Assembly: GCA_022396035.1 (NCBI GenBank)
Contig: JAIOXO010000004.1
Coordinates: 1-64,000 of the forward strand
DNA: 64,000 bases
Reading direction: 5' to 3'
Source: Actinomycetes bacterium
GTDB lineage: Bacteria > Actinomycetota > Humimicrobiia > Humimicrobiales > Humimicrobiaceae
Of the stretch, positions 1-64,000 are shown piece by piece. The position numbers and the translations under genes were made by a program. The notes under the pieces were generated by a model, which did not search any database, was not told the origin of the DNA, and saw nothing but the letters and a program-made list of their open reading frames with translations. Within the stretch, counting starts at the first letter, position 1. Each line of letters starts with the position of its first letter.

Positions 1-175
1 TAAAGGTATAGGCATACTTTATATGGGACTGGTACAGGTGGTGAAAGATTACCTTATCGGCAGAGCCTTCCAGTATATTTAAAAATTCCCTTAAGTTCTG
101 GGCTCTCTGCCCGGTGGGGCTGACCAGTACTATGCTGTCGTAAAATGTAAATTTTTTTTTGGCTGTTGTATTCAT
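1..175 (-). CDS. DUF5752-like protein, N-terminal part (runs off the window start)
   Basis: Reading leftward from an ATG at 173-175 there is an open frame of 58 codons that leaves the window. The visible protein starts MNTTAKKKFTFYDSI and contains VSPTGQRAQNLREF and FHHLYQSHIKYAYTF. This pattern resembles, from memory, the DUF5752 family, which I associate with trehalose/sucrose glycosyltransferase neighbourhoods. It is divergent from otsA, so the 155-base gap between them holds both promoters. No function is established for the family. The gene call is moderately safe; the family assignment is less certain. Confidence 0.55.
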   Translation of the reverse strand, partial: MNTTAKKKFTFYDSIVLVSPTGQRAQNLREFLNILEGSADKVIFHHLYQSHIKYAYTF

Positions 176-280
176 AATTGCAGTGTCTAATAATAACGGA
201 AAATTTTTATATGTAAAAGGTTTTTTTAAAATTAACTGTTTTTAAATAATGTGGTATTTTAAAAAAAAATCATTAACGTA

Positions 281-286
281 TATAAT
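281..286 (+). promoter_or_regulatory. Candidate -10 box of the otsA promoter
   Basis: A TATAAT hexamer lies 45 bases before the otsA ATG in very AT-rich sequence. No good -35 box is visible at 16-18 bases upstream, so the assignment rests on the -10 box and position only. Confidence 0.4.
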
Positions 287-330
287 ACATATAAAATATT
301 TAATTATTATCCAAGCAAGAAAAAACAACC

Positions 331-1740
331 ATGAATAAGAAAAAAAACAAGGCAGTAGTGGTATCCAACCGGGTACCCTACAAGATAGTCAAAAGCAAAA
401 AGGGAGTAAGATACAAAAAAAGCGTGGGAGGACTGGTAACCGCCCTGGACCCCATACTTTCCAGGAAAGGCGGACTATGGGTAGGGTGGAATGGCCTGGT
501 AGGTAAGAACAAGTATGCTGAAAAAACGGTAGAAATGGATTCAGGCTATTCTGTAAAATTCTTGGGTTTGAGCAAATACGATGTAAAGGATTTCTACCAT
601 GGGTTTTCCAATAGAACCATATGGCCCCTGTTCCATGGCTTTATATTCCAGAGCTATTTTGATGTTAATTATTGGAAAGCCTATAAAAGGATAAACAAAA
701 GATTTACTGAAAAGGTACTGGAAGAGGTAAAGGGTGACGAGATAATCTGGGTTCAGGATTATCATCTGATGCTGATGCCCAGCATGTTGAGAAAAGAATT
801 ACCCCGGGCAAAAATCATTTTCTTTTTGCATATACCATTTCCCTGTAATGAAATATTCAGGGTGCTGCCCTGGGACAAGCAAATTCTGGAAGGGCTTATG
901 GGGGCCGATCTGTTGGGGTTCCAGACCTCCAGGGACTCTATGAATTTTCTGTATAACTGTAAACAGGAACTTAAGGTTATTGTTGATTACAAAAATGGCA
1001 ATGTAGAGAAAGATGAAAAGAAGGTACAGGTAAGCAATTTCCCCATAAGCATAGATTTCGGGAAGTTTGACCGCATAGCCAAGAAGAATTCCACCAACCA
1101 TATGGTACGGGAATTTAAAAAGGCACATAAAAATGTGAAGTTAATTATGAGTGTGGAAAGGCTGGACTATACCAAAGGCATCAAAGAAAGACTGTATTCC
1201 ATTAAACGTTTCTTCGAAAAGTATCCTGAATACAGGAAGAAAGTAATATTTATACAGATATCGGTGCCCAGCCGTACCAAGATAATTGAATACAGGCAAT
1301 TTAAAAGGGAAATAGACCAGCTGATAGGCAATATAAACGGGGAATTCGCCGATGAGCTCTGGACCCCAATTAACTATATCTACAAAACTATTCCCCAGGA
1401 GGTTTTGGTATCCTACTATAAGGCGTCGGATGTCTGCCTGGTAACTCCTTTAAGGGATGGCATGAACCTTATTGCCAAGGAGTATGCCAGCTGCAAGCCC
1501 GATGGAAATGGGGCGCTGGTTCTAAGTGAATTTGCCGGTTCGGCAGAAGAGATGCACCAACATTCGGTGATGGTTAACCCCTACGACTTTGAAGAAGTAG
1601 CCGACGGTATAAAAGATGCCCTGGAAATGGATTCTGCTAAGAAGAGGCAGGATATGCTGGCTTTAAGGGATATGGTCAAAAACAATGATGTATACCATTG
1701 GGCCGAGAGATTCTTGGGATATGCGGCTAAAAGGGGATAG
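331..1740 (+). CDS. otsA: Trehalose-6-phosphate synthase, GT20 family
   Basis: Transfers glucose from a nucleotide sugar to glucose-6-phosphate, giving trehalose-6-phosphate in the cytoplasm. The 469-residue length is normal for the family. Visible motifs are VSNRVP near the N-terminus, SVGGLVTALDP (the donor-loop region), WVQDYHLMLMP and FLHIPFP in the middle, and the C-terminal LRDGMNLIAKEY and LVLSEFAGSA that bind the nucleotide sugar. otsB follows after 11 bases, so the two steps of trehalose synthesis are co-transcribed. Donor preference (UDP- or GDP-glucose) cannot be read from the sequence. A related glucosylglycerol-phosphate synthase is a less likely alternative, given the OtsB partner. 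Confidence 0.95.
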   Translation: MNKKKNKAVVVSNRVPYKIVKSKKGVRYKKSVGGLVTALDPILSRKGGLWVGWNGLVGKNKYAEKTVEMDSGYSVKFLGLSKYDVKDFYHGFSNRTIWPLFHGFIFQSYFDVNYWKAYKRINKRFTEKVLEEVKGDEIIWVQDYHLMLMPSMLRKELPRAKIIFFLHIPFPCNEIFRVLPWDKQILEGLMGADLLGFQTSRDSMNFLYNCKQELKVIVDYKNGNVEKDEKKVQVSNFPISIDFGKFDRIAKKNSTNHMVREFKKAHKNVKLIMSVERLDYTKGIKERLYSIKRFFEKYPEYRKKVIFIQISVPSRTKIIEYRQFKREIDQLIGNINGEFADELWTPINYIYKTIPQEVLVSYYKASDVCLVTPLRDGMNLIAKEYASCKPDGNGALVLSEFAGSAEEMHQHSVMVNPYDFEEVADGIKDALEMDSAKKRQDMLALRDMVKNNDVYHWAERFLGYAAKRG

Positions 1741-1751
1741 CTATCGAGTAT

Positions 1752-2540
1752 TTGTTCGATAATTTAGAACAGGTTCTGGGAAGGATAAAAAATTGCTCCC
1801 ACCTGTATTTGTTTCTGGATTATGACGGCACCTTGGTGGGAATTAAAAAGAGGCCCGAGGACGCAAAGCCCTCTAAAAAAACCAAACTTATATTATCTAA
1901 GCTAATCTCCAATTCCCGCATAACCACAATTTTGGTTTCAGGGCGGCCGGTCCTGCAGCTGGTTGGTTTTTTACGTGATATTGAGACCGGCAAACTAAAT
2001 ATGGTGGGAAGCCATGGTGCAGAGATAAAAATTGATGGACAGGAACCAGAAATAATAGAAGCTGCGCGGGGGCATATAAAACATATTGGTAGTATTAAAA
2101 AAGAACTGGAAAAGATCACTGGCTATAAAAGCTGTTTTTATTTAGAGGATAAAAAAGTATCCCTGGCTATACACTACCGTAATTGTCCGCCAAAGGACCT
2201 GGAGAAATTAGGCAAGATAAGAAACTTTTTAAAAGTTTATACCGGCAGGCTGGGGCTGGATGTAATTGAAGGCAAGAAAGTAATAGAGGTAAAGGCCTCA
2301 TCCATTAATAAAGGCATGGCCCTTAAGAATTTAAAAAACAAGTGGTCGCCTTCCCGGCCAGGGCTTAGTCTGTGTATAGGGGACGATGTAACTGATGAGT
2401 ATATGTTTGAAGCCAATTCCGGTGGCTTAAATTTAAAGGTTGCCAGGAATAGTAATGTAGCTAGCCGGGCCCGCTATTATGTTAGGGGAATAGGGCAGGT
2501 ACAGAAATTCCTGATGAGAGTTAACCAAGAAGTTCGGTAA
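1752..2540 (+). CDS. otsB: Trehalose-6-phosphate phosphatase, HAD superfamily
   Basis: Removes phosphate from trehalose-6-phosphate, finishing trehalose synthesis started by the gene before it. HAD motif I is LFLDYDGTL with the nucleophile Asp and the acid/base Asp two residues later; motif II is the Ser of LVSGR; motif IV is CIGDDVTDEYMF. SHGAEI is a substrate-site signature of this family. Start is TTG at 1752; no ATG fits the conserved N-terminus. The 3-prime end overlaps the converging dehydratase-type gene by 20 bases. Confidence 0.93.
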   Translation: MFDNLEQVLGRIKNCSHLYLFLDYDGTLVGIKKRPEDAKPSKKTKLILSKLISNSRITTILVSGRPVLQLVGFLRDIETGKLNMVGSHGAEIKIDGQEPEIIEAARGHIKHIGSIKKELEKITGYKSCFYLEDKKVSLAIHYRNCPPKDLEKLGKIRNFLKVYTGRLGLDVIEGKKVIEVKASSINKGMALKNLKNKWSPSRPGLSLCIGDDVTDEYMFEANSGGLNLKVARNSNVASRARYYVRGIGQVQKFLMRVNQEVR

Positions 2541-3783
2541 ATCCCTGTATCCGGGTTCGAAGCTGGCCATGGGAATAATTATTCTGGTCCACACAGTCAC
2601 CATCTATCACCAGGGTAGGCAGACCGGCTTTTCTGGCATGGTCTTTTATAAGCCGGGCAGCAGCATTATTCTGCCTGCACCCCCAGTGGGAAAACAGTAT
2701 GACCCCATCCATGTGGTAATCTTCGGTTAATTTGGATATAACCTTTAATCTGTTGTTTATACTTCCTCTCAAATAATGGGAAAGCATCTTTATGGCCATA
2801 CTCCTAAAAGGCTGTGCCGGATCCAGTTTAGGCCAGTAGACGTGATTTATTTCTTCAAAAGCTACCATGCAGTTTCCCTGTTCAAGCAGAGAAAATATCT
2901 CATTTCTATAATAAGGTTTCAGGTGCAGCCAGAGCAGCCTTTTTCTGGGCCTGACCGAGCACTCTTCCTGGGCCAGGGAGCTGAGTTCACGGTACATCTT
3001 TTTATAGAGGGATACCGCCTGCCGGGTACCCGCCATTCCATGGAAGGGCAAAATGAAGTTCAAGCCATTAAAATCAGGAGGATAGGTGTTCAGCTTTTTT
3101 CTTACCTGGTTTACTTTCTGCGCCCAGTACCTGAAGTCATTGGAATTATCTATAGCCTGTGCCAGAGCGTCCATATCCACTTTCTTGCCCAGCCGGGAGG
3201 TAATTTTCTTACTCATCTGCTCCAGTTGCCGGCTAAGATAATTAACAGATTCTTCATTATAGTCATAGGGTACATCAATCAGGTAATAATCTTCTTCCAT
3301 CTTAAATTTATGGGCATAGGTATAGAATGATTTTTGAGCTGCATCACAGGCCAGATTGGTACAGATAATAAATTGTGGTTTTGGGAAAAGCCCCAGCTCT
3401 ACTGCCCCTGAAGCACTTCGGTGGAAGGTGCATAGATCAGGGGAGTACCATTGGGAATTGGCTTTTTTTAAAGTATTGGAAGCTATACCCATACCGGCAG
3501 TAAAACCAGCCAGAACTTCAGGCAAAAAGGGAACAAGTCCCAGGCCATGCATTAGCTCATAGGGCAGAAACAATGAACCATAGGCTACTGGCCCCTGTTC
3601 CTGATAGGCTCTGGACATGGATTCAATGCTGTAGATATTAAGGTACTTGTCTGATACCGATTTAAAGGTAGCCCCAAACATCATCAGCACCGGTCTCTTG
3701 CCGGCAATAGCCAGAAACCTTTTTATATAGTTCTGGTTCAGGTTGTTTTTGATATTGTCTTTTAGTTTATCCCTTATTCCCAT
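2521..3783 (-). CDS. 2-hydroxyacyl-CoA dehydratase-type subunit (HgdB/FldB family), larger
   Basis: A 420-residue member of the family that carries an oxygen-sensitive [4Fe-4S] cluster and removes water from 2-hydroxyacyl-CoA thioesters by radical chemistry; related proteins also reduce benzoyl-CoA or hold double-cubane clusters. Visible family features are GSLFLPYELMHGLGLVPFLPE near residue 70, and conserved-looking cysteines in LCTFHRS, CTNLACDAA and the late SHWGCRQNNAA, spaced as expected for cluster ligands. The start ATG overlaps the upstream gene's TGA (TGATG), so the two subunits are translationally coupled; an in-frame GTG one codon earlier is possible. The ATP-dependent activator (HgdC type) that such enzymes need is not in this window. 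The substrate is unknown. Confidence 0.85.
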   Translation of the reverse strand: MGIRDKLKDNIKNNLNQNYIKRFLAIAGKRPVLMMFGATFKSVSDKYLNIYSIESMSRAYQEQGPVAYGSLFLPYELMHGLGLVPFLPEVLAGFTAGMGIASNTLKKANSQWYSPDLCTFHRSASGAVELGLFPKPQFIICTNLACDAAQKSFYTYAHKFKMEEDYYLIDVPYDYNEESVNYLSRQLEQMSKKITSRLGKKVDMDALAQAIDNSNDFRYWAQKVNQVRKKLNTYPPDFNGLNFILPFHGMAGTRQAVSLYKKMYRELSSLAQEECSVRPRKRLLWLHLKPYYRNEIFSLLEQGNCMVAFEEINHVYWPKLDPAQPFRSMAIKMLSHYLRGSINNRLKVISKLTEDYHMDGVILFSHWGCRQNNAAARLIKDHARKAGLPTLVIDGDCVDQNNYSHGQLRTRIQGFTELLG

Positions 3784-4844
3784 CACAGCATCTCCAGGAA
3801 TGCTTCCAGCCTGGTCTTTATCTGACCCTCTGAAAAATTATTATATTCAAGTTCCAGGTTTAACACTGGTAAGCCTAAATTCTGCCGCGCTAGAGGATAA
3901 AAGTACAGGGTATTGTCACAGAATTTAAGGCTTACAAAGATCACTGCCTGTATGCAGTAGTCTTCTATGGCCTGTTTTAAGTTTTCTAGTTTCAGGCCCA
4001 GGTCGGCCATACGCATACAGGACGGTTTTTGCAGGTAGCTGACCGCCAGTGCGCGTACAGGATTCTGCTGGTAGCTGGTTACCTCATGATTAAAGTAGCG
4101 GCTTAAAGTACATACATCATCATAAACCATATGGCAGTCCAGCTCTGAAAGAATCTTCCATAGCTTATCTTCATTTATAAAGTTACCCACTACCATTACC
4201 CGGGGTCCGCCGGGGAGGTCTTTTTTTTCCGGGAGTCTTTTTAGCAACTTATCAATTTCAGAATTAAACAACTCCGGGCTGCTGGTAGCAGAGACCCTTA
4301 CCAAACGGTAATAGTCAATTAAGCTAATCCGGTTATCTGTATAAGACTGCTTTAGCCCTTTTAAATAATTCTTTTTTTTATTTACCTGGTCTATGGCCAG
4401 TATCAGCTCCTGGCTGCTTATGGATGAGTCGGTTAATTTTTGGAGCATATCTTTAAATTGGTTAAGATTGTATTCAAAAAAGTTTACGGAATCGCTATTA
4501 ACGGTCCGGGGAACATTCAAAAGAAAGCGGGGCAGATGGGGCAGATAAGAGCCAATAGTATCATACAATCTTCTGGCTCCATCGCAGGAGTCGACTATTA
4601 CCGCGCCCTTAAAGTTTTTTTCATGGGCCAGCAGCTGGGACAGATTTGCCTTTAGATAAGGGCAGAAGTTGATAGGGAAGTAACCGTCTGCTTTATTAAG
4701 GTTAGCCCATCCATAAAGGCGGAAAGGCCTTAACTTGGCAGCCACAATCAATTCTTCCGGGGTATAGGTACACATCCAGGCAAATAAATTGTGATCCTGT
4801 TCCCGGGGCCATCCGGACAGCGGGGTCTGGTGCTCAGTTTTCAT
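3783..4844 (-). CDS. 2-hydroxyacyl-CoA dehydratase-type subunit, smaller
   Basis: A 353-residue partner of the following gene, same family (PF06050 type). Cysteines sit in AWMCTYTPEE, NFCPYLKANL, VDSCDGARRLYD and LKFCDNT; the first three match the expected cluster-ligand regions. Two unlike subunits, each with cysteines, fit a heterodimer such as FldB/FldC or HgdA/HgdB, but both subunits look HgdB-like and the first could instead be an electron-carrying double-cubane protein. It overlaps the upstream lipoprotein gene by 11 bases and has no good SD of its own, implying coupling. Substrate not predictable. Confidence 0.82.
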   Translation of the reverse strand: MKTEHQTPLSGWPREQDHNLFAWMCTYTPEELIVAAKLRPFRLYGWANLNKADGYFPINFCPYLKANLSQLLAHEKNFKGAVIVDSCDGARRLYDTIGSYLPHLPRFLLNVPRTVNSDSVNFFEYNLNQFKDMLQKLTDSSISSQELILAIDQVNKKKNYLKGLKQSYTDNRISLIDYYRLVRVSATSSPELFNSEIDKLLKRLPEKKDLPGGPRVMVVGNFINEDKLWKILSELDCHMVYDDVCTLSRYFNHEVTSYQQNPVRALAVSYLQKPSCMRMADLGLKLENLKQAIEDYCIQAVIFVSLKFCDNTLYFYPLARQNLGLPVLNLELEYNNFSEGQIKTRLEAFLEML

Positions 4845-5358
4845 TTTTCAGTATTATTTCCTCATTTTTGCTAAAATCATCATAAAGACCTATATGACCC
4901 CAGAAATCTTCTATGCTACGGCCATCAATAGTACCCGAGCTTTTATTTTCAACAGTTATCCTTACCTTTTCTATTCCTTCAAACTGGGTAAGAGTATTTA
5001 CAATAGAGTATATGGCTAGTTTTTCAGTAGTTGAACTATGGGGAATGGAAGTGTCGGTAAGGATATGGGCAGAAAAATCCGCTATAGCCAATCCATTATC
5101 TACCTTCACATGGTTAACTTTGGTGCTGGCAGGGATAGTTGGTAAAAGGTTGGATTGGCCCGGTCCCGCAATAAGTTGCTCCAGGCTGGCCTGGTAAATA
5201 TTCGGTGAGGACTTTACCTGCCTGGTCTGGGCTTGGAGATAAAAGCTGCCTTCTGATTCCACTGTAAAATAGAGGTCTACCGACTGGCCGCTGCAGGCGG
5301 TTAAAGCCAGGCATATAAGTATTGCCGTAAATAGAATAATCGTTGCTCTTTTCAACAT
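4834..5358 (-). CDS. GerMN-domain lipoprotein
   Basis: A 174-residue exported protein. The N-terminus has Lys-Arg, a hydrophobic stretch and a lipobox LTAC, so it is likely a membrane-anchored lipoprotein. The rest is a GerMN (germination and sporulation) domain, with LEQLIAGPGQSNLLPTIPAS, VDNGLAIADFS and SIVNTLTQFEGIEKVRI typical of the fold. Start is ATG at 5358 because AGGGGG lies eight bases before it; a GTG three codons earlier would overlap this SD. In non-sporulating bacteria such proteins have no defined role. It oddly heads an operon with the two dehydratase subunits, with an 11-base overlap. Confidence 0.82.
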   Translation of the reverse strand: MLKRATIILFTAILICLALTACSGQSVDLYFTVESEGSFYLQAQTRQVKSSPNIYQASLEQLIAGPGQSNLLPTIPASTKVNHVKVDNGLAIADFSAHILTDTSIPHSSTTEKLAIYSIVNTLTQFEGIEKVRITVENKSSGTIDGRSIEDFWGHIGLYDDFSKNEEIILKNEN

Positions 5359-5502
5359 AATCACCACCCCCTATCCTGATTTTGTATAAATATTAATGTA
5401 AAAGAGGGCATTTGTATAGGATGAAATAAATATTTGTTACAAAATCTGAGCCCTAAATGTTATTATATAATAGCCTTAAAATTAAACAAGCAGGCGGTAT
5501 TT

Positions 5503-6021
5503 ATGGCAAAGAAAGCACTAATTATAATTGATATGTTAAATGATTTTGTCCTGAAAGGCGCCCCCCTTAAAGTTCCAAAAATTGAGACTATAACCGGGCC
5601 CATACAGAGAGAAATCGAAAAAGCAAAGTTAAAGAATTTTCCAGTTATATACCTCTGTGACAGCCACCGGCCTGATGATCCGGAGTTTAAAAGGTTTGCT
5701 CCGCATGCGGTTAAAAATACAGAAGGAGCCAAAGTTATAGGCCAGCTGAAACCCCAGGGAAGCGATATAATCGTAAAAAAAACAACTTTTTCCGGTTTCT
5801 ATAAAACCGAGTTGGAACGTGTACTGAACATGATGGGGGTAAACCATTTAAGAGTTACCGGCTGTGTTACCAATATATGTGTTTATCTAGTGGTATTTGA
5901 GGCTATATCCAGGGGTTATGAGGTGGATGTGGTATCTGACGCGGTAATAGGCCTCAACCAACGGGACCACCGGTTTGCCTTAAGGCAGATGAAGGATGTA
6001 TTAAAAGCAAATGTTATTTAA
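5503..6021 (+). CDS. pncA: Nicotinamidase / isochorismatase-family hydrolase
   Basis: Predicted to hydrolyse nicotinamide to nicotinate for NAD salvage. The 172-residue protein has the catalytic Asp in IIDMLNDF, a Lys in IVKKTTFSGF and the nucleophilic Cys in VTGCVTNICV. Start is the ATG at 5503, with AGGCGGT seven bases before it; the frame is open further upstream but lacks an SD there. The next gene, nicotinate phosphoribosyltransferase, uses its product, which supports nicotinamidase over other isochorismatase-family activities. Confidence 0.85.
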   Translation: MAKKALIIIDMLNDFVLKGAPLKVPKIETITGPIQREIEKAKLKNFPVIYLCDSHRPDDPEFKRFAPHAVKNTEGAKVIGQLKPQGSDIIVKKTTFSGFYKTELERVLNMMGVNHLRVTGCVTNICVYLVVFEAISRGYEVDVVSDAVIGLNQRDHRFALRQMKDVLKANVI

Positions 6022-6031
6022 AGGAAAAAAT

Positions 6032-7201
6032 ATGTTTTATATAGCTGATGAGAAAGATATAAGAGAGGGCAAAGTCACCGATATCTATTTTCGAAGGTCC
6101 GAGCAGATACTCAAGAAACTGGGTAAAGATGTGACTGTAAAAACTGAGATTTTTTTAAAGAATTTCCCCAACCGGTATGGTTGGGGGATTCTGGCGGGTA
6201 TCGAAGAAACCTTGAAACTTCTAGCCAATGGAAAGAAAGTTTCCGTCAGGTGTATGCCGGAAGGGACCATCTTCAGGGAATATGAACCGGTTATGGTGAT
6301 AGAAGGAAAATACCTTGACTTTGGTGTTTTTGAAACAGCCATACTTGGGTTTTTATGCCAGAGCAGCGGAATTGCCACTAAAGCTGCCCGCTGCAAGCTG
6401 GCAGCAGGCCAGAAACCTGTTTACAGCTTCGGGGCCAGGAGGGTTCACCCCGCTATTACCCCCATGGTAGAAAGATGTGCATATATAGGAGGCGCAGAAG
6501 GAGTTTCCACAGTCATTGGGGCAGAGGCCATAGAGGGACAACCGGTGGGAACCATGCCCCATGCACTGATACTCATAATAGGGGATACCGTAGAAGCTAC
6601 CCGGGCTTTTGACCAGGTTATATCCAAAGATGTAAACCGGATATCCCTCATAGATACCTTCAATGACGAAAAATTTGAAGCTATCAATGTGTGCCGGGAG
6701 CTGGGAGATAATATTTACGGCCTGAGGCTGGATACCCCTGGTTCCAGAAAGGGTGATTTTGTAAAGATTTTACAGGAAGTTAGGTGGGAGCTTAACATAA
6801 GGGGGTTCAAGAAAGTTAAACTGGTGGTTAGCGGCGGCCTGGATGAGGAGGAAATAATGGAACTGGGCCAGGCAGCTGATTCATTTGGAGTAGGCACCTC
6901 CATATCGGGAGCCAGGGTACTGGATTTTGCCCTGGATATAGTAGAGATAGAAGGCAGAAAAGTTGCTAAAAGAGGCAAGATGTCGGGGGCAAAAAAAGTT
7001 ATAAGGTGCAGCAATTGCTTCAATGACCAGGTGGTGCTTGAAGAGGAAAAGGCAGAAAATTTTACCTGCCAGGAATGCGGTTCCCGGTTTAATGAGCTGT
7101 TTATGGAAGCTGTAAAAGATGGTAAACTATTGGAAGATTTGCCTTCTGCAGTAACCATAAGGGAGAAGGTATTAAATCAATTAAAACATGTACAACTTTA
7201 A
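6032..7201 (+). CDS. pncB: Nicotinate phosphoribosyltransferase with C-terminal zinc ribbon
   Basis: Makes nicotinate mononucleotide from nicotinate and phosphoribosyl pyrophosphate, using the product of the preceding gene. Family features are PEGTIFREYEPVMVIEGKY, FGARRVHP with GAEGVSTVIGA after it, LIDTFNDEK, LRLDTPGSRKGDF and SGGLDEEEIMELG. The last 60 residues add two Cys pairs (CSNCF and CQECG) about 25 apart, a zinc-ribbon-like tail seen in the shorter archaeal/bacterial branch. Start ATG at 6032 has AAGGA six bases before it; an ATG at 6011 inside pncA lacks this. 389 residues. Confidence 0.88.
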   Translation: MFYIADEKDIREGKVTDIYFRRSEQILKKLGKDVTVKTEIFLKNFPNRYGWGILAGIEETLKLLANGKKVSVRCMPEGTIFREYEPVMVIEGKYLDFGVFETAILGFLCQSSGIATKAARCKLAAGQKPVYSFGARRVHPAITPMVERCAYIGGAEGVSTVIGAEAIEGQPVGTMPHALILIIGDTVEATRAFDQVISKDVNRISLIDTFNDEKFEAINVCRELGDNIYGLRLDTPGSRKGDFVKILQEVRWELNIRGFKKVKLVVSGGLDEEEIMELGQAADSFGVGTSISGARVLDFALDIVEIEGRKVAKRGKMSGAKKVIRCSNCFNDQVVLEEEKAENFTCQECGSRFNELFMEAVKDGKLLEDLPSAVTIREKVLNQLKHVQL

Positions 7202-7215
7202 GGCAGTGACTGATA

Positions 7216-7887
7216 TTGGGAGTAAAACTTTTTTTAATAAGGCATGGCCAGACCTTGTGGAACCTGGAAGGCAGGTATCAGGGAGACAGGGACATAGAGT
7301 TAACTGAGCTGGGGATAAGACAGGCAGAACTGGCTGCCGGGTACCTGCAAAATGTAGACTATTCAAATATTTATTGCAGCCCTCTAAAAAGGACTGTAGC
7401 TACTGCTGAAATAATTAATGCTAAGAAGAAAAGGGAGATTATTGTAAGGCAGGATCTGAAGGAAATAAATTTCGGAAAATGGGAAGGGTTAACCTTCCAA
7501 CAAATAAATCAAGATTATTTTGAAGATTATCAGGCCTGGCTGGATGACCCATTCAGCAATGCTCCTACCGGGGGAGAGGACTTCTCCCATTTTGTAGCCA
7601 GGACTTCTGAAGAAATAAACCGTATACTGGCTGAAAATAAGGATGGATCGGATGTAATAATCTGTACCCATGGGGGAGTAATTGTGGCTCTGCTGGTATG
7701 GTGGCTAAGGGTTCCCAAAGATAGGTGGAGATCCCTTATACAGAGACAGGGAGCCATAAATGTAGTAGTAGTCCACAAGGGCTTTCCTTATATTTCCCAG
7801 ATAAATTATACCGGCCATCTTAACGGGGCTTACAGGCATGATGAAGACAAGGTAATTGAGGTTTACAGTAAATTAAAGGACGACTAG
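7216..7887 (+). CDS. Histidine phosphatase family protein (phosphoglycerate mutase-like / CobC-like)
   Basis: A 223-residue member of the branch-1 histidine phosphatases. LIRHGQTLWN carries the catalytic His, CSPLKRTVATAE the second phosphate pocket, and IICTHGGVI the second His. It could be an alpha-ribazole phosphatase (CobC), a broad phosphatase or a cofactor-dependent mutase; nothing in the sequence decides, though its place after pncA/pncB makes a nucleotide-loop role in cobamide synthesis conceivable. Starts at TTG, with AGGCAG upstream. Confidence 0.85.
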   Translation: MGVKLFLIRHGQTLWNLEGRYQGDRDIELTELGIRQAELAAGYLQNVDYSNIYCSPLKRTVATAEIINAKKKREIIVRQDLKEINFGKWEGLTFQQINQDYFEDYQAWLDDPFSNAPTGGEDFSHFVARTSEEINRILAENKDGSDVIICTHGGVIVALLVWWLRVPKDRWRSLIQRQGAINVVVVHKGFPYISQINYTGHLNGAYRHDEDKVIEVYSKLKDD

Positions 7888-7897
7888 GGGGAGAGGC

Positions 7898-8785
7898 ATG
7901 GAAGAAGAAACCCAGGAAGTTATACCTTCCAATATTGGCCAGATTTTTCTGGAAAACTGGCTCAGTATAGTCATAGTATTGGCAGTACTGATAGTGGTAA
8001 TTATTATAGTTAAGTTTATTTCCAGGAAAACAAGAAAAGTTTTCGAACAGCGGATAAGCGATGACCGGATGGAAATAAAGAAGCGTTCCTATACCGTTAC
8101 TTCGGTATTCACAAATGTAATAATTGTAGGCAGCCTAGTGGTGGCTTTAATGATAATTGCTACCCAGCTGGGGATAAATGTTACTCCTCTGTTGGCTGGT
8201 GCTGGAGTTGCCGGAATAGTAATAGGCTTTGGAGCCCAGAGTTTGATAAAAGATCTGATCAATGGATCCTTTATACTGTTTGAGCAATGGTTCCAGGTAG
8301 ATGATATTGTAACCGTTGACGGTACCTCGGGAGTGGTGGAAAAATTTAATCTAAGGACCACTGTATTAAGAGACCTGGAAGGGATAGCCCATTATATACC
8401 CAATGGAGAGATTAAGGTGCTTAGCAACAGAACCCATGTATGGTCCAGGGCTATGATTGAAGTAGGAGTCCATTACAAGGAAAATACAGACCGGGTAATA
8501 GAGGTAATGGAACAGGTTTTTGATGAGCTGCTTGCAGATGATAATTTTAACCAGTGCATACTGGAGAGACCCCAGATACTGGGCAAGGGGGGCGTGGACA
8601 GCCTATCTGATTCTGCAGTAGTATTTAAGATAATATGTAAAGTTGTCCCTCCCAACCAGTGGGATATATCCAGGCAGCTCAGAAAGAGGATCAAGGATAA
8701 GTTTGACCAGGTGGGTATAGAGATTCCCTATCCCTGCAGGAATGTATATATAAGGCAGGAAAATAAACAAAAAGTTGTTGATTAA
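7898..8785 (+). CDS. mscS: Small-conductance mechanosensitive channel, MscS family
   Basis: A 295-residue membrane protein that opens under membrane tension and releases solutes on osmotic downshock. Hydrophobic segments lie near residues 18-42, 70-92 and 98-118; the third contains the Gly/Ala-rich pore helix GAGVAGIVIGFGAQSLIKDLINGSF-like stretch that is the MscS signature. The soluble beta domain follows (QWFQVDDIVTVDG, GVVEKFNLRTTVLRD). SD GGGGAGAGG is just before the ATG. Together with trehalose synthesis nearby this points to osmotic stress handling. Confidence 0.92.
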   Translation: MEEETQEVIPSNIGQIFLENWLSIVIVLAVLIVVIIIVKFISRKTRKVFEQRISDDRMEIKKRSYTVTSVFTNVIIVGSLVVALMIIATQLGINVTPLLAGAGVAGIVIGFGAQSLIKDLINGSFILFEQWFQVDDIVTVDGTSGVVEKFNLRTTVLRDLEGIAHYIPNGEIKVLSNRTHVWSRAMIEVGVHYKENTDRVIEVMEQVFDELLADDNFNQCILERPQILGKGGVDSLSDSAVVFKIICKVVPPNQWDISRQLRKRIKDKFDQVGIEIPYPCRNVYIRQENKQKVVD

Positions 8786-8805
8786 TAAATATAAATGTTT
8801 ATAAT
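8778..8805 (+). promoter_or_regulatory. Candidate promoter of the rpsF operon
   Basis: TTGATT at 8778-8783 and a perfect TATAAT at 8800-8805, 16 bases apart. Start of transcription would be near 8812, leaving an 80-base leader before rpsF that is full of inverted repeats. Confidence 0.55.
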
Positions 8806-8820
8806 ATCCCCTTGGACAAC

Positions 8821-8877
8821 AGAATATTTATATTCTTCTGCCCTAATTATAAATTAGGGCCTAATTAACAAAATTAG
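8821..8877 (+). promoter_or_regulatory. rpsF leader with three consecutive inverted repeats
   Basis: Three perfect dyads follow one another: AGAATAT/ATATTCT (8821-8836, loop 2), GCCCTAATT/AATTAGGGC (8840-8860, loop 3) and CTAATT/AATTAG (8861-8877, loop 5). The second and third share CTAATT/AATTAG sequence, so they can also pair with each other in alternative ways. No T-run follows, so this is not a plain terminator. A role in ribosomal-protein autoregulation is inference. Confidence 0.5.
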
Positions 8878-8894
8878 TCCATAGGAGGAAAAAG

Positions 8895-9182
8895 TTGAAA
8901 AATTATGAACTTGCGCTGGTCTTAGACCCATCCCTGGATGATAAAGGGATTGACGAACAACTATCCAAAATAACAAAAATCATTGAAGAAGGAAAATCCA
9001 AGGTCGACGATGTGGATAAATGGGGCATAAAGAAGCTTGCATATCCCATCAAGAAGCAGGAGAACGGGTTTTACTGCTTTGTTTATTTTCAGGCAGAAGG
9101 TGAGCTTCTGGATGAATTGGACCGGGTAAACAGAATCAATGATCTTATACTGAGACAACTTATAATCAAACGTGATCAATAA
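8895..9182 (+). CDS. rpsF: Small ribosomal subunit protein bS6
   Basis: A 95-residue 30S protein that pairs with bS18 on the platform. NYELALVLDPSL at the start and WGIKKLAYPIKKQENGFYCFV in the middle are typical. TTG start preceded by AGGAGG. First gene of rpsF-ssb-rpsR-DUF2232-rplI-dnaB. Confidence 0.97.
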   Translation: MKNYELALVLDPSLDDKGIDEQLSKITKIIEEGKSKVDDVDKWGIKKLAYPIKKQENGFYCFVYFQAEGELLDELDRVNRINDLILRQLIIKRDQ

Positions 9183-9210
9183 ATTATTTTAACCATAAAG
9201 AGGGGATATC

Positions 9211-9648
9211 ATGGCTTATGGAGTAAACAATGTATCAATACTGGGAAATCTTACCAGGGACCCGGAGTTAAGGTTTACACCCAACGGCACCCCGGTGGCA
9301 GCTTTTGGGATAGCCGCAAACCGGAGATATCAGGATAAACAATCAGGAGAATGGGTCGATGACCCTTCATTCTTCAATGTTTCAGTATGGTTTAAGTTGG
9401 CGGAGAATTGTGCCGAAAGCCTGTCCAAAGGCGACCGGGTATTGGTTTCAGGCAGGCTGAACCAGAGAAGCTGGGAAACAAAGGATGGACAGAAAAGATC
9501 AACTGTAGAGGTTGTTGCCGACGTAGTGGCTCCCAGCCTGGAGTTTGCTTCCTGCAAGATTAATAGAAATGCAAAAGACAGCAGTTCCTATCAGGCCAGC
9601 GAGTCTGAGGAAGAAGTAGATTTTACTGATGAGGATATACCATTTTAG
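9211..9648 (+). CDS. ssb: Single-stranded DNA-binding protein
   Basis: A 145-residue OB-fold protein that coats single-stranded DNA in replication and repair. The N-terminal GVNNVSILGNLTRDPELRFTPNG is typical, and the acidic tail ends DFTDEDIPF, the tip that recruits partner proteins. SD GAGGGGAT precedes the ATG. Sits between rpsF and rpsR, as in many bacteria. Confidence 0.97.
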   Translation: MAYGVNNVSILGNLTRDPELRFTPNGTPVAAFGIAANRRYQDKQSGEWVDDPSFFNVSVWFKLAENCAESLSKGDRVLVSGRLNQRSWETKDGQKRSTVEVVADVVAPSLEFASCKINRNAKDSSSYQASESEEEVDFTDEDIPF

Positions 9649-9676
9649 ATTAAATTTTAATAAGGAGTGTTTTTAA

Positions 9677-9943
9677 TTGGCTAAGAAAAAGAGAAAAGAA
9701 AGAAGAAGAGAATCATTATCAGCTCTTAATCTCAGACAGAGGAAAAGATACTGTTATTTCTGCAAGGAAAACATAGATGATATTGATTACAAAAATGTTA
9801 ATGTATTGCGAAAATTTATTTCTGATAAGGGTAAAATAAGGCCCAAGAGATCCAGTGGAAATTGTGTTCAGCACCAGAGAAAAGTAGCTATTGCTGTAAA
9901 AAGGGCAAGAGAACTTGCTCTTTTACCATACTATAAAAGATAG
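9677..9943 (+). CDS. rpsR: Small ribosomal subunit protein bS18, zinc-binding form
   Basis: An 88-residue 30S protein. It carries YCYFC near residue 28 and NCVQHQRK near residue 65, the Cys/Cys/Cys/His set of the C+ (zinc-binding) form. [20 protein letters not shown] is the conserved core. TTG start with AAGGAG twelve bases upstream. Confidence 0.96.
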
Positions 9944-9953
9944 GTAATCTTTT

Positions 9954-10931
9954 ATGCCCTTTGATAATTTGAATGAATCAGCAGTGAAAATACCAAATTT
10001 ATTCTTACTTTCACTGCTAACTTTTGTGGCAGCGGTGTTCTCACTGCTGATTCCTATTGCCGGTTATATTGGCTGGGCTCTTATGTCTGTACCTGTTACC
10101 TTGCTGGTACTGGCAGAAAGAAAAAGGGACGCAGTTATCTGCGCCATACTGGGAGTGTTTGTATTCCTGTTTATAGACTATGTGCTGTTTTTGTTTATGG
10201 CGGCTATGGCTTTGGGCGTCGCCTTTTTGTACCGGTGGCTTAAGGCCAAACAGGTAATACCTTACAGGGCAATCGGGTTTATATGCCTGGTATTTATTGG
10301 TTGTTTTTTGATGTATGTGGGTCTGGTGGCAGCTATAAACGGAATAAATTTCTTTAGTGAGTTTCTGGAAAATTATAACCAGTATGTGAATAACATTGCA
10401 GACGATCCGGTAATAGCCAGCTATGGTAATTTAATAGCACAGGGTCAGGATCTGGAGCAGGTTATAGACCAAACCCAGAAGGTTCTTTTATTTATTCCCA
10501 ATATAATTGCGGGCATGTGGATAACCTTTGTGGTTTTTGCATCGGTGATAAACTATGCGGTAAGTACTGTGGTTTTAAGCAAATTCAGAATTGATTTAAA
10601 AAAATTGCCCCGGTTCGGGCAATGGGATCTGCCCTGGCATTTGGTATGGGGCCTTATAGCCGGAATAGTTCTTCTGGTGGTTCCATCTTTTTTAAACATT
10701 GATGGCCACCTCTTATATATTATAGGTGCAAACCTGCTGATTGTGTTTGGTTTCTTGTACCTGATTTTAGGAATTTCTGTGTTATGGGGAATTTTTGAAA
10801 AGTACAAACTTCAATTTGCCTGGCGGATAGCCATACTGCTATTGCTGGGGCTGTTTCTGGGGTTCGTGGTTTTACTGCCCATATTGGGCCTTGTAGATGT
10901 CTGGGTAAATATTAGAAAATTAAAAAGATAG
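9954..10931 (+). CDS. DUF2232 (YybS-like) integral membrane protein
   Basis: A 325-residue hydrophobic protein with about eight membrane segments spread over its length (for example near residues 18-40, 60-80, 105-130, 180-210, 228-248, 255-285 and 295-318). The YybS/DUF2232 family is often found between rpsR and rplI in Bacillota, exactly as here. Function unknown; some members have been compared with energy-coupling or envelope proteins. It is the only non-housekeeping gene of this operon. Confidence 0.8.
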   Translation: MPFDNLNESAVKIPNLFLLSLLTFVAAVFSLLIPIAGYIGWALMSVPVTLLVLAERKRDAVICAILGVFVFLFIDYVLFLFMAAMALGVAFLYRWLKAKQVIPYRAIGFICLVFIGCFLMYVGLVAAINGINFFSEFLENYNQYVNNIADDPVIASYGNLIAQGQDLEQVIDQTQKVLLFIPNIIAGMWITFVVFASVINYAVSTVVLSKFRIDLKKLPRFGQWDLPWHLVWGLIAGIVLLVVPSFLNIDGHLLYIIGANLLIVFGFLYLILGISVLWGIFEKYKLQFAWRIAILLLLGLFLGFVVLLPILGLVDVWVNIRKLKR

Positions 10932-10951
10932 TGTACAAATAGGAGGAAAAG

Positions 10952-11488
10952 TTGGAAATAATTCTTAAAAAATATCAGGAAAATCTGGGAGATGTTGGAG
11001 ATATAGTAAAAGTAAAAGATGGTTATGCAAAAAATTATCTGATTCCCAACGGTATAGCCCTGCAGGCTACCAAAGGCAATATAAAGCAAATGGAGCTTAT
11101 TAAAAAAGCGGTACAAAAGGTAGAAGCTAAAAATATTGCCGAAGCCGAAAAACTGGCCGAACAGCTTAAAGATATGGAAATTACCTTTGTGGTAAAAACC
11201 AGTGAAGAAGGAAAACTGTACGGGTCCATTACCAATAAGGATATTGCGGAAAAGATTCTGGAGCAAAAGCAGGTAGAAGTAGACAAAAAAAAGATTGCCC
11301 TGGATGAACATTTAAAAGAAATTGGCAATTATGATATAGAAATAAAGCTGTATAAAGATGTAAAATGTAACCTGAAGGTAAATGTGGAAAGCGACCAGCC
11401 TGTGGAAGCTGAACCCCAGCCTGAGAAGAGTGAGGAATCGTCAGAGCAGAGCGAAGCTCAGCCTGAAGATAATAAACAACAGGAATAA
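10952..11488 (+). CDS. rplI: Large ribosomal subunit protein bL9 with acidic C-terminal tail
   Basis: The first 148 residues are a normal bL9: MEIILKKYQENLGDVGDIVKVKDGYAKNYL-like N-domain, long connecting helix, and C-domain. It then has about 30 extra residues rich in Glu, Gln, Ser and Pro (VEAEPQPEKSEESSEQSEA), a disordered acidic tail absent from most bL9 proteins. TTG start with GGAGG. The stop overlaps the dnaB start (TAATG). Confidence 0.95.
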   Translation: MEIILKKYQENLGDVGDIVKVKDGYAKNYLIPNGIALQATKGNIKQMELIKKAVQKVEAKNIAEAEKLAEQLKDMEITFVVKTSEEGKLYGSITNKDIAEKILEQKQVEVDKKKIALDEHLKEIGNYDIEIKLYKDVKCNLKVNVESDQPVEAEPQPEKSEESSEQSEAQPEDNKQQE

Positions 11489-12882
11489 TGGATAATACGA
11501 GAAATAAAAGTAGATTATCCCCTATAGACACCTCCAAGCTGGAGAGGATACCCCCCTACAATATTGAAGCAGAGGAGTCTCTGCTGGGGGCTATGCTGAT
11601 ATCCAGGGAAGCCATAAGCCAAACCATAGAGATAGTTATACCTGGGTCCTTTTACCGCAGATCCAATCAGATTGTATACCAGGCTATTCTTGAACTTTTT
11701 TCCAAAGGCGAACCGGTTGATCCTATCACCATAGCTGATTGCCTGGAAAAGAAAGGACAGCTGGAGCAGGTAGGCGGAAAGACTTTTATCCATTCTTTGG
11801 TAAGTAATATGCCTTTGGCTTCCAATGCTTCCTATTATGCACGGATTGTAAACCACAGCCATATTTTAAGGAAGCTGATATATGCTGCTACTGAAATAGC
11901 CACCATGGGCTACGAGGTTCCCGATGACCTGGCTGGTACCATAGATAAAGCCCAGCAGTTAATATTTTCGGTATACCAGGATTACAACAAGGGCAGTGAC
12001 AGCAGCCGTATATCTCCCATGAAGGACATACTATCCGAGGTGTATGAGCAGGTAGAAACCCTTTATGAACATAAATCAGATATAATTGGTATTCCCACCG
12101 GGTTTGTAGATCTGGATAAAAAGACCTCGGGTCTACAGAATTCAGACCTTATTGTAGTGGCGGCCAGGCCGGGTATGGGTAAAACCTCTTTTGCGCTTTG
12201 TCTGGCCAAACATGTGGCTATGGAAGAAAAATATCCGGTGGCCATATTTTCTTTGGAGATGTCCAAGCACCAGATAGCCCAGAGGCTTCTCTGCGCTGAA
12301 GCCAGGATTGATCTTCACCGGTTAAGAAGTGGTAATTTGAGGGACGATGAGTGGCCAAAGCTGGCCCGCTCCATTGAAAAACTTGCCGAAAGCCAGCTGT
12401 TTATTGATGATACAGCTTTCCTTACGGTTATGGATTTACGCTCCAGGGCCAGGATGCTGGTTAGTACCTACGGGATCAAGCTGTTGATTGTAGATTATCT
12501 TCAGCTTATGGGTTCTGGCTTAAATTACCGGGACAACCGGGTGCTGGAGATAACCGAGATATCCCGGAACCTGAAAGGTATAGCCAAGGAATTAAATATT
12601 CCGGTAATAGCAATTTCTCAGTTGTCCAGAGAAGTGGAGAAAAGGGAAAGTAAAAGACCTGCGCTGGCTGACCTGAGGGAATCGGGCGCTATTGAGCAGG
12701 ATGCTGATTTAGTTATATTTATATACAGGGATGAATATTATAATGAGAAAAGCAAAGATCAGGGCATAGCCGAAATAAATATTGCCAAACATAGAAATGG
12801 GCCTACCGCCAGGTTAAGCCTGAATTTTTATAAAGAGTATGCCATGTTTAGAAATTTAAGTAAGGTAAATGAAAATAACTAG
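11488..12882 (+). CDS. dnaB: Replicative DNA helicase DnaB
   Basis: Hexameric helicase of the replication fork, 464 residues. The N-terminal domain begins at PPYNIEAEESLLGAML; the RecA-like domain has Walker A ARPGMGKTSFAL, Walker B LLIVDYLQLM, and the C-terminal ESGAIEQDADLVIFIYRDEYY and AKHRNGPTA. No intein interrupts it. Translation is probably coupled to rplI through a one-base overlap. Confidence 0.97.
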   Translation: MDNTRNKSRLSPIDTSKLERIPPYNIEAEESLLGAMLISREAISQTIEIVIPGSFYRRSNQIVYQAILELFSKGEPVDPITIADCLEKKGQLEQVGGKTFIHSLVSNMPLASNASYYARIVNHSHILRKLIYAATEIATMGYEVPDDLAGTIDKAQQLIFSVYQDYNKGSDSSRISPMKDILSEVYEQVETLYEHKSDIIGIPTGFVDLDKKTSGLQNSDLIVVAARPGMGKTSFALCLAKHVAMEEKYPVAIFSLEMSKHQIAQRLLCAEARIDLHRLRSGNLRDDEWPKLARSIEKLAESQLFIDDTAFLTVMDLRSRARMLVSTYGIKLLIVDYLQLMGSGLNYRDNRVLEITEISRNLKGIAKELNIPVIAISQLSREVEKRESKRPALADLRESGAIEQDADLVIFIYRDEYYNEKSKDQGIAEINIAKHRNGPTARLSLNFYKEYAMFRNLSKVNENN

Positions 12883-14214
<1,332 letters not shown>

Positions 14215-14230
14215 TCATCAGGGAGTATTT

Positions 14231-15517
14231 ATGAATATCTTAATAATAGGGGGCGGAGGAAGAGAGCACTGTTTGGCCTGGAAAATTTCAAAGAGTGCCA
14301 TGGCAGATAAGATTTTTGCAGCCCCCGGCAATATCGGAATGGCTGGAGTGGCTGAGTGTGTGGATATTGGAGTTAATGATTTCAAATCTCTGGCAGATTT
14401 TGCCGTGGATCAAAATATAGGCCTTACTGTGGTAGGCCCGGAAGCTCCCCTGGTGGAAGGTATTGCAGATTATTTTAGAGAGAGGGATCTGGATATATTT
14501 GGGCCCGGGAAACAAGGTGCAAAAATTGAGGGCAGTAAGGTATTTACCAAAAATTTGGCCTGGAAATACAAAATACCTGCAGCCAGGGGGCATGTATTTT
14601 CTGAAAAAGACTATAAGCTGGCCCAAAAATATATACAGGATATAGACAGGTATCCCCTGGTGCTGAAGGCTGACGGACTGGCAGCAGGAAAGGGAGTTAT
14701 TATTGCCAATGACCGCAGTCAGGCTCTGGTCGGACTGGGTGATTTCTTTCTAAATAAAAAATTTGGGAACGCCGCACATAAGATAATAATTGAAGAATTT
14801 TTAGAAGGATATGAGCTATCGCTGCTCTGTCTTTATGATGGCCACAGGCTGCTGCCTCTGGATACAGCCCAGGATTACAAAAGAATATTTGACCAGGACA
14901 GGGGTAAAAATACTGGGGGCATGGGAAGCTACAGCCCCGTACCATGGGCAGACAAACCCTTGATGGATAAAATAGTAAACCAGATAATAGAGCCCACCTG
15001 CAGGGGCCTGGAGGCTGAGCAGATAGACTACCGGGGCATATTGTATGCGGGACTGATGATATCTGACGGACAGCCGTACCTGCTGGAATATAATTGCCGC
15101 TTCGGAGACCCCGAGACCCAGGCGGTATTGCCCCGGATGGAAGACGATTTGCTGCCCTATCTGGTTGACTGTGCCCGGGGGCAATTAAAAATCGGTGAAG
15201 CGGCCTGGAGCCGGAAAAAATGTGTATGTGTAATACTTGCCTCCAGGGGTTATCCGGAAACTTCTTCCAAAGGGGATATTATAACCGGTCTTAAGGATGT
15301 AACCGGCGATGAATCAATCCTGGTATTCCATGCTGGAACCGGGGGCAAAGATGGACATGTTGCAACTAATGGGGGCCGGGTATTGGGAGTAGTAAATATG
15401 GCCGACAGTTTTGAGGAAGCCAGAAAGAATATATATGCAGCCATAGAAAAAATTAAGTTTGAGGGCAAACAGTTCAGAACCGATATTGCATTATCGGCAG
15501 AGGAGGGAAATTTATGA
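14231..15517 (+). CDS. purD: Phosphoribosylamine-glycine ligase
   Basis: ATP-grasp enzyme of purine synthesis (second step). ILIIGGGGREHCLAWKI at the start, VGPEAPLVEGI, FGPGKQGAKIEGSK, YPLVLKADGLAAGKGV, and CRFGDPETQAVLPRM near residue 290 are diagnostic. 428 residues. GGGAG SD. Its end overlaps purE by four bases (ATGA). Confidence 0.97.
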   Translation: MNILIIGGGGREHCLAWKISKSAMADKIFAAPGNIGMAGVAECVDIGVNDFKSLADFAVDQNIGLTVVGPEAPLVEGIADYFRERDLDIFGPGKQGAKIEGSKVFTKNLAWKYKIPAARGHVFSEKDYKLAQKYIQDIDRYPLVLKADGLAAGKGVIIANDRSQALVGLGDFFLNKKFGNAAHKIIIEEFLEGYELSLLCLYDGHRLLPLDTAQDYKRIFDQDRGKNTGGMGSYSPVPWADKPLMDKIVNQIIEPTCRGLEAEQIDYRGILYAGLMISDGQPYLLEYNCRFGDPETQAVLPRMEDDLLPYLVDCARGQLKIGEAAWSRKKCVCVILASRGYPETSSKGDIITGLKDVTGDESILVFHAGTGGKDGHVATNGGRVLGVVNMADSFEEARKNIYAAIEKIKFEGKQFRTDIALSAEEGNL

Positions 15518-15975
15518 GTAAAGCAATGGGTAAAATAGCTATAGTTATGGGCTCCAGTTCTGATGAAGAGGTAATGAAGCCTGCAGCTAATACATTAAAA
15601 AAGTTTGGTATAGAATATGACACACACATTCTTTCTGCACATAGGATGCCTAAAAAAACGGCAAAATTTGCCGCAGAAGCAATAGATAAGGGCTATGAGA
15701 TTATTATTGCCGGTGCGGGCAAAGCAGCGCATTTGCCTGGAGTAATAGCTTCACATACCACCTTGCCGGTAATAGGAGTTCCGGTAGAGACTTCTGATCT
15801 GGGCGGTCTGGATTCGCTGTTGTCCATAGTACAGATGCCTTCAGGAGTACCGGTAGCAACGGTGGCCATAAATGGATCGAAAAATGCAGCCATACTGGCG
15901 GTACAGATTCTGGCCTTAAAGTATCCTGACCTTAAGGATAAACTGGGCCATTACAAGTCCGATTTGGAATCATAA
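15514..15975 (+). CDS. purE: N5-carboxyaminoimidazole ribonucleotide mutase
   Basis: Converts N5-CAIR to CAIR in purine synthesis. VMGSSSDEEVM, LSAHRMP and AGAGKAAHLPGVIASH are the active-site segments; the H-L-P-G form fits class I PurE. That class needs PurK, which is not in the window. 153 residues, translationally coupled to purD. Confidence 0.94.
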   Translation: MSKAMGKIAIVMGSSSDEEVMKPAANTLKKFGIEYDTHILSAHRMPKKTAKFAAEAIDKGYEIIIAGAGKAAHLPGVIASHTTLPVIGVPVETSDLGGLDSLLSIVQMPSGVPVATVAINGSKNAAILAVQILALKYPDLKDKLGHYKSDLES

Positions 15976-16001
15976 TATTTATTAAAAAAATATTAAAATT
16001 T

Positions 16002-16032
16002 AGCCTGGCAGATGTTTTCTGGCTGTTTTTCT
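16002..16032 (+). terminator. Weak candidate terminator after purE
   Basis: CAGA/TCTG extended by AGC/GCT across a four-base bulge, followed by GTTTTTCTG. The stem is imperfect, so support is modest. Confidence 0.3.
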
Positions 16033-16073
16033 GTTATCATTTTTTTAAAATTTATGGTTATACCAAGTAAAAA

Positions 16074-16853
16074 ATGAATAAAGATATAAAAATTAAGGTA
16101 ACTGATTTCGGGTTTTTTTATGGCACTAGCAAGGTGCTTGCGGATATTGATATTGATATACAAAAAGATACCATCACCGCTATAATAGGGCCCTCTGGTT
16201 GCGGCAAATCCACTTTTTTAAGATCTTTTAACCGCATGAATGACCTTCTGACCAATACTAAAGTGGAAGGCAGGGTGCTTATCGATGACTCCAATATTTA
16301 TAGCAGCAGCATAGATGTGGTAGATCTGAGAAAAAGGGTAGGCATGGTTTTTCAAAGGCCCAATCCCTTTCCCAAAACCATTTACGATAATGTTGCCTAC
16401 GGTCCCCGTTTGCACGGAAAGCACAGTAAGTCAGAACTGGATGGTATTGTTGAAAACAGCCTGAAACAGGCGGCGCTATGGAATGAAGTAAAACACAAGT
16501 TAAATAAAAATGCTCTGGAGCTTTCCGGCGGCCAGCAGCAGAGGCTCTGTATAGCCCGGGTCCTGGCAGTAGATTCAGAAATAATATTGATGGATGAGCC
16601 AGCATCAGCGCTTGACCCCATTTCTACCCAGAAAATAGAAGACCTCATAGATGAATTAAAGGAAAATTATACCATTGTTATAGTTACCCATAATATGCAG
16701 CAGGCGGCCAGGGTTTCCCAGAAAACAGCTTTTATGCTTACCCAGGAAATAGGGCAGCCGGCCACTTTGATCGAATATGGAGATACCAATAAGATTTTTA
16801 CCAACCCTTCCGATAAAAGGACTGAGAATTATATTACCGGACGGTTCGGTTAA
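16074..16853 (+). CDS. pstB: Phosphate ABC transporter ATP-binding protein
   Basis: A 259-residue ABC ATPase. Walker A is [22 protein letters not shown]-like, which with the following NRMND is specific to PstB; the signature is [13 protein letters not shown], Walker [14 protein letters not shown], and the switch His lies in [13 protein letters not shown]. It powers uptake of inorganic phosphate with PstA, PstC and PstS, none of which is here; it sits alone between purE and greA. Confidence 0.9.
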
Positions 16854-16870
16854 ATTAATATTTATAGTCT

Positions 16871-16899
16871 TTGACATCTTATAACCAATAAAATATAAT
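16871..16899 (+). promoter_or_regulatory. Consensus vegetative promoter of greA-lysS
   Basis: TTGACA at 16871-16876 and TATAAT at 16894-16899 separated by exactly 17 bases: a perfect match to the primary sigma factor consensus. Transcription should begin near 16906. Confidence 0.85.
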
Positions 16900-16900
16900 A

Positions 16901-16931
16901 CCCAAATTAAATACAAGTAATTTAAATTGGG
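16901..16931 (+). promoter_or_regulatory. Inverted repeat at the greA transcription start
   Basis: Two 12-base arms, CCCAAATTAAAT (16901-16912) and ATTTAAATTGGG (16920-16931), pair with one mismatch around a 7-base loop. The dyad begins right after the -10 box. Its right arm includes the GGG of the greA SD (GGGAG), so it could hide the ribosome site in the mRNA or be an operator in the DNA. Confidence 0.55.
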
Positions 16932-16943
16932 AGTATTATCCAT

Positions 16944-17411
16944 ATGAAGGTTTATCGTCTTACTGGAGAAGGTTATGAGATGCTCTTAAAAGAGCTGGAT
17001 GACCTGGTTAAGAATAAAAGAAAAGAGATTGCTGATAGGTTAAGGGATGCAAAGAAGTCAGGCGGGGACCTCAGTGAAAACTCTGAATACGAATATGCCA
17101 AAAATGAGCAGGCGTTTACAGAAGGCAGAATAGAGCAGATAAATGAGATTTTACAGAATCATGTCATTATAAATGGAGAAAACAGCGGATCACATGTTGA
17201 CCTGGGCTCAACCGTAGTGTTAAAAGATATGGACAGCGGCAAGGAGAAAAAGTACAAGGTAGTTAGTTCCATAGAGACAGATCCGGAAAAGAATAAGATT
17301 TCAGACGAGAGCCCTATTGGAAGTTCTCTTTTGCATAAAAAAATTGGTGACGAGATTATAGTAAAAACCCCCCAGGACAAGAAGAAATTTAAGATTGTAG
17401 ATATAGTTTAA
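16944..17411 (+). CDS. greA: Transcription elongation factor GreA
   Basis: Rescues backtracked RNA polymerase by stimulating transcript cleavage. The 155-residue protein has the N-terminal coiled coil with the acidic tip GGDLSENSEYEYAKNEQAF and the C-terminal FKBP-like domain ending in TPQDKKKFKIVDIV. First gene after the consensus promoter; lysS follows after 35 bases. Confidence 0.96.
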   Translation: MKVYRLTGEGYEMLLKELDDLVKNKRKEIADRLRDAKKSGGDLSENSEYEYAKNEQAFTEGRIEQINEILQNHVIINGENSGSHVDLGSTVVLKDMDSGKEKKYKVVSSIETDPEKNKISDESPIGSSLLHKKIGDEIIVKTPQDKKKFKIVDIV

Positions 17412-17446
17412 TCCTTTTTATTATCTAACAGCCGGCGGTAATTTTT

Positions 17447-18970
17447 ATGAGCAATAACAACAAATCCCAGGAGCAATATTTGCTGGAAACCGAACAGCCT
17501 TTAAGCGAGCCTTTACAGTTAAAATTAGAACAGATAAAAAAACTAAAGCAAAAAGGCGAGATTCTTTACAGTAATGATTTTAGGCCCAGTGCTGTTATTG
17601 GGGATCTAAAAGAACAATATTCAGGTCTGGAACAGGGAGAAAAAACCGAAGAGGAATTTCAGGTAGCCGGCAGGATTACCGGGTTTAGAAAACACGGTAA
17701 GGCTACTTTTGCCGATATTAAAGATTCCCGGGATAAACTGCAGCTGTATCTGAGCTTGAAGGTAGTGGGTGATGAAGGGTATGAGAAGTTTAATCAGCTG
17801 GACATAGGAGACTGGATAGGGGTAAGCGGTCATCTTTTTAAAACCAGAACCGGAGAGCTGTCTCTAAATGTAAATCAGTTTAAGCTGCTGTCCAAATCTA
17901 TAAGGATTTTACCGGAGAAATGGCATGGCTTGAAAGATAAAGAGTTAAGGTACAGGCAAAGATACCTTGATTTCCTGGTTAACCCTGAAGTAAAAGAAGT
18001 TTTTGTAAAGAGGATACGTATTATAGAAAAAATAAGGGAGTTTTTAAATAATAAGGGTTTTCTGGAAGTAGAAACACCCATGTTGCAGACTATTCCGGGA
18101 GGTGCTACTGCCAGGCCCTTTGTAACCCACCATAATGCATTGGATATTGATCTTTATTTAAGGATAGCGCCGGAACTTTATTTAAAACGGCTCATAGTGG
18201 GCGGTTTCGAAAAGGTTTATGAGATAAACAGGAATTTTAGAAACGAAGGAATATCCTATAAGCATAATCCCGAGTTTACCATGCTGGAATTTTACCAGGT
18301 ATTCTCAAATTACAGAGAGCTTGCTGCTCTTACCGAAAACCTGATAAAATTTGTAGCCAGTGAGGCACTGAGAAGTTTGGAGATAAGCTACCGGGGCAAA
18401 GATATAAGCCTGGATGGTGAATGGAAGAAGATAAGCATGATAGACGCCATATCAGAGATAGGTAATATTGAAGTAAGTTTTGACATGGACAGGGACCAGC
18501 TGGCAAAAATTGCAGAGAAACAGGGGCAAGAGGTACCTTCGTTTTTTGGGAAGGGCAAAATTATAAACCTGATATTTGAAGCTGTGGTGGAGCCCAGGCT
18601 GGTACAGCCAACCTTTATTATGGATTTTCCCATAGAGATATCGCCCCTGGCTAAAAAACATCCCGGCAACCCGGAGCTGGTAGAAAGGTTTGAATTATTT
18701 ATAGGGGGAGAAGAAATAGCCAATGCTTTTACCGAGCTTACCGATCCTGCCGAGCAGCTGTCCCGGTTTTTGAAACAGGCCCGGAGCAGTGATGAGGAAG
18801 AAAGGCTGGGCGGCAAGGTGGATAAGGACTTTATAAAGGCTTTGGAATACGGGATGCCTCCTACCGGCGGTGAAGGAATAGGGATTGACCGGCTGGCCAT
18901 GGTGCTTACTGGTTCAGAGTCTATTAAAGATGTATTGCTGTTCCCCCTGATGAAGCCGGAATCCGAATAG
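17447..18970 (+). CDS. lysS: Lysyl-tRNA synthetase, class II
   Basis: Charges tRNA-Lys. The 507-residue enzyme has an N-terminal OB-fold (VAGRITGFRKHGKATFADIKD), class II motif 2 NRNFRNEGISYKHNPEFTMLEFYQ-type segment, and motif 3 GEGIGIDRLAMVLTGSESIKDVLLFP. Co-transcribed with greA, a common pairing. Confidence 0.97.
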   Translation: MSNNNKSQEQYLLETEQPLSEPLQLKLEQIKKLKQKGEILYSNDFRPSAVIGDLKEQYSGLEQGEKTEEEFQVAGRITGFRKHGKATFADIKDSRDKLQLYLSLKVVGDEGYEKFNQLDIGDWIGVSGHLFKTRTGELSLNVNQFKLLSKSIRILPEKWHGLKDKELRYRQRYLDFLVNPEVKEVFVKRIRIIEKIREFLNNKGFLEVETPMLQTIPGGATARPFVTHHNALDIDLYLRIAPELYLKRLIVGGFEKVYEINRNFRNEGISYKHNPEFTMLEFYQVFSNYRELAALTENLIKFVASEALRSLEISYRGKDISLDGEWKKISMIDAISEIGNIEVSFDMDRDQLAKIAEKQGQEVPSFFGKGKIINLIFEAVVEPRLVQPTFIMDFPIEISPLAKKHPGNPELVERFELFIGGEEIANAFTELTDPAEQLSRFLKQARSSDEEERLGGKVDKDFIKALEYGMPPTGGEGIGIDRLAMVLTGSESIKDVLLFPLMKPESE

Positions 18971-18998
18971 TGACCTGTTTAATATTTAGAATTAGAAA

Positions 18999-19007
18999 TG
19001 ATATAAT
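18999..19007 (+). promoter_or_regulatory. Extended -10 promoter before mcsA
   Basis: TGATATAAT is an extended -10 (TG-N-TATAAT) 19 bases before the mcsA ATG. No CtsR tandem heptad or CIRCE dyad is visible around it, so the usual heat-shock repressors of clpC operons do not appear to act here. Confidence 0.5.
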
Positions 19008-19025
19008 TTAATCGGTGATGCAATT

Positions 19026-19568
19026 ATGTTATGTGACTTCTGCGGTATCAATAAAGCCAATGTTCATTTAATAAAAATCATTGACAATGAAATAGAAAAA
19101 ATCAATCTCTGTTCCGAATGCGCCCAGCAGATATCAATGGGCTCGGAACAGGATATTTTAGAAGGTCTGGCAGATATACTGGTCAAAATGTTTGCCCAGG
19201 GCAAAAAGGATACAAACCGTAAGCCGTTCCGGGCTTTAAAAGAAAGTCCTGAAGTGGATACGAAGTGTAGTAATTGCGGTATTGATCTTTCCACTATAAA
19301 GAAAACGGGTAAAGTAGGATGTGCCCAGTGCTATAAAGAATTCAGCGAAATATTTCTGCCTCTGTTAGAAGCTATTCACGGCAGCATAGAATACAGGGGT
19401 AAAATACCTTTAAATTCCAGCTTTACCTATAAAGTGGAAAAGAAAATCAAGGACCTGAAATCAAAGCTTGATGAAGCAGTAATTATAGAGAATTTCGAAG
19501 AAGCTGCCAAGCTCAGGGATATGATAAAAAGGCTGCAAAAAAGACTCTATGTAAAGAGTAAAAAATGA
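19026..19568 (+). CDS. mcsA: McsA-like zinc-finger/UVR protein
   Basis: A 180-residue adaptor of the McsB/ClpC system. It has four Cys pairs: CDFC and CSEC near the N-terminus, then CSNC and CAQC in the middle, forming two zinc-binding sites, and a C-terminal UVR motif (KLDEAVIIENFEEAAKLRD). In Bacillus McsA activates McsB. The next gene overlaps by four bases. A ctsR gene, usually upstream, is missing. Confidence 0.9.
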   Translation: MLCDFCGINKANVHLIKIIDNEIEKINLCSECAQQISMGSEQDILEGLADILVKMFAQGKKDTNRKPFRALKESPEVDTKCSNCGIDLSTIKKTGKVGCAQCYKEFSEIFLPLLEAIHGSIEYRGKIPLNSSFTYKVEKKIKDLKSKLDEAVIIENFEEAAKLRDMIKRLQKRLYVKSKK

Positions 19569-20629
19569 AAGGGCTGACCACATACCTGAAAAAGAGGAAG
19601 ATGGTAGCCGGCAATGGCCCCATCTTATACAGCAGGGTGAGCATATCCAGAAATCTGGTTGGTTACAAGTTCGGATTGACCATCAAACCCCAGGAAAAGA
19701 AAAAGATACTCTCCCTGGCCAGGATTGCTGCTTCCGATATAGAGGAATTTTCCGGGTTTGCTTTTTTTGACTTAAGGCGGCTAAATGGGTTAGAGAGAGA
19801 ATTACTGATAGAAGGCAACATTATAACCAGGCCCATGTCTACCAAAGTAACCGGTAGAGGAGTGTTCGTAAGGTTGACCGATAACGGCAGCAATATGATT
19901 AGCTCGGTTATGGTAAACGAGGAAGATCATTTCAAAATACAGGCCTTAAAGCCCGGATGGGGGATAAGGGATATACACCGCAGGGTATCAGGTCTGGAAA
20001 AGAAGCTGGAAGACAAGCTGAGTTTTTGTTTTGATCCGGATTTGGGTTATCTTACTTCCTGTCCCACCATGGTAGGTTCAGGTCTGGAGGTATCGGTTCT
20101 GGTTCACCTGCCGGCGCTGGTTATGAGCTTTAAGATCAATGACCTTATAAAAAGATTGAACAATTTGGACTGCATCCTTCAGGGTTACCATATTGACGGG
20201 TCCGAGGTACTGGGGAATTTATTTCTGGTTTCCAAGGAAAGTTCACTTAAAAACAATGATATTGATACAGTTGAAGAAATGGAAGCAATTTGTTTAAATA
20301 TCATTGAAGAAGAAAACCTGCAGACGGAAGCCTTGAGCAAGGATACACCGGTAAGTATTGTGGATAATATTTACAGGTCATTCGGTGTATTAAAATATGC
20401 CCGGTTGTTATCCTTTGATGAGGCCATAGAGCTTCTGTCCATGGTGTGGCTGGGTAAAAAGTTAAAAATTTTGTATAATTTGAAGGAATTTGATTTTTAC
20501 CGGCTGATTAATATAATTGGTAATTCATATATAAAAAATTATATTGGAGAAAAAAAAGATACGGAAGATCAAGTAGATGCCCTTAGGGCAGATATATTGA
20601 GAGAAGAAATTTTAAAAGGGAATGATTAA
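19565..20629 (+). CDS. mcsB: McsB-like protein (protein-arginine kinase family) with altered nucleotide site
   Basis: Length (354) and order (mcsA-mcsB-clpC) identify it as McsB, the kinase that marks proteins with phospho-arginine for ClpC. The catalytic Cys is kept (LTSCPTMVGSG, Cys166) and so is NEEDH. However, compared with Bacillus McsB from memory, the phosphate-binding arginines are changed: SSRIRLARN is YSRVSISRN here (second Arg is Ser26), NEEDHIR is NEEDHFK (Lys124), GTGLRASV is GSGLEVSV (Glu175), and RGIYGEGSE is QGYHIDGSE (Gln206). The C-terminal RDIRRA phospho-arginine pocket is also not recognisable. It may be a pseudokinase or use a different nucleotide geometry. Confidence 0.88.
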   Translation: MKGLTTYLKKRKMVAGNGPILYSRVSISRNLVGYKFGLTIKPQEKKKILSLARIAASDIEEFSGFAFFDLRRLNGLERELLIEGNIITRPMSTKVTGRGVFVRLTDNGSNMISSVMVNEEDHFKIQALKPGWGIRDIHRRVSGLEKKLEDKLSFCFDPDLGYLTSCPTMVGSGLEVSVLVHLPALVMSFKINDLIKRLNNLDCILQGYHIDGSEVLGNLFLVSKESSLKNNDIDTVEEMEAICLNIIEEENLQTEALSKDTPVSIVDNIYRSFGVLKYARLLSFDEAIELLSMVWLGKKLKILYNLKEFDFYRLINIIGNSYIKNYIGEKKDTEDQVDALRADILREEILKGND

Positions 20630-20630
20630 T

Positions 20631-23096
20631 ATGTTTGAGAGGTTTACAGAAAGGGCCAGAAAAGTTGTAGTCAGGGCCCAGGACGAAGCAAGATTTCTAA
20701 AACAAAACTATATAGGAACCGAGCATCTATTATTAGGTTTAGTTGATGAAAAAGAAGGCATTGCATCCAAGGTTTTAGAAAGCCTGAGTGTGTCTGCATC
20801 CGATATCAGAGATGCAGTCAATGATTCGGTTACCGAGGGAAGCTCAGAATCTTATGAACACATACCGTTTACCCCCAGAGCCAAAAAGGTTCTGGAGCTG
20901 TCCTTAAGGGAAGCACTACAGATGGGCCATAACTATATCGGCACCGAGCATATACTGCTGGGTTTACTCCGGGAAGGGGAAGGAGTGGCTGCCAGGGTAT
21001 TAAACAGTCTGGGTATCACTCTGGAAACAGTGAAGGCCAAGGTAAAGGAAATACTTAATAAATATCCGTTTTATTCACAGAGCCAGGATAGCCAGTCCCA
21101 GAGCCGGACCAGCAAAAAAGTACTCAAGACCCTCAGCCAGTACGGCAAGGACCTTACCCAGCTGGCCCAGGAAGGAAAACTTGACCCGGTTATCGGCAGG
21201 AAAAAGGAAATTGAAAGGGTTATGCAGATATTATCCAGGAGGACCAAAAAAAATCCTATACTTATAGGTGAATCGGGGGTAGGCAAGACAGCCATAGTGG
21301 AAGGCCTGGCCCAGCAGATAGTAGCCCAGTCAGTTCCTGCAAATTTACAGGGTAAAAAAATATTTACCCTTGATCTTGGTTCCCTGGTGGCAGGCTCAAG
21401 GTACCGGGGCGATTTTGAGGAGAGGCTCAAGAAGGTCCTGGCAGAAATAAAAGAAGATGGTGATGTAATCCTGTTTATTGATGAGGTACATACCCTGGTG
21501 GGGGCAGGAGCGGCCGAGGGAGCAATAGATGCGGCCAGCATACTTAAGCCCATGCTTGCCCGGGGAGAAATCCAGACTATTGGCGCTACCACCAACAGTG
21601 AATACAGAAAATATGTAGAAAAGGATAAGGCGCTGGAAAGAAGGTTTCAGCCCATACATGTAGATGAGCCCAGTGTGTTTGAAACCATAGAGATACTTAA
21701 TGGATTGAAGAAAAGATATGAATCTTTCCATAACCTTACTATCACTGATAATGCAGTGTCCAGCGCAGCCAAACTTTCGCAGAGATACATATCCGACAGG
21801 TTTCTGCCGGATAAGGCTATAGATTTAATAGATGAGGCAGCTTCCAGGGTAAGAATAAGGTCCCTGGTTACTCCGCCGGATATAAAAGAGATAAATAAGG
21901 ATATCGGCAGGGTAATAAATGAAAAGGATGATGCCATAAAGTCCCAGGACTTTGAAAGAGCAGCCCAGCTGAGGGATAAGGAAAAACAGCTTACCAAGGA
22001 AAAAAGAGAGATTGAAGAGAGAAATAAACGCGGCAGCGATAGCGAAAAGATTGTGGTAGATGATAATGAAATAGCTGAAGTTTTGTCCAGCTGGACTGGA
22101 GTGCCGGTATACAAGCTAACCTCCAGTGAGTCCAGGAAGCTTATGAATATGGAAAAAGAACTGCACCGGAGGGTGGTAGGCCAGGATGAAGCTATTAAAA
22201 CTGTTTCTAAGGCTATCAGGCGGACCAGGTCAGGACTGAAGGACCCCAAGAGACCTATTGGTTCCTTTATGTTTCTGGGTCCCTCTGGCGTGGGAAAGAC
22301 AGAGCTGGCCAAAACCATTGCCCAGTTCCTGTTTGATAAGGAAGAAGCGCTTATACAGATAGATATGTCCGAGTATATGGAAAAGCACTCTGTGTCCAAG
22401 CTGGTGGGTTCTCCTCCGGGATATGTAGGATATGATGAGGGAGGACAGTTGACCGAGGCTATCAGGAGAAGGCCCTACAGCGTAATATTACTGGATGAGA
22501 TAGAGAAGGCTCATCCCGATGTATTCAATATACTGTTGCAGATATTTGAAGACGGCCACCTGACCGATTCACAGGGAAGAAGGGTTGATTTCAAGAATAC
22601 AGTAATTATTATGACTTCCAACCTGGGGGCCAGGGAAATTCAAAAGAATACTCCCCTGGGCTTTAAGGCTTCAGATAATAGGGAACTTTCCTATAATGAA
22701 ATAAAAGATAAAGTAATGAGTGAATTAAAACAGGCCTTCAGACCTGAATTTTTGAACCGTGTAGATGAAGTAATAGTGTTCCACAAGCTGGAAAAAGAAC
22801 AAATTTACAGCATTATAGACCTTATGGTTTCCCGGCTGGCCCAGCAACTGGAGCTGCAGGGCATCATGATAGAAATTCAGGAAAGCGCCAAAAAGCTGCT
22901 GATGGAAAAAGGCTATGATGAAAAAATGGGGGCAAGGCCTATGCGCAGGTGCATACAGAACCTGATAGAGGACCCGATATCCGAGAAGATAATTAATGAA
23001 GAAATAAAGAGCGGGCAGTTTATAAGGGTAAGCGCTGAAGACGGGAAGATGATATTTGATATAAAAAAAGTTAACGGCAGCATGCTAAAAGTGTAG
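20631..23096 (+). CDS. clpC: ATP-dependent Clp protease ATPase subunit ClpC
   Basis: Hsp100 unfoldase that feeds substrates to ClpP, 821 residues. Two N-terminal Clp repeats (FTERARKVVVRAQDEARF; FTPRAKKVLELSLREA), AAA1 with Walker A GESGVGKTAIVEGLAQ, a middle domain containing a UVR motif (DFERAAQLRDKEKQ), AAA2 with Walker A GPSGVGKTELAKTI, and the C-terminal D2-small domain. Start ATG at 20631 is chosen because AAAGGGA lies nine bases before it and the protein then begins MFERFTERARK; an ATG three codons earlier overlaps that SD. Confidence 0.97.
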   Translation: MFERFTERARKVVVRAQDEARFLKQNYIGTEHLLLGLVDEKEGIASKVLESLSVSASDIRDAVNDSVTEGSSESYEHIPFTPRAKKVLELSLREALQMGHNYIGTEHILLGLLREGEGVAARVLNSLGITLETVKAKVKEILNKYPFYSQSQDSQSQSRTSKKVLKTLSQYGKDLTQLAQEGKLDPVIGRKKEIERVMQILSRRTKKNPILIGESGVGKTAIVEGLAQQIVAQSVPANLQGKKIFTLDLGSLVAGSRYRGDFEERLKKVLAEIKEDGDVILFIDEVHTLVGAGAAEGAIDAASILKPMLARGEIQTIGATTNSEYRKYVEKDKALERRFQPIHVDEPSVFETIEILNGLKKRYESFHNLTITDNAVSSAAKLSQRYISDRFLPDKAIDLIDEAASRVRIRSLVTPPDIKEINKDIGRVINEKDDAIKSQDFERAAQLRDKEKQLTKEKREIEERNKRGSDSEKIVVDDNEIAEVLSSWTGVPVYKLTSSESRKLMNMEKELHRRVVGQDEAIKTVSKAIRRTRSGLKDPKRPIGSFMFLGPSGVGKTELAKTIAQFLFDKEEALIQIDMSEYMEKHSVSKLVGSPPGYVGYDEGGQLTEAIRRRPYSVILLDEIEKAHPDVFNILLQIFEDGHLTDSQGRRVDFKNTVIIMTSNLGAREIQKNTPLGFKASDNRELSYNEIKDKVMSELKQAFRPEFLNRVDEVIVFHKLEKEQIYSIIDLMVSRLAQQLELQGIMIEIQESAKKLLMEKGYDEKMGARPMRRCIQNLIEDPISEKIINEEIKSGQFIRVSAEDGKMIFDIKKVNGSMLKV

Positions 23097-23099
23097 AAG

Positions 23100-24209
23100 A
23101 TGGACAAAGAAGAAGAAAAATTATTGCTGGAGAGCCTTAAAAGGGTATCTCCGGGTACCGAGCTAAGGACTGGGATTGAATACATACTTCAGGCTAAAAC
23201 CGGAGCCCTGGTGGTGGTTGGCGACTCGGATGAGGTGCTCAAGCTGGTAAATGGCGGTTTTTATATTGGCACCATATTTTCTCCTGCCAAGTTTTATGAA
23301 CTGGCCAAGATGGACGGGGCTATAATTTTATCTTCTGATGCCAAGAAAATTCTTTATGCTAATACCCACCTGTTTCCCAGGCCGGATATCGAGACTTCAG
23401 AAACTGGAACCAGGCACCGGACAGCAGAGAGGGTAGCCAAGCAGACCAAAAACCTGGTTATTTCTTTATCCCAGAAAAGGGATATCGTAACCCTTTATAT
23501 AGATAATATAAAGTATATGCTGGAAGAGCCCAGAGTGGTTCTTTCCAAGGCCAACCAGGCTCTGCAGACCCTGGAAAAATATAAGAAAGGCCTGGATCAG
23601 CTCACCTTCAACCTCACTATCAGGGAACTGGAAGATCTGGTTACCTTATTTGATGCGGTTAGCGTGTTACAGAGATCAGCAATTGTCCAGAAGACGGAAA
23701 AAGAGGTAAGGAAATATATTTATGAGCTGGGGGCAGATGGCAGGCTTCTAAAAATGCAGGTGGAAGAGTTAATGGCCAATGTGGTTGATGACAGCATCAA
23801 GATTATCAAAGACTATTCTCATCCCAAGAAAGAAGAGACTGCTTCCCAGATTAAGGATCAGATAAATTCTCTTTCTGCTGAGGAGTTGCTGGACCTGGAC
23901 CGGATAGCTAGAATTATTGGATATGAACCTGAAGGCAACCTCAGGGAATTTAATGTCCATCCCCTGGGAATCAGAATAGTTACCGAAGCCAGGAGGCTGC
24001 CCCAGACTGTATTAAATAACCTAATGGAAAGATTTGGTAATCTGAGCAATATTATGGCTGCCGGCATTGATGATTTGATAGAAGTTAATGGTATGGGCAA
24101 GATAAGAGCTAAGTCCCTTTATGATAAGCTGAAGAAGTTCTCTGAATATTATCTGTATAATGAACCTTATAATTTAAGGGGAGGGGTAGTACAAAAACTT
24201 AATTTGTGA
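23100..24209 (+). CDS. disA: DNA integrity scanning diadenylate cyclase DisA
   Basis: Makes c-di-AMP from two ATP and scans DNA for branched structures. The DAC domain has MDGAIILSSD and TGTRHRTAERVAKQT (the DGA and RHR motifs); a helical linker follows, and the C-terminal helix-hairpin-helix region includes ERFGNLSNIMAAGIDDLIEVNGMGK-type sequence. 369 residues; starts three bases after clpC stops. Confidence 0.95.
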   Translation: MDKEEEKLLLESLKRVSPGTELRTGIEYILQAKTGALVVVGDSDEVLKLVNGGFYIGTIFSPAKFYELAKMDGAIILSSDAKKILYANTHLFPRPDIETSETGTRHRTAERVAKQTKNLVISLSQKRDIVTLYIDNIKYMLEEPRVVLSKANQALQTLEKYKKGLDQLTFNLTIRELEDLVTLFDAVSVLQRSAIVQKTEKEVRKYIYELGADGRLLKMQVEELMANVVDDSIKIIKDYSHPKKEETASQIKDQINSLSAEELLDLDRIARIIGYEPEGNLREFNVHPLGIRIVTEARRLPQTVLNNLMERFGNLSNIMAAGIDDLIEVNGMGKIRAKSLYDKLKKFSEYYLYNEPYNLRGGVVQKLNL

Positions 24210-24246
24210 TATAAACATTTTTATTTATTAAACAGAGACCTTTTAT

Positions 24247-24960
24247 ATGAATGTTGCCATAATTACTGCTGCTGGTAAAGGTACCAGGTTAAAAAGCAAT
24301 GTCAGTAAACAATTTTTAAACCTGTATGGAAAACCCATAGTAGCCCATACTCTGGAAACTTTCCAAAAAGCCTCTAAAATAGACCAAATTTATCTGGTGG
24401 TTCCCAAAGAGTACCTGGATTTTTGCACCAAAAATATTATCAATAAATACAAGTACAGTAAAATAATGAAAGTAGTGCTTGGAGGAAGTACCCGCCAGCA
24501 ATCGGTTTACAGGGCATTAAAGAGCCTTCCCGAGACTACCAGCATTGTATCGGTACATGATGGAGTAAGGCCCCTGGTAACAGCGGATGAGGTGGATAAA
24601 ATTGTAACCAGCCTTCAATCATCCAACCAGAAGGATCCGGATATACAGGGGGTAATAATGGCTGCTCCCGCTTATGAGACCATTAAGAAGATTAAAGATA
24701 ATGATATAATTGAAAAGACCATACAGCGGGATCTGGTATGGCATGCGCAGACACCCCAGGTTTTTTTTTACCAAACCCTTATGGCGGCCCATAAACAGGC
24801 TATAGAATCCAAATTTACCGGAACCGATGATGCAGGGCTGGTGGAACTGGTGGGCTACAAGGTTAAGATATTCCGGGGAAGGCATGAAAATATTAAAATA
24901 ACCACTCCTACTGATTTATTTCTAGCGGAGCTGATAATGAGCAGGAAAGACAGAAGATAG
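24247..24960 (+). CDS. ispD: 2-C-methyl-D-erythritol 4-phosphate cytidylyltransferase
   Basis: Adds CMP to methylerythritol phosphate in the non-mevalonate isoprenoid pathway. TAAGKGTRLKSNVSKQFLNLYGKPI at the start is the CTP-binding loop; VHDGVRPLVTADEVD, VWHAQTPQVF and GTDDAGLVE complete the site. 237 residues. ispF follows directly. Confidence 0.95.
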   Translation: MNVAIITAAGKGTRLKSNVSKQFLNLYGKPIVAHTLETFQKASKIDQIYLVVPKEYLDFCTKNIINKYKYSKIMKVVLGGSTRQQSVYRALKSLPETTSIVSVHDGVRPLVTADEVDKIVTSLQSSNQKDPDIQGVIMAAPAYETIKKIKDNDIIEKTIQRDLVWHAQTPQVFFYQTLMAAHKQAIESKFTGTDDAGLVELVGYKVKIFRGRHENIKITTPTDLFLAELIMSRKDRR

Positions 24961-24972
24961 GAAGGAGCAGAA

Positions 24973-25440
24973 TTGAGGGTAGGAACAGGATACGATGTTC
25001 ACCGGCTAAAAGAAGGCAGAAAACTCATTCTGGGAGGCGTGGAAATAGAGTATCACCTGGGATTGGGCGGCCACTCCGATGCCGATGTGCTGGTGCATGC
25101 GGTAATGGATGCCCTGCTGGGAGCAGCCGGTCTTGCAGATATAGGGGTTCATTTTCCGGACAGCGATATGGAGTATAAGGGTATATCCAGTCTAAAGCTG
25201 CTGGCCAGGGTAAAACAGTTGATTTTAAAAAATGGGCTGGCAGTGGTAAATATTGATTCTACTATTATCGCTCAGAAGCCAAAACTTGCTCCCTATATAC
25301 CGCAGATGAAAGAAAATATGGCCGGGGTTCTGGGCCTGGATACTGGTGCGGTAGGGGTTAAAGCCACCACCACCGAGGGTCTTGGCTTTTGTGGGCAGGA
25401 ACTGGGTATTGCTGCCCAGAGTGTGGCTCTGCTGACCTAG
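24973..25440 (+). CDS. ispF: 2-C-methyl-D-erythritol 2,4-cyclodiphosphate synthase
   Basis: Next-but-one step of the same pathway (cyclisation with loss of CMP). Metal-binding motif GYDVHRL with Asp and His, then [26 protein letters not shown] and ATTTEGLGF. 155 residues. TTG start with AAGGAG seven bases upstream. The intermediate kinase IspE is not in the window. Confidence 0.96.
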
Positions 25441-25533
25441 CAGGGTTTTATGATGGTTAGTTTTTATAATCCATTGATATATGGAACTGATTTTTAAGTA
25501 AAAAGGATAGATAATTATAAATGATTTAAAACC

Positions 25534-25586
25534 GGGCCCAAACCTGATAATATAGTTTGCAGGCCCTGTTGTAGTAATTAAGGGCC
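25534..25586 (+). promoter_or_regulatory. Structured leader of the cysE operon with mutually exclusive hairpins
   Basis: Hairpin A pairs GGGCC-CAAAC (25534-25543) with GTTTG-CA-GGCCC (25555-25566), with a two-base bulge. Hairpin B pairs GGCCCT (25562-25567) with AGGGCC (25581-25586). The same GGCCC is used in both, so only one can form. The T-box consensus is not visible. No strong T-run follows either. Confidence 0.45.
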
Positions 25587-25631
25587 AGGTTATGTTTTTA
25601 AGTAAGTTTTAGAAAAGGATAATAGAAGCTA

Positions 25632-26300
25632 ATGGGACTAATCGGTGAAATTAGGGAACAGGTAAAGGTAGCCAAAGAGCGCGATCCGGCCGCAGTAAGC
25701 AGCCTGGAGATTATTGCTACTTATTCCGGACTTCATGCGGTGGTAAGCCACCGGATTGCCCATTGGCTGTACATAAAAAAGATTCCGTTTTTACCCCGCT
25801 GGTTTTCCCAGGTCAGCCGTTTTTTTACCGGAATTGAAATACACCCGGCAGCTAAAATCGGCAGGAAGCTGTTCATAGATCACGGGATGGGAGTAGTCAT
25901 CGGCGAGACCACAGAAATAGGTGATGACGTTACCATATACCAGGGAGTTACTTTGGGCGGCACTGGCAAGGAAAAGGGAAAGAGGCACCCCACTATCGGT
26001 AACGGGGTAGTCATATCCGCGGGAGCCAAGGTGCTTGGCTCTATAAATATAGGCAATGAAGCCATAATTGGAGCACAGGCAGTAGTTATCAACCCGGTTC
26101 CGGAAAGATGTACGGTAGTAGGAGTTCCGGGGAGGATAGTAAAAGTCGGCGGAGAGAAGGTGCTCTCCGATGAATTTCACCGGATGAAGCTGCCGGATCC
26201 GGTAAATGAATTGCTTAGTGACTGCTGTGCAAGGATAAGCTTTTTGGAACAAGAGCTTAAAAAAGTAAAAAAAGGAAAGGGAAAACAGGAAGATGGATAA
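25632..26300 (+). CDS. cysE: Serine O-acetyltransferase
   Basis: Makes O-acetylserine from serine and acetyl-CoA, the first step to cysteine. The 222-residue protein has an N-terminal helical part and a left-handed beta helix: HPAAKIGRKLFIDHGMGVVIGE, TTEIGDDVTIYQGVTLGGTG and the hexapeptide repeats after it. Catalytic His lies in IDHGMG. A basic tail (KKVKKGKGK) ends the protein. Overlaps cysS by eight bases, so cysteine synthesis and cysteine charging are coupled. Confidence 0.95.
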   Translation: MGLIGEIREQVKVAKERDPAAVSSLEIIATYSGLHAVVSHRIAHWLYIKKIPFLPRWFSQVSRFFTGIEIHPAAKIGRKLFIDHGMGVVIGETTEIGDDVTIYQGVTLGGTGKEKGKRHPTIGNGVVISAGAKVLGSINIGNEAIIGAQAVVINPVPERCTVVGVPGRIVKVGGEKVLSDEFHRMKLPDPVNELLSDCCARISFLEQELKKVKKGKGKQEDG

Positions 26301-27768
26301 GCTCAAGGTCTATAATACACTTACCAGAAAGAAAGAAGAATTTATTCCGGCCAAAAAGCAGAAAGTAAGTATGTATGTATGCGGACCTACCGTATATAAT
26401 TATATATCCATTGGAAACTCCCGCCCCATAGTGGTGTTCAATATGGTAAAAAATTACCTGGAATACCGGGGTTATATGGTTGATTTTGTACAGAATATTA
26501 CCGATATTGAAGATAAGATAATAAATAAAGCCAACCAGGAACAGGTAAGCTATAAGCAGATAACCCAAAGGTACATAGAAGCTTTTTTAGAAGATATTGA
26601 TAACCTTAAAGTAGGTCCCTTCAGCCATATGCCGCTGGCCACTGATATGATCGGCCAGATAATAGATACCATCCAGGCCATAATTGAAAACGGGTATGGA
26701 TATGTGGCTGATGGGAATGTTTATTTTGAGGTAGGCAAGTTTTCCGGTTACGGGAAACTCAGCGGACAGCGGACCGAAGAGATGCAAAGCCAGGATGATG
26801 GCCAGGAAACAGGAAAGAAAAACAGGGTGGATTTTACCCTGTGGAAAAAGGCCAAGCCCGGAGAGCCCAGCTGGGAAAGCCCCTGGGGAAGTGGTAGGCC
26901 CGGGTGGCATATTGAGTGCTCGGCCATGTCCACAGATTTACTTGGCAACCCCATAGACATACACGGGGGAGGTCTGGACCTGGTATTTCCTCATCATGAA
27001 AATGAGATTGCCCAGTCAGAAGCTGCTCACCCCCGGCAGAAACAGTTTGTGAGGTACTGGATGCATAACGGAATGATTGAGGTAAAAGACGAAAAAATGT
27101 CGAAGTCCAGCGGATTGAAGAAAAACTGGATCCTTAAAAACCTGCTTAAACAATACAACCATAATATGATTAAGATGTATATGTTGTCCACTCACTACCG
27201 CAGCCCGCTTGAGTTTAGTGAAGAAAAGCTGCAGGAAGCAAAAAAAGCGGTTTCCAGGATTGCCAGCGCTTTAAGGAATATGAAATTCTTAATGGATGAG
27301 CAGTTAGAGAAAGAAGGCCAAAAAACAGATAGGTCAAGGCTTAAGGATATTGCCGATAGAGGTACAGAACGGTTTACCCAGATCATGAATGATGATTTTA
27401 ATTCAGCCGGGGCCATTGGAGATATCTTTGAAATGGTCAAGAATATAAATATGGTTATACAGGACCCGGAATTCAAGAATAGCCAAAAGTTTAAACAAGG
27501 GCTTCAGTTGGCCTACAGCCGGATAATCGAGCTGGCCAAAGTTTTAGGTTTCAACCTGGAGGAAGAAATAGAATCAGGCAGCCAGCAGCAGGCCATAAGC
27601 GAGGATGAAATCAAAAAGCTTATTGATAAGAGGAACCAGGCCAGGGCCGGCAGGGATTATCAGGAGGCAGACAGAATCAGGCAGCTTTTAGCAGGCCAAG
27701 GGATAATTTTAGAGGACAGGAAAGAAGGAACCATATACAGATATGAAAATGAAGAAAGCCACCTATAA
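26293..27768 (+). CDS. cysS: Cysteinyl-tRNA synthetase
   Basis: Charges tRNA-Cys. 491 residues. MYVCGPTVYNYISIGNSRP holds the zinc-binding Cys and a variant of the HIGH motif (ISIGN); HIECSAMS supplies another zinc ligand, GGGLDLVFPHHENEIAQSE is the zinc/His segment, and KMSKSSG is the KMSKS loop. The HIGH motif reading SIGN instead of HIGN/HIGH is unusual. The 3-prime end overlaps the nitroreductase gene by 26 bases. Confidence 0.95.
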   Translation: MDKLKVYNTLTRKKEEFIPAKKQKVSMYVCGPTVYNYISIGNSRPIVVFNMVKNYLEYRGYMVDFVQNITDIEDKIINKANQEQVSYKQITQRYIEAFLEDIDNLKVGPFSHMPLATDMIGQIIDTIQAIIENGYGYVADGNVYFEVGKFSGYGKLSGQRTEEMQSQDDGQETGKKNRVDFTLWKKAKPGEPSWESPWGSGRPGWHIECSAMSTDLLGNPIDIHGGGLDLVFPHHENEIAQSEAAHPRQKQFVRYWMHNGMIEVKDEKMSKSSGLKKNWILKNLLKQYNHNMIKMYMLSTHYRSPLEFSEEKLQEAKKAVSRIASALRNMKFLMDEQLEKEGQKTDRSRLKDIADRGTERFTQIMNDDFNSAGAIGDIFEMVKNINMVIQDPEFKNSQKFKQGLQLAYSRIIELAKVLGFNLEEEIESGSQQQAISEDEIKKLIDKRNQARAGRDYQEADRIRQLLAGQGIILEDRKEGTIYRYENEESHL

Positions 27769-28336
27769 TTTAATAATAAATCGCCGCAGCATCAGAAAAT
27801 TTTTACCACAGCCCATAGATATGAAAATATTGGCGGAGGTGGTAAATGCGGCCAGGCTGGCACCCAGCGCGGCCAATGTACAGCCTTTAGAATATGTAGT
27901 GGTAGATGATAAAGACCAGACAGAAAATATTTTCCCGCTTACCACATGGGCAGGCTATATTCAGCCCGAGGGTACGCCGCCAGCCGGTCAGCGGCCTACG
28001 GCCTATGTGGCAGTGGTGGTTAATCAGGAAATTGCCAGATCTGACTATTATTTAGTTGACATGGGCCTGGCGGTTGAAAACCTTATACTGGCGGCAGCAG
28101 AACAAGGCATAGGCAGCTGCATAATAGGGGCCTGCGACAAGGAGAAGATAGGCGAAATTGTTAATCTGCCTTCTAACCGGAAAGTTGAGCTGGTAATAGC
28201 TTTAGGCTATCCGGCAGAGAAGCCGGTGGCCGAAGATGCAGAGTCAGACTCTATAAAATACTACCAGGATTCCAGGGGCAGGCTGCATGTTCCCAAAAGA
28301 CATCTGAAAGCTATAATGCAACATAACCGGTACTGA
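27743..28336 (+). CDS. Nitroreductase-family flavoprotein
   Basis: A 197-residue FMN-dependent oxidoreductase. NRRSIRKFLPQPID and AARLAPSAANVQPLEYVVV form the flavin-binding N-terminus; MGLAVENLILAAAEQGIGSC and IALGYPAEKP are typical later segments. Natural substrate not predictable. Start ATG at 27743 lies inside cysS with AGGA 13 bases upstream; another ATG two codons on is possible. Confidence 0.88.
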   Translation: MKMKKATYNLIINRRSIRKFLPQPIDMKILAEVVNAARLAPSAANVQPLEYVVVDDKDQTENIFPLTTWAGYIQPEGTPPAGQRPTAYVAVVVNQEIARSDYYLVDMGLAVENLILAAAEQGIGSCIIGACDKEKIGEIVNLPSNRKVELVIALGYPAEKPVAEDAESDSIKYYQDSRGRLHVPKRHLKAIMQHNRY

Positions 28337-28338
28337 TT

Positions 28339-29115
28339 ATGGCCAGGGACAGAAACAGGGAGTATGTTTACGGTAATAATGCAGTAATGGCAGTACTTGA
28401 TACCAATGCCGGCAACCGGAAAATATATAAGCTGTTTATAAAGAAGAATAAAAAAAGATCCCCCATTATCAAGTCCATAACCGATCTGTGCCGTAAAAAA
28501 AATGTACAAGTCATAGAGCAGGACGGACACCGCTTTGATAGCTATTTTGAACCGCATTTAAGCCGGCTGGATCTGGAATCAGCCCAGGGTATCATCCTGG
28601 AGGTTTCTCCCTACAACTACTATGATCTGGATCATTATTTAAACTCACAGACAACCGGTAAGAGTTTTTTAATTATGCTTGACGGGGTAACCGATGTGGG
28701 CAATTTTGGCTCCGTTTTAAGGAACTGCAGCGCTTTTGGGGCTGACGGCATAATAGTTGCAAAAAACAGGAGTGTGCAGGTAAACCAGAGAGTGGCCAAG
28801 ACCTCTGCCGGCGCCCTGGAAAAGGTCAGGGTTTTCAGGGTTACCAATCTTGCCCGGACTATGGAGAAATTAAAGGATAACCAGTTCTGGGTATACGGTT
28901 CCCAGGTTGAGAATGCGGAAAGCATACAGAAAGCTCCCTTAAATTTTCCCCTGGTTATGGTGATGGGTAGTGAATTTAAGGGGATAAGTGCTCTTATAGC
29001 CAAAAAGTGTGATTACCTGGTAAGGATTGATATGAGCCAAAATATCCAGTCTTTGAATGTATCTGTGGCTAGTGGCATAATAATGTATTGGATTTATAAA
29101 GGGTTAAAATCATGA
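28339..29115 (+). CDS. rlmB: TrmH/SpoU-family RNA 2-O-ribose methyltransferase, RlmB-like
   Basis: A 258-residue SPOUT enzyme. The N-terminal substrate-binding part starts YVYGNNAVMAVL; the knotted domain has motif 1 DVGNFGSVLRNC, motif 2 VMVMGSEFKGIS and motif 3 IQSLNVSVASGI. Position after cysS and before a yacP gene matches the Bacillota arrangement, which supports 23S rRNA G2251 methylation, though tRNA substrates cannot be excluded. Confidence 0.9.
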   Translation: MARDRNREYVYGNNAVMAVLDTNAGNRKIYKLFIKKNKKRSPIIKSITDLCRKKNVQVIEQDGHRFDSYFEPHLSRLDLESAQGIILEVSPYNYYDLDHYLNSQTTGKSFLIMLDGVTDVGNFGSVLRNCSAFGADGIIVAKNRSVQVNQRVAKTSAGALEKVRVFRVTNLARTMEKLKDNQFWVYGSQVENAESIQKAPLNFPLVMVMGSEFKGISALIAKKCDYLVRIDMSQNIQSLNVSVASGIIMYWIYKGLKS

Positions 29116-29630
29116 ACGAGCTGATAATAGTTGACGGATACAATTTTATATTTAATTTCGTCCCGGAGCAGGGGATGGATAATGACCGTCTGGCCTTCTA
29201 CCGTGACCGGCTGATTAATGACCTTGCCGGCTATAGTGAAGCCAGAGGCCGGGGAGTAGTAGTGGTATTTGATGCCAGGCACAGCAACAATTCCGGCAGG
29301 ACTACCCATGCTTTTGATAAGATTAAGGTTATCTATTCCAAACGGGGCGAGACTGCGGATACGGTAATAGAAGAAATGGTTAACCGGGACAGAACCCACA
29401 GCAAAATATTTGTAGTTACCTCCGATTACCTGCAGCAGAAAGTGATATTTAAAAAAAACATATACCGGATATCATCCCGTGAGTTCGGGCTGCAGCTAAA
29501 TCAGTTTAAATCAGAGTTGAGGAGAGAAGTAAAAGAGATAAACAGAAAATCCGAAAGCTCCTTTTATAACCTGGGTACCAGATTAAGTAAAAAGGCTCTG
29601 GATGACTTCACTAAAATCAGGAATAATTAG
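29112..29630 (+). CDS. YacP/Rae1-like NYN-domain ribonuclease
   Basis: A 172-residue PIN/NYN-fold protein. IIVDGYNFIFNF has the first acidic residue, VVFDAR the second, and KIFVVTSDYLQQ the third region. In Bacillus Rae1 (YacP) cleaves mRNA in the ribosome A site. Starts at ATGA overlapping the rlmB stop; its own end overlaps the nuclease gene that follows by 29 bases. Confidence 0.85.
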   Translation: MNELIIVDGYNFIFNFVPEQGMDNDRLAFYRDRLINDLAGYSEARGRGVVVVFDARHSNNSGRTTHAFDKIKVIYSKRGETADTVIEEMVNRDRTHSKIFVVTSDYLQQKVIFKKNIYRISSREFGLQLNQFKSELRREVKEINRKSESSFYNLGTRLSKKALDDFTKIRNN

Positions 29631-30411
29631 CATAATACCTCTATTACTGATAGTACTGCTCTTATCATCATGCGGGCTGGCCTATAATGCAGAACAGCCG
29701 GCCGGGAACAGCCATGATGGTCTATATGAAGTTTCTAAAGTAATTGACGGCGATACACTGATAGTCAAAAACGGTAAAAGGGTCAGGCTTATTGGAATCA
29801 ATACCCCGGAAAAAGGCCAGTATTTTTACCAGGAATCCAGGCAAGTACTTAAAGCCATGGTGGGTGGACAGCAGCTGACCCTGGAGAGGGATGTATCTGA
29901 AACTGACCAGTATGGAAGATGGCTGAGATATGTCTATGTTGGCGACCTGTTTGTAAATCTGGAGATGGTTAAAAGGGGGTTTGCCCATGCTTATACCTAT
30001 CCTCCGGATGTAATGTACCAGCAGCTGTTAGTGGAGGCTCAGAGCCATGCCCAAAAAAACAATCTGGGATTATGGCAAAAAACAGATGTCTCTCTGGAAA
30101 TATCCATAAATTATGATGCTCCGGGAAACGATAATGAAAACATAAACGAAGAATATGTAGTAATTACCAGCACCTCCGATGAGCCGGTGGACTTATCCGG
30201 CTATACCATTAAGGACAGCGGCACCAATATCTTTAAATTTCCCCGTCTGCTGCTTGACAGGGGAGAAAAGGTATTTATATACAGCGGAAAGGGAAACCAG
30301 GGGGAAGGCAAGCTGTTCTGGGGAAGTGATACCCCCATATGGAATAATAGCGGGGACACCCTGTACCTGAGAAACACCGAGGGCCTGCTGGTTGATATTT
30401 ACAGTTATTAG
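29602..30411 (+). CDS. Exported thermonuclease-like lipoprotein with lamin-tail domain
   Basis: A 269-residue protein. A hydrophobic N-terminus ends in the lipobox LLLSSC, so it should be a surface lipoprotein. Residues 45-155 form a staphylococcal-nuclease domain: VIDGDTLIV, VRLIGINTPEKGQ and DQYGRWLRYVYV carry the acidic and Arg residues of the active site. Residues 170-269 look like a lamin-tail domain (NINEEYVVITSTSDEPVDLSGYTI, GDTLYLRN), an immunoglobulin-like fold common beside exported nucleases. Likely degrades DNA outside the cell. Confidence 0.87.
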   Translation: MTSLKSGIISIIPLLLIVLLLSSCGLAYNAEQPAGNSHDGLYEVSKVIDGDTLIVKNGKRVRLIGINTPEKGQYFYQESRQVLKAMVGGQQLTLERDVSETDQYGRWLRYVYVGDLFVNLEMVKRGFAHAYTYPPDVMYQQLLVEAQSHAQKNNLGLWQKTDVSLEISINYDAPGNDNENINEEYVVITSTSDEPVDLSGYTIKDSGTNIFKFPRLLLDRGEKVFIYSGKGNQGEGKLFWGSDTPIWNNSGDTLYLRNTEGLLVDIYSY

Positions 30412-30941
30412 GCTCCCTTGTAGTGGGACTCATATTTAAACCAGTACCTGGAAGGATGTATCAGCTTTCTCCACCTTATCCTGATTATACGGAAAAGTAT
30501 CCTGAGTAGCTGGCCCAGTATATTTCCCTTGTCGGGCAGGGCAAGCTTCATGCCTTCTATGCGCTGGTCAGCATAATTTACCACTGCCGAGGTGTCCTTA
30601 AGCTGTTTGTCGGTAGGTACCTGAAATCCGTAAAGCATTTTTATCCGGTTCAGGGCCTCGGTTCCTTCAAAAATTTCGTTCCATACGCATCTCTTGCCGC
30701 TGTCTACCTCACACTGGCCATCCTGGGAACCTCCGCAGGGGCCGTTTCGAAGTTCTTTGGGGCATCTCATGGGGCATACAAACCCGGTAGTGGATAAAAT
30801 GCACTGCCCGCATGATCTGCAGTCAAACATTAATTCTTTTAGCTTTTCTTCCAGGAAAAAAAGCATTCTGTACATACATCTTAGATGCAGAAATTTTTTA
30901 GGCTGTGGTTTAAACTCTTTAATTTCGGTGTTGGAAGCCAT
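30408..30941 (-). CDS. MTHFR_C-domain (MetV-like) iron-sulfur protein
   Basis: A 177-residue protein with a Cys-rich core: FDCRSCGQCILSTTGFVCPMRCPK, NGPCGGSQDGQCEV and KRCVW. This is the methylene-tetrahydrofolate reductase C-terminal domain (MetV in acetogens), where it works with MetF in the Wood-Ljungdahl methyl branch. Here it is alone, with no metF nearby. ATG preceded by AAGGAG. Its end overlaps the nuclease gene by four bases, converging. Confidence 0.85.
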   Translation of the reverse strand: MASNTEIKEFKPQPKKFLHLRCMYRMLFFLEEKLKELMFDCRSCGQCILSTTGFVCPMRCPKELRNGPCGGSQDGQCEVDSGKRCVWNEIFEGTEALNRIKMLYGFQVPTDKQLKDTSAVVNYADQRIEGMKLALPDKGNILGQLLRILFRIIRIRWRKLIHPSRYWFKYESHYKGA

Positions 30942-30988
30942 TTATACTCTCCTTGCAAGCATAAACAAATAGTTAAATAGTTGAGTAA

Positions 30989-31017
30989 ATGTTATTCTAA
31001 TTTGAAATTGATGTCAA
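30989..31017 (-). promoter_or_regulatory. Promoter of the MTHFR_C gene
   Basis: On the minus strand TTGACA (31017-31012) and TAACAT (30994-30989) are separated by 17 bases. The divergent feoA promoter starts only 14 bases away. Confidence 0.6.
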
Positions 31018-31030
31018 CCAGGCCTGATTA

Positions 31031-31058
31031 TTGACATTTGGATAAAACAGTATAAACT
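31031..31058 (+). promoter_or_regulatory. Candidate promoter of feoA
   Basis: TTGACA at 31031-31036 followed by TAAACT at 31053-31058 with a 16-base spacer (TATAAA at 31051 would leave only 14). No clear iron-box dyad seen. Confidence 0.45.
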
Positions 31059-31086
31059 AATAAAAAAAGTTAAGCATGCCTAAATT

Positions 31087-31320
31087 ATGGAAGAGAAAAA
31101 TCTGATGCCGCTGGCATCGGTAAAACCAAATATTGAGATGACCATAGTAAATATAGCCGGTGGCTATGGAATAAGAAGGAAACTGGCGGATATGGGCCTG
31201 GTGCCCGGCACCAAGGTAAAGGTAGTAAGCAGAAACATGCTGGGGCCGGTGATACTTGCAGTCAGGAATTACCGTCTGGCTATAGGCAGGGGAGTAGCTT
31301 CCAAAATAATGGTTGACTAA
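31087..31320 (+). CDS. feoA: FeoA-type SH3-like protein
   Basis: A 77-residue protein with MPLASVKPNIEMTIVNIAGGYGIRRKLADMGLVPGTKVKV, typical of FeoA, a small cytoplasmic partner of the ferrous iron transporter FeoB. No feoB follows; the accC gene converges and overlaps by four bases. It may serve a distant feoB or be a free-standing FeoA-like regulator. Confidence 0.88.
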   Translation: MEEKNLMPLASVKPNIEMTIVNIAGGYGIRRKLADMGLVPGTKVKVVSRNMLGPVILAVRNYRLAIGRGVASKIMVD

Positions 31321-32657
31321 ACTCCCAGTTCTTCTTCAATGAAGTGGGTATGTATTTTGCCTTCAACAAATTTTTTATTTTCCAGCACTTTCTTATAAAA
31401 CGGTATGGTGGTTTTTATTCCTTCCACCTTAAATTCTTCCAAAGCTCTTTTTGATCTGGCAATGGCTTCGGTGCGGTCATTTCCCCAAACTATGAGTTTG
31501 GCTATCAGTGAATCATAAAAAGGGGATATGGTGTAATTTGAATGTATAAATGTATCCACCCTGATTCCCGGACCTCCCGGCAGGTAATAGTCGGTTATTT
31601 TGCCGGGCGAAGGCGAAAAATTCTTATCGGGATCTTCTGCATTTATCCTGAATTCTATGCTGTTTCCCCGGTCCAGCTGGTTATTCCTTGGCTTAAGCTT
31701 TTCCCCGGCAGCCAGTTTAATCTGCTGTTTAACAAGATCCATACCGGTTACCATTTCGGTTACCGGATGCTCAACCTGTATCCTGGTGTTTATCTCTATA
31801 AAATAGAAATTGTTATGACTGTCCAGCAGGAATTCTATGGTTCCCAGGTTCTGGTAATCAATGCACCGGGCTGCTTTTATGGCCACTTCCGACATTACTC
31901 TGCGGTCTCTGGCAGACAGGGCTGTTGAGGGCGCTTCTTCTATCAATTTCTGGTGTCTTCTCTGTATGGAACATTCCCTTTCCCCCACGCATGAGATATG
32001 GCCGTAGTTGTCGGCAATAATCTGAAATTCAATATGCCGCGGTCTGGGGATATATTTCTCTATGTAGACTTCTCCGGTGCCAAACGATGATCTGGATTCG
32101 GAAATAGCGACCGGGAAATATTCTAAAAGCTCTTTTTTATTATTGCAGATCCGCATGCCTTTTCCGCCCCCGCCGAAGCTGGCTTTTATTATCAGGGGGT
32201 AACCTACTCTGGCGGCAATCTTTGCTGCCTGCCTGGTATCAGTAACGTTGCCTGACGAGCCGGGTATTACCGGAATCCTGTTTTCCTTCATTACTTCTAT
32301 TGCCCTGGATTTATTGCCGGCCAGCATAATGGCCTGCTTTGGAGGACCGATAAAGGTTAGGTCATTCTGGTTGCAGGCATCTACCAGTGACTGGTTTTCA
32401 GATAAAAAACCATAGCCGGGATGAAGGGCATCACAGCTGGTGATTTCTGCAGCAGAAATAATGTTTTTAATATCCAGGTAACTCTTCTGAGGCGGAGGGG
32501 GGCCAATGCATATGCTGCGGTCAGCAATCCTGGTATGGATGGAATCCCGGTCTGCAGTAGAATACACTGCTACTGTTTCCAGTCCCAGTTCTTTGCAGGC
32601 CCTGATTATTCTTATGGCTATTTCCCCCCGGTTGGCCACCAGGACTCTTTTAAACAA
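31317..32657 (-). CDS. accC: Biotin carboxylase subunit (AccC type)
   Basis: Carboxylates biotin on its carrier protein using ATP and bicarbonate. The 446-residue ATP-grasp enzyme has VLVANRGEIAIRIIRA, HPGYGFLSEN, the Gly-rich loop GGGGKGMRI, and FIEINTRIQVEHPVTEMVTG. TTG start with AAGGGG seven bases before it, one base after the fused carrier gene stops. Its carrier is very probably the AccB domain encoded by the preceding gene; the matching carboxyltransferase could be AccA/AccD further along the window. Confidence 0.94.
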   Translation of the reverse strand: MFKRVLVANRGEIAIRIIRACKELGLETVAVYSTADRDSIHTRIADRSICIGPPPPQKSYLDIKNIISAAEITSCDALHPGYGFLSENQSLVDACNQNDLTFIGPPKQAIMLAGNKSRAIEVMKENRIPVIPGSSGNVTDTRQAAKIAARVGYPLIIKASFGGGGKGMRICNNKKELLEYFPVAISESRSSFGTGEVYIEKYIPRPRHIEFQIIADNYGHISCVGERECSIQRRHQKLIEEAPSTALSARDRRVMSEVAIKAARCIDYQNLGTIEFLLDSHNNFYFIEINTRIQVEHPVTEMVTGMDLVKQQIKLAAGEKLKPRNNQLDRGNSIEFRINAEDPDKNFSPSPGKITDYYLPGGPGIRVDTFIHSNYTISPFYDSLIAKLIVWGNDRTEAIARSKRALEEFKVEGIKTTIPFYKKVLENKKFVEGKIHTHFIEEELGV

Positions 32658-32658
32658 A

Positions 32659-34446
32659 TTACTGCCCCTTCCTGATTACCATTATGGTTTGCTCAAATTC
32701 TACCGGCTGTTCATTTTTCGCCAGAATCCTTTCTATAGTTCCGTCATAATCAGCAGTTATTTTATTCATAAGCTTCATGGCTTCAATTATACACAGGGTA
32801 TCACCTTTTTTTACCGGCTGTCCTTCTTGAACAAAGGCAGGTGAGTCAGGGGAAGGTGAACGGTAAAGGGTTCCCACTATGGGGGATTTTACCTCTATCA
32901 TGTCTTCTTCGTACCGGGGCTTCTGGTCCCGGGCAGCTGTTTCGGGTTCTGCTTTGGAGGAACTTTTATTTATGGATATTTTTACCCCATCTACTTCAAA
33001 ATCTATGTTTTCTATGTTGGAGGTTTCCACCAGATCGGTTATTTCTCTGAGTTTTTTCATATTTAATCTATCCAGGCTGTAATCACCGGCTTTTTTCTTG
33101 CCAACCTCCCCGGTTTTCCCCTGTTTCTTGTTAAGGAAAGCTACTGTTTTTTCCGGAAAAAAACAGTAGCTTAGAACATGTTCCTGCTTGCCGGTAATAT
33201 TTTTCAGTTCATTTTCACACTGCTGGTACAGGTCTACCGGCGGCTGTTCCCACTGCTGGCTGCCTTTTGCACCCCTGAGTATTTTTTCTTTTAAGTCACT
33301 GTCCATATCCTGGGGCGGAAGCCCATAGTAGCCGTTTAAAAATTTTTTAATTTCATCAGAGGCAATTTCCCATCTCTTATCGGATATTACTGTATTTAAA
33401 ATGGCCTGGCTGGCTATTATCTGCCCTATAGGGGTAGCCAGGGAAGGATTGCCCAGCTCTTGTTTTATCCTTATGATTTCCTCAATAACCTTATCTGCCT
33501 TTTCCACTTCCCCAATTTCTTTAAGCTGCCTGCTTATAGCGCTGATAAGCCACTTGGGCAGCAGGCTGTGGTCCGGTTCCGAAAGTACATAAGAATCTGA
33601 AAAAGAACTCTGGTTAAGGTAAGGGTATATATTCTTTTTTACATTCTCAAAAACCTGGATAAGCCTGGTCCAGTCAAGGTTGTGGGATAATCCTGTCTGC
33701 CTGAGGCTTAAAAGGAATGCAAAGATGGTGGGGCTGGAGTCTTGATATGAGGAGGGTAAAAAGCTTAAATCAACCCCTCCGCCTCCATTCAGGCAAGCCT
33801 GAAAATAATTTAATATTTGGATTCCCCTCATATTGTAGCCGCTTATAAATATGGGGATGCTGGTTAAGGAAGTTATGGATTTGAACAGTTCTGCTGTTCT
33901 GGAGGGGAAAAGAGTGGATTCCACATCTTTTATGCAGATACTGCTGCAGCCCATGTCTGTCAGCTGACTTACTTTATTATTATAATATTCTATAGGACGG
34001 CTGTAATCATAAATTATGGTTCCCTGCAGGCCGGCCCCGCAATCCAGTATCCTTTTGGCGGTATATTCTATATCATTTAAGTCATTTAAGGCATCGTAGA
34101 CCCTGAAAGACTCTATGCCATTTTCTATACACTGGCTTATAAACCGGTCTATTATATCTTTAGGGTATAGGTCTTCACCTACCAGGTTTCTGGCCCCTAT
34201 CTGTACCTGAAGCTTTAATGAGGGGGCCATCTTGTTTATATAGGAACAAATCTGGAAGGGTGATTTGTAAAAATAATTTTCCAGCATATTCTCAAAGGTT
34301 GACCCGCCCAGGACCTCTACGCTGTTAAAGCCTGTTGAGGGGTAATTTTCAAGTATATTGTCCAGTACCTGCATATCCAGTGTGTGCAGGGAGCTGTTCT
34401 GGAATATATCCCTTAAGGTGAGATCATTTACTGCTATTTTTTTCAT
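32659..34446 (-). CDS. Degenerate OadA/PycB-type carboxyltransferase fused to a complete AccB
   Basis: A 595-residue fusion. Residues 1 to about 440 follow oxaloacetate decarboxylase alpha / pyruvate carboxylase CT domains (LTLRDIFQNS, FRVYDALND, ICIKDVES, TPIGQIIASQAILN), but the metal-binding His-x-His is gone: LHLHCHATTG in OadA corresponds to IPIFISGYNM here, and RDAHQS is RDIFQN. The last 133 residues are not an OadA-type biotin tail but a full AccB: MKKLREITDLVETSNI start, disordered linker, GTLYRSPSPDSPAF thumb, and EAMKLM with the biotinylated Lys at about 558. Start ATG at 34446 has GGAGG upstream. Encoded between bioY and accC. Confidence 0.85.
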   Translation of the reverse strand: MKKIAVNDLTLRDIFQNSSLHTLDMQVLDNILENYPSTGFNSVEVLGGSTFENMLENYFYKSPFQICSYINKMAPSLKLQVQIGARNLVGEDLYPKDIIDRFISQCIENGIESFRVYDALNDLNDIEYTAKRILDCGAGLQGTIIYDYSRPIEYYNNKVSQLTDMGCSSICIKDVESTLFPSRTAELFKSITSLTSIPIFISGYNMRGIQILNYFQACLNGGGGVDLSFLPSSYQDSSPTIFAFLLSLRQTGLSHNLDWTRLIQVFENVKKNIYPYLNQSSFSDSYVLSEPDHSLLPKWLISAISRQLKEIGEVEKADKVIEEIIRIKQELGNPSLATPIGQIIASQAILNTVISDKRWEIASDEIKKFLNGYYGLPPQDMDSDLKEKILRGAKGSQQWEQPPVDLYQQCENELKNITGKQEHVLSYCFFPEKTVAFLNKKQGKTGEVGKKKAGDYSLDRLNMKKLREITDLVETSNIENIDFEVDGVKISINKSSSKAEPETAARDQKPRYEEDMIEVKSPIVGTLYRSPSPDSPAFVQEGQPVKKGDTLCIIEAMKLMNKITADYDGTIERILAKNEQPVEFEQTIMVIRKGQ

Positions 34447-34447
34447 G

Positions 34448-35005
34448 TCAGCTATTTCCTCCGGTTGACCACCGGTTAACAATGTTTGCCACCAGCAGCA
34501 CTTTTATTATATCAGCAACTATAAAGGGGGCTACAGCCAGCTTAAAGGTAGTGGCCACTGCCTTTAGGCTCAGGGCGTCCGGTCCCCAGAAATATATCAG
34601 CATATGTCCGTAGCCCAGAATATATATGGACAGCAGTCCGGCAGACAGGGACAGAATCAATCCTTTCCTTCCTCCGGTTTTGGTGTAGATATAGCTGGAT
34701 ACGAAAGAAGCTGCCAGAAATCCCATTATATAGCCGGCAGTAGGACCGGCAAGAGCAATGTAGGCATTTTTAAAGCCTGCAAATACTCCCATCCCCATAA
34801 ACCCTAGGGACAGATAAATTAACTGGGAATAAAAGGAATAGGGAAATCCTAGAACAATGGCCCCCAGAAGTACGGTCAATACCTGAAGGGTGAAGGGGAC
34901 CGGGGTGAAGGGAAGATAAAAAAAACAGTTTGCCCCTACTGCCATCATCAGGGCAAAACCAATGGTAAATACAATTTTTATTTTTGCTTTTTCTGCTACT
35001 TCCAT
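34448..35005 (-). CDS. bioY: Biotin transporter S component BioY
   Basis: A 185-residue membrane protein with about six helices; FTPVPFTLQVLTVLLGAIVLG near the N-terminus and ALAGPTAGYIMGF in the middle are BioY signatures. It captures biotin and may need the shared ECF energising module (EcfA/A/T), which is not here. SD GGAGGAGG precedes the ATG. It heads the operon with the AccB fusion and accC, so the operon couples biotin uptake with biotin use. Confidence 0.94.
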   Translation of the reverse strand: MEVAEKAKIKIVFTIGFALMMAVGANCFFYLPFTPVPFTLQVLTVLLGAIVLGFPYSFYSQLIYLSLGFMGMGVFAGFKNAYIALAGPTAGYIMGFLAASFVSSYIYTKTGGRKGLILSLSAGLLSIYILGYGHMLIYFWGPDALSLKAVATTFKLAVAPFIVADIIKVLLVANIVNRWSTGGNS

Positions 35006-35036
35006 AAACCTCCTCCTTTTAAGGGTGCTGTTTTGA

Positions 35037-35115
35037 AAAAAGACGGAACCGGACAGTTAAAGTTTCAATAAAAGAAGACTATTTTGAAACTAATGAGGCT
35101 TACGGCCGTCTTTTT
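35037..35115. terminator. Long bidirectional stem between bioY and the acyl-CoA dehydrogenase gene
   Basis: AAAAAGACGG (35037-35046) pairs perfectly with CCGTCTTTTT (35106-35115). Inside it AGTTTCAA (35061-35068) pairs with TTGAAACT (35084-35091) across 15 bases. Either strand would make a stem ending in a T-run. Because both flanking genes point away from it, it lies in their upstream regions, where an attenuator or operator is more likely than a simple terminator. Confidence 0.5.
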
Positions 35116-35150
35116 AACCAACTATAAAAAGAAAAAATCCGGGAGAACTT

Positions 35151-36299
35151 ATGGATTATTTTTTAACCGAAGAGCAGCAGATGATTGTGGATATTTGCAG
35201 GCAGATAACTGAGAAGAAAATAAAGCCGGTAAGGTCTGAGTTGGATGAGAACCAAATCTTTCCTTCAGATATATTAGCAGAAATAGGGCAGGCAGATTTA
35301 TTCCGGTTATTTATACCCGAAGAATATGATGGTATGGGCACAGGCATTTTTGAAGTTTGCCTGGCTACCGAAGAGCTCAGCCGGGGTGATTTAAGCGTGG
35401 CTACTTCATATGCGGCCAGCGGCCTGGGTTTTCTGCCCATAATTATTTCGGGAAGCCAGAAGCAGAAAGAAAAGTATCTTCCCTCTCTGGCTTCGGGAAA
35501 GAAGCTGGCCGCCTTTGGTTTAACCGAACCGGAAGCCGGTAGCGATGCCGGGGGGATTAAAACCAGGGCACAGGCTGAAGGAAGCTATTATGTCCTCAAT
35601 GGGACCAAGCAGTGGATTACCAATGGGGGAGAAGCGGACATATATACCGTATTTGCCATGACCGACCCCTCAAAGGGAAGCAGGGGAGCATCTGCTTTTA
35701 TTGTAGAGAAAGGCACTGAAGGATTTGAATTTGGAAAAAAGGAAAATAAGATGGGCATAAGGGCCTCAGCTACCAGGGAACTTATATTCAACAACTGCAA
35801 AGTACCCAAAGAAAACCTTATAGGCAGGGAAGGAATGGGATTTCTGGTAGCCATGAAAACCCTGGATAAATCCCGTCCGGCAGTAGGGGCCCAGGGGGTG
35901 GGGCTGGCTCAGGGAGCCCTGGAAGAAGCCCTGGCCTATTCCAAAATCAGAAAGCAGTTTTCGGTTTCCATTTCCACCTTTCAGGCTATAAGGCATTTGC
36001 TGGCAGATATGGCTACCCAGGTAGAGGCAGCCAGAAATCTGGTATACCAGGCAGCCAGAGTGGTAGACAGGCAGCAAAAGGATATTTCCAGGATATCTTC
36101 CATGGCCAAGCTGTTTGCATCCGATGTAGCCATGAAGGTAACTACTGATGCGGTGCAGGTATTTGGCGGTTATGGTTATATGAAGGAATACCCGGTGGAA
36201 AAAATGATGAGGGATGCCAAGATACTGCAGATATATGAAGGAACGAATCAGATACAGAGGGATGTAATAGCCCTTGATTTAATTAAAAAGGGATTTTAA
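35151..36299 (+). CDS. Acyl-CoA dehydrogenase
   Basis: A 382-residue FAD enzyme that oxidises acyl-CoA to enoyl-CoA. FGLTEPEAGSDAGGIKTRA and WITNGGEADIYTVFA are the flavin and substrate segments; the catalytic Glu is in QIYEGTNQIQRDVIA near the end. The next two genes encode its electron acceptor EtfAB. In an anaerobe, with a ferredoxin-bearing EtfA, it may run as butyryl-CoA-type dehydrogenase in the reducing direction, but chain-length specificity cannot be read here. Confidence 0.93.
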   Translation: MDYFLTEEQQMIVDICRQITEKKIKPVRSELDENQIFPSDILAEIGQADLFRLFIPEEYDGMGTGIFEVCLATEELSRGDLSVATSYAASGLGFLPIIISGSQKQKEKYLPSLASGKKLAAFGLTEPEAGSDAGGIKTRAQAEGSYYVLNGTKQWITNGGEADIYTVFAMTDPSKGSRGASAFIVEKGTEGFEFGKKENKMGIRASATRELIFNNCKVPKENLIGREGMGFLVAMKTLDKSRPAVGAQGVGLAQGALEEALAYSKIRKQFSVSISTFQAIRHLLADMATQVEAARNLVYQAARVVDRQQKDISRISSMAKLFASDVAMKVTTDAVQVFGGYGYMKEYPVEKMMRDAKILQIYEGTNQIQRDVIALDLIKKGF

Positions 36300-36317
36300 A
36301 ACAGAGAGGTGATAGAG

Positions 36318-37109
36318 ATTAAGGTTTTAGTATGTATAAAACAGGTACCCGGTACCACCGATATCAAAATTGATCCCAGGACCAATACCCTGATCAGGGA
36401 GGGGATTGAAAATATCATTAATCCATTTGACAGTTATGCTTTAGAGGAAGGGGCAAGGCTTAAAGAAAATCAGGATTTTATAACCCAGTGCATGGCCCTG
36501 ACCATGGGTCCGCCTCAGGCAGCCCAGATACTAAAGGATGCCATATCTTTAGGCATGGATGAAGCGGTGCTGCTTTCAGACCGTGATTTTGCAGGAGCTG
36601 ATACCTGGGCTACCGCCCAGACACTGGCTGCCGCTGCTAAAAAAATAGGGGATGTGGCCCTTACCGTATTTGGCAAACAGACCCTGGACGGGGATACCGG
36701 ACAGGTGGGGCCCGAGTATGCTCAGACCCTGGGGATTCCCTTTGTGGGCTATGTCAGCCACATAGTGGATATAAATAAAACCCGGGTAAGGCTAAAGAGA
36801 CTTATGGAAGACCGGTATGAGACAGTGGAAGTAAATCTTCCGGCAGCTATCTCGGTCTTAAAGGAAATAAATGAACCCAGGGTACCATCCCTGAGGGGCA
36901 AAATGAAAGCAAATAAAGCCCGGATACCTGTGTGGGACAGGGAGCATCTGGGCCTGAGCCCGGAACAGGTGGGTTTATCCGGCTCCTATACTCAGGTGGT
37001 TAAGGTATTTATACCCCAGGCCCAACATGAAGTTATGATGCTGGAAGGTTCTCCCCAGGAACAGGTAGAAAAATTATTTGAAAAACTGAAAACGCTGAAC
37101 AGGATTTAG
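36318..37109 (+). CDS. etfB: Electron transfer flavoprotein beta subunit, probable ATT start
   Basis: Beta subunit of Etf, about 264 residues. KVLVCIKQVPGTTDIKID at the N-terminus and LPAAISVLKEINEPRVPSLRGKMKA near residue 190 are typical. Start choice: a full SD match GAGGTGAT (36306-36313) ends so that ATT at 36318 has the ideal spacing and gives the family N-terminus (M)KVLVCIKQVP. The only standard candidate, GTG at 36309, lies inside the SD. Co-transcribed with the dehydrogenase before and etfA after. Confidence 0.9.
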   Translation: MKVLVCIKQVPGTTDIKIDPRTNTLIREGIENIINPFDSYALEEGARLKENQDFITQCMALTMGPPQAAQILKDAISLGMDEAVLLSDRDFAGADTWATAQTLAAAAKKIGDVALTVFGKQTLDGDTGQVGPEYAQTLGIPFVGYVSHIVDINKTRVRLKRLMEDRYETVEVNLPAAISVLKEINEPRVPSLRGKMKANKARIPVWDREHLGLSPEQVGLSGSYTQVVKVFIPQAQHEVMMLEGSPQEQVEKLFEKLKTLNRI

Positions 37110-37118
37110 GGGGCTCTA

Positions 37119-38315
37119 ATGGATATAAAAGTTCTAAAAGATAAATGTACCGGATGCGGGCTCTGCTTGAGAGCCTGCCTGTATGAAGCTATAGAGATAA
37201 AAGACAAGATAGCAGAAATTAATGACAACTGCATATTGTGCGGTGCCTGTGTGGAAGCCTGCGAATTTGAGGCTATAGAAATGGCTGAGGTCAAGCCGGT
37301 CCAGGATTTTTCTGATTACAGGGGGATTATGGTGTATGTGGAAAGCAGCCAGGGGAAAATAAATGATGCCGGCCTGGAGCTTCTCAGCGAAGCTTACCAG
37401 CTTAACCGTGACCTGGATACCACCATATCTGCGGTATGCATAGGCCAAGTTGAAGAAGAAGAGGTCAAGAAAACTTTCAGTTTTGGAGCGGACAAGGCCT
37501 ATGTTTTTGGCCACAGTCTTTTTGAGCATAATCTTGATGACATATACAGCCAGGCTCTGGCCATACTGATTGAAGAAAAAAAACCGGAAATTTTTCTGGC
37601 GGCAGCTACCCCTTCTGGCAGGACAGTGGTACCCCGGCTGGCAGCCATGCTTAAAACTGGACTTACTGCCGACTGCACCGGGTTAAAAGTGGATAAGGAA
37701 AGCAGGCTTCTGGAGCAGACCAGGCCTACTTTTGGTGGAAATGTCTTGGCCACTATTGTCTGCAAGAACTCCCGGCCGCAGATGGCTACGGTACGCCCTC
37801 ATGTATTTGAGAAGAAGAAAATCTCTGCGGAGATGGAGCCGGATATAGAATATATGGATATCAAACCGGACAATTTCACCAGCGGTTACCGGTTTATTGA
37901 TACAGACTATGGGGTGGGTGAAGATATCAACCTTTCCGATTATGATGTAATAGTATCCGGCGGCAGGGGAATGGGAAAAAGTGATAATTTTTCTCTGCTC
38001 AGGCAGCTGGCGGACCTTCTGGGAGGCACAGTGGCTGCTTCCAGGGCGGCAGTGGATGCAGGCTGGGTATCCTACCCCCATCAGGTGGGCCAGACCGGCA
38101 AAACGGTTAACCCCAAGCTGTATATTGCCTGCGGCATATCCGGAGCCATACAGCATCTGGCAGGCATGCAGACCTCTGATATTATAGTAGCCATTAACAA
38201 GGACAGCCAGGCTCCAATTTTCAAGGTTGCCAATTACGGTATTGTGGGGGATGTGCTGGAGATAGTGCCCAAACTGATTTCCAGAATTAAGCAGGGGGGA
38301 CCTTTAATAGATTAG
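37119..38315 (+). CDS. etfA: Electron transfer flavoprotein alpha subunit with N-terminal ferredoxin domain
   Basis: Residues 1-60 hold two [4Fe-4S] motifs, [11 protein letters not shown] and [11 protein letters not shown]. The Etf alpha body follows, with [24 protein letters not shown] and the FAD-binding [43 protein letters not shown] and INKD. 398 residues. The extra ferredoxin domain is known in Etfs of anaerobes such as the caffeyl-CoA system and suggests electron exchange with ferredoxin. It overlaps birA by 12 bases, converging. Confidence 0.94.
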
Positions 38316-38975
38316 AATTGTTTCTATCTTTTCAAACAGGGCTGCAAAATCCTTTGTTTTTAGAAAATTAAAATAAACCTGTTCAAAATTATTTATTATC
38401 TCTGCAAGCAGTTTTTCCCTTGCCACCTTCTTGTTTAGCTGCTGGCTTATAGAGGTGGACTGGTGACCATATTTTTTTAAATCGGATAGATGGGTATTAA
38501 CATTTATACCTGTTCCGATATTTATATAACCAATTTGGCTGCCATTTTCAGTTTCGGTTAATATCCCTGCCAGCTTCTTGCCTTTACAGTACAGGTCATT
38601 GGGCCACTTTATGGCTACCTGCAGCTTATAGAGGGCATTGACGGCCCGGGCGGCTGCATAGGCAGCAATCAGGGTCATCTTTGGCAGGTCTCTATGTTTA
38701 AGTTCTTTTTTAACCGCCAGGGTAAAGTAAAGTCCTCCTGCAGGAGAGACCCACTCGGCTTCCAGCTTGCCTCTGCCCCTGGTCTGAATGTCAGCCAGCA
38801 GCACTGTTCCCGGAGCAATGCTGTCAGTTATTTTCTCCAGTTGGGCAGCATAGCTGTTGGTGGAATCAACAAAGTTAAAATACAGGATTGGTTTTCCCAG
38901 CTGCACCGTATTCAAATTTTTTTTATATAATGTTAAATTAAAATCATTCATAAAAAATATATGTTTTTTTAACAT
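38304..38975 (-). CDS. birA: Biotin-protein ligase, catalytic domain only
   Basis: Attaches biotin to its carrier Lys. The 223-residue protein has FNFVDSTNSYAAQL, ADIQTRGRGKLEAEWVSPAGGLYFTLAV (the biotin loop) and IKWPNDLYCKGKKLAGILTE. It lacks the N-terminal helix-turn-helix of repressor-type BirA, so it should not regulate genes itself. Its likely target is the AccB fusion at 32.7-34.4 kb. A second ATG at 38951 is an alternative start; neither has a strong SD. Confidence 0.92.
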   Translation of the reverse strand: MLKKHIFFMNDFNLTLYKKNLNTVQLGKPILYFNFVDSTNSYAAQLEKITDSIAPGTVLLADIQTRGRGKLEAEWVSPAGGLYFTLAVKKELKHRDLPKMTLIAAYAAARAVNALYKLQVAIKWPNDLYCKGKKLAGILTETENGSQIGYINIGTGINVNTHLSDLKKYGHQSTSISQQLNKKVAREKLLAEIINNFEQVYFNFLKTKDFAALFEKIETILIY

Positions 38976-39082
38976 AGGTTAAAAATAGTATACTTGAAGG
39001 GGTAACAGTTTAACAAATCAGGGCAATTTAAGCCCAACCAATGATGACAGTTTACTAATATTTAATTTTATTGGAGGCAGGC

Positions 39083-40198
39083 ATGAAGGATAGAAGAATA
39101 AATAAACTGGCAAAAAATCTGGTAGAGTATTCCTGCCAGGTTAAAAAGGGGCAGCGGGTAATGGTGGAATGTGTGGGCAATTCTGCCCTGCCGCTGGTTA
39201 GAGCTTTGATTGCCAGGATATATGAGTCGGGAGCCGAACCCCATGTTAATCTGCTAAACAATAGCATAAAAAGAGAGCTGCTGAAAAAAACAAGCAAGAA
39301 CCAGCTGGACTTTATGGCTGAGTGCGACCTGGTAAAGATGAAGGGCATGGATGCTTTTATCGGCATAAGGGCCAGTGATAATGCCAATGAACTGGGAGAC
39401 CTGAAGTCAGAAAATTTAAATGCTTATATGAAATATTATTCAGATCCTGTAAACCAGGAAAGGATAAATAATACCAGCTGGGTGATACTCAAGTACCCCA
39501 ATAATTCATTGGCCCAGCTTTCCGGGACCAGCGCGGAAACCTTTGAGGACTTCTATTTCAAGGTTTGTAATCTGGATTACTCCAAGATGTCCAAAGCCAT
39601 GGATCGCCTGGTTGATATAATGAGTAAAACTGACCGGGTGGACATAAAAGGCCCGGGTACAGATATTAGTTTTTCCATCAAGAATATTCCCACCATAAAA
39701 TGTGCAGGTAAAAACAATATCCCCGATGGAGAGGTGTTTACCGCTCCGGTAAAAGATTCGGTTAATGGAGTTATTACCTACAACACCCCTGCTGTTTATC
39801 AGGGTTATACCTATGAGCGTATATGCTTTAAATTCAAGAAGGGTAAAATAATTGAGGCTACTTCCAGCGACAGTAAAAGGCTAAATCAGGTTCTGGATAC
39901 CGACAAGGGCGCCAGATATATTGGAGAATTTGCCCTGGGGGTTAATCCTTATATACTAAAACCCATGAAGGATACCCTTTTTGATGAAAAAATTAGGGGA
40001 AGTTTTCATTTTACACCGGGCAAATGCTACAAAGATGCTTTCAATGGTAATGATTCGGCCATCCACTGGGATCTGGTAAGCATACAGACCAGGGATATGG
40101 GTGGAGGCGAGATACATTTTGACGGCAAACTTATAAGAAAAGACGGAAGGTTTATGCCCAAAGAACTGGAGGGGCTTAATCCGGAAAACTTAACTTAA
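39083..40198 (+). CDS. M29-family metallo-aminopeptidase
   Basis: A 371-residue enzyme of the AmpS/PepS/AmpT type that removes N-terminal residues. RINKLAKNLVEYSCQVKKGQRV opens the protein; IKGPGTDISFSI, IPDGEVFTAPVKDSVNG and the His in FHFTPGKCY / SAIHWDLV near the C-terminus are the metal-binding parts. ATG at 39083 is preceded by GGAGG at five bases; the frame opens four codons earlier with TTG. Confidence 0.9.
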   Translation: MKDRRINKLAKNLVEYSCQVKKGQRVMVECVGNSALPLVRALIARIYESGAEPHVNLLNNSIKRELLKKTSKNQLDFMAECDLVKMKGMDAFIGIRASDNANELGDLKSENLNAYMKYYSDPVNQERINNTSWVILKYPNNSLAQLSGTSAETFEDFYFKVCNLDYSKMSKAMDRLVDIMSKTDRVDIKGPGTDISFSIKNIPTIKCAGKNNIPDGEVFTAPVKDSVNGVITYNTPAVYQGYTYERICFKFKKGKIIEATSSDSKRLNQVLDTDKGARYIGEFALGVNPYILKPMKDTLFDEKIRGSFHFTPGKCYKDAFNGNDSAIHWDLVSIQTRDMGGGEIHFDGKLIRKDGRFMPKELEGLNPENLT

Positions 40199-40245
40199 CC
40201 AGACCTTTGTCTCAACTTATACTGACCATTAAAAACAGTAGACAG

Positions 40246-40279
40246 ATTAAACTGCTACCCGGTACGGCAGTTTAATTTT
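40246..40279 (+). terminator. Rho-independent terminator between the aminopeptidase and fabZ
   Basis: Perfect 10-base arms ATTAAACTGC (40246-40255) and GCAGTTTAAT (40267-40276) with an 11-base loop, followed by TTTTATGTTT. Confidence 0.7.
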
Positions 40280-40347
40280 ATGTTTATGAAACTATGGGAA
40301 GGCCAGACCGTCTAACTAAAAAACAAGTGACAAAAAGGTTGATTGCT

Positions 40348-40770
40348 GTGTTAAACAAAGAACAAATTAAACAGATAATACCCCATCGCGAGCCTTTTTT
40401 GCTGGTGGATGAGGTTATTGAAATGGAGCCGGGGCAAAGTATCAAGGCTATTAAGAAGGTAAGGCTGGAGGAATATTATTTCAAGGGCCATTTTCCTTCC
40501 AATCCCATTATGCCTGGCGTATTGATAGTAGAGGCCATGGCCCAGGCAGGGGCAATAGCCCTGCTGTCTCTGGAAGAGAACAGGGGTAAACTAGCCTTGT
40601 TTGCAGGCATTGACCGGGTAAGGTTTAAAAAACTGGTAAAACCGGGACATACCCTGGAAATGGAAGTTCAGCTGCTCCAGTTCAGGAGAGGAATTGGAAA
40701 GGCCAGAGGATCAGCCAGGGTGGAGGAAAAAATTGCCTGCAGCGCTGAAATTATGTTTGCCATACAATAG
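40348..40770 (+). CDS. fabZ: 3-hydroxyacyl-[acyl-carrier-protein] dehydratase
   Basis: Removes water from 3-hydroxyacyl-ACP in fatty acid elongation. IIPHREPFLLVDEV holds the catalytic His, and GHFPSNPIMPGVLIVEAMAQAG the catalytic Glu helix. GTG at 40348 is chosen since AAAAGG lies just upstream and the family starts there (about 140 residues); the frame is open back to an ATG at 40294. First gene of fabZ-fabD-fabG-fabF-accD-accA. Confidence 0.94.
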   Translation: MLNKEQIKQIIPHREPFLLVDEVIEMEPGQSIKAIKKVRLEEYYFKGHFPSNPIMPGVLIVEAMAQAGAIALLSLEENRGKLALFAGIDRVRFKKLVKPGHTLEMEVQLLQFRRGIGKARGSARVEEKIACSAEIMFAIQ

Positions 40771-40782
40771 TGAAAGGAAAAG

Positions 40783-41724
40783 ATGGGTAAAATTGCATTG
40801 ATTTTTCCGGGACAGGGATCACAGTATGAAGGCATGGGCATGGATTTTATTACCCGTAATCCGAATTATAGAAAGTATTTTGACCTTTGCAGCAATATCA
40901 TTGGCCAGGATATATTAGAGATAATATCCGGTCAGCCCCAGCAGCTTAATAAAACCAACTATAGCCAGCCGGCAATTTATGCTTTTAGCTGTGCCCTGTT
41001 TGATTACCTGAAAGAGAATACAAATCTGGCAGCCAGGGCCCAGGCAGTAGCCGGGCACAGCCTGGGGGATTACAGCGCTTTGTATGCTGCCGGTGCTTAC
41101 AGCTACCGGAAGGGATTAGAGCTGGTGGCCTACCGCTGCCGGCTAATGGCAGAACAGAACCAGGTTTCTGAAGGGATGATGGCGGCGGTGCTGGGAGTGG
41201 ATTTTAAAAGGGTGGAAGAGCAGGTAAGAAAACTTGGCCTTCAGGTCTATATTGCCAACTATAATGATTATACCCAGACCGTGATAAGCGGAAACAAACA
41301 GGATGTTCTCCGGGCCATAGCGGAATTTAAAAAAAACGGTATCAGAAAAGTTTTACCCCTCAAGGTTGGCGTTGCTTCCCATTGTCCTTTAATGCGCCGG
41401 GTAGCGGAAGAACTAAGGGCATATATGGATCAGAATTTAAATAGTGTCAGCACCGATCTTCCCTTTTTTTCATCTACTGCGGCAGAATTTATTTCTGGCA
41501 AACAGATAAATAAAATTTTACAGAAGCAGCTGGTAGAGCCTGTAAAATGGCTGCCCTCGGTTTTAGAACTGCTGCAGCAGGGGTTTGACTGTTGGGTTGA
41601 AATAGGCCCTAAAAATATCCTGGGCAAGTTAACCCAGAGGATTATTGCCGGGTCTGGCCACAAAGCAGATGTTTATAGCAGTGATTCTGACCTGGACCAT
41701 TTGTTAAACAAGTTTAAGGAGTGA
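40783..41724 (+). CDS. fabD: Malonyl-CoA-ACP transacylase
   Basis: Loads malonyl groups onto acyl carrier protein. IFPGQGSQYEGMGMD, the nucleophile elbow AGHSLGDYSALYAAG with catalytic Ser, and ASHCPLMRRVAEEL with catalytic His are present. 313 residues. AAAGGA upstream of the ATG. Confidence 0.95.
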   Translation: MGKIALIFPGQGSQYEGMGMDFITRNPNYRKYFDLCSNIIGQDILEIISGQPQQLNKTNYSQPAIYAFSCALFDYLKENTNLAARAQAVAGHSLGDYSALYAAGAYSYRKGLELVAYRCRLMAEQNQVSEGMMAAVLGVDFKRVEEQVRKLGLQVYIANYNDYTQTVISGNKQDVLRAIAEFKKNGIRKVLPLKVGVASHCPLMRRVAEELRAYMDQNLNSVSTDLPFFSSTAAEFISGKQINKILQKQLVEPVKWLPSVLELLQQGFDCWVEIGPKNILGKLTQRIIAGSGHKADVYSSDSDLDHLLNKFKE

Positions 41725-41736
41725 TGGATAAATAAA

Positions 41737-42483
41737 ATGAAGCTACAGAATAAAATTTGCCTGGTTACTGGCGGTGCCAGGGGTATAGGTAAAAACATCG
41801 CTGCCTCTTTTCTGAAGGAAGGAGCCAAAGTAGTAATTTTTGACCTGGACCAAAAACAGGGAAAAGCTACCGAGGTTGAATTCACCAACCAGTATGGTAA
41901 GGACAGGGTTTTATACCTTGCCGTGGATATATCCAATCCGGAGGATGTAAAGCTGAATGTAGAAAAGGTTCTGGAAACCCACCAGAATATAGATGTACTG
42001 GTAAATAATGCCGGTATAACCAAAGATAACCTCATAATGCGCATGTCTCTGGAGGACTGGAACCGGGTGCTGGAGATTAATCTTACCGGAGCCTTCATAT
42101 TATGCAAGAATGTGGTGAGATCCATGATTAAAAACAAAGGCGGAAAAATCATAAACGTATCTTCCATAGTGGGGATCCACGGTAATGCCGGCCAGAGCAA
42201 TTATTCCGCGTCCAAGGCCGGACTAATAGGGCTTACCAAATCTCTGGCCAAGGAGTTTGCCGGAAAAAATATTCAGGTTAATGCAGTGGCTCCAGGCTAT
42301 ATTGATACTGATATGACCAGAAGCCTTGCGGATAAGGCTAAAAATAAGATGCTGGAGATTATACCCAGCGGCAGGCTGGGAACAGTTGATGATGTAGCCA
42401 GGGCTATTCTTTTTTTAGCCAGCAGTGATTCTGATTATATCACCGGATTTGTATTAAATGTAGATGGGGGAATGGGAATATAG
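41737..42483 (+). CDS. fabG: 3-oxoacyl-[acyl-carrier-protein] reductase
   Basis: NADPH-dependent short-chain reductase of fatty acid synthesis, 248 residues. Cofactor loop TGGARGIGKNIA, VNNAGITKDNLIMRM, Ser in NVSSIVGIHGNAGQ, and catalytic YSASKAG with the Tyr-Lys pair. Confidence 0.95.
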   Translation: MKLQNKICLVTGGARGIGKNIAASFLKEGAKVVIFDLDQKQGKATEVEFTNQYGKDRVLYLAVDISNPEDVKLNVEKVLETHQNIDVLVNNAGITKDNLIMRMSLEDWNRVLEINLTGAFILCKNVVRSMIKNKGGKIINVSSIVGIHGNAGQSNYSASKAGLIGLTKSLAKEFAGKNIQVNAVAPGYIDTDMTRSLADKAKNKMLEIIPSGRLGTVDDVARAILFLASSDSDYITGFVLNVDGGMGI

Positions 42484-42494
42484 AAAGGAAAAGT

Positions 42495-43751
42495 ATGGAA
42501 AAAGATACCAAGGAAAGAAGAGTGGTAGTAACCGGGCTTGCAGCTATTACTGCCCTGGGGCTGGATATTGAAACTTTCTGGAAAAATATTATTGCCGGAG
42601 AATCAGGGGTAAGCACCATTGAAGGGTTTGACCTGGATAAGATAGGCTCCAAGATTGCAGCCCAGGTAAAAAATTTTAAGCCAGCGGATTTCATGGATAT
42701 AAAATTATCCAAAAGGATGGATCGTTTTGCCCAGTTTGGCTATGCTGGTGCCGGCCAGGCTATTGAGGACAGCGGTCTGGCTATTGACAAGGATAACGGA
42801 CACCTGGTGGGAGTATACATCGGAAGCGGAGTAGGAGGTTTATCTACACTGGAAACACAGCATATAAGAATGCTGGAGAAGGGTGCCAATCGGGTTAGCC
42901 CTTTTTTAATACCCATGATTATAAGTAATATGGCTGCAGCCCAGGTATCAATAATGAGCGGGGCTAAAGGCCCGGTAAGCACTACTACCACTGCCTGTGC
43001 GGCGGGATCCAATGCTATTGGCGATGCATATGAAATTATAAAGAGGGGCGATGCGCTGGCCATGATTGCCGGAGGCAGCGAAGCCCCCATAACCCCTCTG
43101 GGAATGAGCGGCTTTTCTAACATGAATGCTCTTTCTACCAGAAACGACCAGCCCCAGAAGGCTTCCCGGCCATTTGACCGGGACCGGGATGGATTTGTAA
43201 TGGGGGAAGGCTGTGGAATTGTTATACTGGAGGAGCTGGAGCATGCTTTAAACCGGGGCGCAAAAATATATGCAGAAATGTTCGGTTACGGGCTTTCCGG
43301 AGAGGCTTACCATATGACTGCGCTGGAACAGTCAGGGGAAAATGTAGCCAGGTGTATGAACAATTGCCTCCAGAAGGGAGACATTGGACTGGATGAAGTT
43401 GATTACATAAATGCTCACGGTACCTCCACGCCTTTAAATGATATTGTAGAAAGTACGGCCATAGAGAGATTGTTTGGAGAAAATGCTAAAAATATAAACA
43501 TCAGCTCCACCAAATCCATGACCGGCCACTGTCTGGGGGCTGCAGGAGCTATAGAATCGGTAGCTTCGATACTGGCAATTATTAATAATATTATTCCCCC
43601 CACCATAAACCTAGATAATCCAGATGACCAGTGCAGATTAAATTACACTCCCCATCAAAGCATAGAAAGGGAAGTTGATGTAGCTATTTCCAATTCCATG
43701 GGTTTCGGGGGCCATAATGTATGTCTGGGGTTTAAAAAATGGAAACCATAG
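42495..43751 (+). CDS. fabF: 3-oxoacyl-[acyl-carrier-protein] synthase II
   Basis: Condensing enzyme that elongates acyl-ACP, 418 residues. Catalytic Cys in TTTTACAAGSNAIGDAYE, His in NAHGTSTPLNDIVE and His in KSMTGHCLGAAGA. AAAGGA SD. The end overlaps accD by 13 bases. No fabH or acpP accompanies it. Confidence 0.95.
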   Translation: MEKDTKERRVVVTGLAAITALGLDIETFWKNIIAGESGVSTIEGFDLDKIGSKIAAQVKNFKPADFMDIKLSKRMDRFAQFGYAGAGQAIEDSGLAIDKDNGHLVGVYIGSGVGGLSTLETQHIRMLEKGANRVSPFLIPMIISNMAAAQVSIMSGAKGPVSTTTTACAAGSNAIGDAYEIIKRGDALAMIAGGSEAPITPLGMSGFSNMNALSTRNDQPQKASRPFDRDRDGFVMGEGCGIVILEELEHALNRGAKIYAEMFGYGLSGEAYHMTALEQSGENVARCMNNCLQKGDIGLDEVDYINAHGTSTPLNDIVESTAIERLFGENAKNINISSTKSMTGHCLGAAGAIESVASILAIINNIIPPTINLDNPDDQCRLNYTPHQSIEREVDVAISNSMGFGGHNVCLGFKKWKP

Positions 43752-44509
43752 TCTGTAAAAGCTGTAGCCGGAAGATAAGCTTAAAGAAATATACAGAAAA
43801 CCTGAATGTATGTTCCGAATGCGGATACCATGGCTGGGTTTCGGCTAAAGACAGGATAGAGATGACTGTTGACAAGGACAGTTTCAATGAACTTGCCGAC
43901 AGGATCAGGTCAGAAGATTTTCTAAAATTTGTAGACCTTAAAGCTTATTCTGAAAGATTAGATGAAGCCAGGGCAAAAGCAGGCATTGATGAAGCTATAC
44001 TGGTTGGTTCTGCTGCCATAGAAGACAGGCCGGTGGCCATAGGCGTGATGGATTTTTCTTTTATGGGCGGAAGCATGGGCAGCGTGGTGGGTGAAAAGAT
44101 AAAGATTTTAAGCCAGTACAGCCTGAAGAATTTATTGCCTTTAATAATATTTTCCGCTTCCGGGGGAGCCAGGATGCAGGAAGGCATACTTTCGCTGATG
44201 CAGATGGCTAAGACAGTTTCCTGCATGAGGAGGCTGGCAGATAAAAAAATACCTTTTTTGTCAATAATAACCAACCCAACCACCGGGGGAGTAAGTGCCA
44301 GCTTTGCTTCCATAGCCGACATTGTAATTGCAGAGCCGGGGGCACTGTTTTGTTTCGCAGGTCCCAGGGTGGTAAAACAGACCATAAATAAAGAGCTGCC
44401 CAAAGATTTTGGAACAGCGGAAAGAGATGTTGAAAACGGACAGATAGATATGATTATTGAAAGAAATCAAATTAGGGATTCCCTGATAAGGTTGCTAAAC
44501 TTTTTTTAA
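43739..44509 (+). CDS. accD: Acetyl-CoA carboxylase carboxyltransferase beta subunit
   Basis: Together with AccA transfers the carboxyl group from biotin to acetyl-CoA. The 256-residue protein has the zinc ribbon CKSC and CSEC near the N-terminus and the crotonase-fold segments SASGGARMQEGI and TTGGVSASFASIADIVIAEPGA. Overlaps fabF, so translation is coupled. Confidence 0.95.
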   Translation: METIVCKSCSRKISLKKYTENLNVCSECGYHGWVSAKDRIEMTVDKDSFNELADRIRSEDFLKFVDLKAYSERLDEARAKAGIDEAILVGSAAIEDRPVAIGVMDFSFMGGSMGSVVGEKIKILSQYSLKNLLPLIIFSASGGARMQEGILSLMQMAKTVSCMRRLADKKIPFLSIITNPTTGGVSASFASIADIVIAEPGALFCFAGPRVVKQTINKELPKDFGTAERDVENGQIDMIIERNQIRDSLIRLLNFF

Positions 44510-44518
44510 GGGGCATAA

Positions 44519-45496
44519 ATGGATTTAAAAGATTTAAAAAATATACCAAAGAACTATTTAAAAGATACCTTAAAGTCTTTTCTAAAACTGGAGAAACTAA
44601 AGAAGACATCCTTTTTTAACCGGGTGCATTTCAAGCAGGCGGAAAAAGAACTTCTAAATAAAGTAGAAGATTACAGAAGGGTAGAGAGACAGGCTGCCAG
44701 GACCTGGAAGATAGTCCAGCTTTCACGGGATGAAAAAAGACCCCAGAGCATAGATTACATAAGCCGTATATTTGATGATTTCATGGAACTAAAGGGAGAC
44801 CGGCTGGGCGGCGATGACAAGTCCATTGTATCCGGGCTGGGAAAACTAAATGAAACTACGGTGGCGGTAATCGGCCATAATAAAGGAAGGGATATCAAAG
44901 AAAGGGTAAAATATAATTTTGGCATGAGCAGCCCCTCCGGATATCGTAAATCACAGAGAATAATGAGGCTGGCTGATAAATTTAATTTCCCCATAATTAC
45001 TTTTGTGGATACACCGGGTGCATACCCGGCTCTGGAAGCAGAGGATAACGGCCAGGCAGGGGCTATTGCCCAGAGCATAAAGCTTATGTTTGAGGTAAGT
45101 GTCCCCATAATAACAGTATTGATTGGCGAAGGCGGAAGCGGGGGAGCCCTGGCGCTGGCTATAGGAAATGAAGTTTTAATGCTTGAAAATTCAACTTATT
45201 CGGTAATATCACCGGAAGGGTGCGCGGCTATTCTCTGGAAGGATGCTGCAGGGTCCAAACTGGCGGCACAGGCCTTAAAAATTACTGCCAGGGACCTATA
45301 CCGGCTAAAGGTGGTGGACCGGGTTATACATGAGCCTCTGGGCGGGGCCCAGAACAATATGGACAGGAGTATAAATATTGTAAAAAAGCATCTGGTGCTG
45401 GCCCTAAAGGAACACCGGAGCAAACCACAAGATCAGCTAAAGCAGGAACGGGCTGAAAAATTTGAAGCTCTGGGTAAATTTATCACCAGAGACTAA
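44519..45496 (+). CDS. accA: Acetyl-CoA carboxylase carboxyltransferase alpha subunit
   Basis: Partner of AccD, 325 residues. LKGDRLGGDDKSIVSGLGKL, FVDTPGAYPALEAED and IGEGGSGGALALAIGNEVLM form the active site. The fab/acc operon lacks accB and accC; those functions are encoded at 31.3-34.4 kb. Converging overlap of four bases with pknB. Confidence 0.95.
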   Translation: MDLKDLKNIPKNYLKDTLKSFLKLEKLKKTSFFNRVHFKQAEKELLNKVEDYRRVERQAARTWKIVQLSRDEKRPQSIDYISRIFDDFMELKGDRLGGDDKSIVSGLGKLNETTVAVIGHNKGRDIKERVKYNFGMSSPSGYRKSQRIMRLADKFNFPIITFVDTPGAYPALEAEDNGQAGAIAQSIKLMFEVSVPIITVLIGEGGSGGALALAIGNEVLMLENSTYSVISPEGCAAILWKDAAGSKLAAQALKITARDLYRLKVVDRVIHEPLGGAQNNMDRSINIVKKHLVLALKEHRSKPQDQLKQERAEKFEALGKFITRD

Positions 45497-47298
45497 CTTC
45501 CCACAAAGATGATTACCGTCGAGTTTAAAAATACGGAGCTGCCTGCCCGGGGAAACTGGGACATCACTAAACCTTTTTGTACTGAATAGGAGGCAGAAAC
45601 CTCTTTGACTTCGTAATTTAGGGCAACTGAACTAAGGGCTTCAATTGCCCGGCTCAGCTCCATCTGGTTCAGGTCAGGAACAGTTGCCAGCTCCTGGTTG
45701 GTAGCAATAAGGATTTTAATAATGCTGTTGCTTTCTACGGTATTGCCGGGTGCCGGAACGGTATCTACAACAGTCCCCGGGCTTGTCCCGTACCGGGTGG
45801 CTATCTCCGCATCCAGGGTTAATCCCAGTGATTGAAGGTGGCTGGCCGCATAGGGGTAATCTGTACCTACAATATTAGGAATTACTACCATCTGAGGGCC
45901 TTCCCCCAGGACCAGGTCAACTGTACCGCCTTCTTCTATCTGCTGGTTGAAAGCAGGTGACTGGCCTATTACTTTTCCTGCAAATAAGTTGCTGGATACT
46001 TCTTTATCAATCTGTCCCTCTTCCAGGCCCATATCCTCGAGCACTTCTGATACCTGCTCCCGGGTTAGGCCCAGAAGGTTGGGTACACTTAAAAAACGTT
46101 GCTGGGAACCCCTGCTGACCACTAACCTTACCGAGTCTTCTTCAGATAAGGCAGAATTGGCAGAAGGAATCTGTGATATTATGGAATCTTCAGAAATTGT
46201 ATGGTGAAACTGGTAGCTGGCCTCCACTTCTATTTCCATATGTTCCAAAATAGTTTGGGCGGTCTGGAAGTTTTGTCCGGCCAGGTTGGGCATTAAAAAA
46301 GGTTTGCTGTCGTCCTGGTCTTTAACATAGCCAAATATAAAAATGGCTGCAACCACAGCCAGAATCAGGGAAATGGATATAAAGAAAATATCTGCAATCC
46401 TTAACGGTCCCATAACTTTCTTAAAAAAAAAGGGCCTTTTTTGCTGTCTCCTTTTAGACGGCTGTTCAATTGAAAGTTTTCTCCCTTCCAGATAACGAAA
46501 AAGATCTTTCTTTAACTGGCTTACCGTGCTGTACCTGGTCTCTCTGTCTTTTTGCAGGCAATGCATGACAATTTTTTCCAGGGCAAGGGGGACATCCTGT
46601 ACCATCAGTGACGGTCTGGCTGGGATTTCATTTATATGTTTTAAGCTTATATCCACACTGCTCTCTCCCCGGAAAGGAAGGTCAGCAGTAATCATTTCAT
46701 ATAGCACCACTCCCAGTGAATAGATGTCAGAACGGTGATCAAGGGATTTTCCCATGGCCTGTTCCGGGGATATGTAGTTTGCGGTACCGATTATGTTCAT
46801 GGTTTTTGTAGCATCGTCTAAAGCCTGTTTGGCTATTCCAAAATCAGTTACTTTTAAGGTATTATCTGCAGTCACCAGGATATTCTGGGGTTTGATATCC
46901 CGGTGTATAAGGTTATTGCTATGGGCTGCTTCCAGGGCCTGGCATATCTGTATGGCATATTTGGCTGCTTCTTGCGGAGAAATTATGCCTCTTCTTTCAA
47001 TTATTTCCTTAAGGCTGTAGCCTTCAATATATTCCATGCATATAAAATAGGAACCGTTATGCTGCCCCCAGTCATATATCATCACGATATTGGGGTGATT
47101 TAATTTGGCCAGTATCTGGGCCTCGCGTTTAAACCGGGCCACAAAACTTTTATTTCTGGCATAATTTTCTGACAGTATCTTTATGGCCACCTGCCGGTCA
47201 AGTTTACTATCCTGGCCCAAAAAAACATCAGCCATACCGCCACTGGCGATTTTTTTTATAATTTTGTACCGGTTAGCTATCAGTGATGTGTCATTCAT
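45493..47298 (-). CDS. PASTA-domain Ser/Thr protein kinase (PknB/PrkC type)
   Basis: A 601-residue membrane kinase. Residues 10-270 are the kinase domain: ASGGMADVFLG (Gly loop), VAIKIL (Lys), IHRDIKPQNIL (catalytic loop) and TDFGIAK. A basic linker and a membrane helix (near 305-330) follow, then four PASTA repeats outside the cell, which in relatives sense peptidoglycan fragments. Its gene overlaps the PP2C gene by eight bases, so kinase and phosphatase are made together. Confidence 0.95.
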   Translation of the reverse strand: MNDTSLIANRYKIIKKIASGGMADVFLGQDSKLDRQVAIKILSENYARNKSFVARFKREAQILAKLNHPNIVMIYDWGQHNGSYFICMEYIEGYSLKEIIERRGIISPQEAAKYAIQICQALEAAHSNNLIHRDIKPQNILVTADNTLKVTDFGIAKQALDDATKTMNIIGTANYISPEQAMGKSLDHRSDIYSLGVVLYEMITADLPFRGESSVDISLKHINEIPARPSLMVQDVPLALEKIVMHCLQKDRETRYSTVSQLKKDLFRYLEGRKLSIEQPSKRRQQKRPFFFKKVMGPLRIADIFFISISLILAVVAAIFIFGYVKDQDDSKPFLMPNLAGQNFQTAQTILEHMEIEVEASYQFHHTISEDSIISQIPSANSALSEEDSVRLVVSRGSQQRFLSVPNLLGLTREQVSEVLEDMGLEEGQIDKEVSSNLFAGKVIGQSPAFNQQIEEGGTVDLVLGEGPQMVVIPNIVGTDYPYAASHLQSLGLTLDAEIATRYGTSPGTVVDTVPAPGNTVESNSIIKILIATNQELATVPDLNQMELSRAIEALSSVALNYEVKEVSASYSVQKGLVMSQFPRAGSSVFLNSTVIIFVGS

Positions 47299-48016
47299 AT
47301 CTTATGAGTATAAGGGTTATATTATCATAACCGCCATTATGCTTGGCGTACTTTATAAGGTTGTGGCCCATATCGGAAAGATCATTATATTTTCCCATTA
47401 TCTTTCCGATAAGCTGGTCTTTGAGCATGGAGTTAAGCCCGTCGGTGCACAACAGTATAATGTCTTCAGGTTTTAGCTCTAGCTGGAGGCTCTGGGGCTG
47501 CAGATTACTTTCCATACCCACAACCTGGGTTAGTATATTCTTTTTAGGATGGCTGAAAGCCTGCTCTGCATCAATTTTGCCGTCTCTGTAAAGTTCACCT
47601 ACCAGGGTGTGGTCATGAGTTTTAAGAAAAAGCTCTTTTTTCCTTTTAAAGTAGAGCCTGCTGTCTCCGACATGGCAGATATGGGCAATGTTTTCTGTCA
47701 GGTAGCATACAGTCAGGGTGGTCCCCATGCCCGCATAACCGGTATCGGATACAGACAGATTGTATACAGCCTTGTTTGCATCCTGCATGCTCTGTCCCAT
47801 AGTGTTTTTAATTTCTACAATATCTGGTTTTTGGTGCTTATTTAAATAGTTGTAGAAAGAATCTCTAAATACCTCTACCGCCTTTTTACTGGCAACTTCG
47901 CCTGCCTTGTGGCCACCCATTCCATCGGCCACTATAAACAGATTCGAGTCTGAATAGAGGCTGTCTTCATTTTTTTTGCGGTAGTTACCTATGTCGGTAA
48001 GGGCAATGTGTTCCAT
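47291..48016 (-). CDS. PP2C-family Ser/Thr phosphatase (Stp/PrpC type)
   Basis: Removes phosphate from targets of the PASTA kinase encoded next. 241 residues with DIGNYRKKNEDSL, VADGMGGHKAGEVAS, HVGDSRLY, LCTDGLNSM and GGYDNITLI, which supply the metal-binding Asp residues. The gene is first in the two-gene operon and is the last core gene before the accessory region. Confidence 0.95.
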   Translation of the reverse strand: MEHIALTDIGNYRKKNEDSLYSDSNLFIVADGMGGHKAGEVASKKAVEVFRDSFYNYLNKHQKPDIVEIKNTMGQSMQDANKAVYNLSVSDTGYAGMGTTLTVCYLTENIAHICHVGDSRLYFKRKKELFLKTHDHTLVGELYRDGKIDAEQAFSHPKKNILTQVVGMESNLQPQSLQLELKPEDIILLCTDGLNSMLKDQLIGKIMGKYNDLSDMGHNLIKYAKHNGGYDNITLILIRYE

Positions 48017-48018
48017 GG

Positions 48019-48048
48019 TTGTTAAAATATTTATCTAATTGGTATAAT
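48019..48048 (+). promoter_or_regulatory. Candidate rightward promoter at the left edge of the accessory region
   Basis: TTGTTA (48019-48024) and TATAAT (48043-48048), spacer 18. It points away from the PP2C gene toward the partial tRNA-Leu copy at 48127. It may be the original tRNA promoter; that is inference. Confidence 0.35.
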
Positions 48049-48126
48049 AGTAAAGATTATTTTTTAAAAAATAAAGGCCGGCTGTTGAATTTTTGGCTGA
48101 ATTGGTTAAAATCGATATGTATTTGA

Positions 48127-48139
48127 GGCGAATGGCGGA
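48127..48139 (+). repeat. 13-base direct copy of the tRNA-Leu 5-prime end (possible attL)
   Basis: GGCGAATGGCGGA here is identical to 60675-60687 inside tRNA-Leu, in the same orientation, about 12.5 kb apart. It lies just past the last core gene and the other copy adjoins the recombinase remnant. Confidence 0.5.
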
Positions 48140-48263
48140 GGTAAGAAGATTGGCGCAGGCTTTATTGGTTTAGAGAATAAAGGACTGGACTTAACAGAAA
48201 ACCTAGATGATGAGATAAATGTAGACCTAAAATTTAAAAAGAAAATAAAATTGATTTGATTAA

Positions 48264-48290
48264 AAGCTCGGTAATATGCCGGGTTTTTTA
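48264..48290 (+). terminator. Candidate terminator in the region after the PP2C gene
   Basis: AAGCTCGG and CCGGGTTT pair over eight bases (two G-T pairs) with a seven-base loop and continue into TTTTT. The roughly 200 bases before it contain no supported gene. Confidence 0.45.
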
Positions 48291-48356
48291 CTATTTATTA
48301 AAGATTTAACTGAAAAGTTTTTAACAGATGAGGTTAATTAAGAGTTAGTTGAGTAA

Positions 48357-48731
48357 AGAGCTGTTTTTTTGCCAGATAATCTAAAGAGCGCAGTTAGTTC
48401 ACCTGAAAAATACTAGCCGGATATAAACCCTGAATATGATGATTTTACCAAGCATTCTGGTACGGTAATACTTCCCGTCCGTTCTGGAAAATCAAAGGAT
48501 AAAGCATTAGTTGAAAATTTGGTAAAATTGCATACCAGAGGGTATTGGCCTCTCTTAGAAACCTTGTGTTCTACTATAGAGGAGAGCTAAATGAGGCTGT
48601 TGCAAGACCTTAACAGAAAACATAACAATACCCCCTTCCAGAGGCTTGATACAACCAGGATGAAGCTATTTTTGAACAGGATTCTCTCCATAAAGGTTAT
48701 GGTGCCCGGCTCATATAAGGAGGTGTACTGA
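48357..48731 (+). pseudogene. IstA (IS21-family transposase) C-terminal remnant
   Basis: Translation in shifting frames gives FLPDNLKSAVSSPEKY, stop, PDINPEYDDFTKHSGTVILPV, SGKSKDKALVENLV, then in another frame YYRGELNEAVAR and in a third DLNRKHNNTPFQRLDT. These match in order the end of IS21-type IstA (DNLKSAV ... NPTYQE ... HYG ... PxDKAKVE ... ELNEAI ... LNxRPFQK). A stop codon and at least two frameshifts make it non-functional. No istB follows. Confidence 0.65.
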
Positions 48732-48734
48732 AGA

Positions 48735-48995
48735 ATTGGTAAGAAAAACTGCTGGTGTAGTAGCGGAAAGGTACATCCCTTTAGGTGCATTACCTTCCCC
48801 GAGGATGGAAAGCCCAAAACTAAGCCTATCGGAGAGGAAAATGTAGGATGGATAAAAAAAGTTACCCAAAACTACCGTCAATTCAGGGAAGGACAGAAGA
48901 AAATCAGGAAAAATGAAGTACGGCTGGGCAGGCTTTTAGATAGGTATTTAAAAGAAATTATAGTAAAAACCAGGAAGAAAAAAGAGTTTAATTAA
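48735..48995 (+). CDS. DUF6788-like small protein, possibly a remnant
   Basis: An 86-codon frame directly after the IstA remnant. It has CWCSSGKVHPFRC, TFPEDGKPKTKPIGEEN and VTQNYRQFREGQKK, resembling the Cys-containing DUF6788 proteins often found next to transposases. A strong SD (AGGAGG at 48719-48724) precedes it, but the only start at the right place in this frame is ATT at 48735; the TTG one base on is in another frame. It may be a damaged gene. Function unknown. Confidence 0.45.
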   Translation: MGKKNCWCSSGKVHPFRCITFPEDGKPKTKPIGEENVGWIKKVTQNYRQFREGQKKIRKNEVRLGRLLDRYLKEIIVKTRKKKEFN

Positions 48996-49153
48996 TTCAG
49001 GATTTTTGTGTTTTTAACCTGCGGAAACAAAGATATAATTAATATATTTTAATTCAGACCTTGCCTGCACCCTTCTAAGCGGCCAAAATCCGTAACAGGC
49101 TACCGGGTCCTAGTAGAAAGCTTTTTGCTTGGTTATAATTTAGTATTTTGATT

Positions 49154-49180
49154 ATTACTATGTATATAGTAATATATAAT
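49154..49180 (+). promoter_or_regulatory. Palindrome and -10 box upstream of the response regulator
   Basis: ATTACTAT (49154-49161) and ATAGTAAT (49166-49173) form a perfect dyad around GTAT, directly followed by TATAAT at 49175-49180. Such a palindrome touching the -10 box is a good operator candidate. Confidence 0.5.
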
Positions 49181-49207
49181 TAAAACTAATTATAAAAAGG
49201 AGGTTAA

Positions 49208-49615
49208 ATGAAGAAGGTATACATAATAGATGATGATCGGGATATCGTAGACTCCATATCGATGGTTCTAAAGGCAAACGGTTACGAGGTTTCCGCCCAG
49301 TATGATGATGAGAATGTGGTTGAGAATGTTTCCAGGTACAAACCTGACCTGATTATCCTGGATGTTATATTTCCCGAAGACAATTCAGCAGGGTTCAGGG
49401 TTGCAAGGGAGATTAAAAGAAGTGAGGAACTTGTAGGGATACCGATTATCATGCTTTCGGTAGTAAATGAGAAGGGCATCTATATGGGCAGATTCAGCAA
49501 CCAGGATGTCGACCAGAGCTGGCTTCCGGTAAACAAGTTTCTGGATAAGCCGGTGAAGCCGGATGAGCTGCTGGGAATAGTGGGTTCTACCCTTAAAGAA
49601 GGGCAAAAAATTTAG
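49208..49615 (+). CDS. Single-domain response regulator
   Basis: A 135-residue receiver domain without an output domain. Acidic pocket IIDDDRD, phospho-acceptor Asp52 in LIILDVIFPED, and conserved Lys114 in FLDKPVKP. AGGAGG before the ATG. The histidine kinase encoded 31 bases later is its likely partner; as in CheY-like proteins it must act by binding another protein. Confidence 0.93.
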   Translation: MKKVYIIDDDRDIVDSISMVLKANGYEVSAQYDDENVVENVSRYKPDLIILDVIFPEDNSAGFRVAREIKRSEELVGIPIIMLSVVNEKGIYMGRFSNQDVDQSWLPVNKFLDKPVKPDELLGIVGSTLKEGQKI

Positions 49616-49646
49616 AAAGCTGCGTGCTGCATTAAGGTAGATAGAT

Positions 49647-50819
49647 ATGAACAACAACAGCCAGGCAATAATTGCCATAGTCGGGGCCGGCAAGGGAGGA
49701 ATGGCCTTATTAAAGGTCCTTCTGAATATACCTGACATAAAGATAAAGTATGTCTGCGATATCGACTCTTATGCCGTGGGGGCTCTTTTTGCCAAAAACC
49801 ACGGTATCGATTATGTTTCGGATTATGAAAAGATCATAAGCGACAAACAGCTGGACCTCATATTTGAGGCTACCGGGGACCTTCGCGTCTATAATGACCT
49901 AAGCAGCAAGAAACTGCCCAAAACAAGCCTTATCGGGGCCAATGGCTCCAAGATAATATTCCATTTGCTCGGCTCCTATAATGAGATAAACAGAAACTTA
50001 AATGAGTACAAGATGAACCTGGAGAAAAAAATCATTGACAGAACCGAGGATATAGAAAAAATCAATATGAGACTTGAAAAGGAGATGCTGGAATATGAGA
50101 AGATAAGCCAGAAGCTGCATGAAATCAACCAGGAAAAAACCAAATACCTTCTGCATGCCACTCATCAGCTAAAGGCCCCGTTTGCAGCTATCCAGAGTTA
50201 TGTTGATATTATCCTGGAAGGATATTCAGGCGAGATATTGCCGTCAACCAGGGATATTGTACTAAAGATTAGGGCAAGATGTGAGTTGCTGTCCATGGTT
50301 ATCAGCGAAATGCTTGAGCTAGAGAAATTAAAGACAGGGGAGGACAGGGCATCTGACCTTAAAAAAATCAATTTAAGCCCTATAATATCGGGGACAGTAC
50401 AGAGGTTTATGGCACCCGCAGAAGCCAAACAGATCCAAATTGATTACAGGCCTGCAAAAGGAGATTTCTATATAAATGGCAATGAAAGGCAGATTGAAAT
50501 ACTTTTTTCCATTCTGATTGAAAATGCTATCAATTATTCCTCTTCCGGCAGCACTGTCAGGGTTACTGTAAAAAAAATAGAGGGTCCCGGACTTTATGTG
50601 GGCATAGAAGACCAGGGGATAGGAATACCGGAAAAGAACCTGGATAGTATTTTCAATGAATTTTTCCGTTCAAACAATGCTGTCCAGTTCCACAAGAACG
50701 GTACAGGGCTGGGACTTTCAATAGCAAGGGAGATCGTTGATATCCATAACGGAAGCATAAATGTAGAAAGCAAGCTGGGTGAGGGTTCCTGTTTTTCTGT
50801 AGTTTTTAAGTTATTATAG
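49647..50819 (+). CDS. Histidine kinase with N-terminal Rossmann-type sensor domain
   Basis: A 390-residue soluble kinase. Residues 8-110 look like an NAD-binding Rossmann domain (IVGAGKGGMALLKVL, then YVCDIDSYAVGALFAK, DLIFEATGDLRVYNDL and SLIGANGSKIIF). A coiled coil spans about 112-165. The dimerisation helix has HATHQLKAPFAAIQSY with phospho-acceptor His173. The ATPase domain shows ENAINYSSSG (N box), EDQGIGIPEKNL (G1) and GTGLGLSIAREIVDIHNG (G2). No membrane helix is seen, so it probably senses a cytoplasmic nucleotide or redox signal. Confidence 0.92.
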   Translation: MNNNSQAIIAIVGAGKGGMALLKVLLNIPDIKIKYVCDIDSYAVGALFAKNHGIDYVSDYEKIISDKQLDLIFEATGDLRVYNDLSSKKLPKTSLIGANGSKIIFHLLGSYNEINRNLNEYKMNLEKKIIDRTEDIEKINMRLEKEMLEYEKISQKLHEINQEKTKYLLHATHQLKAPFAAIQSYVDIILEGYSGEILPSTRDIVLKIRARCELLSMVISEMLELEKLKTGEDRASDLKKINLSPIISGTVQRFMAPAEAKQIQIDYRPAKGDFYINGNERQIEILFSILIENAINYSSSGSTVRVTVKKIEGPGLYVGIEDQGIGIPEKNLDSIFNEFFRSNNAVQFHKNGTGLGLSIAREIVDIHNGSINVESKLGEGSCFSVVFKLL

Positions 50820-50921
50820 GGAATTTTCGGTGCACACCATTTATTTTTACGGCAATTGCTGCATTGTTTACGATTTTTCGGATAATGATTATAAAGCTCT
50901 GCCTAAAAGGCTGGATTAGGC

Positions 50922-51116
50922 TTAATAGCTCCTTACAATATCCTTTAGCTTCATCAGTCTTACTGTATTGGACATCTCATTTTCTGTCAGTTTCATGGTT
51001 ATGTATTTAATGTTTTCTTCCAGCTCGGGTATCAGCTTGTATTCCAGGGCGTTTACCCTCCTTCTGGTCTCTTCTATTTCCCGACTTCTGTATTTTTTAT
51101 TTAATTTCAAGCTCAA
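50922..51116 (-). pseudogene. V-type ATPase subunit D, C-terminal remnant
   Basis: A 64-residue frame reading [39 protein letters not shown] and RLMKLKDIV. This is the C-terminal helix of V/A-type ATPase subunit D, where [13 protein letters not shown] is the hallmark. A normal subunit D is about 200 residues, so two thirds are missing; the break lies next to transposase sequence. No other V-ATPase gene is in the window. Confidence 0.75.
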
Positions 51117-51118
51117 AA

Positions 51119-51156
51119 TTTAAAAAACCCCACTATATGCAGCTGGGGGGTTAAAC
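51119..51156 (-). terminator. Leftward terminator-like hairpin between IS remnant and V-ATPase remnant
   Basis: On the minus strand CCCC pairs with GGGG around AGCTGCATATAGT and is followed by TTTTTTAAA; the outer TTTAA/TTAAA can extend the stem. It may be an insertion-sequence end. Confidence 0.5.
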
Positions 51157-51224
51157 AGTCCAATGTAGTGCCATATTTTATCATATATATAGTAAATTAA
51201 TGTAGAAAATGATATAAATATTTT

Positions 51225-51740
51225 TTGTTTGTAAGAGTAAAAACATCAAATAACTGTGCTACAACATTCGTCCAGATAGTACAGTCCCTAAGAAAGGGTG
51301 AAAAAGTTACCCGAAAGATAGTACGCCATGTAGGTGTAGCAAAAGATAGAGATGAACTGGAAAAACTAAAATTATTAGCAGAGTCAATAAAGCTCAAGCT
51401 AGAAGCCAGAGGCCAGGAGTTCCTATTTAAACCCGAAGAGATAGTAAAGCTTGCCGGTTCCAAAAAAGAATACCCCGACAAGGATTATGTAGTAAATGTT
51501 AAAAACCTAAAAGAAGAGCAGCGACTCTCCAGGGGAATACATGAGGAATACGATAAACTGTTTGATGATCTTGGATATAAAAAAGTAATACAGAGGCCAT
51601 CCAGAAATAAATCCAAAGTTAATATATTTAAAAACATAGTGCTGGCTAGAATTGCAAATCCTGCCTCCAAGATGGCCACAGTGGATATGCTGGAAGAAGA
51701 TTTTGGCAACAACCCCAAAATTATACGCAATCAGTTATAG
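51225..51740 (+). pseudogene. IS1634-type (IS4-superfamily) transposase, N-terminal fragment
   Basis: 171 residues beginning MFVRVKTSNNCATTFVQIVQ, then RKGEKVTRKIVRHVGVAKDRDELEKL and later VIQRPSRNKSKVNIFKNIVLARIANPASKM. This is the N-terminal third of an IS1634-like transposase (full length about 500-600), before any of the DDE residues; it ends at a stop after NPKIIRNQL. Not functional. Confidence 0.75.
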
Positions 51741-52003
51741 TTAGTGATTTACTTAAATTAATTATAGATTTTTTGAGTGAAGGAGGAGGAGAGTTTGAAT
51801 TTTTTCTTCCTTTATATTCTAAATTTGCTCCTTTTTCTAGCTAATTTATGACTTACAGTTGCTTAATAGATAAATGAACCTAGAAAAATAAAATTAACTA
51901 TCAAAGAAATTTCTCCGGACAATATTTATCTCCTCAAATATTAGGATCTTTTAAAAGATCTCTAAAAATATATAAAGCTTAAAAAACAGGTGAGGTTTAA
52001 TGT
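51741..52003. other. AT-rich intergenic stretch without a recognised gene
   Basis: No supported reading frame. It contains a 16-base perfect palindrome GATCTTTTAAAAGATC (51945-51960) beyond the end of the copper ATPase gene, without a T-run. Probably debris from the insertion sequence. Confidence 0.5.
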
Positions 52004-54013
52004 TTATTCCTCATTTTTTACTCTTAAGAATTTTGCATTTATAGCTACAATTACCGTGCTTATTGACATTAAAGCTGCACCGACGGCGGGACTTAGGATT
52101 ATACCAACAGGAAATAAAACGCCAGCAGCTAGAGGTATGGCAAAAAAATTATATCCAGTTGCCCAGCCTAAATTTTGAAGCATTTTCCTGTATGTCGCTC
52201 TTGAAAGACCTAAAATTGAAACAGCATCTAAAGGATTACTTCTAACCAGTATAATATCTGCTGTTTCCACAGCTACATCGGTACCTGCACCGATTGCAAT
52301 ACCTACATTTGCCTGTGCAAGTGCAGGAGCATCATTTACGCCATCACCTGTCATAGCAACTATAAAACCTTCAGCCTGAACTTCTTTTACTTTTTTAGAC
52401 TTATCCTGCGGAAGAACTTCAGCAAAATACTCCTCAATACCAATTTCGTCCGCTACCCATTTTGCAACATCTTTATTATCACCTGTAAGCATCATCGGTT
52501 TGATATTCATCTGTTTTAATTTTTTAACAGCTTCTTTTGATTCTTCCCTTATGATATCAGCAAGAGCAATAGCACCTGCCAGCTCATTATCAATTAAGAC
52601 GAATACCACGGTTTTACCCTGTGAGCTAAGGCTGCCAATCTGGGCATTATTAAATTCAATATTGTTTTCATGCAAGTAACCCGGGCTTATAACTTTTATA
52701 TCCTTGCCATTTACATCTGCTTCTGCCCCTTTACCGGTTATTGCTTTAAAATTTGAGGTTTCATATTTGTTATCCACTGATTTAGCTATGGCTTTGGCTA
52801 TCGGATGTTCAGACTTAGATTCTACTGAAGCTGCATATTTTAATAGCTCTTCCTTTTCAATATTTTCATTTAACATAAGGACATCGGTTATGCCAAATTC
52901 ACCTTTTGTCAATGTACCGGTTTTATCAAAAATTATAGCATTAATATTTCTCGCCCTTTCAAAAGCGGCCCGGTTCCTTATAAGAAGTCCGTTTTTTGCT
53001 GATATTGAGGTCGATACTGCAACCACAAGCGGTACGGCAAGACCCAATGCATGGGGACAGGTTATAACCATGACCGTTACTGTCCGCTCCAAGGCAAATG
53101 CAAAGTCTTTATTTATAACTGTCAGCCAAATAATGAGAGTTATAGCACCTGCTGAGATTGCGATTATAGTCAGCCAAAAAGCAGCGCGGTTTGCTATATC
53201 CTGGGTTCTTGATTTGCTTGCCTGCGCTTCTCTTACCAGTTGTATAACACTGGATAAAAAAGAATCTTTTCCGGTATTTTTGACTTCTACAGTTACAGAA
53301 CCTTCACCGTTTATTGAACCCCCAATAACTTTGCCCCCAACAGTTTTTGAAACCGGTTTTGACTCCCCTGTCAGCATTGATTCATTTACAGATGTTTGAC
53401 CTTCCAGAATCAGACCATCTGCAGGATATTTTTCTCCAGGCTTTACCAAAATCTTATCATTATTACTTAAGTCTTCTACTGCAATATCTTCAGTTTTACC
53501 ATCAGAAGTTATTCTATGAGCTTCTGATGGCATAAGTTTTGCAAGTTCTTCTAATGCTCTCGAAGCGCCCATAATGGATTTCATTTCAATCCAATGGCCC
53601 AGGAGCATTACATCAATTAAAGTCGCAAGCTCCCAGAAGAAAAACTTTCCTGTAAGTCCAAAAACAACGGCGGAACTATAAACATATGCAACAACGATAG
53701 CAAGGGCAATAAGGGTCATCATTCCTGGCTGTCTGGATTTTAACTCACTGTATATACCCTTTAAGAAAGGCCAGCCTCCATAAAAAAATATTACAGATGA
53801 GAGACCAAACAATACATAAACATCTCCCGGAAATTGTAGTATATTTTCTAGCCTTAAAAGTTTCTGTATTAAAGGAGATAGCAATAAAACCGGTATGGTT
53901 AATATTGCGGAAACAATGAATCTTTTTCTATAATCTGCAATCATATGCTGGTGATGATCCGTATGCATGCCTTTCTTTGGCATTTTTTGTTTATGCTTTT
54001 TATGGTTTTCCAT
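52004..54013 (-). CDS. copB: Copper/silver-exporting P1B-type ATPase, CopB-like (CPH type)
   Basis: A 669-residue membrane ATPase. The N-terminus is rich in His and Lys (MENHKKHKQK, HTDHHQHM) rather than having a CxxC metal domain. The metal-site helix reads CPH (319-321), the P1B-3 form linked with Cu2+/Ag+ export. DKTGTLT (phosphorylated Asp363), GEKYPADG, SLTGES-like SMLTGES and TGDGVNDAPAL are all present. SD GGAGG before the ATG. Last gene of a three-gene operon with a PepSY-like and a SHOCT protein. Confidence 0.95.
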   Translation of the reverse strand: MENHKKHKQKMPKKGMHTDHHQHMIADYRKRFIVSAILTIPVLLLSPLIQKLLRLENILQFPGDVYVLFGLSSVIFFYGGWPFLKGIYSELKSRQPGMMTLIALAIVVAYVYSSAVVFGLTGKFFFWELATLIDVMLLGHWIEMKSIMGASRALEELAKLMPSEAHRITSDGKTEDIAVEDLSNNDKILVKPGEKYPADGLILEGQTSVNESMLTGESKPVSKTVGGKVIGGSINGEGSVTVEVKNTGKDSFLSSVIQLVREAQASKSRTQDIANRAAFWLTIIAISAGAITLIIWLTVINKDFAFALERTVTVMVITCPHALGLAVPLVVAVSTSISAKNGLLIRNRAAFERARNINAIIFDKTGTLTKGEFGITDVLMLNENIEKEELLKYAASVESKSEHPIAKAIAKSVDNKYETSNFKAITGKGAEADVNGKDIKVISPGYLHENNIEFNNAQIGSLSSQGKTVVFVLIDNELAGAIALADIIREESKEAVKKLKQMNIKPMMLTGDNKDVAKWVADEIGIEEYFAEVLPQDKSKKVKEVQAEGFIVAMTGDGVNDAPALAQANVGIAIGAGTDVAVETADIILVRSNPLDAVSILGLSRATYRKMLQNLGWATGYNFFAIPLAAGVLFPVGIILSPAVGAALMSISTVIVAINAKFLRVKNEE

Positions 54014-54089
54014 ACTATTAACCTCCAGAAAATATATAAATAATATTAATTTTCAGATCAAGGCAATTGCAGGAAGCCTCGATATAATA

Positions 54090-54770
54090 TCAACGGTATT
54101 CTTCCATATCAATAAATATACCGTGCCAGTTGTGGTACCAGACCTCACCAGTGAATTCATTTACACTCAACATTCCTGCAATATCCCCATCTTCTGTTAG
54201 CGTATGAATGGTATAATATCCATAAAATTTCTCAATCTCATCTCCCACAAATTCGCCGATATTTGTCTTAGCCAAGTATCTTTCTGCTAACTGAAGGGCC
54301 CTGTCTTCACTTATGTCCATATCAATATCGTTTTGAGATAATGGTATCTGCGGATGCATACCATATTTTAAATTCCACATCATATTAGGCCCATATTCAG
54401 GAAAGATGGCACCAGTATTTTTATCCACCAGAAGCTCCATAGCACTTATTCCTGTATCCAACTCAAAGATTTCAATATAGAAGTTTCTGGAAAACTCCAT
54501 TATTTCAGCAATCTCCAAACCTAATAGATTATTCCTTTCAAGATATTCATTGGTGAGATTCTCTACTTCTTCAAAAGAATAGCTTGTGGCTGCACCTCCT
54601 TGTAGAAAACCTCTTAACATATGACCTCTGTCTTCAGAACGAAAGTCGTAACCCCTGCCAGTACCAAAATTTGTTAAACTGGTACCTAGATTGCCGATAA
54701 TCAGGGTAGAGAATAGTCCAAGTATGCCTATTATTAATAATACTGCAGACGGTATTAAAAGTTTTTTCAT
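54090..54770 (-). CDS. Membrane-anchored PepSY-like protein
   Basis: A 226-residue protein with one N-terminal membrane helix (residues 5-28) and an outside domain with YSFEEVENLTNEYLERNNL, YIEIFELDTGISAMELLVDKNTGAIFPEYGPNMMWN and SVNEFTGEVWYHNWHG, which looks like two PepSY-type halves. Met and His residues (GHMLRG, GPNMMWNLKYGMH) could bind copper; that is inference from the operon. Starts immediately after the SHOCT gene stop. Confidence 0.7.
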   Translation of the reverse strand: MKKLLIPSAVLLIIGILGLFSTLIIGNLGTSLTNFGTGRGYDFRSEDRGHMLRGFLQGGAATSYSFEEVENLTNEYLERNNLLGLEIAEIMEFSRNFYIEIFELDTGISAMELLVDKNTGAIFPEYGPNMMWNLKYGMHPQIPLSQNDIDMDISEDRALQLAERYLAKTNIGEFVGDEIEKFYGYYTIHTLTEDGDIAGMLSVNEFTGEVWYHNWHGIFIDMEEYR

Positions 54771-55028
54771 TTACCCGATATCTTTCTTTATGGTTTCAAA
54801 TTCATCTTTAGTAATCTCTCCCCTGGCATACCTTTCCTTTAAGAGCTCCAAGGCATTTTTTGTTTGAGGTCTGGGGTTACTGCCAGAATCATAGCTTGCT
54901 TTTTTTACCAGCCATACAATCAGCAGTATAATTGCAATAATTATAGCTATGATAAAAATAAAGAAAAAAATCATCCAGATAAGCCCGCCTCCACCAAAGA
55001 AGCCCATCATATTTGGCCACATCATCAT
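54771..55028 (-). CDS. SHOCT-domain small membrane protein
   Basis: An 85-residue protein: a Met-rich start (MMMWPNMMGFF), a membrane helix (about 18-45), and a C-terminal SHOCT motif LELLKERYARGEITKDEFETIKKDI. Start at 55028 is favoured because TAAGGA lies eight bases before it; an ATG three codons earlier touches this SD. Such proteins commonly precede metal-transport genes. First gene of the copB operon. Confidence 0.8.
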   Translation of the reverse strand: MMMWPNMMGFFGGGGLIWMIFFFIFIIAIIIAIILLIVWLVKKASYDSGSNPRPQTKNALELLKERYARGEITKDEFETIKKDIG

Positions 55029-55512
55029 TTTAATCATCCTTACTTTTTATATTAATATAAGAATAATAATATCACTTAGAAAAAGTAACGTTAAATATCC
55101 AGTTATTATGCATGAAAGACTCTATTACCGTTAGTATAATGCTGCAACTTGCAGTCACAGGTAGGCTTGAAGATAAAAAAGAGACTCCAAGTTACCTTTC
55201 GCCTTTGCTTTTCACACTTTAGGCTACTCCGCATCTTGGGGTCCTTGCTTAGGACTTTTATCGGGCTTTTAGGATTTTTACTTACTTTCTGCATCCTTTC
55301 GTCTGCAAATTTCAGCTTGCCTTTAAAAATTATCCTTTGTCCCAAGACACTTATTAATTTATCAGAGAGAGTATTGGTCAATAGAACAATTTTTACGATT
55401 TTTATTTGTCCTATTCGTAGAATTTTTAGCTTATAGTTTAATACTATACTTATTGAACTGTGCAGAAGTTTACGAGGGATGAGTAGCAGAAAACCTACTC
55501 TGGAGATACCCT
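55029..55512. other. 484-base gap with no supported gene
   Basis: Next to the copB operon lies a 14-base palindrome TTATATTAATATAA (55047-55060), a possible operator. Further on, GTCCT/AGGAC (55241-55255) and GAGTAG/CTACTC (55481-55500) can form hairpins, and the phrase TTAGGA-TTTT recurs near 55250-55285. Frames up to about 95 codons exist on both strands but their translations show no recognisable protein. I see no known RNA family. Confidence 0.45.
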
Positions 55513-57801
55513 TCAGTTTTGGTCTAAAAGTGTTATGAAAGTCTCTACCACCTGGGGGTCAAAATGCTGTCCTGATTGCTGCTTTATGTGGCCAAGAGCT
55601 TTCTCTTTGGACCAGGCTTTACGGTAAGGTCGGTCGCTGGTTAGGGCGTCATAGACATCTGCCACTGCAAAGATGCGCGCGGCCAGGGGGATCTGATTGC
55701 CTTCGAGACCGCGAGGGTAGCCGGTTCCGTCCCATCTCTCATGGTGGCAGTAGGGAATATCCAGAGCAGGGCTTAAAAAAGAGACGGGAGAAAGCATCCT
55801 AAAGGCATGCTCGGGGTGTTTTTTCATAATTTCCCATTCCTTTTCTGTCAGCTTGACGGGTTTGAGTAGAATGGAATCAGGGATACCCATCTTACCAATA
55901 TCATGCAGAAGAGCGCCTCGCCTTATGTGTGCGAGCTCTTCTTTATTTACTTCTAGCTTCTGGGCTATACGCAGTGTCATCTCGGTTACACGCCTGCTGT
56001 GTCCCTCGGTTTCTTCATCCTTTAGGTCCAAAGCATAAGCCCAACCTTCGATGGTGGAATCATAGGCTTGAAGAAGCTCTATATTGGAAAGTTCCAGATT
56101 GTGAAAAAGATCCGCATTATCAATAGCAACTGCTATTTGCCCGGCCAGGGTATCCAGAAATGACAACCAGTCTTCATTGTGTTCAACTGGTTTCCGGTGA
56201 AAGATTTCCAGTACTCCCTGGACCTGGCCTTTTACAATAAGGGGTGCATTATAATAGGAGGCAAAGCCCTCCTGTTCTATAAGCTGCTCGTAGTGCGGCT
56301 CCTTTTCTACCTGTTTTAGGTCTGGAATATGTACAGACTCACGTTTTGAAGCTGTGCGGCCTGCGTAGCCTTCACCTAAATTGAGATTAATGCTTTTAGG
56401 GTCAAAGACGTTAAAACCGCGCCAGTCTTCATATTTTAAAAACCCTGTATGCCGGTCAAGCCTCAAAATGGCGGTAGAAGCGCTGTTTAAATGTTTGGTG
56501 ATTTCATCTAGAATGACCCAATAGGTAACCCTTATATCCAGGCTTCCGGTTATTGCCATATCAATATTTTTTAAAGTCTGTACTTCCTCCAAATGCCTTT
56601 GGGTGCTTTCGTGAAGTTGTTGGCGATGTAGAGCAGAACCTGTCATCTCTCCAATGGTGGTTAGCAATTGAAGATTAGAAGCGGAAAAAAGCTTCCTATC
56701 TGGTTCCTTGGGGCGGTGAATTGCCAATATACCCAGAAGCTCCATGGTAGATTTTAAGGGGGTAAAAATCAAATGGTCTAGGTTGGCTGTGCGGTCTAAA
56801 TGCAGGACATCTAAGGCAGTAAGTTTGTTACATACAATGGTTTTGTCAATTTGCTTCATAATATTGCAAAGCTTCTGCTCCGAGGAGAAGCGTTTGCCTA
56901 TACCCTCTTTCCACTGGCCTCTGGCTTCAGCTACTATAATGTGCTTTTTATCTTTGGTCAGTAGCAGCACCATACCATCTTGAGCTTTTAACAAGTTACA
57001 GACATGATTTAGTATGACAGTCAGCATTTCTCTGCTGTTCCCAGTAGTCCGCAGGTGTGCAGATAAGGAGTTTAGGACAGAAAACTCCTTGTTTTGAGCA
57101 ATAATTTTTTCATCTTTCTTCTTCATTTCGGTGATATCTAATATAGTGCCTATTAATTTAGCCGGGTTCCCATTTTTCTCATATATTACTTTGCCTACAT
57201 TATAAACCCAGCGCTCCTGTCCGTTACTTTTTCTGATTATTTTGTATTCCTCGTCAAAATTTAAACTTTCTTCATATGTTGCATTATGAGTCTTTAAGAT
57301 AATATCTTTATAATCAGGATGGATAATTGAAGTCCATTCTTCAAACATATACCTGGACTTTTTATCAAGGCCGAAAATCTCACACAGAACTTCTGAGCAT
57401 TCCCATGTACCAGAAGAAATATCTACAATATAGCTTCCTATGCCTGCAGCTTTCTGGCTTTGTCTAAGAAAGCCTTCATTTTTTTCCAGCTTCATCTGTT
57501 TCTCTCTAACATAGCTGCTAAGTTTGCCCAATCCAACAGCAATAGCAAAATATGCAAATAAGATGAATAGGAAGTTTATAAATGAAAGCTGATGAAGGTA
57601 TAAAGAAGATATCCCTATTATGATACTAGACCAGGCAGCAGCTACCAGCCCTCCAGCCAATCTCCACGTCCAAGCAGAAAAAACAACCAGGAAAAGAAAT
57701 AATACGGCTGTAACAACTGGGGGCAGAAAGTATATAAAAGCAGTAACAAGCAGAGCATATCCAGCTGCAACAAACATTATCTTTTTATAGGTAAAATTCA
57801 T
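55513..57801 (-). CDS. Multi-sensor HD-GYP phosphodiesterase
   Basis: A 762-residue signalling protein, probably degrading c-di-GMP. N-terminal membrane helices (about 10-90); a PAS domain (about 110-225; EWTSIIHPDYKDIIL and TILDITEMKKK); two GAF domains (about 245-385 and 410-545); then HD-GYP at the C-terminus with GHSRRVTEMTLRIA, LLHDIGKMGIPDSIL, CHHERWDGTGYPRGLEG and ADVYDALTSDRPYR. All HD-GYP metal ligands are visible. It follows the broken diguanylate cyclase gene on the same strand. Confidence 0.93.
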   Translation of the reverse strand: MNFTYKKIMFVAAGYALLVTAFIYFLPPVVTAVLFLFLVVFSAWTWRLAGGLVAAAWSSIIIGISSLYLHQLSFINFLFILFAYFAIAVGLGKLSSYVREKQMKLEKNEGFLRQSQKAAGIGSYIVDISSGTWECSEVLCEIFGLDKKSRYMFEEWTSIIHPDYKDIILKTHNATYEESLNFDEEYKIIRKSNGQERWVYNVGKVIYEKNGNPAKLIGTILDITEMKKKDEKIIAQNKEFSVLNSLSAHLRTTGNSREMLTVILNHVCNLLKAQDGMVLLLTKDKKHIIVAEARGQWKEGIGKRFSSEQKLCNIMKQIDKTIVCNKLTALDVLHLDRTANLDHLIFTPLKSTMELLGILAIHRPKEPDRKLFSASNLQLLTTIGEMTGSALHRQQLHESTQRHLEEVQTLKNIDMAITGSLDIRVTYWVILDEITKHLNSASTAILRLDRHTGFLKYEDWRGFNVFDPKSINLNLGEGYAGRTASKRESVHIPDLKQVEKEPHYEQLIEQEGFASYYNAPLIVKGQVQGVLEIFHRKPVEHNEDWLSFLDTLAGQIAVAIDNADLFHNLELSNIELLQAYDSTIEGWAYALDLKDEETEGHSRRVTEMTLRIAQKLEVNKEELAHIRRGALLHDIGKMGIPDSILLKPVKLTEKEWEIMKKHPEHAFRMLSPVSFLSPALDIPYCHHERWDGTGYPRGLEGNQIPLAARIFAVADVYDALTSDRPYRKAWSKEKALGHIKQQSGQHFDPQVVETFITLLDQN

Positions 57802-58016
57802 TTGCTTAAAAAATATTTTGTTATCATTATATAAAAATTATTATTATTTTAATATATATTATTAGTAAGAAGAGTTTTGTGATTACAAATATGTTAATAG
57901 AATACTCTAAATAAAATAGCAATATGGGGCTTTAAATTAAAAAAGAGAGGCGGTTTACAAACATCATATATTTTGAACTAGGCAAAGCGTACTTTTATAA
58001 TATAAGGGACTGGTTT
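57802..58016. other. 215-base AT-rich spacer between two c-di-GMP genes
   Basis: No supported gene. It should hold the promoter of the HD-GYP gene on the minus strand; several AT-rich -10-like sequences exist, none decisive. Confidence 0.4.
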
Positions 58017-58889
58017 TTAAGGTAGGGAGCACAATTTAATCAGATCTCCTCCGCTGTTTTTTGCTTCATACATTGCCTTATCCACTTCTTCTATTATATT
58101 ATAGGTATCCAACCCTTGTCGATATTGACATATACCTATTGAAAGCGAGGTTTCTTGAACTTTTAGGCCATTGTAGCTGTCCATTATCCTCGCTGCTATT
58201 TCTTTGGCTGGGCCTATTTCAGTGTTTACTAATATCACAGCAAATTCGTCTCCACCATACCTTGCCACATAGTCTATTCAATCCCTGGTATTGGCCTTTA
58301 ATATGGAAGCTGTTTCCTTTAGCAGCACATCTCCTTTTAAGTGGCCCTGGGTATCATTTACTTTTTTAAGATTGTCTACATCTATCATTAACAAACAGAA
58401 AGGGTTTCTATACCTTTCAAACCTTTTAATTTCCCTGTATAGACAGCTATAGAAAAATCTTTGGTTGTAGATATCCGTTAGAAAATCTTTTATGGATTGT
58501 TCTTTAAATGCGTCCAGCAAGCTTATATATTCTGTTACCTCCCTAAAGACAAAAATTTTACCAACCGCCTCTCCTTTTGATCCTGTAAGAGGTGAAACCA
58601 AGACACTGAAGGTTACATCTTTTCCTTTGTTCTTAAAAGCAATGTCTGCCCTAAAGCTATCTAGTGATACATCTTCTAAAGCGTTGGCCAGCTTTGCTGC
58701 CTTCTCCTTATCAGCTATGGCTTTATTTAGAAGAGATTTAACATTTTGGACAGTCAATTTTTCATTGCCATGCAAATGGCTAGCGGCCAGTAAATTGTGC
58801 ATGGCACTGTTTATTGCTATATGTTTACGGCTGTCTATAGCCAGTACAGGGTCTTGTGATTTTTCAAAGTATTTCATAAATTCAACCAT
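58017..58889 (-). pseudogene. Diguanylate cyclase (PAS-GGDEF) interrupted by one in-frame UGA
   Basis: Residues 1-203 hold a PAS-like domain (VLAIDSRKHIAINSAM, VFREVTEYISLLDAF) and the first half of GGDEF (KDFLTDIYNQRFF, LLMIDVDNLKKVND). At 58278-58280 the frame reads TGA between TRD and IDYVARYGGDEFAV; the same frame then continues to a proper end (ISEEVDKAMYEAK-like region). Everything else, including the GGDEF motif, is intact. Either a recent nonsense mutation, a sequencing error, or readthrough. The C-terminal part alone could start at a GTG at 58268 but would lack half the domain. Confidence 0.8.
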
Positions 58890-59126
58890 TTATTTGCTCC
58901 ATCCGTAGAATTTACCAGTAGCCCAGAGGTCATATTCACTTATATTTATAGTGTCATTTAGGGTGGCGCCTTCCTGGTTTAGTTTTATATCTGTGGGGTG
59001 GTTTTTGCTGGTTTCTGATAAGAAGGGTTTTAGGTCGAATATTTTTATGATTCCATTGCCAAAATATACCAGGATCGTGGTGTCGGTATTGATGCTTACG
59101 TTTTCTATTTCAGGCAATAAGGGCAT
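58890..59126 (-). CDS. DUF2442-like protein
   Basis: A 78-residue protein: IENVSINTDTTILVYFGNGIIKIFDLKPFL and NISEYDLWATGKFYG resemble DUF2442, short proteins often found in toxin-antitoxin-like or mobile settings. It stops directly before the diguanylate cyclase start. An upstream TTG at 59138 is an alternative start; no SD is clear. Function unknown. Confidence 0.6.
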   Translation of the reverse strand: MPLLPEIENVSINTDTTILVYFGNGIIKIFDLKPFLSETSKNHPTDIKLNQEGATLNDTINISEYDLWATGKFYGWSK

Positions 59127-59201
59127 GGTAGTTAACAAAGTAAAGGTTGATTACTATGAATAATATAATAGCAATATAAAGGATAATATGGTAGGGAATA
59201 A

Positions 59202-60717
59202 TTGGATTACGACCTTTACAAGGATCTTGGGATTCCCGGTGAAACAATTAAAGCAAGGCCTCACTTAAAAGAAATGCTAAAAGGTTGCAGCAATGGTATA
59301 TACAGCAGAGTACTGGCAGTTGACCAGGATAGGTTGTCCCGGAATATAAAAGACCTCCAGGTTTTAAAAGAAGTGCTCAAATATAATAATGTAAAACTCA
59401 TGCTTCAGGATATAGTGCTGGACCTTAATAATAAAGATGATGATTTTATGTCTGACACCCAGGGTATTTTTAGCAAAAGGGAATTGAAAGTAATTGCGGA
59501 GCGGACAGCCAGGGGGAGATACTATAAAGCTAAGCAGGGTAAATTTCCATCCGGAGGAAACAGTATTACTTATGGATATAAACTTGATGATGAGGATAGG
59601 TTGGTTATAGATGAGGAGGAAGCCAGGGTTGTAAGAAGGATATTTGATTTAATTGCAAACCACGGCTGGTCCTGTTACAGAGTGCCGGATGATTTGAATG
59701 CCCTGGGGATTCCCACCAGGCTCAAGAAACTTTGAAGGACTTTAAAGTCTAAAAGATATAATAGATTTTATGAAAATAAATGGACAGGAATAATGTAAAA
59801 AGCATCGTTTACAATGACCTTTACTATAAAGATGAATATATTTATGCAAAGAACAGCAAATTTGATTTTGTAAAACCGGTTAGCATTAAAAAAGAACCAA
59901 TAATTTCTAAAAGGTTATTCCTTAAAGCAAAAAATAATTGGCAGCTAATAAGAGTAATTATAATAATAGAGTAAAAACGATGTATATTTTAACCGGAAGA
60001 TTGTTCTGCCATAAATGTAAATATCCCTATTGTGGAGGAAGATATTCTACTAAAAAGGGTATAGTGCTTTACTATGGTGATCCAGGCAAGAAGAAGGAAA
60101 TAACTAGCAACCCATGCAAGAATGCAGAGGTCAGGAAAAAATTAATAGAGTATGTTATTAAAAATGATGTAAAACATTTTCTCTTTAATCCTGAAAATAT
60201 AAGGGACTATTTATTGGATAAGAATAAAAAAGCCTAAATAATGGCTTTAAAGCAATTTAATTTGAAAATAACAAGAATAGAATTAGGAAAGACGTCGTCA
60301 GGCGCTTAGAGTTATATTTAAATGAAGACATTTATGAATCTATTAGAAAAAGTAGTATTGCCTAAAAAATGAAGGAGAAAGAAGAAGCGCTGAAAGCAAT
60401 TGATGATGTAATATTTGGGATTAAAAAATAAAGAAAAGAAAGAAAAATTGATGGAGAAGAGGATTAATAGTTTAAAAACCCTCTTAAGTAGTATAGAATT
60501 AGGAATGAGTAAATTAGAAGATACTAATTGGAAAAGAATAATAGCAAAATTAATAGATAGAATAGAAATAAATTCTGACGGTAAAAAAACTAAAGCTACT
60601 AAGCTTGACATTTGTATGAATTATAATTTTAATAGTATAGCAGAAAAAGATATTATAGAGATTATCTATAGTTGGGCGAATGGCGGAATTGGCAGACGCG
60701 CTAGGTTCAGGGTCTAG
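59202..60717 (+). pseudogene. Large serine recombinase, broken
   Basis: A run of fragments in shifting frames. 59202-59735 gives GIPGETIKARPHLKEML, VDQDRLSRNIKDLQVLKE, ERTARGRYYKAKQGKFPSGG and the recombinase domain. 59780-59974 and 59938-60237 continue it, with a zinc ribbon (LFCHKCKYPYCGG). 60415-60717 is the coiled-coil C-terminus. The N-terminal 40 residues with the catalytic Ser are missing and there are several frameshifts. The final frame runs into tRNA-Leu, as expected for a recombinase that inserted its element there. Confidence 0.85.
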
Positions 60718-60760
60718 TGCTCGCAAGAGCATGGGGGTTCAAGTCCCCCTTCGCCCACCA
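60674..60760 (+). tRNA. tRNA-Leu, anticodon CAG
   Basis: 87 bases with CCA encoded. Acceptor GGGCGAA pairs with TTCGCCC; anticodon stem CTAGG/TCTAG encloses loop TTCAGGG (anticodon CAG); the long variable arm GCTC-GCAA-GAGC is typical of Leu; T arm GGGGG/CCCCC encloses TTCAAGT. Intact, although it abuts a recombinase remnant on its 5-prime side. Confidence 0.97.
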
Positions 60761-60765
60761 AATAA

Positions 60766-60800
60766 AAAAAGCCCTGTATTTTATACAGGACTTTTGTTTT
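60766..60800 (-). terminator. Terminator shared by the tiny peptide gene and tRNA-Leu
   Basis: Read on the minus strand, AAAAGTCCTGTAT pairs with ATACAGGGCTTTT over 13 bases with loop AAA, then T-run. On the plus strand the same positions have a C-A mismatch where the minus strand has a G-U pair, so the minus orientation gives the better hairpin. It can still end tRNA transcription from the other side. Confidence 0.8.
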
Positions 60801-60803
60801 TAG

Positions 60804-60845
60804 TTACTTTGTCTTTTTCTTGCCTTTTGATTTTTTGGTTGCCAT
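60804..60845 (-). CDS. Tiny lysine-rich peptide (13 residues)
   Basis: ATG at 60845-60843 opens MATKKSKGKKKTK and stops at TAA (60806-60804). Seven of 13 residues are Lys. The SD GAGGTG lies five bases from the ATG, a promoter (TTGCTT, 17, TATTAT) lies upstream and a 13-base-pair terminator starts four bases after the stop. The whole unit is about 110 bases. It could be a real micro-protein, for example RNA- or ribosome-binding, or a small RNA with a leader peptide. No homologue comes to mind. Confidence 0.55.
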   Translation of the reverse strand: MATKKSKGKKKTK

Positions 60846-60881
60846 TTTCACCTCGCAGGGCTTATATTGAATAATGAGATA

Positions 60882-60910
60882 ATAATATTCTCAAACAGGG
60901 TAAAAAGCAA
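60882..60910 (-). promoter_or_regulatory. Promoter of the tiny peptide gene
   Basis: On the minus strand TTGCTT (60910-60905) and TATTAT (60887-60882) are 17 bases apart. Transcription would start near 60875, about 30 bases before the ATG. Confidence 0.5.
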
Positions 60911-60969
60911 TTATTTTTTTTGGGTTCAGGTTTAAACTAATTTATTATATTATTAAATAAATCCTGAAA

Positions 60970-61188
60970 ATGAAAAGGATAATTTTAGACACCAGAAAAA
61001 CTAAAGATGTAGGCAGGCAGGGTATTGGTTGTGCAATGCTGGCACTTGTATTCTTGATTGGGTTTTTGGTGTTCGCGATTGTGCAGCATAGAAGTCTGGG
61101 ATTAATACTAGTGCTTTCAGGTTTGGTACTGGGGTTAACAGTTTTATATGCTTATGTATTTTTCAGGAAAAGCAAGAAGAATAAATAG
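60970..61188 (+). CDS. Small membrane protein, two helices
   Basis: A 72-residue protein with a charged start (MKRIILDTRKTKDVGRQG), two hydrophobic segments (about 20-40 and 44-66) and a Lys-rich end (RKSKKNK). No family recognised. It may be co-transcribed with the DUF948 gene 43 bases later. No strong SD. Confidence 0.6.
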   Translation: MKRIILDTRKTKDVGRQGIGCAMLALVFLIGFLVFAIVQHRSLGLILVLSGLVLGLTVLYAYVFFRKSKKNK

Positions 61189-61231
61189 ATGATACTAATT
61201 AAAAATTATACTGTAGGTAAGGAGTATAGGT

Positions 61232-61585
61232 ATGACTTCTCTAGAGATAGTTGGACTGGTGGCCATTATATTAATGTCGGCATTTTCTATTGTGGCCATA
61301 GTGGTGGCCATACCCTTGTTTAAACTTTTATCCAAAGCCAACCGGATAATAGGCAGTTTTAGCAATAAGGCAGATCCCATGGTAGAAGATCTTGGTTCAA
61401 TGGTAAACAAGCTTAATTTAGAAATAGCTTCAATAAATGATATAACCCAGAGTGCTGGGTCCATAGTGGAGCAGCTGGAAAAAATTATAAGGTTAGCCAG
61501 GATTGTGGTAACCAGTCCCATAATAAAAATAATAAGTACGGCATCTGGCCTGATAAGCGGTGTAAGGAAAACTAAGGGCAAGTAA
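61232..61585 (+). CDS. DUF948 (YtxG-like) membrane protein
   Basis: A 117-residue protein with an N-terminal membrane helix (residues 5-30) followed by a helical, coiled-coil-like region and a short hydrophobic end. This is the DUF948/YtxG pattern, a general-stress-associated family. SD AAGGAG seven bases before the ATG. Followed by a YtxH-like gene, the same pairing as ytxG-ytxH in Bacillus. Confidence 0.7.
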   Translation: MTSLEIVGLVAIILMSAFSIVAIVVAIPLFKLLSKANRIIGSFSNKADPMVEDLGSMVNKLNLEIASINDITQSAGSIVEQLEKIIRLARIVVTSPIIKIISTASGLISGVRKTKGK

Positions 61586-61600
61586 ACAGGAGGTATACTT

Positions 61601-61780
61601 ATGGATAAGAAGAAAGCAGGCTTTATTGCAGCAGGAGCAGTTGTAGGCGCTCTTCTGGGATACATACTCAGCAGAATAGGTACAGACAGGGTTCTGGATA
61701 TGCTAAAAGAAAAAAATATTATAAGCCCGGAAATTACTAATCTTATAGATGATTTTAAAGAAGGTCTGAGATCTGATTAA
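61601..61780 (+). CDS. YtxH-like small membrane protein
   Basis: A 59-residue protein: MDKKKAGFIAAGAVVGALLGY, a Gly-rich membrane helix, then a helical tail ending EGLRSD. Perfect AGGAGG SD eight bases before the ATG. The Gly-rich helix with a charged tail fits YtxH/DUF-type stress proteins. Its stop overlaps the converging treT gene by four bases. Confidence 0.72.
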   Translation: MDKKKAGFIAAGAVVGALLGYILSRIGTDRVLDMLKEKNIISPEITNLIDDFKEGLRSD

Positions 61781-63024
61781 CCGGCAGTACCTTTAACGTA
61801 TTTGTGTTTATTAAACCTGTATATGGTTTCAAATGAGTTAAACAGGTCCAGATACTGTTCCAGGTACCTTATAAGCAGAAATCTGGATCTAACCGTTTCC
61901 CTTGCTTTTGTTCCCATGTCTTTCCTTAATTGTTCATCTTGTACAAGCTGTACTATCCTCTGGGCTGCTTGCTCTACCGAAGACACTAAAAAGCCATTGA
62001 CGCCATCTTCTATCTGATGGACTATTCCCCCGGTCTTTCCTCCGATAACCGCGGCGCCCTTCCACATAGCCTCGGTTACGGTAAGGCCAAACCCTTCTTT
62101 AAGTGATTTTTGCAGAACTACAGCTGCCTTGCTCTGCAGCGCATTGACCAGGGCTGAATCCTGGTGGCTCAATATTTTAATATGGTCATCCTGGTGTTTG
62201 AGCAGGTTCTGGTAAATCTCTTCGCCCTCCGGATCATCGGTGGCTATATTGCCCAGCAGGACCAGGTTGCAGTCTACTTTTTTTCTGGCAATGTTGAAAG
62301 CTTCTATAACTCCTTCAGGGTCTTTCCATTTATCGAACCTGGATATCTGAACCACCAGGGGGAGATCGGTGGGTATATTGTAATGCTGAAAACGGTCTTC
62401 AATTTCCTTTTCACTCAATTTCTTATTTTTTATGCAGAAAGGGTCGATGGCGGGCATAAAAAACACCTGGGGAGGTTTTATGTTCTGCCGGTATTCTTTC
62501 AAGGTCAGTATGGCTGTGTCATAATGCTGTATATATTCATTGAGGTAGGAAAACAGTTTCCTGTCCGGAGAAGAAAGGTCAATATGACATCGCCAGATCC
62601 ACGGTTGCCGTTTTTCATAAAACTTAATCATGCCCAGGGGCTGGGGATCATGAACTACAATAAAATTGTGATCCATACGGTTACGGATCGAATTTTCAAA
62701 AAGAACCCTTTCGTAAATTTCTTTTTTTAATTCGGTCAGATGTATCTCTGCCCCCTGGAGAGCATTATGTATTTTTTTGGTGATGCTAAAAAAGTCAGGC
62801 GAACCCTGTATAACTTTCCATTCTGCCTTTATGCCCACGCTGTTCATCAGCAGGGTAAGGGGTGAGAGTATTTCCGCCACTCCTCCTCCATAGAATGTTG
62901 AGTTGACGTGGGCAACATGAGCACCCTGCAGAGGTTTGGCTTTTTCTTTAATTCTGTCAATGGTTTTTTTATCCACAAACTGTTTATAGTCATCAACATC
63001 TATCAGTCGCTGATTGTAATCCAT
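61777..63024 (-). CDS. treT: Trehalose glycosyltransferring synthase-like GT4 glycosyltransferase
   Basis: A 415-residue GT4 enzyme that can join NDP-glucose and glucose into trehalose. AHVNSTFYGGGVAEILSPLTLL near residue 38, FSITKKIHNALQG, VVHDPQPLGMI and WRCHIDLSSPD are typical of TreT and related trehalose synthases; the donor site is QISRFDKWKDPEGVI and KEGFGLTVTEAMWKGAAVIGG. It provides a second trehalose route beside OtsAB. SD AAGGAAGG. Other GT4 sugar specificities cannot be excluded. Confidence 0.85.
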   Translation of the reverse strand: MDYNQRLIDVDDYKQFVDKKTIDRIKEKAKPLQGAHVAHVNSTFYGGGVAEILSPLTLLMNSVGIKAEWKVIQGSPDFFSITKKIHNALQGAEIHLTELKKEIYERVLFENSIRNRMDHNFIVVHDPQPLGMIKFYEKRQPWIWRCHIDLSSPDRKLFSYLNEYIQHYDTAILTLKEYRQNIKPPQVFFMPAIDPFCIKNKKLSEKEIEDRFQHYNIPTDLPLVVQISRFDKWKDPEGVIEAFNIARKKVDCNLVLLGNIATDDPEGEEIYQNLLKHQDDHIKILSHQDSALVNALQSKAAVVLQKSLKEGFGLTVTEAMWKGAAVIGGKTGGIVHQIEDGVNGFLVSSVEQAAQRIVQLVQDEQLRKDMGTKARETVRSRFLLIRYLEQYLDLFNSFETIYRFNKHKYVKGTAG

Positions 63025-63115
63025 GGCCCTTCCTTATCTGTTTTAATTAATATAGAATTATAAAGAAAATTTTCTCATAAATCTAAACATATAATTTTTG
63101 CCAGGGAGTAGTGTT

Positions 63116-63694
63116 TTGAAAATAAAAAACTTAAAACCGTTAATGGCCATATCTGCTTTGTTTTTAATTATTTTATTTGGCCTGGGTTGTTTTTTATCTC
63201 AGGGCAGCAGTAAAACAGAAATGAAAAAAGATACAGTTACTGAGCCGGGATTTGATGAAACCAGTCTGGAAGAAATACAGGCGGCGGAGGGTCTGGATAC
63301 TTATGGCTATCTCCAGCGGCTTGTGGTGCTGGGGGCTGAGCTGGAAGAGGCTGTGGATTATGGCCTGAAAGGAGTCCAGAAATATGAACAGGGACAACTG
63401 AAAATAACCGATATGGATAACTATATCAAGGAATATATAGAACAGGTAGAAGAGGTAGATGCCGGTTACCGCAGGCTGGTTGCCCCGGAAGGTTTAGAAA
63501 GTATAGATAAACAGTTTAACCTGGCCCTGGAGCATTTTAGGCAGTCAGTCAGTTACCTGTACCAATATCTGGATACCAGCCTGTTAAACATAAATAAAAA
63601 AATTGAATACCTCCAGGCAGCATTCCAGCAAATCCAGGAAGGTAAGCAGCAATTGGACCTGGCTTTGGAGAAAATAGACCAGTATGGGCAGTAA
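63116..63694 (+). CDS. Lipoprotein of unknown function
   Basis: A 192-residue exported protein. Signal peptide with lipobox FGLGC, then a Ser/Thr/Lys linker and a mainly helical domain (LEEAVDYGLKGVQKYEQGQ, YRRLVAPEGLESIDKQFNLALEHFRQSV). No family recognised; the helical heptads resemble substrate- or wall-binding lipoproteins. Start TTG at 63116 has AGGGAG seven bases before it; a TTG six codons earlier lacks an SD. Confidence 0.7.
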   Translation: MKIKNLKPLMAISALFLIILFGLGCFLSQGSSKTEMKKDTVTEPGFDETSLEEIQAAEGLDTYGYLQRLVVLGAELEEAVDYGLKGVQKYEQGQLKITDMDNYIKEYIEQVEEVDAGYRRLVAPEGLESIDKQFNLALEHFRQSVSYLYQYLDTSLLNINKKIEYLQAAFQQIQEGKQQLDLALEKIDQYGQ

Positions 63695-63720
63695 TTTCAG
63701 TGTGGTTTAAATGACCGGAC

Positions 63721-63801
63721 GGTTATCTGCAGTTGATAAAATACAGTTTTAAAAGTAATATATTAATAATTTTCGGCCCTGTAGGGCCCAGAAGATAACC
63801 G
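63721..63801 (+). promoter_or_regulatory. Nested dyads before the ligase gene
   Basis: CGGTTATCT (63720-63728) pairs with AGATAACCG (63793-63801) and encloses the hairpin GGCCC-TGTA-GGGCC (63775-63788). Two TATAAT boxes follow at 63811-63816 and 63818-63823, so the dyads lie upstream of the probable promoter. Confidence 0.4.
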
Positions 63802-63843
63802 GTTAATACTTATAATTTATAATCAATAATATAGAGGATGATT

Positions 63844-64000
63844 ATGGCTGAAAACCAGATAAGAGTTATTAATTTTGGAGAGGTATCCTGGCTTGATTCA
63901 CAGGCAATTTATCATGCAGTTGCCCATTCTTTTAAACCTGATAGCCCTGATACCATTACTATTATGAGTCCAAAACAAACTTATGTCAGTATAGGGTATT
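63844..64000 (+). CDS. Lipoate/biotin protein ligase-like protein, N-terminal part (runs off the window end)
   Basis: 52 codons are visible: RVINFGEVSWLDSQAIYHAVAH and then TITIMSPKQTYVSIGY. The W-DSQ-IYHA start and the S-P-K-Q-x-Y-V-x-I-G-Y segment match the lipoate-protein ligase A family. AGAGGA precedes the ATG. The active-site Lys lies beyond the window. Confidence 0.75.
   Translation, partial: MAENQIRVINFGEVSWLDSQAIYHAVAHSFKPDSPDTITIMSPKQTYVSIGY

Follow-up and report, generated by a model that had tools for sequence, protein, structure and literature searches.

The locus and its genes

The window, the whole stretch of 64,000 nucleotides analysed here, carries on its reverse strand a 595-residue frame in which a pseudo-carboxyltransferase of the pyruvate carboxylase subunit B (PycB) type is joined to a complete biotin carrier of the acetyl-CoA carboxylase (ACC) type, AccB (BCCP). 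The relevant features are:

31317-32657 (-), accC, biotin carboxylase, 446 aa (TIGR00514, above cut-off)
32659-34446 (-), pseudo-PycB/AccB fusion, 595 aa, the only BCCP found in the genome
33577-34446 (-), residues 1-290 of the fusion, predicted inactive carboxyltransferase (CT) (beta-alpha)8 barrel, with S202/Y204 for His-x-His and G84 for Arg
33835-33843 (-), His-x-His replacement site in the fusion
33121-33576 (-), residues 291-442, PYC_OADA conserved carboxylase domain (PF02436, 81.5 bits)
32662-33066 (-), residues 461-595, complete AccB (TIGR00531, 119 bits)
32773-32775 (-), codon of K558, the predicted biotinylated Lys of EAMK
34448-35005 (-), bioY, biotin transporter substrate-binding component (PF02632)
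38304-38975 (-), biotin protein ligase, BirA ligase domain only (TIGR00121)
43739-44509 (+), accD, in the fab operon (TIGR00515)
44519-45496 (+), accA, in the fab operon (TIGR00513)

The fusion frame is uninterrupted, with an ATG at 34446 preceded by GGAGG and a stop codon at 32661-32659. Gaps of 1 nt separate it from bioY on one side and from accC on the other, and the bioY-fusion-accC operon is conserved in relatives; accD and accA close the fab operon (43739-45496). Both arrangements had been described in the first-pass annotation and are seen here. The gene for the biotin protein ligase, a 223-residue protein without the BirA DNA-binding domain, lies in the region that also contains bioY and the fusion gene. 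A frame error joining two genes was considered and rejected: one ORF is conserved in about 20 species, and full-length homologues of the same architecture occur in sister genomes (50-66% identity), so the single 595-residue frame annotated initially stands.

Architecture of the fusion protein

Residues 1-442 match PycB, OadA and transcarboxylase 5S (5ks8, E=2e-62; also 1rqb and 2nx9), and the best NCBIfam names for the fusion are PycB/OadA-like. Though related, this N-terminal part falls below every curated cut-off of the PycB, OadA and 5S families, and the Pfam HMGL-like profile (PF00682), which matches an intact fusion (L039) at 60 bits, finds no match in the fusion of the window. Residues ~461-595 exceed the curated BCCP cut-off (TIGR00531, 115.2 bits) and comprise an N-terminal segment of helix and strands, a disordered linker (~496-508) and a biotinyl domain with an SPSPDSP thumb (residues 530-536), in which K558 is invariant in all aligned sequences. 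The tail is indeed a complete AccB, thumb included, as proposed at first; it does not set this protein apart from PycB-type enzymes, since dozens of intact PycB-AccB fusions also carry such a tail.

Structure prediction suggests that the dead CT domain still folds as a barrel rather than being debris. In an AlphaFold2 model made from a 53-sequence alignment, mean pLDDT is 86.9 and all eight barrel strands are present; pLDDT falls below 50 at residues 281-289, 446-460 and 496-508. Foldseek aligns the CT part with transcarboxylase 5S (1rqb) at a TM-score of 0.83 by target length (3.1-3.3 A), and with Vibrio cholerae OadA (2nx9) at 0.84-0.86.

The active site of the carboxyltransferase domain

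Enzymes of the PycB/OadA CT family (DRE-TIM) coordinate their catalytic metal through two His residues, an Asp and a carbamylated Lys, and bind the substrate through the Arg of LLRGQN. The active site was compared across 95 proteins, using the numbering of the window's fusion; in the 57 intact relatives among them, fused and unfused, R12, D13, Q16, R84, K173, H202, H204 and T338 are all 100% conserved. The fusion has S202-G203-Y204 in place of the metal-ligand His-x-His and G84 in place of the substrate Arg; it keeps R12, Q16 and T338 together with the putative Asp metal ligand of RDxHQ (D13) and the Lys expected to be carbamylated (K173). Chance loss in a single genome does not explain this pattern: in the window's family (f1; 23 sequences, 10 genera) 0/23 members have His at 202 or 204 and position 84 is always Gly, while R12, D13, Q16, K173 and T338 are retained in 90-100% of members. 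We know of no characterised CT-family member that works without His-x-His.

The first-pass annotation had reported the metal site as lost. For the His-x-His this is borne out, both ligands being absent when CT domains are compared, with a correction of register: ISGY stands for LHCH, rather than FISG for HCHA. The accompanying claim that RDxHQS is lost was overstated, as R12, D13 and Q16 remain and the His of that motif is merely 78% conserved among intact enzymes; the change of R84 to Gly is more telling.

Biotin carriers in the source genome

The source genome, 97.8% complete, contains two real biotin domains, those of the fusion and of a genuine OadA; no free accB or other BCCP was found in it, and AccC, AccD and AccA are each present in a single copy. 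Two candidates were discarded: a second strong biotinyl domain (contig C6) is not a free accB but a bona fide OadA, and a weak, sub-threshold third match (contig C18) is an RnfC-like protein rather than a BCCP. The lack of a free accB, the single AccC, AccD and AccA, and the separate OadA indicate that ACC almost certainly has the fusion as its only biotin carrier. The original proposal, that the protein provides ACC with its carrier, joined to a dead CT domain, gains support from this search, in which a free accB elsewhere in the genome was sought and only the OadA and RnfC-like matches appeared.

The OadA gene of the source genome (G000, contig C6, 38836-40611; L004, 5828-7624) is followed by OadB, and its product has intact RDGFQS, FKD and HTH motifs. 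A separate OadA is seen in part of f1 only (G000, G001, G004, G007, G016, G023 and G028); many members have no second OadA at all. One f1 genome (G015, 98% complete) is without the fusion, AccA and AccD, which suggests that the whole ACC has been lost in one member.

Distribution and a proposed shared carrier

A single-protein search of genome contigs for relatives of the fusion returned none, and an alignment-based search of the contigs found one f1 member plus distant relatives. Within Actinomycetota, the phylum to which the uncultured f1 family belongs, a PycB-AccB gene with accC behind it is common, mostly with an intact CT domain, and the fusion also occurs in Bacillota (Desulfosporosinus, Thermincola) and a few other phyla. 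In 20 genomes with an intact fusion (completeness 92-100%), no protein other than the fusion matches TIGR00531 or contains PYC_OADA, and there is one biotin carboxylase, with AccD and AccA as the only CoA-type transferases. This combination implies that one AccC and one carrier would serve both pyruvate carboxylase and ACC in these genomes. Most of the genomes are MAGs, so that a free accB could be missed in any one, not in 20 of high completeness at once. In Anaerotardibacter muris CLA-AA-M13, an intact fusion is the only BCCP found. The first-pass annotation had asked whether genomes with the same fusion lack a free accB: the fusion proves widespread and the sole BCCP in these 20. Outside this set there are exceptions, namely certain Eggerthellaceae-like genomes in which a free accB is present as well.

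Several variants of this arrangement were observed. In six of the 20 genomes, the fusion carries the only PF00364 biotin/lipoyl domain found (L039 in G043, L160 in G067, L146 in G200, L154 in G241, L150 in G411 and L166 in G419). Families f17 and f33 (L042 in G053; L173 in G101) have an intact PycB-AccB fusion, bioY and accC and no true AccA; here, pyruvate carboxylase may be the only enzyme that uses the AccB-type carrier, or the carrier may work with another acyl-CoA carboxylase. In f5 and f19, PycB and a free AccB are separate, each beside its own biotin carboxylase gene. In the biotin carboxylase tree, the partners of unfused PycB form their own clade (100/98), and the partners of free AccB fall among those of the fusions.

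Because an intact-CT fusion is usual in much of the phylum, the dead domain appears to descend from a fusion that probably served pyruvate carboxylase and ACC alike. The f1 fusion is built from known parts and belongs to this wider pattern. The shared-carrier ancestor is apparently undescribed: no description of the fusion, the shared carrier or the pseudo-CT was found in the open-licence literature searched, which is not proof of novelty, and neither arrangement is mentioned in the portions covered of an article by Lombard and Moreira (2011; PMC3199775) and of a review of the PPO node (PMC8100219).

Repeated inactivation of the barrel

Dead barrels are found in f1, in a sister family (f3) and in a distant group (f16/f44/f56). 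In f3 (L035-L037 in G036, G038 and G037, respectively), HCH is kept and the carbamylated Lys is replaced by Met (ICIMDE); Arg12 is Gly in the two sequences that cover it. Either this is a different inactivation or the metal site is altered. f1 is complementary, with the Lys kept and the His pair lost, so the common ancestor of f1 and f3 probably still had a complete active site. A second sister family, f2, has an intact metal site, and in the CT tree f1 and f3 lie beside it, nested inside the fused clade; the f1 stem branch is long (1.56 changes per site), with new invariants afterwards. The f16/f44/f56 group has lost the metal site along with most residues of the pocket, yet the domain persists. 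The position of this group next to OadA in the CT tree is likely a long-branch artefact, and the accC tree was used instead: there, dead barrels fall into two distinct clades, and two changes are obtained over the full bootstrap range from 5% to 95%. A single inactivation for all dead members is rejected by the accC tree and by the complementary ligand retention of f1 and f3; the CT domain appears to have been inactivated at least three times, in f1, f3 and f16/f44/f56.

Selection on the dead barrel

Purifying selection still acts on the dead barrel of f1: its dN/dS is 0.10 and 0.05 in the two pairs whose dS is usable (0.3-1.1), similar to that of the BCCP domain in the same pairs (0.03 and 0.11); very close pairs give noisy omega values of about 0.25-0.6 at very low dS. 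When the barrel is divided into faces using the strands of the AlphaFold2 model, the mean entropy in f1 is 0.74 bits for the catalytic face, 1.59 for the opposite face and 1.52 elsewhere, and 0/5000 random residue sets are as low as the catalytic face. The contrast in intact enzymes is slightly sharper (0.59 vs 1.29 bits). Residues Q210, L227, S228, S232, Y234 and E176 are f1-specific invariants (e.g., in the motifs DLSF..SSY and GLQ). The f1 pocket thus seems to be still used for something, and the conservation of the former active-site face above other parts of the barrel makes docking or sensing likelier than an inert relic.

The ligand role does not extend to all dead barrels: in f16/f44/f56 the contrast between faces is weak (1.12 vs 1.44 bits), the active face is much less conserved, and a scaffold role would suffice. 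A purely structural scaffold without a ligand, i.e., a dimer or tetramer platform, a docking site for AccC or a spacer for the arm, is a possible, if doubtful, account of the f1 barrel too, leaving the carrier role unchanged. It would accommodate the predicted retention of the barrel and PYC_OADA fold, as well as the persistence of the domain in f16/f44/f56 despite the lost metal site and most pocket residues; it sits poorly with f1 itself, where conservation is highest on the C-terminal, active-site face, with family-specific invariants. The barrel had been described at first as a scaffold or effector-binding part; either function stays conjectural, and the conserved face tilts the choice towards ligand or biotin binding in f1.

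Residual or altered chemistry is possible in principle, given the retained R12, D13, Q16, K173 and T338. A barrel that is still catalytic, with a His-independent metal or none, and yields a second carboxylation or decarboxylation product would explain why these residues are kept and the pocket is constrained. It is improbable nonetheless: no f1 member has either His ligand or the substrate Arg, and the long stem branch followed by new invariants fits relaxation and repurposing. That the fusion is instead the alpha-type subunit of a decarboxylase or Na+ pump, as its PycB/OadA-like NCBIfam names and the OadB of the source genome might suggest, is very hard to credit, because a separate OadA with HxH present adjoins that OadB, the fusion scores below the OadA/PycB cut-offs and above that of BCCP, its neighbours are accC and bioY, and many f1 members are without a second OadA.

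A working model

The explanation favoured with good confidence is that the fusion acts as the ACC carrier, with a pseudo-CT that derives from a shared-carrier fusion and is kept as a barrel likely to bind a ligand or the biotin arm. The biotin protein ligase would biotinylate K558, AccC, encoded by the next gene, would carboxylate the biotin, and the swinging AccB domain would hand the carboxyl group to AccD/AccA. The N-terminal two thirds would be the remnant of an ancestral fusion of PycB and AccB, in which one carrier worked for pyruvate carboxylase, through the attached CT, and for ACC, through the separate AccDA. With the pyruvate site inactivated in f1, transfer to pyruvate would no longer occur, but the barrel is retained under selection. 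Since its former active-site face is the most constrained, the most likely role left to the barrel is to bind the biotin arm or some 2-oxoacid-like ligand, by which it would park or regulate the carrier.

A bolder extension, offered tentatively, is that throughout Actinomycetota one PycB-fused carrier feeds two unrelated carboxyltransferases, the PycB barrel and AccDA, and that the f1 barrel has become a sensor or parking site coupling ACC to pyruvate/oxaloacetate or to carboxybiotin. If a carrier is shared, the carboxylation of pyruvate to oxaloacetate (anaplerosis) and that of acetyl-CoA to malonyl-CoA (fatty-acid synthesis) would compete for the carboxybiotin of one protein. The repeated inactivations would represent a natural series that leaves a pseudo-enzyme on an essential carrier; the regulation of carbon flow by carrier sharing and the job of a retained dead carboxyltransferase become testable. 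Annotating such proteins as "pyruvate carboxylase subunit B" or "oxaloacetate decarboxylase" would lead metabolic reconstructions of these MAGs astray.

Comparison with known systems

Like the fusion, PycB, the beta chain of two-subunit pyruvate carboxylase (5ks8 chain C; ~25% identity), combines a CT barrel, PYC_OADA and a biotin domain, in that order, in a single chain and works with a biotin carboxylase that is a separate protein. PycB ends in a short tail, whereas the fusion has a full AccB with thumb, has lost the metal His and substrate Arg, and is partnered by an ACC-type AccC of 446 aa. OadA (2nx9), the alpha subunit of Na+-pumping oxaloacetate decarboxylase, and transcarboxylase 5S (1rqb) share the CT fold (TM-score 0.83-0.86); unlike them, the fusion is without His-x-His and does not lie beside oadB/G, the true OadA being encoded elsewhere in the genome.

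AccB/BCCP (TIGR00531; 4hr7 chain B, 1bdo) shares with the fusion the N-terminal segment, flexible linker, thumb and biotinyl domain, and likewise the context, with accC adjacent and accD and accA present; the fusion differs by an extra N-terminal pseudo-CT of ~460 residues. The direct relatives are PycB-AccB fusions with an intact CT, known from Actinomycetota (Eggerthellaceae and numerous MAG families) and Bacillota (Desulfosporosinus, Thermincola). They include f2, with its intact metal site, and have the same architecture and the same accC neighbour. In these proteins the catalytic residues are complete and the fusion is presumably both an active pyruvate carboxylase and a carrier, whereas the fusion described here carries its AccB on a dead CT domain.
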